From a virus, in the IMG/VR virus record IMGVR_UViG_3300046003_001839, positions 1 to 22,387 of that record: 22,387 nt of DNA, one strand, 5' to 3'. The translations under genes were made by a program, and so were the position numbers. Positions 1-22,387 of this stretch are shown in pieces. The notes under the pieces were generated by a model that searched no databases, was not told the DNA's origin, and was given only the letters and a program-made list of their open reading frames with translations. Every line of letters starts with the position of its first letter. Position 1 is the first letter of the stretch.

Positions 1-391
1 GGAGAAGGAAGAGATATCACAAGGATAGGTGAAGCAACCCATTGAGCACTCACACACGCTTGCAAGGTCCCCTCTACTGTATTCATCCGCTACTCTACTC
101 AACGCCCCCTCGTGAAACCTTGGATGTACTGGGGCTGGGCTTGCGTGTTACTTGAAGGGGGCCACCCCGGGGGTCGGGGGGTCCTTATTCTTGCATATGA
201 CACCCTCAAAGTTTCCCAGAGAAATTCCCATCCGACTGGACCTGGGGGATACCATTTCGGGGGAGAGACATGATATGCTCCATCTGATGTTCCATGGCGG
301 CTAGGAGGTCTTCCAAGGTGACTCATCGGGGGGTACCATCCCCTATACTGTCTCGATGTGGAGATTAGGTAATTATTTGTCATTACCCCCA
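1..391. other. Non-coding leader block with G-tracts
   Basis: No convincing gene is seen here. All three forward frames open at the left edge close within 45 bases (stops near 28, 32 and 45), so at most the last few codons of an upstream gene are present. The + strand carries runs of five or six G at 157-161, 169-173, 176-181, 244-248, 259-263 and 328-333, plus GGGG at 131-134. The 157-181 part could fold as a GC hairpin or a G-quadruplex. A short motif, GGGGG(A)TACCAT, occurs at 244-255 and again at 329-339. A minus-strand frame of 97 codons (99-392) crosses the block but lacks a good ribosome binding site. The stretch just before promoter P1 (about 370-386) is A/T-rich and could act as an UP element. 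A control or packaging region is an inference only. Confidence 0.5.
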
Positions 392-420
392 TTGACTTTG
401 TATTATAAATATGCTATAAT
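392..420 (+). promoter_or_regulatory. Sigma-70 promoter P1
   Basis: The -35 box TTGACT (392-397) is separated by exactly 17 bases from a perfect -10 box TATAAT (415-420). The -10 box is preceded by TGC, giving an extended -10. A/T-rich sequence lies upstream. The expected start of transcription is near 427. The 15 bases AAATATGCTATAATA (407-421) recur with one change in the second promoter at 7095-7109. A terminator follows about 120 bases downstream, so the transcript would be short unless polymerase reads through. Confidence 0.85.
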
Positions 421-426
421 AAGAGC

Positions 427-585
427 ATAGCGCAAGAGAGCTCATGTAGATGTCACCCACAAGGGTAACTGAAATTCTTGTTTATCTAATCTTTAATCTT
501 TGTCATCTCTTCTACTTTATAACTTCTTGCCACCAACATCGCTCAAGGGGTACCCGAGCTTGTCCCGGTCCCCTTTCTTTTTGTC
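427..585 (+). ncRNA. Possible short leader or small RNA between P1 and terminator
   Basis: A transcript starting at P1 and ending at the hairpin at 545-575 would be about 155 bases long. No well-supported gene lies inside it. The only frame of note starts at ATG 450, has a weak purine-rich site before it and runs through the terminator, which argues against it. The middle part is pyrimidine-rich and looks unstructured, with a small stem CACCC..GGGTA-type hairpin near 454-467. It may be a stable small RNA, an attenuated leader of the tail spike operon, or simply a gap. The promoter and terminator are seen directly; the existence of the RNA is inferred. Confidence 0.3.
545..582 (+). terminator. 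Rho-independent terminator before tail spike
   Basis: AAGGGG (545-550) pairs with CCCCTT (570-575). An inner ACC/GGT pairing extends the stem beyond a bulge. The stem is followed at once by the T-rich tract TCTTTTTG. It lies between P1 and the spike gene, so it should limit spike transcription from P1 and from any early transcript entering from the left. Confidence 0.65.
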
Positions 586-617
586 CTCTTCCGTCCAAAT
601 TGGGCGTCGACCCTAGA

Positions 618-652
618 GCTTCGCTCACGAAGCGTTGCTTCTTATCAAAGGA
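618..652 (+). promoter_or_regulatory. Alternative hairpins and ribosome binding site of the spike gene
   Basis: GCTTCG (618-623) can pair with CGAAGC (628-633) around a 4-base loop. The same GAAGC (629-633) can instead pair with GCTTC (637-641) around a 3-base loop, so the two stems exclude each other. The Shine-Dalgarno sequence AAAGGA (647-652) follows within a few bases and lies 8 bases before the ATC at 661. This layout would suit translational or transcriptional control of the spike. Pairing is visible; the regulatory role is inferred. Confidence 0.35.
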
Positions 653-660
653 TTAAGACC

Positions 661-2700
661 ATCGCCAAACTTACCGTAAACCCGTTGCAGTCCGGTTACC
701 GTTCATCGAACGCCCTGAATGCCAACCTGGATGCTATTGAGGCCGCGCTCGAGAATACTCTGAGCCGCGACGGAACCTCGCCCAACCAAATGTCCGCCCC
801 GCTGGACATGAACAGTAACCGCATTACGAACCTGGCCGCGCCTGTGAGCGGTTCCGATGCTGCGCGCCTTACGGATGTGCTGACCGTGGCTCCTGGTACG
901 AATGTGGCGACCTTCCTTGGGGCACCTACTAGTGCCAATCTGGCTGCTGCCTTGACGGATGAGACGGGCACGGGGCTCGCGGTATTTAATACCTCGCCCA
1001 GTCTAATGACCCCGGTTATCACGGGCGGATCGATCACCGGCATCACCGATCTGGCGGTCGCTGACGGCGGCACGGGCGCGTCTTCCGCTTCGGCTGCGCG
1101 CGATAACCTCGGCCTGACCATCGGCACGAACGTTCAGGCATACGACGCCGATCTGACGACATGGGCGGGCATCACGCCGGGAACGGGCGTTGCAACGGCC
1201 CTTGCGGCCAATGTCGGCTCGGCTGGCGCTTTCACCACGTTCAACGGCGCGGGCGGCACTCCGTCGTCCCTGACGCTGACGAATGCAACCGGCCTTCCTG
1301 TTGCGGGTGGCGGTACGGGTGCGGCGACGGCGGCGGATGCGCGGACTAACCTTGCTGTAGTCGGCACGTCTGATCTGGCGGCATCGACCGGCGCGGCCTT
1401 GGTTGGTTCAATCACGACCGGAACCGGGGCAACCGCACGGACGGTTCAAGCCAAGCTGCGCGATTTCATTTCGGTCAAAGACTTTGGCGCAGTTGGCGAT
1501 GGGACGACAAACGACACAACCGCCATTCAAGCGGCTCTGACCGCTTTGCAAACGGCGAGCGCAACGGTAACGGGCGGCGTCCTGTATTTCCCACGCGGGA
1601 CGTATCTCATCACCAGCCCGCTAACCATTGACGCGACTGATGTTGCTGCGCTGGCGTCCGTGACCATTCGCGGCGACGGGATGCAAAACACCACGATCAA
1701 GGCCGATCCGGGTTTTGGCGGCGCGGGCATGGTTCGTCTGTTGGACCCGACATATTGCACCATTGAGGACATCGGCATCGACGCTAACAGCGTTGGCGTT
1801 CCCGGCATCCAGACGCCAAACGGCGGGAGCCACCTGACGCTTCGCCGGGTGTTTGCTCAACGCTGCACCAACGGTTTTGAACTGACCGATATGTTCATGA
1901 CGGTGCTGGAAGAATGCCGCGCCAAATCTTGCAGCGCCGGGTTTGTGTTTCCCGGCTTCCACACGTCGATGACGGTTAACTCCTGCTATGCGCTGGACTG
2001 CACGTTTTTCGGCTACGTCATTCAAGGGATGACCTATTCGACCTTTGCGAACTGTGGTTCGGACAGCCACGGTCGAAATGGCTATCTGGTCACCAACGCT
2101 TTTGGCGTGACGTTCCTCGCTTGCGGCGCAGAGGCTTGCGGGCGCTCGGCTTGGGAGTTTGAAGCATCGACCGCAAACGACGCTGGAAAGCCGATAGCGG
2201 GCATTCGGGTTGTTCTGGACAACTGCTTCGACACCGGCTGCGACACGGCGCTTGGCGGCTATGGCGGCTCGATCTATTCAAACCGCGCCAGTTCCTCGAT
2301 TGACGTAGAGGTTCGCAGACATAATCAGTTTGCCAGCGCGTCTGCGCTGTCAGTCGTTACGGCGGGAGCGGCCGATCACAAAATCCGTATTGACCCGACA
2401 GACAGCGTCTTTGTCGGTTCACTTTCCGGCCCCGGCTTGCGTCTGGCGCAATATACCGGCTCGGCTACCTACGACCCGCCGAGTTTGCTGACACTTACCG
2501 GAACGACAACCACGGTAACGGCCACGGGTGCCTCGCTAGGGGATTTTGCGTCAGCGACGTTCTCGCTCGATTTGCAAGGTATTACGGTGACGGCTTGGGT
2601 TAGCGCCGCCAACACCGTCTCTGTTCGTTTCCAAAACGACACGACGGGGACGATTGACTTGGCGTCCGGCACCCTGCGCGTCAATGTGGTTCCGTTTTAA
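661..2700 (+). CDS. Tail spike / receptor-binding protein with pectate-lyase-like beta-helix
   Basis: This is a virion receptor-binding protein that probably binds and cleaves surface polysaccharide. The N-terminal part (about residues 1-75) closely matches the start of the second fibre gene in this window, including LDMNSNRITNLAAPVSGS, and is the likely virion anchor. Residues 80-250 carry tail-fibre style repeats such as DGGTGASSASAARDNLGL. At about 268 the segment FISVKDFGAVGDGTTNDT begins a pectate-lyase-superfamily fold, followed by a beta-helix to about 590. The C-terminus ends in a small domain (SFSLDLQGITVTAWVS..) of a type I recognise from other phage proteins. The first ordinary start is TTG at 685, without a ribosome site. 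AAAGGA at 647-652 fits an ATC start at 661, which gives MAKLTVNP and parallels MAKL in the second fibre. The gene is richer in GCG and GGC codons than its neighbours, a possible sign of acquisition. No catalytic residues could be assigned. Confidence 0.85.
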   Translation: MAKLTVNPLQSGYRSSNALNANLDAIEAALENTLSRDGTSPNQMSAPLDMNSNRITNLAAPVSGSDAARLTDVLTVAPGTNVATFLGAPTSANLAAALTDETGTGLAVFNTSPSLMTPVITGGSITGITDLAVADGGTGASSASAARDNLGLTIGTNVQAYDADLTTWAGITPGTGVATALAANVGSAGAFTTFNGAGGTPSSLTLTNATGLPVAGGGTGAATAADARTNLAVVGTSDLAASTGAALVGSITTGTGATARTVQAKLRDFISVKDFGAVGDGTTNDTTAIQAALTALQTASATVTGGVLYFPRGTYLITSPLTIDATDVAALASVTIRGDGMQNTTIKADPGFGGAGMVRLLDPTYCTIEDIGIDANSVGVPGIQTPNGGSHLTLRRVFAQRCTNGFELTDMFMTVLEECRAKSCSAGFVFPGFHTSMTVNSCYALDCTFFGYVIQGMTYSTFANCGSDSHGRNGYLVTNAFGVTFLACGAEACGRSAWEFEASTANDAGKPIAGIRVVLDNCFDTGCDTALGGYGGSIYSNRASSSIDVEVRRHNQFASASALSVVTAGAADHKIRIDPTDSVFVGSLSGPGLRLAQYTGSATYDPPSLLTLTGTTTTVTATGASLGDFASATFSLDLQGITVTAWVSAANTVSVRFQNDTTGTIDLASGTLRVNVVPF

Positions 2701-2703
2701 GCC

Positions 2704-2793
2704 ATGACCCTCGAACCTGACCACCTCATCACCCCCTGCCTCGCTGGTGTGGCCGTAACCTTCTTGCTGGTCCGCAATGGAGCGACCTTCTGA
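2704..2793 (+). CDS. Tiny membrane peptide (29 aa)
   Basis: A 29-residue frame starts 3 bases after the spike stop and ends TGATG into the next micro-gene. Residues 9-23 (ITPCLAGVAVTFLLV) form a short hydrophobic stretch that could span the membrane. No ribosome site is seen before its ATG, so translation would depend on coupling to the spike. In T7 the type II holin gene 17.5 lies at this map position between fibre and small terminase, so a lysis role is possible. The peptide is far shorter than T7 gp17.5, and no family is recognised. Confidence 0.4.
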   Translation: MTLEPDHLITPCLAGVAVTFLLVRNGATF

Positions 2794-2894
2794 TGACCCT
2801 TCACGCCGACGCCCGTAAACTCAACTGGTCCATGATCGGGGTGATTGTCGCCCTTGCCTCAGGAACCATCCTCGCCGGAGCACGTAAGACTTAA
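2793..2894 (+). CDS. Tiny membrane peptide (33 aa), possible holin-like
   Basis: This 33-residue frame overlaps the previous one by one base (TGATG). GGAG (2779-2782) lies about 10 bases before the ATG. A polar start (MTLHADARKLNW) is followed by one transmembrane stretch (about residues 13-29, SMIGVIVALASGTILAG) and a basic tail ARKT. This is the layout of a minimal single-pass phage membrane peptide. It ends 5 bases before the small terminase gene. By position it resembles the T7 holin slot, but its length makes the function uncertain. Confidence 0.45.
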   Translation: MTLHADARKLNWSMIGVIVALASGTILAGARKT

Positions 2895-2899
2895 TCACG

Positions 2900-3436
2900 A
2901 TGAAAAAATTAATAGCACCACCTTACAAAGGTGAATCGGGCGTCTGGCTCACCGAGGCACTTTTCTACCAGAAGACTTTTGATCGTCCCAAGCATCGGCT
3001 TATTTGCGAGCCGGTGTTTGACCTTTATGATACCCGGCCCGGTCTAATCAATTGCCGGACCACCTTTGTCAACCTTAAAGACCCGACGGGTCGCAAGTGG
3101 GCAATGACGTATCTGGGCGACTGGAACCACTGGCTACGCCTCATGCGGTGCGCCTGGTTCCGGGAGGCCTTTGAGGTCTGGATATCGGAACTTAATCTCC
3201 AATTGAAGTCAGAAGCCATCGCCAAGGCCCTCGAGATCATGAACGGTGAGAATGGTGCTCAAGCTCTTGCTGCTGCTAAGTTCATTGCGACTGCAGAATA
3301 CGACAAGAGTGTCCGAGGTCGACCATCTAAACAGGAGCTCGAAGGCCAGCTTAAGAAGGCAGCTGAGGCGCTTACCGTGGAAGATGAGGACCTAGCCCGC
3401 ATCGGATTGTCTGTAATTAAAGGTGGTAAAGCCTAA
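2900..3436 (+). CDS. Probable terminase small subunit
   Basis: This 178-residue protein is assigned mainly by place, directly before the HNH-like and large terminase genes, as with T7 gene 18 before 19. The small subunit recognises the concatemer and regulates the large subunit during packaging. The first ~90 residues contain aromatic and charged segments (KWAMTYLGDWNHWLRLM, WFREAFEVWISEL). The C-terminal half is helical and Ala/Lys-rich (EALTVEDEDLARIG), with SVRGRPSKQELEGQLKKAAE at about 136-155, a segment of a kind seen in small terminases of T7-like phages. The start ATGAAAAAATTAATAG is A/T-rich with only a weak ribosome site. The stop overlaps the next start as TAATG. The family was not confirmed by search. 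Confidence 0.65.
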   Translation: MKKLIAPPYKGESGVWLTEALFYQKTFDRPKHRLICEPVFDLYDTRPGLINCRTTFVNLKDPTGRKWAMTYLGDWNHWLRLMRCAWFREAFEVWISELNLQLKSEAIAKALEIMNGENGAQALAAAKFIATAEYDKSVRGRPSKQELEGQLKKAAEALTVEDEDLARIGLSVIKGGKA

Positions 3437-3705
3437 TGCCAACAGCAGGTCGCCAGGCGGCTCAAGCGAAATACAACTCTAAGCCGGAGCAAGTCAAACG
3501 CAGAATGGCCCGCAACAGGGCTCGTGCTGCCATGATTCGCGAAGGCAAGGCCCGTAAGGGTGACGGGAAAGATGTCGGACATGCCGACGGGAACCCTATG
3601 AATACCCCCAAGAAGGGGACAAAGAATCTTCGTATGGAGTCCAAACGGGCCAACCGAAGCTACCGGAGGACTGCCAGTGGCGCAAAGCGAAACCCGAGAG
3701 ACTAA
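3436..3705 (+). CDS. Small HNH-endonuclease-like protein
   Basis: This 89-residue, very basic protein lies between the two terminase genes. Residues 15-47 are Lys/Arg-rich (SKPEQVKRRMARNRARAAM, then GKARKGDGKDV). They are followed by GHADGNPMN (48-56) and TKNLRMESKRANRS (62-75). This matches the pattern of short phage HNH proteins (KGDGK-V-H-x-DGNP-x-N...NLR...N). Candidate active-site residues are H49, N53 or N56, N64 and N73. The usual Asp just before the first His is Gly here, and the last His is Asn, so activity may be altered. HNH proteins next to terminases are known packaging cofactors in some phages such as HK97. Translation is coupled to the small terminase (TAATG), and the last 29 bases overlap the large terminase. 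Confidence 0.6.
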   Translation: MPTAGRQAAQAKYNSKPEQVKRRMARNRARAAMIREGKARKGDGKDVGHADGNPMNTPKKGTKNLRMESKRANRSYRRTASGAKRNPRD

Positions 3706-5248
3706 GAAAGAGCAGATTAAGGAGGCCGCGCTCGCGGACTTTGAGACGTTTATTCGTCTTATCTCTCCTAAGCAGGTGATGGGTGCGGTCCATGTCGAGC
3801 TCTGCCAATGGTGGACTCGGCAGAATGCCAAGACCCATCAGCTGCTGTTGCTGCCTCGTGATCACCAGAAGTCCCGTATGATCGCCTTTCGGGTGGCCTG
3901 GGAGATCACGAGGCGTCCTGACATCAGGATTCTTTATGTCTCCGCCACCAGCCACCTGGCCGAAAAACAGCTTAAGTTCATCAAAGACATTCTGACCAGC
4001 GATATTTATCGTCGCTATTGGCCGGAGATGATCAATGAGGAAGAGGGTAAACGCGAACGGTGGACCAACACTGAGATCGCGGTCGACCACCCCAAGCGTA
4101 AAGAAGAAGGCATTCGTGATGCCACAGTGTTCACCGGGGGCCTTACTACCAGCCTGACCGGCCTACACTGTGATGTCGCCGTCATGGATGACGTCGTGGT
4201 ATACGAGAACGCCTACACCGACGAGGGCCGCAATAAGGTCCAGAGCCAGTACTCGCTTCTGGCATCCATTCAAGGCGGTGATGCTTCTGTGTGGGCTTGT
4301 GGTACTCGCTATCATCCCAAGGACCTCTACTCCGAACTTATCGACATGCATGAAGACGTGTATGATGAGAACAACGAAGTGGTGGACAAAGAACCCGTCT
4401 ACGAGGTCTTTGAGCGTGCAGTGGAGAACATCGGAGACGGTACAGGTGAATTCCTGTGGCCTATCCAGATTCGTTCTGACGGCAAGAAGTTCGGCTTTGA
4501 CCAAAAGATTCTAGCCCGCAAGCGCGCACAGTACCTCGACCGGACACAGTTCCGAGCCCAGTACTACAACGACCCCAACGATCCTGGAGACATGCGAATT
4601 GACCGAGGCAAGTTCCAGTACTACGACAAGAAGCACATGGTCAACCAGAATGGGACCTGGTGGTTCAGAGACAGAAAACTTAATGTCTTTGCTGCAGTTG
4701 ACTTTGCCTATAGCGAGAGTGCCAGAGCCGACTACACGGCTATCGTGGTTATCGGAATTGACCGGGATGGATTTATCTACGTCCTAGATATTGACCGATT
4801 CAAGACGGATAAAATTAGTGAGTACTTCAAACACATCCTCGACCTGCACATCAAATGGGATTTCCGTAAGCTGTCCGCAGAAATTACAGCGGCTCAGAGA
4901 GCTATTGTCTCCCAGCTCAAGGACCACATTCGATCATATGGTATGCACCTCAGCGTTGTGGACCACAAACCGACCCGCCACCAGGGCTCTAAAGAAGAGC
5001 GACTTGCGGCGATTCTTGAACCCCGGTATGACAACGACACCATGTGGCACTACAAAGGCGGCAATTGCCAAGTGCTCGAGGATGAATTGATCTTGTCACA
5101 CCCGCCCCACGACGACGTCATGGACGCCCTAGCCTCGGCTATTGAGATCGCGGTACCGCCGGTCGGTATGCAGGGTCGGGGCTCCAATGGGTCTACCTCC
5201 AACATTGTTTATGGTCGCTTTGGCGGCGTTAGCGGAAGAGTTATGTAA
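3677..5248 (+). CDS. terL: Terminase large subunit (packaging ATPase-nuclease)
   Basis: This 523-residue motor protein pumps DNA into the prohead and cuts the concatemer. The ATPase has a deviant Walker A at 58-66 (LLPRDHQKS, with K65-S66) and a Walker B at 166-172 (DVAVMDD). A coupling motif, ACGTRY, follows at 207-212. The C-terminal RNase H-like nuclease shows D342 (AAVDFAYS), E402 (SAEIT) and the acidic cluster D479, D480 and D483 (HDDVMDALASA). The length fits the family. The start is GTG at 3677, chosen because GGAGGA (3665-3670) lies 6 bases upstream and the frame then overlaps the HNH gene by 29 bases. The stop overlaps the portal ATG (TAATG). Confidence 0.95.
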   Translation: MAQSETRETKKEQIKEAALADFETFIRLISPKQVMGAVHVELCQWWTRQNAKTHQLLLLPRDHQKSRMIAFRVAWEITRRPDIRILYVSATSHLAEKQLKFIKDILTSDIYRRYWPEMINEEEGKRERWTNTEIAVDHPKRKEEGIRDATVFTGGLTTSLTGLHCDVAVMDDVVVYENAYTDEGRNKVQSQYSLLASIQGGDASVWACGTRYHPKDLYSELIDMHEDVYDENNEVVDKEPVYEVFERAVENIGDGTGEFLWPIQIRSDGKKFGFDQKILARKRAQYLDRTQFRAQYYNDPNDPGDMRIDRGKFQYYDKKHMVNQNGTWWFRDRKLNVFAAVDFAYSESARADYTAIVVIGIDRDGFIYVLDIDRFKTDKISEYFKHILDLHIKWDFRKLSAEITAAQRAIVSQLKDHIRSYGMHLSVVDHKPTRHQGSKEERLAAILEPRYDNDTMWHYKGGNCQVLEDELILSHPPHDDVMDALASAIEIAVPPVGMQGRGSNGSTSNIVYGRFGGVSGRVM

Positions 5249-7035
5249 TGGCCACTGGTACACGTAGTCTAGACATCTGGGACATTCTTAACCCAGATCA
5301 CCTGGCTCGCCACATCAGCAACAAGTTTGTTGAGTGGGAGTCTATGCGAAATCAATGGCTGGAGCAAAAAGCCGAGATTCGCGAATACATCTTTGCCACA
5401 GATACCACCGGTACCAGCAATGCTGCCCTGCCGTGGAAGAACTCTGTCCACATCCCCAAGCTCTGCCAGATTCGGGACAACCTGAACGCCAACTACATGG
5501 CGGCCCTGTTCCCCAATGACAGGCCTATTAAGTGGGAAGGGGATGACGAGTCTTCAGAGTCTAAGACTAAGCGTGAGGTGATCGAAGCCTATATGTCCAA
5601 CAAGATGCGTATGGGTGGCTATCGTGGCACTGTGCAGCAACTTGTCAATGACTATATTGACTACGGCAACGTCTTCTGCATGACGGAGTTTATTGCCGAA
5701 GAGTTCGAAGACTCGGTTACCGGTGAGAAGCATTCTGGCTTCGTGGGTCCGCGTCTTGTCCGCATCTCTCCCAACGATATTGTCTTTAATGCAACATCCT
5801 CCTCGTTTGCTGAGTCTCCTAAGATTATCCGTGAATTGCGGTCGATCGGCTCGCTTAAGGCTGACATGCAGGACCACCCTGAGAACGGGTATCTTGAGGA
5901 GGTTTTCTCCAAGGTGATGGTAAACCGTCATCAATTCTCTGGCCTGAGTCAGGGTGACTTCAAGAAGGCGGACGCTTTCCAAATCGACGGCTTCGGGTCC
6001 TATCTCGAGTATTTCCAATCGGAGTACGTCGAACTGCTCCACTTCTACGGAGACCTGTACGATGTTGACACGCAAGAGTTCCAAAAGAATCGCGTCATTA
6101 CCGTTGTTGATCGCAGCTACATTATTCGCAATGAGCCCTGCTCTACGTGGACTGGACGACCGAACATCTTCCATTGTGGCTGGCGTCTGCGTCCTGACAA
6201 CCTCTATGCTATGGGCCCTCTCGATAATCTGGTTGGCATGCAGTACCGCATCGACCACCTCGAGAACGCCAAGTCAGACGCCTTCGACCTAATTGTCCAC
6301 CCTGTCATGAAGGTGACGGGTTACGTTGAGGACTTCGATTATGGCCCGGGCGAACGTATCTATTGTGGGGACGAGGGTAACGTAGAGTTTCTGCGTCCTG
6401 ACACCACCATGCTGAATGCTGACACCCAAGTCGCCATCTACGAAGCTAAGATGGAGGAGATGGCCGGTGCCCCCAAACAAGCTATGGGCTTCCGGACTCC
6501 GGGTGAAAAGACTGCCTATGAGGTCCAAGTCCTAGAGAACGGGGCTAACCGAGTCTTCCTTAACAAGAGCGCATACTTCGAGGAATCCTTCCTTGAGCCT
6601 GCTCTGAATTCGATGCTTGAGACTGCTCGCCGCAACATGGGCCCTTCAGACCTTATTAAGGTTATGGATGACCAGTTCGGCGCTGCGGAGTTCATGAAGA
6701 TCACCAAAGACGACATTGCCGCCAAAGGTAAACTTCGTCCCATTGGTGCTCGTCGATTCGCACGCAACGCCAACATCCTGCAGAACCTGACACAGCTGGC
6801 TTCGTCGCCCCTGGGTCAAGACCCTGCCATCAACGCCCACATCTCTGGTGTCGGCCTAGCAAAGCTGGTTGAGGAGCTGCTGGAACTGGAGCGGTTTGAC
6901 CTTGTCCAAGACAATATCCGTATCTCGGAGATGTTGGAAACTGAGAAGCTTAAGCAATCTGCACAACAAATCGTAGCCGAACAAGGAATGCCCGACAATG
7001 CAAACCCGATGGTACCAGCACCTCCCCAAGGCTGA
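5248..7035 (+). CDS. Portal (head-tail connector) protein
   Basis: The portal ring is the prohead nucleation point, the docking site for the terminase and the base of the tail. The 595-residue length and the place between the large terminase and scaffold fit. N-terminal residues 62-98 (PWKNSVHIPKLCQIRDNL.., ALFPNDRPIKWEGDD) and the segment at about 405-450 (AGAPKQAMGFRTPGEKTA.., VLENGANRVFLNKSAYFEE) are typical of T7-like and marine podovirus portals. The C-terminus becomes helical and ends with a Pro-rich tail. The gene is coupled to terL by one-base overlap, and its last 38 bases are shared with the next small gene. Confidence 0.92.
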   Translation: MATGTRSLDIWDILNPDHLARHISNKFVEWESMRNQWLEQKAEIREYIFATDTTGTSNAALPWKNSVHIPKLCQIRDNLNANYMAALFPNDRPIKWEGDDESSESKTKREVIEAYMSNKMRMGGYRGTVQQLVNDYIDYGNVFCMTEFIAEEFEDSVTGEKHSGFVGPRLVRISPNDIVFNATSSSFAESPKIIRELRSIGSLKADMQDHPENGYLEEVFSKVMVNRHQFSGLSQGDFKKADAFQIDGFGSYLEYFQSEYVELLHFYGDLYDVDTQEFQKNRVITVVDRSYIIRNEPCSTWTGRPNIFHCGWRLRPDNLYAMGPLDNLVGMQYRIDHLENAKSDAFDLIVHPVMKVTGYVEDFDYGPGERIYCGDEGNVEFLRPDTTMLNADTQVAIYEAKMEEMAGAPKQAMGFRTPGEKTAYEVQVLENGANRVFLNKSAYFEESFLEPALNSMLETARRNMGPSDLIKVMDDQFGAAEFMKITKDDIAAKGKLRPIGARRFARNANILQNLTQLASSPLGQDPAINAHISGVGLAKLVEELLELERFDLVQDNIRISEMLETEKLKQSAQQIVAEQGMPDNANPMVPAPPQG

Positions 7036-7243
7036 ACAAGAAGAAGTGAAGAATATAGTAGTTAATTCACAAAAACTACTTGACATTCTCAAAGAAATAT
7101 GCTACAATACTATTCAGAATGGGGTAAAGACTCAAGAGGCCGATTACGATTGTCCTTCTTGGGCCTTCAAACAAGCTGACCTTAACGGTTACTTGCGTGC
7201 TTACAACGAGATACTCCAACTCTCTAATCTTGACAAAAGGTAG
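6998..7243 (+). CDS. Small conserved-looking protein between portal and scaffold
   Basis: This 81-residue protein has no assigned function. It starts inside the end of the portal gene, with AAGGA about 10 bases upstream. The first half is charged and helical (AEQEEVKNIVVNSQKLLDIL). The second half contains DCPSWAFKQADLNGYLRAYNEIL, split here as DCPSWAFKQADLNGYL and RAYNEIL. The pattern P-x-WA-x-KQA-x-x-NG resembles small proteins often found near portals of T7-like phages of Alphaproteobacteria. The coding sequence contains promoter P2 (7080-7108), which explains its locally A/T-rich codons. It may be a small head-assembly protein or a regulator. Confidence 0.7.
   Translation: MQTRWYQHLPKAEQEEVKNIVVNSQKLLDILKEICYNTIQNGVKTQEADYDCPSWAFKQADLNGYLRAYNEILQLSNLDKR
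7080..7108 (+). promoter_or_regulatory. Sigma-70 promoter P2, inside the small gene before scaffold
   Basis: A perfect -35 box TTGACA (7080-7085) is followed after exactly 17 bases by TACAAT (7103-7108), with TGC just before it as an extended -10. The upstream 30 bases are A/T-rich. AAATATGCTACAATA (7095-7109) matches P1 in 14 of 15 bases. It lies within the coding sequence of the 81-residue gene and points at scaffold and capsid. It would give those genes their own strong transcript, ending at the hairpin at 9569-9597. Confidence 0.85.
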
Positions 7244-7255
7244 AACTTACTTTCC

Positions 7256-7954
7256 ATGACCGATGGATTCATTACTCCCGCCGACACTCCGCCAGTGACC
7301 ACTGCCCCGGACCAAGTTATTCAAGAACGTCTGGCCAATAAAGACGCCTTCATCAATCAACTGCAAGAAGAGCTCGCCGGTGTGCGAGACGCCCTTGCGG
7401 CCAAGGATGTCGAAGTCGAGGCTCAACGTCTACTGCGGGAGGCCCGCGAAGCCGCCAACCCTGCCCCAGCCCGAGAAGCCACACCAGCGCCTAGGGAACC
7501 GGCTAAGCCTCTTAATGAGGACGAACTGGTTGAGCGTGTTATCAAAGCGCAAGAGCAACGTGTTGCCTCTGAGCGTTCACAAGCGAATGCAAAAGCTGTT
7601 GGTGCGCGTCTTGTCGAACTTTATGGTTCGCCGGATGCAGCCAACAAACTGGTCGCAGATCGTGCTGCGGAACTTGGTGTCTCGATTGCATATTTGCAAG
7701 AGACGGCCTCCAAGAGCCCTAACGCTTTCTATGAACTCATGAAGCTCCAAACTGCGCCGAAGCAAGCTGCCGCTCCCCACGGGGACGTGAATGCAGTCGC
7801 GCTTCAAAGCCACGCACCGGGTGCGAAGGAAGGTACCGCCGCCTATTATGAACAGCTTCGGCTGCAAATCGGTGATATTGCCTACTACAAACCTAAAGTT
7901 CAACAGCAACGCATGAAAGACGCATTCCGTCTTGGCGATGCTTTCAATCAATAG
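7256..7954 (+). CDS. Capsid scaffolding protein
   Basis: This 232-residue protein immediately precedes the major capsid gene, the usual place for the scaffold (T7 gp9 equivalent). The scaffold fills the prohead, guides capsid protein assembly and leaves before maturation. The sequence is acidic and low in complexity: a coiled-coil stretch at about 24-66 (KDAFINQLQEELAGVRDALA), a Pro/Ala/Glu linker at 67-86 (NPAPAREATPAPREPAKP), further helices, and a basic C-terminal end (YYKPKVQQQRMKDAF) of the type that binds the capsid shell. AAAAGG upstream is rather distant (about 15 bases), so high expression may rest on promoter strength. Confidence 0.85.
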   Translation: MTDGFITPADTPPVTTAPDQVIQERLANKDAFINQLQEELAGVRDALAAKDVEVEAQRLLREAREAANPAPAREATPAPREPAKPLNEDELVERVIKAQEQRVASERSQANAKAVGARLVELYGSPDAANKLVADRAAELGVSIAYLQETASKSPNAFYELMKLQTAPKQAAAPHGDVNAVALQSHAPGAKEGTAAYYEQLRLQIGDIAYYKPKVQQQRMKDAFRLGDAFNQ

Positions 7955-7967
7955 GACTATATCTTAA

Positions 7968-8960
7968 ATGGCTGGTATGACTACCGCTAATTCGGAAGCC
8001 TTGATCCGCTCCGAAATCTGGTCTGGTGATCTCAAGCGAATCCTTGAAGATCAGCTGATGGCCACTAAATACGTCGATTGGCTGAGCGGGTTCCCCGACG
8101 GCTCCACGTTCACCGTCCCGTCCATCGGCACTCTCGATGTGAACGACTACGTTGAAGACACCGCCATCCAATACAATGCGATGGACACCGGTGAATTCCA
8201 GTTCTCGATCACCGACTACATCAGCTCGGCGACCTACATCACCCAGAAGGATCGTCAAGACGCTTACTTCGCAGCGAAGCTGGAGGCCTCGTTTGTGCCT
8301 GCTATGGCTCGTGCGATTCAAGAGCGTGTTGAGGTCGACATCCTGAAGCAAGGCCAGCCCGGCACTGCTAACGGTCAAACTGTTGCCAACCTGAACTCGA
8401 TCAATGGCGCTGCTCACCGCTGGGTGGGTGGCACTACGACCAACTCGAAGCAACACATTGGTCTGGCTGACTTCGCCCGTGCCCGTCACGCGCTGAAGAA
8501 GGCTAACGTGCCCGATCAAAACCTGATCGCTATCGTTGACCCGTCGGTTGAGTATCTGCTTAATACGCTGACCAATCTGGTTAGTGTCTCCGACAACCCG
8601 CGTTGGGAAGGCATCGTTGAGGGCGGCATCGGCCAAGGTATGCAGTTCGTCAAGAACGTTTACGGCTTCGACGTCTACACCTCCAACCGACTGGCTCTCT
8701 CGGGCACCAACCAAAGCGGTGCTGCTGAGACTATCGACTCGGTGGCCTCGACGGGTGCTTCGGTTGCCAACCTGTTCTTCTCCGCCACGCAAGACGTCCT
8801 TCCGTGGATGGGTGCCTGGCGTCAGATGCCGAAGGTTGACGGTGAATTCAACAAGGACTTCCAGCGTGAAGAGTATGTTACGACTGCTCGTTACGGCCTG
8901 AAGACCTATCGTCGCGAAAACCTGGTCACGGTCCTTTCCGATCCGTCGGTCGTTGGTTAA
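7968..8960 (+). CDS. Major capsid protein
   Basis: This 330-residue protein builds the icosahedral shell (T7 gp10 role, HK97 fold). Its length, the position after the scaffold, and segments such as IRSEIWSGDLKRILEDQL (about 13-30), YISSATYITQKDRQDAY (about 84-100) and VDILKQGQPGTANGQT (about 123-138) are typical of capsid proteins of T7-like marine podoviruses. The C-terminal EYVTTARYGLKTYRRENLVT (about 302-321) is the usual closing beta strand region. AGGA lies about 11 bases before the ATG. Codons are more biased to GGC/AAC/CTG than in neighbouring genes, fitting high expression. I see no gp10B-like frameshift extension. Confidence 0.92.
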   Translation: MAGMTTANSEALIRSEIWSGDLKRILEDQLMATKYVDWLSGFPDGSTFTVPSIGTLDVNDYVEDTAIQYNAMDTGEFQFSITDYISSATYITQKDRQDAYFAAKLEASFVPAMARAIQERVEVDILKQGQPGTANGQTVANLNSINGAAHRWVGGTTTNSKQHIGLADFARARHALKKANVPDQNLIAIVDPSVEYLLNTLTNLVSVSDNPRWEGIVEGGIGQGMQFVKNVYGFDVYTSNRLALSGTNQSGAAETIDSVASTGASVANLFFSATQDVLPWMGAWRQMPKVDGEFNKDFQREEYVTTARYGLKTYRRENLVTVLSDPSVVG

Positions 8961-8978
8961 TAGAAAGGATATTTAAAT

Positions 8979-9548
8979 ATGGCTAGTGCTTCCTCGGGTG
9001 CTTGGGTTAACCCGGACGGTCTTAAAGTCCCGTTCGGCAACTACTACAAGACTCCCGCTAACTTCGTAAACCGCGCTCGTGCGCTGCCCTCTAAGGGCGG
9101 TCTCATCAAAGAGATCGTTATTGACTATGATCTGGCTAAGCTGGGTGCCGATGGCGTCAGCTACACCACGGACATCAACAACGATGGCACTGTTGACGGT
9201 TTCACTACCGGCGACTGCTACCTGCCCGCCAACGCCTCGGTTCTCCGTGTCGTCTCGGTGACCAGTGTGGCTGCTGTTGGGGGTACGTCTATTACGCTGG
9301 GTACCTTCGCGCTTGATGGTACGGCTATTGACGCCGATGGCCTGATTACCGCCACTGAAGGCGTTATCGCCAACCAGAACCTGGTCGGTGGTCGTACCTA
9401 CGGTGCTGGGGCCTACGTGGCTACTTCGGTAGACACCCCGGGTATCGGTACGGCTGATGGCTATCTGGCTATTACTGCCTCCGGCACCTACACTGCTGGT
9501 AAGGGCCGTATTCTTATTGAATACATCGATCCCCTTGGCGACCTGTAA
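8979..9548 (+). CDS. Head-associated structural protein (possible decoration protein)
   Basis: This 189-residue protein follows the capsid gene after 18 bases, with a strong ribosome site (AAAGGA, 9 bases before ATG). It is Gly/Ala/Thr-rich with alternating beta-type segments (GGTSITLGTFALDGTAIDAD, GTYTAGKGRILIEYIDP). No enzymatic motif is seen. It lies inside the P2-terminator unit with scaffold and capsid, so it is expected to be abundant and is probably a shell decoration or minor head protein. Residues 65-74 (DINNDGTVDG) match the first part of a dockerin or EF-hand-like calcium-binding loop. The family is not recognised. Confidence 0.75.
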   Translation: MASASSGAWVNPDGLKVPFGNYYKTPANFVNRARALPSKGGLIKEIVIDYDLAKLGADGVSYTTDINNDGTVDGFTTGDCYLPANASVLRVVSVTSVAAVGGTSITLGTFALDGTAIDADGLITATEGVIANQNLVGGRTYGAGAYVATSVDTPGIGTADGYLAITASGTYTAGKGRILIEYIDPLGDL

Positions 9549-9568
9549 TCAGTAGGGTTTGACATTGA

Positions 9569-9597
9569 GGGGGCTGCTGAAAGGTGGCCCCCTTTTT
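9569..9597 (+). terminator. Rho-independent terminator after the capsid block
   Basis: GGGGGC (9569-9574) pairs with GCCCCC (9587-9592) around a 12-base loop and is followed by five T. It sits 20 bases after the stop of the head-associated gene and before the holin-like gene. In T7 the terminator T-phi sits at the same point after the capsid gene and is only partly efficient. Downstream genes here have no clear promoter of their own, so read-through is implied. Confidence 0.85.
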
Positions 9598-9608
9598 GTT
9601 ACAGCGCC

Positions 9609-9869
9609 ATGGACATTGCACAGGAAATCACACACTACGAGACCAACCCTGCGATCATGTACAAATTAGGGCATATCGAGGCACAGCTCGCCGCAATCAA
9701 CGCCAAACTTGATTTGAAAGAGGCTGCACAGGACGTTTCAATCGAAGCCCTTCGCAAAGATGTTTCACAACTTAAAGATTGGCGGATGCTCCAACTTGGT
9801 GCTGCGGGGGCCATTTCATTCATTATCGGCATCCTAACTAAGGTGGTTACATGGCCAAGCTTGTCCTAA
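9609..9869 (+). CDS. XhlA/holin-like membrane protein
   Basis: This 86-residue protein has an N-terminal amphipathic or coiled-coil part (about 15-58, with IEAQLAAINAKLDLKEAAQD and IEALRKDVSQLKDWR) and one C-terminal transmembrane segment (about 60-80, LQLGAAGAISFIIGILTKVV). This is the layout of the haemolysin XhlA family, which acts in phage or prophage lysis and membrane association. No endolysin is adjacent, so a virion-linked or lysis role cannot be decided. The start follows the terminator T-run by 11 bases without a clear ribosome site. The 3' end overlaps the fibre gene by 19 bases. Confidence 0.65.
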   Translation: MDIAQEITHYETNPAIMYKLGHIEAQLAAINAKLDLKEAAQDVSIEALRKDVSQLKDWRMLQLGAAGAISFIIGILTKVVTWPSLS

Positions 9870-10783
9870 CAGATATTGCCAGTCTACAGGCCGAAAGCAC
9901 TGCGATTCAATCGATGAACGCAAACTCGGCGGCCATTGAGACGGCCCTCGAGAATACGCTAAGTCGAGATGGCACGACGCCTAATACCATGTGCGCCTCT
10001 TTGGACATGAACAGCAACAGGATTACCAATCTCGCCGCACCTGTAAGCGGCTCCGATGCCGCACGTCTAACTGATGTTGCGGACGCTCTGTCTGTTGATG
10101 CGACTCTCGTGCCCTCGCTGACCGGCAACTCCGGAAAGATTATGTCGAATGACGGCTCGATCCTGAACTGGAAGACTCCGGCTCAGATTTCAGGCCTCGG
10201 CGATCTTCTGTCTACCAACAACCTTTCTGATCTCGGCTCCGCCGCAACGGCTCGAACCAACCTAGGTCTCGGCACTGCCGCCGTGGTTGCTACGGGAACC
10301 TCTGGGGCCACCCTCGGTCTCCTGAATGGTAACCTGACGTTCTCGGGCACGGTCGCCAACACAGCTCTTGTCTCTATGTCTGCCGGGGCCACGCTCAGCG
10401 GTGCCGTTGACTACAGGCTTACGGCTACACCTACGACTATTAACTCGGACAGCATTGGCTACCGAGGGGCCCCTCTGAACACCCAGGACGCTACCTACAC
10501 TCTTGTCCTCGTAGACTCTGGCAAGACGGTTCTCCATACCTCGGCTTCTACTCACACTTGGACCATCCCGCCGAACTCCTCGGTGGCTTATCCGACCGGC
10601 ACTGTGATCGTCGTGGCTAACATCGGCTCCGGTGCCGTCACGATTGCCCGTGGTTCTGGCGTGTCTCTCCGTATTGGCGGTAGCGCCACGAATGGCGACA
10701 AGACGCTGGCCCAACATGGCATCGCCTCGCTGCTCAAACTTGACACTAATAGCTGGTATATCTCCGGCACTGGCGTCTCGTAA
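9851..10783 (+). CDS. Second tail fibre protein
   Basis: This 310-residue protein is a probable receptor-binding or adaptor fibre. Residues about 29-76 match the N-terminal anchor of the tail spike at 661-2700 (ALENTLSRDG, LDMNSNRITNLAAPVSGS), so both may attach to the same virion site or to each other. The middle holds fibre-type repeats (LGDLLSTNNLSDLGSAATAR, TNLGLGTAAV). The C-terminal 100 residues (LVDSGKTVLHTSASTHTWTI .. LLKLDTNSWYISGTG) are a beta-rich domain common at the ends of phage fibres. No enzymatic domain is seen. AAGGTGG lies close before the ATG. The stop overlaps the next start (TAATG). Confidence 0.85.
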   Translation: MAKLVLTDIASLQAESTAIQSMNANSAAIETALENTLSRDGTTPNTMCASLDMNSNRITNLAAPVSGSDAARLTDVADALSVDATLVPSLTGNSGKIMSNDGSILNWKTPAQISGLGDLLSTNNLSDLGSAATARTNLGLGTAAVVATGTSGATLGLLNGNLTFSGTVANTALVSMSAGATLSGAVDYRLTATPTTINSDSIGYRGAPLNTQDATYTLVLVDSGKTVLHTSASTHTWTIPPNSSVAYPTGTVIVVANIGSGAVTIARGSGVSLRIGGSATNGDKTLAQHGIASLLKLDTNSWYISGTGVS

Positions 10784-11127
10784 TGAGCGGCGCTGTTATG
10801 GTGCTTAGCACGGGTCGACCCACGCTGGCCGCTTCGGTTCTACCGTTGGGGCTGTCAGCGACCAGATTTGGACCCGGTACTGCAGTGACATTTCAGACAG
10901 CCGTAACGACTGTTGTCGGCGGTGTACCTCCCTACACCTATCTTTGGACCCGTGTTTCAGGGGACACTGAAATAGGCCCCATCACTGGAACCTCAAGCTC
11001 CACCAAATTTTCAGCCTACTTCCCCAGTTTCGGCTCTTTCCAGACGGTGTACAAATGTGTCGTAACTGATAGCGCTGCTACTCCGGTAGACTCCAATAAC
11101 ATTACTATTACCATGGAAGCCAACTGA
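10783..11127 (+). CDS. Ig-like domain virion protein
   Basis: This 114-residue protein consists almost entirely of one Ig/PKD-like beta-sandwich. It contains GGVPPYTYLWTRVSGDTEI (about 46-64) and VYKCVVTDSAATPVDSNNI (about 88-106), giving the usual Y-x-W and Y-x-C-x-V-T-D strand pattern. The N-terminal residues 1-28 are a hydrophobic, Ser/Thr-rich lead without a clear signal peptide. Phage Ig-like domains are usually displayed on virions and thought to bind surface sugars weakly. It is coupled on both sides by one-base overlaps (TAATG before, TGATG after), placing it in the tail operon. Confidence 0.7.
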   Translation: MSGAVMVLSTGRPTLAASVLPLGLSATRFGPGTAVTFQTAVTTVVGGVPPYTYLWTRVSGDTEIGPITGTSSSTKFSAYFPSFGSFQTVYKCVVTDSAATPVDSNNITITMEAN

Positions 11128-11840
11128 TGTCGCGTAAAACATTGCTGGACATGACTCAGAACATCCTCAACGCTATGGACAGCGACGAGGTTGACTCCAT
11201 CGGTGACACTGTTGAGTCTCTTCAGGTGGCCGAGGTCATCCGAGAGACCTACGAATACATCACGGTGGGCCTGGATATCCCGGGTCGCGCCGGTATCATT
11301 ATGCTTGACGCAAGCGGTGACGTTGATCTTCCGAACCACATGACCGTGCCTTCTGATGTCGAGCGTGTCGAATGGATTCGATATAACGGCGAGCCTATTG
11401 AGTATAAGGACCCACTGTCGTTTGTCATCTACGTCTCGGGCCGTGGCACTGGGACTGAAGTCGATACGATTGCCAATCTTTCGATCTACAATGATCGAGA
11501 CCCTACATACTACACCAGTTTTGATGACGACACTATTGTCTTTGACGCCTATGATCTAGAGGCCGAGTCAACCCTGCAGCAAAGCAAGACTCTTTGCTGG
11601 GGGCAACGGTCGCTAGCCTTCCTGATGGAAGACACCTTCGTCCCTTTGTTGCCGCTGGATATGTTCCCCAGGCTGCTGGCCGAAGCCAAGGCTGCTTGCT
11701 TTGTCAACTTCAAGCAGGTGTCCAACTCCAATGAGGAGCGCCGTGCCCGGAACCAGAAGGTTGTCAACATGAACAGTCGGTTCAAGGCTGGCACCATTAA
11801 ACCCATCGACAGGCTTCCCAATTATGGGCGTAAGAGATGA
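11127..11840 (+). CDS. Tail tubular protein A (gp11-like adaptor)
   Basis: This 237-residue protein is the likely ring that joins the portal to the tail nozzle. The N-terminal pattern LLDMTQNILNAMDSDEV..SIGDTVESLQVAEVIRETY (split, residues 6-42) is typical of gp11-type proteins in T7-like phages. A beta-rich middle (VPSDVERVEWIRYNGEPIEY, about 74-93) and a helical C-terminal part follow. The place just before the gp12-like gene supports the assignment. T7 gp11 is shorter (196 residues). The last 17 bases overlap the next small gene. Confidence 0.85.
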   Translation: MSRKTLLDMTQNILNAMDSDEVDSIGDTVESLQVAEVIRETYEYITVGLDIPGRAGIIMLDASGDVDLPNHMTVPSDVERVEWIRYNGEPIEYKDPLSFVIYVSGRGTGTEVDTIANLSIYNDRDPTYYTSFDDDTIVFDAYDLEAESTLQQSKTLCWGQRSLAFLMEDTFVPLLPLDMFPRLLAEAKAACFVNFKQVSNSNEERRARNQKVVNMNSRFKAGTIKPIDRLPNYGRKR

Positions 11841-12111
11841 TCTCATTGCCGAAGGGGTTCACCCCCGAGCCCTACGATGCGTCTCTAATGAGGCTGTGTA
11901 TGTCTCGAGTGGACGTCAAGAATATCGCATCAAGCAGGAAGGGCCCACCTACAGCATCTCTCGATGGCCAAGGGGAACTCTTCCCAGAAATCTTAACGGT
12001 TCCTTCACCTCATTTCGAATGTGCGAAGACCGCCTAGTCAATTTTCTAAAGTCTAAAGATAAATGGGGCAAAGCCATCTACCCCGGCAAGGAGTCTCATG
12101 GCAAGAGCTAA
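11824..12111 (+). CDS. Small protein between the two tail tube genes
   Basis: This 95-residue protein of unknown function overlaps both neighbours, by 17 bases with gp11-like and 14 with gp12-like. The central part (EYRIKQEGPTYSISRWPRGT, then NGSFTSFRMCEDRLVNFLKS) alternates charged and aromatic residues and ends in an amphipathic helix. This resembles a compact folded protein rather than a random frame. AGG lies 10 bases before the ATG. A competing 66-residue frame at 11837-12037 is less likely because it does not fill the gap between the tail genes. I do not recognise the family. Confidence 0.6.
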   Translation: MGVRDDLIAEGVHPRALRCVSNEAVYVSSGRQEYRIKQEGPTYSISRWPRGTLPRNLNGSFTSFRMCEDRLVNFLKSKDKWGKAIYPGKESHGKS

Positions 12112-14284
12112 AGTCAATCGCCTATACAGGACGTTCGTCAAAGGCCTAATCACTGAGGCCAGCCCTCTAACGTACCCTGCCGATGCCTCCATTGACGAGG
12201 ACAACTGTGAGATTTTCCGTAAGGGCAATCGCAGTCGTCGTCTCGGTATGGACTTCGAAGACACCTATGCGTTGAGCGTGTATGCCTCGGCAGGAACCGA
12301 CAGCACCCGCACCTACCGCTGGGAGTCCGTTAATAACGATAGCGAGGTTAACTTTCTCGCCCATCGAATCGGGACGTCGATCTATTTTTACGACCTGAGC
12401 CTCAGCCCGCTTTCCAGTGGGCTAAAGTCGTTTTCAATTGACCTGACCCTTTTTGCGGCTCCCAACCAGACCGACCTGAATCTCGGCGAGGTTTCTATGG
12501 CAGGTGGTAAGGGCTATCTCTTTGTCGTCGGTGAAAAACTCGAACCCTTTCTTGTCGAGTACATCCCGGGCACAGATAGCGTCACCACGCAGCGCATCTA
12601 CGTTCAGATGCGGGATTTTCAAGGTGTCAATGATGGTCTGGCTAACGATGAAGAGCCTTCGACACTCACCGGTTTGCATCAGTACAATCTGATGAACCAG
12701 GGGTGGATTGATCCTCGTAACTCCGGTAGCGGAGGCACGGTCAACTACTTCGATCAGTTCGGCGGGATCGAAACCTATGCAGGCCCGACTACCGCCGTTA
12801 TCACCGCTTACCACACGGAGTGGTCCAAGTACCCGCCCAACAACAAACAATGGTGGGTCGCTAAAGACGCAACTACCGGTCTTTTTACCCCTGATATTCT
12901 GGGCACCTTTTTCAACGGCACGACGCGGGCCCCTCGTGGCCACTTTGTCCTAGATGCTTTCTACAAGGACCGCACAGCTGCTTCCGGCATTGCCGACATC
13001 CCTGTTGAAGCAATTTCGGACCGACCCCCCACGGTGTCTTTTGCGGCTGGCCGCGTCTGGTACGCTTGTAACTCGACTGTCTATTTTAGCCAGGTTCTCG
13101 ACGACAAGGCAAAGGCCGGATTCTGCTACCAAGAGGCAGACCCTACGTCCGAGGACATCAGCGACCTGATCGACTCTGATGGCGGTGTCATCCCTATCCC
13201 CGAGATGGCCAAGGCGGTTAAGATTCTACCATTCGGTTCGGGTCTTGTTGTTTTCGGAACTAACGGCATTTGGTATATTGGCGGAACTCAAGCTGGTCTG
13301 ACGGCCACGGACATCTCTGTCTCCAAGGTCAATCCCATTGGTACCGATAGTCCCGACAGCATCGTGGAAGCCGAGGGTCAAATCTTCTGGTGGTCCCGCG
13401 TGGGCATCATGGGGATGTCTCAGAAGTCTGGCCAGTTCGGTCCGGTGGAAGGCGTCTTTGATCGCACGAACACTACCGAGCAGACCATTCAATCCTTCTA
13501 TGTCCATGACATCCCGGAGGCCTCGAAGCCATTTGCCAAGGGTGTCTATGACCCGGCAACCAACAGGGTCCAATGGATATTTAAGTCTGGCACGACCCCC
13601 AGCTCGTACATGTATGACCGGGTGCTTAACCTAGACCTTACCCTCGGGGCATTCTTCCCGTGGACCGTTGAAACCGCCGGGCCTTACATCAGCGATATCT
13701 TCATTACAGCCAGCCTCAATACGCTGGTCGACCAGGAGAGCATCCGCAGCTCCTTTATCAAGTATCTCTGTGCCGTGCCTATCGAAGGCAGTATGTACAA
13801 ATACACCTTCGGGTACTTCAAGAGCTCCGAGTTTGCTGACTGGTATACCTACGACGGTGTCGGCACAGCCTATATGAGCTTTGTCGAAACTGGCTACGAG
13901 TTGCTGGAAGACGCCATGCGTAAAAAGCAGACACCTTATGTCTTCTGCTACTTCCGGCGCACCGAAGAGAACTACATCGAAAGCGGAGACGACTACACCG
14001 TTGATAAGCCCTCAAGCTGCTACTTCCAAGTAAAGTGGGACTGGGCCAGCTCTTCGAACTCGAACAAATGGTCTAGCAAGATTCAGGTCTACCGGCATCG
14101 TCGGACACCTCAATTCTCTGAGGATGACCTAACCTTTGATACCGGCTTCCCTATTGTCATCTCCAAGAATAAGGTGCGTGGCAACGGCAGGGCGATTCAA
14201 TTTAGATTTGAAAGTGACGAAATTGGACACGACTTTGATCTGCTCGGATGGGCCGTCCCCGTCGAAGGCAACACTGAATCCTAG
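12098..14284 (+). CDS. Tail tubular protein B (gp12-like nozzle)
   Basis: This 728-residue protein is the nozzle of the short tail and attachment point of the fibres. The opening FVKGLITEASPLTYPAD (13-29) with NRSRRLGMDFE (about 44-54), then RPPTVSFAAGRVWYACNSTV (about 309-328) and LVVFGTNGIWYIGGTQ (about 383-398), are recurring blocks of gp12-type proteins with a beta-propeller core. Its length is close to that of T7 gp12 (794). AAGGAG lies 4 bases before the ATG, a strong site. The last bases overlap the start region of the acetyltransferase gene. Confidence 0.9.
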   Translation: MARAKVNRLYRTFVKGLITEASPLTYPADASIDEDNCEIFRKGNRSRRLGMDFEDTYALSVYASAGTDSTRTYRWESVNNDSEVNFLAHRIGTSIYFYDLSLSPLSSGLKSFSIDLTLFAAPNQTDLNLGEVSMAGGKGYLFVVGEKLEPFLVEYIPGTDSVTTQRIYVQMRDFQGVNDGLANDEEPSTLTGLHQYNLMNQGWIDPRNSGSGGTVNYFDQFGGIETYAGPTTAVITAYHTEWSKYPPNNKQWWVAKDATTGLFTPDILGTFFNGTTRAPRGHFVLDAFYKDRTAASGIADIPVEAISDRPPTVSFAAGRVWYACNSTVYFSQVLDDKAKAGFCYQEADPTSEDISDLIDSDGGVIPIPEMAKAVKILPFGSGLVVFGTNGIWYIGGTQAGLTATDISVSKVNPIGTDSPDSIVEAEGQIFWWSRVGIMGMSQKSGQFGPVEGVFDRTNTTEQTIQSFYVHDIPEASKPFAKGVYDPATNRVQWIFKSGTTPSSYMYDRVLNLDLTLGAFFPWTVETAGPYISDIFITASLNTLVDQESIRSSFIKYLCAVPIEGSMYKYTFGYFKSSEFADWYTYDGVGTAYMSFVETGYELLEDAMRKKQTPYVFCYFRRTEENYIESGDDYTVDKPSSCYFQVKWDWASSSNSNKWSSKIQVYRHRRTPQFSEDDLTFDTGFPIVISKNKVRGNGRAIQFRFESDEIGHDFDLLGWAVPVEGNTES

Positions 14285-14690
14285 ATTTGCTACTGAGGCT
14301 GACGAGGACCATGTCATCTTGATGGCAAAGGATTTCTTTGCGGTCTCCCCCTATGGCAGCGTAGAGTTTGAAGAAGAGGCGGTCCGGGCCCTCTTCCGAC
14401 AACTCCTCATTGGCGGATGCGTCATTGTGAGTGAGCGCGGCTTTATAGCGGGGGCCCTCACGCCGCTGTTCTTTGCGCCCCAACTGAAGGTGGCGACAGA
14501 GGTTGCGTGGTGGGCCCCCGAGGGTGGTGGCACGGAGCTGCGTGAGTTGTTTGAAGCTTGGGCTGAGGATAACGATGCGTCTGCCGTCCAGATGTCGACT
14601 CTCAACAACCCTTATGCGGCCCGACTGGCTGGCAATCTAACGGATAATGGATATGCCCCTGTCGAGGTTTCGTATTTGAAAGCTCTCTAA
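14274..14690 (+). CDS. GNAT-family N-acetyltransferase in the tail cluster
   Basis: This is a probable acetyl-CoA-dependent acetyltransferase of about 138 residues. RFATEADEDHVILMAKDFF (4-22) is the usual first strand and helix of GNAT proteins. TEVAWWAPEGGGTELRELFE (75-94) fits motif A with a Gly-rich acyl-CoA loop, and the C-terminal half (MSTLNNPYAARLAGNLTDNG, then YAPVEVSYLKAL) fits the closing strands. The substrate is unknown. The start is uncertain. The first ATG in frame (14322) would remove strand one. CTG at 14274 gives MNPRFATEAD and has GAAGG 5 bases upstream; TTG at 14235 or 14136 would extend into the gp12 overlap. The gene occupies the place of T7 gene 13. Confidence 0.75.
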   Translation: MNPRFATEADEDHVILMAKDFFAVSPYGSVEFEEEAVRALFRQLLIGGCVIVSERGFIAGALTPLFFAPQLKVATEVAWWAPEGGGTELRELFEAWAEDNDASAVQMSTLNNPYAARLAGNLTDNGYAPVEVSYLKAL

Positions 14691-14691
14691 T

Positions 14692-15174
14692 ATGGCCGCT
14701 TTGACTACAATTATTGCTGGTGCTGCACTGGCTACGGCTGCCGTAGGCACAGCGACAAGCATCAAGAGCGGCAAGCAGGCTGCAAGATACCAGCGTGACG
14801 CCTCGGCTATGCAGCAAAAGCAGGCTGACCTCCAGAATGCCCGCAACAAGCGCGAGGCTATCCGGGAGGCGCGAATGGCTTATGGCAGAGCCCAGAACTC
14901 AGCCGCCAACCAAGGTGTCTCCGACTCCTCTGGCTCGCAGGGTGGTCTGAGCTCGATTGCCTCACAAGCTGCTGACAACGTGAGCTTCCTTGACCAATAC
15001 GGCTTCTTCTCTGACCAAGCGTCTCGTTCACTCGGTAGGGCTAGTGCAGCGCAGTCAAGAGCCAACACGGGTGCTGCAATTGCTAATCTCGGCTTCCAGG
15101 TTGCTGGTAACGCGGCTGGGCTGGCCAACACATTCGCGCCCAGTCCCGGGCCCGCTCCTGTAGGGGGTAACTAA
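14692..15174 (+). CDS. Internal virion protein, gp14-like
   Basis: This 160-residue protein is a likely ejection protein equivalent to T7 gp14, which forms a pore in the outer membrane. Residues 1-23 are hydrophobic (LTTIIAGAALATAAVGTATS). A charged coiled coil follows (about 30-68, with QQKQADLQNARNKREAIREA and RMAYGRAQNSAANQGVSDSS). The RR-A-x-N-SAA-x-x-GV-x-x-SSGS segment (about 66-85) is typical of gp14-type proteins. A Gly/Ala-rich second hydrophobic stretch (about 125-148) completes it. The stop shares a base with the next start (TAATG). Confidence 0.82.
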   Translation: MAALTTIIAGAALATAAVGTATSIKSGKQAARYQRDASAMQQKQADLQNARNKREAIREARMAYGRAQNSAANQGVSDSSGSQGGLSSIASQAADNVSFLDQYGFFSDQASRSLGRASAAQSRANTGAAIANLGFQVAGNAAGLANTFAPSPGPAPVGGN

Positions 15175-18100
15175 TGAATCCTTTTGAAGAACCGCCAGTT
15201 GATCTCTTCGCACAAGTCCCGGAGCAACCCGGACCTCCTGCTGCAGTCAACCCCGAGAATGCGCGACGCACGGCCCAACTGGCTGCGCTTTCCACTCTGG
15301 GAGCCTCAGAGGAGGCCGGTGGTATCTTCGCTTCTATGGATGCTCGGACAGATGCTTACCTTACCCAGATTGAACAAATGGGGGAGGCCTCTGTTCGCGA
15401 ACAGATCAGTGCGGACCGCCAAGCGACTAGGATGCAAGCTCTAAGCTCTGTCCTCCAAGACAACCTGCCCAATGGCGACCCTGAACTGACTGCTGGTGCC
15501 GTTGCCGCTTATACGAACCTGAGTCAGCTGGACGCCCGCGAGGATGCCGCCTATGCTATGGAGCAGCAGGCCGTTGAGCGTGTCCAGAACCTGGCATCCG
15601 CCGGGAACATTACTCAGGCACGTCTGATGCTGCAGAACCTCGAGACTGGCAATGCTCTCGATGTTATTCGTGACTACAATACCAAACAACTGCTTCTTGA
15701 GTCAGCTCTCAATCAAGCTCAGCAAAACCAACAGGACCAACCTTGGTTCCGTGACGTGGCTGACTTTGTCCTCTCTGCTGTGCCTCTCTACAGCCCATCT
15801 CGCACGGGTAACGTGGACGTGGGCGATGCAGTTAAAAACTGGTACGACAGTATCTTTGCCGGTGAGCGCTTCATCAACGAGGCCGACTCGCTGTGGGACA
15901 TGCCTGTGGCAGAGTTTTCTCAGTTTGTTAACGGTGACTTCCTGACCAACCTGCGTGAAAACGCTACGCTGTTCGGATACACCAACAACACTGAGATGCT
16001 GGAGCTTATGAGCGGTCTTGCCCAGCGGACTCCGGGCGCTTTTGAAACTAATGCCTGGTCTGCTGTCGACATTGCTGGCTTTGTTCCCTGGGGTAAGGCT
16101 GCGCGTCTTGGTGGTAGCATGACCAGTATGATGGTCCGCACTGGTGCGCGCCGTGAAGCCTCCGAGCTGATGGGTCGTGCTGCTCTTGATATCCTTCAAG
16201 AAGGCTCTGAGACCGCGACGGCTCGCTCGAGCATGTCTGCTGACCAAGTAGCGCGTAACATGGAAGTCTCGGCAATTGCGCCGGAAGGCTCCATCAGTCG
16301 TGTCCCTATTGCGGATGACGGTATCGCGGCTGCTGAGCGTGGTCGCGCTATGCTGGCTGAACTGCCTGCTCTCGAGGCCCGCGCTCGTTTGGACGAGGCT
16401 GAGGCTGCTACTGCACTCAAGACTATTCAGACCCGTCTGGAGCGTCAGTTCGGTCGTGAGATTAAAGACGTCAATGTTGCTGATGTCGAACTGGCTGGTG
16501 GTTCTAAGACAAATCGCGTAGAGTTTACGCTCGGTCGCAAGAACGGTGGTGGCTTTGCATCTGAGTCCCAGGCTAACCGCTATGGCGGCAGCATTGGCAT
16601 GTCTGGTAGCGCCATTGTTGACGAGTCTGGCCAGTGGTTCTACCGTGTGACGGAGGACATGCAGGAGACTGGATTCTTCACCCGGCTCCTGAACGTGCTG
16701 ACCCCGAGCCCCATGCGCTTTGTGCTGAACTCTCGTAACGTGGGGGATACGGCTCTGGCTGATGCCGCAGCAGTTGCTGGCGGTGCACGTAACCGTATGC
16801 TCAAGACTCTCGTGGAGCCTTTCGAGAAGACGTTCCGAGGCCTTGCTGGCCATGAGCGTGATGCCCTTGGGCAGGTCCTTCAGGCTGGCGACACCCATGG
16901 TACGTGGTTTAGCCGTGACCAGCTGGAGCTTCTGTATCAGCGTCGACTGAAGCGTTCGCCCAGTGCTCGCGAGGTAGAGGCCTATCAGGCTGCTCGTGAC
17001 ATTAACGATATGGAGTATGCTCTCCGTAATGATGATATCTATAAGCAGCGTGTAGTCAAAGGTTATAAGAGTGTCTCGTTCGACACCGGCTTCGGTCGGG
17101 TTGATCTAGAGAACGCCATCATTGACCGTGAGCTCAAGGACATGCCTCGTACGCGTATCTTTGATGTTTCGACTGGCCGCCACTACGCTGAGAACGGAGC
17201 CCTGACGCAGAAGCAGTGGGCCCGCATGAAGGGTCAAGGGTACCAGTTGGTCTCTCTTGAGCGTCCTCTTCGTATGGCCGACGGCACCACCGTTAAGACT
17301 TTCCTCGTGAAGGGTCATGATGTGCTGGTTGACAACTTGAAGCGCCAGCAAATCTCCTATCGCGCTGGTGGCCACCGTATGTATCGCGGTAAATACTTTG
17401 TCAAGCAAACCGTTGTCGGTCGTCAAATGGACACCGGCAAAGAGTTCCTCGAGAATCCTAACACCTATATCGCGGCCCAGACTCGTGCAGAAGCCAAATA
17501 CTGGGCCTCTCGCATGGAGGCTGCTCGCTTAGCTCACCTCGAGGGCTCTGACCTTTCTGTCATCGATGATATCTTTGGTGGTGAGGCTGGGTTCCCGACG
17601 GCGGAAGAGTTTGTCCGGATGATGGATGACCCTGCCGGGGCCTTCCAGAAGAACACCAAGTTTGACGTCTACTTCGACCGTGAAATGCCTGATGAGTATC
17701 TTCAGGACGGTCAGGCTCTGGACTTTGTCGACCCCGAGGATACGGGCTTTAACGGCTTCCTGCGTGTGCAGGGTCGCATGTATACTGGCCGTAAGGGTGA
17801 ACGGCTGCCGGATTACCTCGGTGAGAAGGCCCCGTTGCTGGACCCGTTCGAGACCATTAACCGCAGCCTCATGAATATCTCGGCCCTGACTTCGTTTGGG
17901 GATTACAAGATTCAGGCTGTGGAACGGTGGATGAAGACCTTTGGCAAGCTCCTCGATGTGAGGGATATGCCGGATGGTCTCTCGGATATGCGTCTCTTCA
18001 TGGAGGCTCCGCTTACTAAGGGTGGTAACGACTCTATCTCTCGTGCCCGCAATGCTGCTTTGGCTCAGCGTCAAATCATCAAGCGGACCCTCGGGTGGAA

Positions 18101-19775
18101 GACAGAGAACGACCTCCGGTCCGAACAGTGGACCAGGCATCTTAGTGAGTGGGTTGGTGGCAACAAAATTGACGGTGTAGTGCCTTCAATTCGCCGAGCT
18201 GCCTCTGGTGTAGACTGGTGGCAGGATACGAACCCTATTGCTGCTCTGCGCTCTTTCGCCTTCGACCTCAAGCTCGGCCTCTTCAACGTGGCTCAGCTCC
18301 CCATGCAGCTCTCGACGGCTGCTGCGGCTACTGCTCTGTCCCCCAAGTTGGGGATGCAAGGCTGGGCCATGATTGCTCCTATGCGCTTTATGCTGGGCGG
18401 TCGGACGTTGACCAGAGAGGCTTTTGAGGCCCGACTGGATCAACTGGTTAAGAACGGCGTTCACGATCTTGGGGGCTTCAAATCAAGTGACGACTTCAAA
18501 GACTTCGCCCGTTCCGCGACTCGCTCAGGCTTCTTTGATCTGGGCGGCACTCACGGTCTTATGGATAGCTATGGTCCTGCTGCAGGCCTCGATGGCTTTA
18601 ACAGCGGGGTTAAAAGATTCCGTGAAGCTGGCCGTTTCTTCTTCTTCGAGGCGGAACGCTGGAACCGTATCGTTGCATGGCGCATTGCCTACGACGAAGC
18701 CATCCAGGCGGGTTTGAAAAAGGGTTCCCCCGAGTTTGCCGCTAGGTTGGCCGGTAGGGCAGAAGAGTATTCCTTCAACATGTCACGCGAGTCTCATGCT
18801 TGGTGGCAGAACGGTCTTCTCTCCATCCCGACTCAGTTCTGGGCTTATAACGCTCGGATGCTGGAGGCTATGACTATTGGCAACTTCAGCCCGGCCCAGA
18901 AGATGCGCTTGATTGCCAGTCAGTCTTTGCTCTACGGCTCTGCCGGTCTTCCTATAACTGGCGCTGTCAGTGCTTGGTATAAAGGACAGAACCCTGAGGA
19001 TGTCGTAGACGGACCTTTGTCTCTCGAGGCTGATCTTTCAAACCCGTTTGCCATACTCGACCGTGGCCTTGTCGACCAGTTTGTATTGTCAACAACCGGC
19101 ATCAATGCTCAAGTTGGTGCACGTTACGGCACCGGTGGCTGGGTCCCTGAGCTGATCAAGAACATTTTCGGGATGTCATCCTACGGTGAAGTCTCGGCAG
19201 CTGACATGCTGGGTGGTGCTACCTTCAACATCATGGGTAAACTCGGCACCGACGTCATGCGTCCGGTTATCGAATACATGGCTGCTGAAAGTGGTGATGA
19301 GGGTAGGCCTCTTAGGGGTCAGGCTCTTCTGCAACTGGCTAGCAACGTCTCGACTCTGGGTAACGGCATTAAAGCCTATATGGTCTTTAACTACGGAACC
19401 TTTAGGTCTGGGGCTGGCTCTACTTCTGTTGATGGTCTCCCGAGTCAGACTGCTTTTGCTGTGGCTCTTGGCATTCAGCCGGGAGAGATGGACGAAATCA
19501 GTGCTATGGCTTCGTTCTTTAAAAACAAGTCTGAGGCTATTAAAGAAGCCAGCAAAGTCATCAGCAACTACCGTGTTGACATGCTGAACCGTCCTGACCA
19601 ACGTGAATCCATTATGGATGAGGTCAATGCGTTTGTACGCCTACTGCCAGCAGACATAAGACAAGCGGCTTTGGAACGAGCCAATGGTGATGTAAACCCC
19701 AGCCTGTACGCCAGCTATGTTGAACGCCTACAGACTGAACAACTTGAACAGGACCGTAATGGCCAAACTGACTGA
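15174..19775 (+). CDS. Giant internal virion (ejection) protein, 1533 aa
   Basis: This is the largest gene of the window, between gp14-like and the transglycosylase gene, so it is probably one of the ejectosome proteins that carry DNA across the envelope (T7 gp15/gp16 role). The N-terminal 180 residues are Ala/Gln-rich helices. Later there are Trp- and Phe-rich helical stretches, for example GRFFFFEAERWNRIVAWRIA (about 1150-1169) and LLSIPTQFWAYNARMLEAM (about 1215-1233), which could meet membranes. Both kinds of segment are seen in large internal virion proteins of T7-like phages. No transglycosylase motif is seen, unlike the N-terminus of T7 gp16. GGGGG lies 6 bases before the ATG. The last 17 bases overlap the next gene. 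Confidence 0.82.
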   Translation: MNPFEEPPVDLFAQVPEQPGPPAAVNPENARRTAQLAALSTLGASEEAGGIFASMDARTDAYLTQIEQMGEASVREQISADRQATRMQALSSVLQDNLPNGDPELTAGAVAAYTNLSQLDAREDAAYAMEQQAVERVQNLASAGNITQARLMLQNLETGNALDVIRDYNTKQLLLESALNQAQQNQQDQPWFRDVADFVLSAVPLYSPSRTGNVDVGDAVKNWYDSIFAGERFINEADSLWDMPVAEFSQFVNGDFLTNLRENATLFGYTNNTEMLELMSGLAQRTPGAFETNAWSAVDIAGFVPWGKAARLGGSMTSMMVRTGARREASELMGRAALDILQEGSETATARSSMSADQVARNMEVSAIAPEGSISRVPIADDGIAAAERGRAMLAELPALEARARLDEAEAATALKTIQTRLERQFGREIKDVNVADVELAGGSKTNRVEFTLGRKNGGGFASESQANRYGGSIGMSGSAIVDESGQWFYRVTEDMQETGFFTRLLNVLTPSPMRFVLNSRNVGDTALADAAAVAGGARNRMLKTLVEPFEKTFRGLAGHERDALGQVLQAGDTHGTWFSRDQLELLYQRRLKRSPSAREVEAYQAARDINDMEYALRNDDIYKQRVVKGYKSVSFDTGFGRVDLENAIIDRELKDMPRTRIFDVSTGRHYAENGALTQKQWARMKGQGYQLVSLERPLRMADGTTVKTFLVKGHDVLVDNLKRQQISYRAGGHRMYRGKYFVKQTVVGRQMDTGKEFLENPNTYIAAQTRAEAKYWASRMEAARLAHLEGSDLSVIDDIFGGEAGFPTAEEFVRMMDDPAGAFQKNTKFDVYFDREMPDEYLQDGQALDFVDPEDTGFNGFLRVQGRMYTGRKGERLPDYLGEKAPLLDPFETINRSLMNISALTSFGDYKIQAVERWMKTFGKLLDVRDMPDGLSDMRLFMEAPLTKGGNDSISRARNAALAQRQIIKRTLGWKTENDLRSEQWTRHLSEWVGGNKIDGVVPSIRRAASGVDWWQDTNPIAALRSFAFDLKLGLFNVAQLPMQLSTAAAATALSPKLGMQGWAMIAPMRFMLGGRTLTREAFEARLDQLVKNGVHDLGGFKSSDDFKDFARSATRSGFFDLGGTHGLMDSYGPAAGLDGFNSGVKRFREAGRFFFFEAERWNRIVAWRIAYDEAIQAGLKKGSPEFAARLAGRAEEYSFNMSRESHAWWQNGLLSIPTQFWAYNARMLEAMTIGNFSPAQKMRLIASQSLLYGSAGLPITGAVSAWYKGQNPEDVVDGPLSLEADLSNPFAILDRGLVDQFVLSTTGINAQVGARYGTGGWVPELIKNIFGMSSYGEVSAADMLGGATFNIMGKLGTDVMRPVIEYMAAESGDEGRPLRGQALLQLASNVSTLGNGIKAYMVFNYGTFRSGAGSTSVDGLPSQTAFAVALGIQPGEMDEISAMASFFKNKSEAIKEASKVISNYRVDMLNRPDQRESIMDEVNAFVRLLPADIRQAALERANGDVNPSLYASYVERLQTEQLEQDRNGQTD

Positions 19776-22350
19776 ACAAATCTCGACCGTTAACAACGGC
19801 AAGCCCATCGTCGACCCTGGCCCGGCGGACCCCAGTTTTCTGGGTGCCGTAGCTGAGTTCGCTGCTGGCGCTATTCCTGGTGTCGTCGGCATCGGGCGGG
19901 AGCGTGATAGACGTACAGCAGAGGCTCGCCAACAGGACAGTCAGCTGGCTCTCGATGAGCTGGCTGGCGGTGTCCACCAAGCGCGCCTAGATGCGGCTGC
20001 TGAGGCTCTCCGTCCGGAGTCCCCCATGCCGGACTGGCTGGGTGCCGTTGACAACAACACCATGCTTCCGGGCGGTGTCATGTCACAGGCTAACGAGGTC
20101 CTTCGTGTCAAAAGGGCTGTCGACCAGGGACGTGTCTCTGCCGCCACCCTCGACATGCGTATTGAGAGCCTTGTCACCAATCTGTTCCAACAGCACCCTG
20201 ACAGCCGCTACGAGATTTCTGTGGCAATGAAGGGTCTCGGCATTGACCACTACTTGTTCCGCGAAGAGGAGACCCGCAGGGCTACCCGCGAGCACGGTGA
20301 GGCCTCCTCGCTGAATACTGAGCGGACCCAGATTGAGTTTGCTGCGGCTCGCGGTCTGGTCACCAGCGATACCCCGCCCCGCGAGGCTGCCCGCATTGGC
20401 CGCATTGCGATGGCTGCAGACATGGAAGCTCGTGCGGCCCAGGCTCGGGCTGAGGCTGTCCGGGCTGATGCAACCTTGAGTGCAGCACAACGTGAAGCAG
20501 CTCTAGCAGAAGAGGCTGGCAATGTCAGTACTGCGCTTATCGGCTCTGCGGCTGTTGCTGTCACGCCGCTTATTGATGCCACTTCTCTGGCACTTTCGGC
20601 TGCTGGCACTGACGCTGAGCGTCAAACAGTCGTAAGCCAGTTTCGAGTTCAAACTCGGGCAGCTCTTGTCGCTTATCGGGGTCGCGGTGTTGCCCAAATT
20701 GCAGCTGCCGGTGGTAACACGGACAACATTAAAGTTTTCACCGATTATATCGATAGTCAAATTGAAGCTGTCGAAGGTCTGTATACCACGTCCTTTGAGC
20801 AGAACCAGGCGGACTCCCGTAACCTAGCGGCGGCTCTTAACATTGACATGGCCCGGGCTCTGCCTATCTACAACCGTATCCAACAGGCTATCGGCCCGGC
20901 AGCGGCTAATGCTATTATCAGCGGCCTTGACGGTGTTCCTGGTCTCGACCCCGCTATGCTAGAGGCAGCTCGCCAAGAGATCACTAACTTTGACCCGACG
21001 TCTGCACGCGGTACCATGAATCTGGCTCGCGCTATCGGATATCTTCGTGGCGAAGTTGGTCTCAAGGACTTGACGGCACAGGAGGCGCAATCCTATATCC
21101 GCACTAACTCTGCGGCTCTTCTGGCCAACCAAGCCGCCGTTCTTGGCGGCAACGAGGCTGCGCTACCCCAGTGGCGGACGACCTATGCAAATACTGTTGA
21201 GGCTGTTATCGAGCTGGCTCCGACAGCAACTTCTGTCGAGTCTCTGGCCCGAGCTTCAACCCAGTTCGCCACGGCTGCGTCTCGCCAAGTTCTCGCAACA
21301 GCTATGCGGGACGACCCCGAGTACGGTGATGCACTGGCTCAAGGTAGTCGTGCCGCTGCAGCCCATACTCTGCTGCTGGCGCGTGACGTTCGCAACCCAG
21401 CGGACGGGGCCTTCACAACGGCCTACAACAACCGTCTGGGGCGCTTCGAAGCCGTTCTGACCCGAGAGTCCTACAACACTTGGGCCAACCAGCAAAATGA
21501 GGTACTGAGGGCTGGTCGCGGTGTGGCCGGAGCTCTTGCTGGCGGAATGCTTCCTGGTGGAGGCCCTGGAGCCGTACCGTCTTACGACGAGCTTCGCCGC
21601 CAGATTCCGCAAAGCATCAACCAACGCCTGACGGCTCAAAACAACAGCCTGGCCCATCTTGTCCTTACTGACCAATACGACGAGGCCATTCCGCGCTCTT
21701 TGTCGGGTGCCGAACGTCGTCGTATGTATGCTACCGGCTCGACGCCTGAGTCCTTGGCTGTCCGTCCGGGCTCCGACCCCACGCAGGTTAGCGAGTGGGA
21801 ACGTCTTCGTGGGAATCTGAATACCCAAATTCAGAGCCTTCTGACGGAGACCATCTCTACGCCTGTTCCTGAGATGCCAGCTCGCGGTGAACTCCAGAAC
21901 CAGGTCAGGGACAGAGCTGAAGCCGTAGGTCTCCCTTGGGGTCTTGTTGAACGGGTAGTTCGTCGTGAAAGCTCTTGGAATCCAAACGCTGAAAACACCA
22001 CGACCAACGCACGCAGCCTGTTCCAGATCAATGACGATAGGACAGACAGGACACTGGAAGAGAATATCAACGATGGTCTTGGGCTCCTCAAGGAGGCCTC
22101 TGAGGTCGCTACTCGCGTTCTGGGTCGCGCGCCTCAAGACTGGGAAGTCTACGTGGCTCACCAACAAGGCCCCGGCGGCGGTCCTGCTCTTCTGAACCCC
22201 GCTAATGCCAATCGGAATGCTGTTGATGTGCTGGCTCCGCTGTACCCCTCTCGGGCTATCGCGCAATCGGCAGTTACCGGTAATGGTGGTCGGGCGAATA
22301 TGACTGCGGCCCAATTCCTGCAGGCTATTCGAGCATTCTATAATGGCTAA
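19759..22350 (+). CDS. Internal virion protein with C-terminal lytic transglycosylase
   Basis: This 863-residue protein probably forms part of the ejected core and opens the cell wall at infection. Most of it (about 50-650) is Ala-rich helix with coiled-coil character (ARAAQARAEAVRADATLSA-type stretches). The C-terminal 150 residues form a soluble-lytic-transglycosylase domain: LVERVVRRESSWNPNAEN, with the catalytic Glu at about residue 737 in RRES, then NARSLFQINDD, and YVAHQQGPGGGPALL as the substrate-groove motif. The ATG at 19759 is chosen because AGGA lies 5 bases upstream and the product begins MAKL like other genes here. An upstream TTG/ATG-type start at 19717 would add 14 residues inside the previous gene. 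In T7 the same enzyme domain is N-terminal on gp16. Confidence 0.88.
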   Translation: MAKLTEQISTVNNGKPIVDPGPADPSFLGAVAEFAAGAIPGVVGIGRERDRRTAEARQQDSQLALDELAGGVHQARLDAAAEALRPESPMPDWLGAVDNNTMLPGGVMSQANEVLRVKRAVDQGRVSAATLDMRIESLVTNLFQQHPDSRYEISVAMKGLGIDHYLFREEETRRATREHGEASSLNTERTQIEFAAARGLVTSDTPPREAARIGRIAMAADMEARAAQARAEAVRADATLSAAQREAALAEEAGNVSTALIGSAAVAVTPLIDATSLALSAAGTDAERQTVVSQFRVQTRAALVAYRGRGVAQIAAAGGNTDNIKVFTDYIDSQIEAVEGLYTTSFEQNQADSRNLAAALNIDMARALPIYNRIQQAIGPAAANAIISGLDGVPGLDPAMLEAARQEITNFDPTSARGTMNLARAIGYLRGEVGLKDLTAQEAQSYIRTNSAALLANQAAVLGGNEAALPQWRTTYANTVEAVIELAPTATSVESLARASTQFATAASRQVLATAMRDDPEYGDALAQGSRAAAAHTLLLARDVRNPADGAFTTAYNNRLGRFEAVLTRESYNTWANQQNEVLRAGRGVAGALAGGMLPGGGPGAVPSYDELRRQIPQSINQRLTAQNNSLAHLVLTDQYDEAIPRSLSGAERRRMYATGSTPESLAVRPGSDPTQVSEWERLRGNLNTQIQSLLTETISTPVPEMPARGELQNQVRDRAEAVGLPWGLVERVVRRESSWNPNAENTTTNARSLFQINDDRTDRTLEENINDGLGLLKEASEVATRVLGRAPQDWEVYVAHQQGPGGGPALLNPANANRNAVDVLAPLYPSRAIAQSAVTGNGGRANMTAAQFLQAIRAFYNG

Positions 22351-22387
22351 AATGCCTGAACTAATTCTGGACGCTAAGGCATGGCCC
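22343..22387 (+). CDS. Start of a further virion gene (partial)
   Basis: An ATG at 22343 overlaps the end of the transglycosylase gene by 8 bases and opens a frame MAKMPELILDAKAWP that runs off the window. The overlap and the MAK start resemble the other gene junctions here. With 15 codons its product cannot be named, though another structural protein is likely from the context. Confidence 0.55.
   Translation, partial: MAKMPELILDAKAWP

Follow-up and report, generated by a model that had tools for sequence, protein, structure and literature searches.

The question raised by this locus is why a strong promoter should be followed by what looks like an intrinsic terminator before the first late gene of a phage is reached, and what this arrangement would mean for the genes behind it. 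The window (i.e. the entire stretch of DNA analysed) is the whole IMG/VR virus record IMGVR_UViG_3300046003_001839 of 22,387 bases, a partial genome of a marine phage. The portal protein shares ~50% identity with its counterparts in Roseobacter/Lentibacter cobaviruses, Pseudomonas PA11-type phages and Vibrio ICP2, by which the contig is classed as that of a Zobellviridae-like podophage. Its genes, named by position and homology, make up a rightward late arm of spike, small terminase-like protein, an 89-aa protein, large terminase, portal, scaffold, capsid, tail and internal virion proteins; the order of fibre/spike, terminase, portal, scaffold and capsid on one arm, along with the portal and terminase homology, is that of the Zobellviridae late operon. 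Four close relatives (L001, L002, L008 and L009; large terminase 95–100% identical) have DNA upstream of the spike, and the five-phage comparisons below consist of these and the window, while a scan of the genome collection gave no relative. L001 lies on a 49.6 kb contig (L115) with identical 123-base ends, which looks like a complete genome; its early and late genes diverge from the leader region, the early arm heading away and the late arm beginning there.

A first, sequence-only reading had proposed a very strong promoter ahead of the spike, and this is borne out. The late promoter P1 (392..420, + strand) combines a −35 hexamer TTGACT, a 17-nt spacer and an extended −10 element TGC-TATAAT (TG at 412–413), with a predicted start at ~427. 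Its score of 11/12 is near-consensus, and only one other + strand site in the 22 kb window reaches at least 11/12. All five phages have identical hexamers, TG and spacer length (17 bases). Further away, promoters of the type TTGAC[A/T]-17-TATAAT occupy the corresponding position in L006, L007, L019, L025, L121 and L128, and L130 and L134 also have one there, with a weaker −35. A strong promoter in this position is in fact found family-wide, roughly 90–210 bases past a conserved terminus-like block.

In the window this block (165..232, not assigned to a strand) is non-coding, lies upstream of the leader and contains G-runs, TTGCATATGACACC and CAGAGAAATTCC. Across Zobellviridae it precedes the late promoter and takes the form of G-runs followed by a CAGAAATTCC-type inverted repeat (equivalents at L118 107–187, L121 60–135, L122 6790–6870 and L120 2130–2205), and related blocks lie at the genome terminus or the edge of the direct terminal repeat (DTR). 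Since the annotated 159-bp DTR of ICBM2 ends inside the equivalent block, the block may be a packaging or terminase site. A conserved G+C-rich DTR end has been reported, and descriptions of the family mention terminal repeats and a bidirectional terminator between the arms (PMC6775973). The late region thus resembles that of Cobavirus/Zobellviridae in gene order, promoter place and terminus block; no mention of a leader terminator or leader RNA in this group was found in the descriptions consulted. Two side observations concern promoters elsewhere. Cobavirus late promoters share a first-transcribed stretch, TATAATAGTCTTAACAAGTCYCCCC, both before the late operon and before the gene after the capsid (L121 at 232 and 8738; L210, L216, L237, L241 and others; 47 stretches in viral_contigs). 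In L115, an extended −10 promoter scoring 12/12 at 12816 on the minus strand points backwards toward the end of an early DNA polymerase-like gene, from which an antisense RNA is possible, and a divergent 11/12 promoter at 12930 adjoins it.

The terminator, which had been placed about 120 bases after the promoter, also stands up to comparison, its hairpin beginning ~118 nt past the predicted start. It runs from 545 to 582 (+ strand) and consists of an AAGGGG...CCCCUU hairpin (545–575) and a U-tract (574–582, TTTCTTTTTG), both of which are found in five out of five phages, with hairpin energies of −11 to −15 kcal/mol. The whole of 541–587 is nearly invariant in the window and its four relatives, and in L002 a change opposite U551 restores the pair, so that a modified hairpin is retained. 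With a single-sequence z-score of only −1.1, the terminator draws its support from conservation, not from energy alone; a pattern scanner made no call here, because the loop is too long. Judged by its sequence, the hairpin is predicted to be of moderate strength and would be expected to act as a terminator in the host, releasing a predicted leader RNA of ~155 nt (427..582, + strand), as indicated by the promoter and terminator positions and the conserved-structure tests described below.

It could also be that the hairpins merely form a structured 5′ untranslated region (an mRNA stabiliser or an RNase III site) and that the terminator terminates little. In L007 and several cobaviruses, strong hairpins stand at the same place before the spike or first late gene without a proper U-tract, which speaks for such a role. 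In the clade of the window, however, hairpin and U-tract are canonical and show little or no variation, and this explanation is considered unlikely. Elsewhere the place of the leader is taken by a hairpin and a T10 run (L006) or the leader is short (L025).

If the terminator works, the genes behind it depend on it being passed. In none of the five phages was a promoter-like site, even at 8/12, found in the interval from the terminator to the spike, and spike expression from host-type promoters therefore needs read-through. In phage lambda, the late promoter pR′ is likewise followed by a terminator, tR′, yielding the 6S leader RNA, and late transcription relies on antitermination by Q. The present locus shares with pR′-tR′ a strong sigma70 late promoter, a short leader RNA (here predicted) and an intrinsic terminator before the first late gene, with no other promoter between the two; at the level of sequence, promoter and terminator fall within ~200 nt ahead of that gene. 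It differs in belonging to a podophage with divergent arms, in the lack of a detected Q homologue in L001/L009, and in that the leader of the window clade carries a covarying multi-helix domain. The account given somewhat better than even chances is that host RNA polymerase transcribes the late operon from P1 and that the leader behind this promoter is an attenuator yielding a structured ~155-nt RNA. Transcription would start near 427, the first ~100 nt would adopt a conserved, junction-like fold, and a large fraction of the polymerases would stop near 580, freeing the structured RNA, whereas the mRNA for spike, the two terminase subunits (small and large) and portal would come from those passing the terminator.

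Nothing coding seems to explain the leader, as had been claimed before. In the window, an ATG at 450 starts an open frame of 68 codons (ORF 450–656), but indels and frameshifts break this frame in the relatives, leaving 23 codons in L002, 12 in L008 and 5 in L009, while L001 has no ATG at this place, and the coding explanation was rejected. The earlier claim that two mutually exclusive stems form a switch just before the Shine-Dalgarno fared differently. The stems (618–623/628–633 and 629–633/637–641) can be drawn on the window as first described, yet both are held in a 30-base insertion (616..645, + strand) that is unique to the window record, being absent from L001, L002, L008 and L009 and without another copy in the viral collection searched (viral_contigs). 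Moreover, the folding of 600–665 is exactly average (z 0.00). With neither stem conserved in relatives, which had been named as grounds for refutation, a translational or attenuation switch at 618–641 is highly improbable, and the competing stems are, on this comparison, not a conserved switch but a one-off insertion. Of the original proposal of an attenuation leader or ~155-base RNA, the promoter-terminator leader thus stands, by its conservation, its compensatory changes and the lack of another promoter before the spike, while the two-stem switch falls.

The covariation that had been suggested as a check was found further upstream, in a structured domain at 432..530 (+ strand). Here two long-range helices, P1 (432–438/523–530) and P2 (446–450/511–515), enclose P3 (452–458/463–469) and P4 (471–475/505–509), all on the + strand, with a conserved single-stranded CUUUAAUCUUUGUC near 490–504. 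The domain was proposed by RNAalifold on the five leaders, after which pairs were counted on the named structure, i.e. the structure was derived from the same five sequences used for the counting. Four base pairs are changed on both sides among the five phages, against 0–1 in slid controls, and 96.8% of cells are paired, against 44–57% when slid. Two of the compensatory pairs are in helix P2 (GUAGA/UCUAC becomes GUAAG/CUUAC in L001) and two in helix P4 (GAG/CUC in L002 and L009, GGA/UCC in L001 and L008). When columns were shuffled so as to keep conservation and gap pattern, the domain gave a z of −3.28 (1/300) and the whole leader −2.33 (3/300); of eight windows in a longer alignment, the one covering the domain (423–530, a different alignment) gave −1.74 and the others +1.2 to −1.4. 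Both long-range helices recur in the minimum-energy folds of all five phages, each folded singly. Because single-sequence energies are mostly unremarkable (L008 z −3.4, L001 z −2.3, the window z −0.7), the structural argument rests on comparison. That support is thin, given five sequences of shared ancestry and some changes shared by descent, and helix P4 is ambiguous, as L002 and L009 prefer an alternative pairing. Nevertheless, folding of the first ~100 nt of the leader into a shared, conserved domain is supported by these comparisons.

Some other candidate elements were considered in the leader. A closing helix (GAGC 423–426/GCUC 541–544) occurs in every minimum-energy fold and was left out of the model because 423–426 probably precedes the start site. 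On paper, the terminator loop GAGCUUG could form a pseudoknot with the 5′ CAAG-aga-GCUC, and the bases concerned never vary among the phages compared. A boxA-like UCUUUAA in the conserved loop is a core match only, is changed in L008, and is not claimed.

The prediction of an RNA with its own promoter and terminator also raises the thought that the short RNA is the main product, acting in trans (in host regulation or, for example, packaging), with late read-through as a by-product. The leader adjoins the terminus-like block, its stems covary, and identity is concentrated at the RNA ends and loops: the five phages hardly differ in promoter, start region and terminator, while the middle of the leader varies. 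Against this, no Rfam family matched at or above the gathering score (the best sub-threshold matches being chance-level), and a covariance model of the leader found no credible homologue beyond the five phages in 99 more distant loci, although operon and promoter are far more widely conserved; the spike would, furthermore, be left without a promoter. A role in trans as the main function is therefore regarded as improbable. The best new match of the model (L007 10917–11027, E 0.45) covers the post-capsid terminator of L007 and was discarded. As the promoter is family-wide and the leader confined to five phages, the terminator-bearing, covarying leader is a variation, at the level of this clade, on a late promoter that the whole family shares.

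Passage of the terminator might instead be a regulated event, in which a phage factor or a host Nus-type factor acts at P1 or the leader domain and processively passes terminators, so timing the late genes. The anatomy is that of lambda pR′, with a terminator ~120–200 nt downstream, the promoter-proximal RNA is structured, and the late operon has at least two terminators. Nor is a phage RNA polymerase known in the family (PMC9960094, PMC6775973); no homologue was detected here, an absence that rests on these papers and the ORF list. On the other hand, profile searches for the Q family (PF06530, PF03589) and sigma factors (PF04542) found no match in the L001 genome, which looks complete, or in L009, while the controls were detected; no antiterminator was seen among the early proteins scanned, and a leaky terminator requires no factor. 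Anatomically, factor-driven release in the style of lambda Q and a leaky terminator fit equally well, and regulated antitermination is, on the whole, considered rather unlikely.

The remainder of the late operon bears on the same problem. Apart from P1, the window has a single strong rightward promoter, P2 (7080..7108, + strand; TTGACA-17-TACAAT with TG), which lies inside a small gene ahead of scaffold and capsid. It is conserved in L001, L009, L030 and L031, similar TTGACA-17-TATAAT sites stand at its place in several relatives (e.g. L003, L004, L007 and L021), and the ICP2 record has an annotated promoter just before the gene corresponding to that at P2. A second, strong terminator (9567..9599, + strand; 12-bp stem, T5) follows the capsid genes, is conserved in the clade and has analogues across the family, and the genes past it have no strong promoter of their own in the window, so that passing intrinsic terminators appears to be a general need of the late operon. 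As a separate observation, in L128, L129, L130, L132, L135, L136 and L138 the 3′ arm of a hairpin that follows the capsid-adjacent gene runs directly into a −35 element (CCCCCTTGACA...TATAAT), and this fused hairpin-promoter stands where other relatives have the terminator.

In T7, expression of genes 11 and 12 depends entirely on polymerases that read through Tφ, behind gene 10, and this sets their relative amounts (PMC5592923). The window phage has a terminator in a comparable place and a similar P2-capsid-terminator arrangement, with host-type signals; T7, in contrast, uses its own polymerase, and the Tφ arrangement does not include a terminator in a leader in front of the first late gene. 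Under the attenuator reading, P2 would supply the scaffold and capsid genes, and partial read-through at the leader would keep the amounts of spike, terminase and portal below that of capsid.

In phage HK022, the put RNA is a promoter-proximal structured RNA that lies ahead of a terminator and acts in cis in antitermination. The present leader can be likened to it by description only, being also structured, promoter-proximal and before a terminator, and its helices are long-range whereas put consists of two adjacent small stem-loops. The suggestion that the leader domain works in cis as a new antitermination RNA, or serves a new phage antiterminator as its target, allowing both the leader and the post-capsid terminator to be passed while the ~155-nt RNA is released too, is speculative and not thought likely.

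The spike gene (661..2700, + strand) has no ATG start and apparently begins at ATC 661, not at TTG 685. The resulting ATC-A-K-L lies eight bases past a Shine-Dalgarno AAAGGA (647..652, + strand), a paralogue at 9851 begins ATG-A-K-L, and PHROG profiles align from their first residues at the spike N-terminus. The start codon is ATC in L002, L009 and L007, ATT in L001 and L008, and TTG in L006 (start positions: 661–663 in the window, 7067 in L001, 2247 in L008, 355 in L007 and 745 in L006). Initiation at AUC/AUU is therefore likely. As a general pattern, a good Shine-Dalgarno and an apparent ATC/ATT (or TTG) start mark spikes that stand first in the late operon, while most paralogues and most copies of this N-terminus located elsewhere have ATG.

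Taken together, the promoter-terminator leader is conserved and is most likely an attenuator with a structured ~155-nt RNA, which may accumulate as a short RNA while read-through would set or time late expression. For Zobellviridae, the literature found gives no account of how late transcription is switched on, and a leader terminator behind the only candidate promoter for spike, terminase and portal offers a concrete, testable control point; the apparent AUC/AUU start suggests that the spike level is also restrained at translation. The covarying domain, being outside Rfam, is a candidate new phage RNA, and, should it prove to act in antitermination, host RNA polymerase would be passing terminators in phages without a polymerase of their own.
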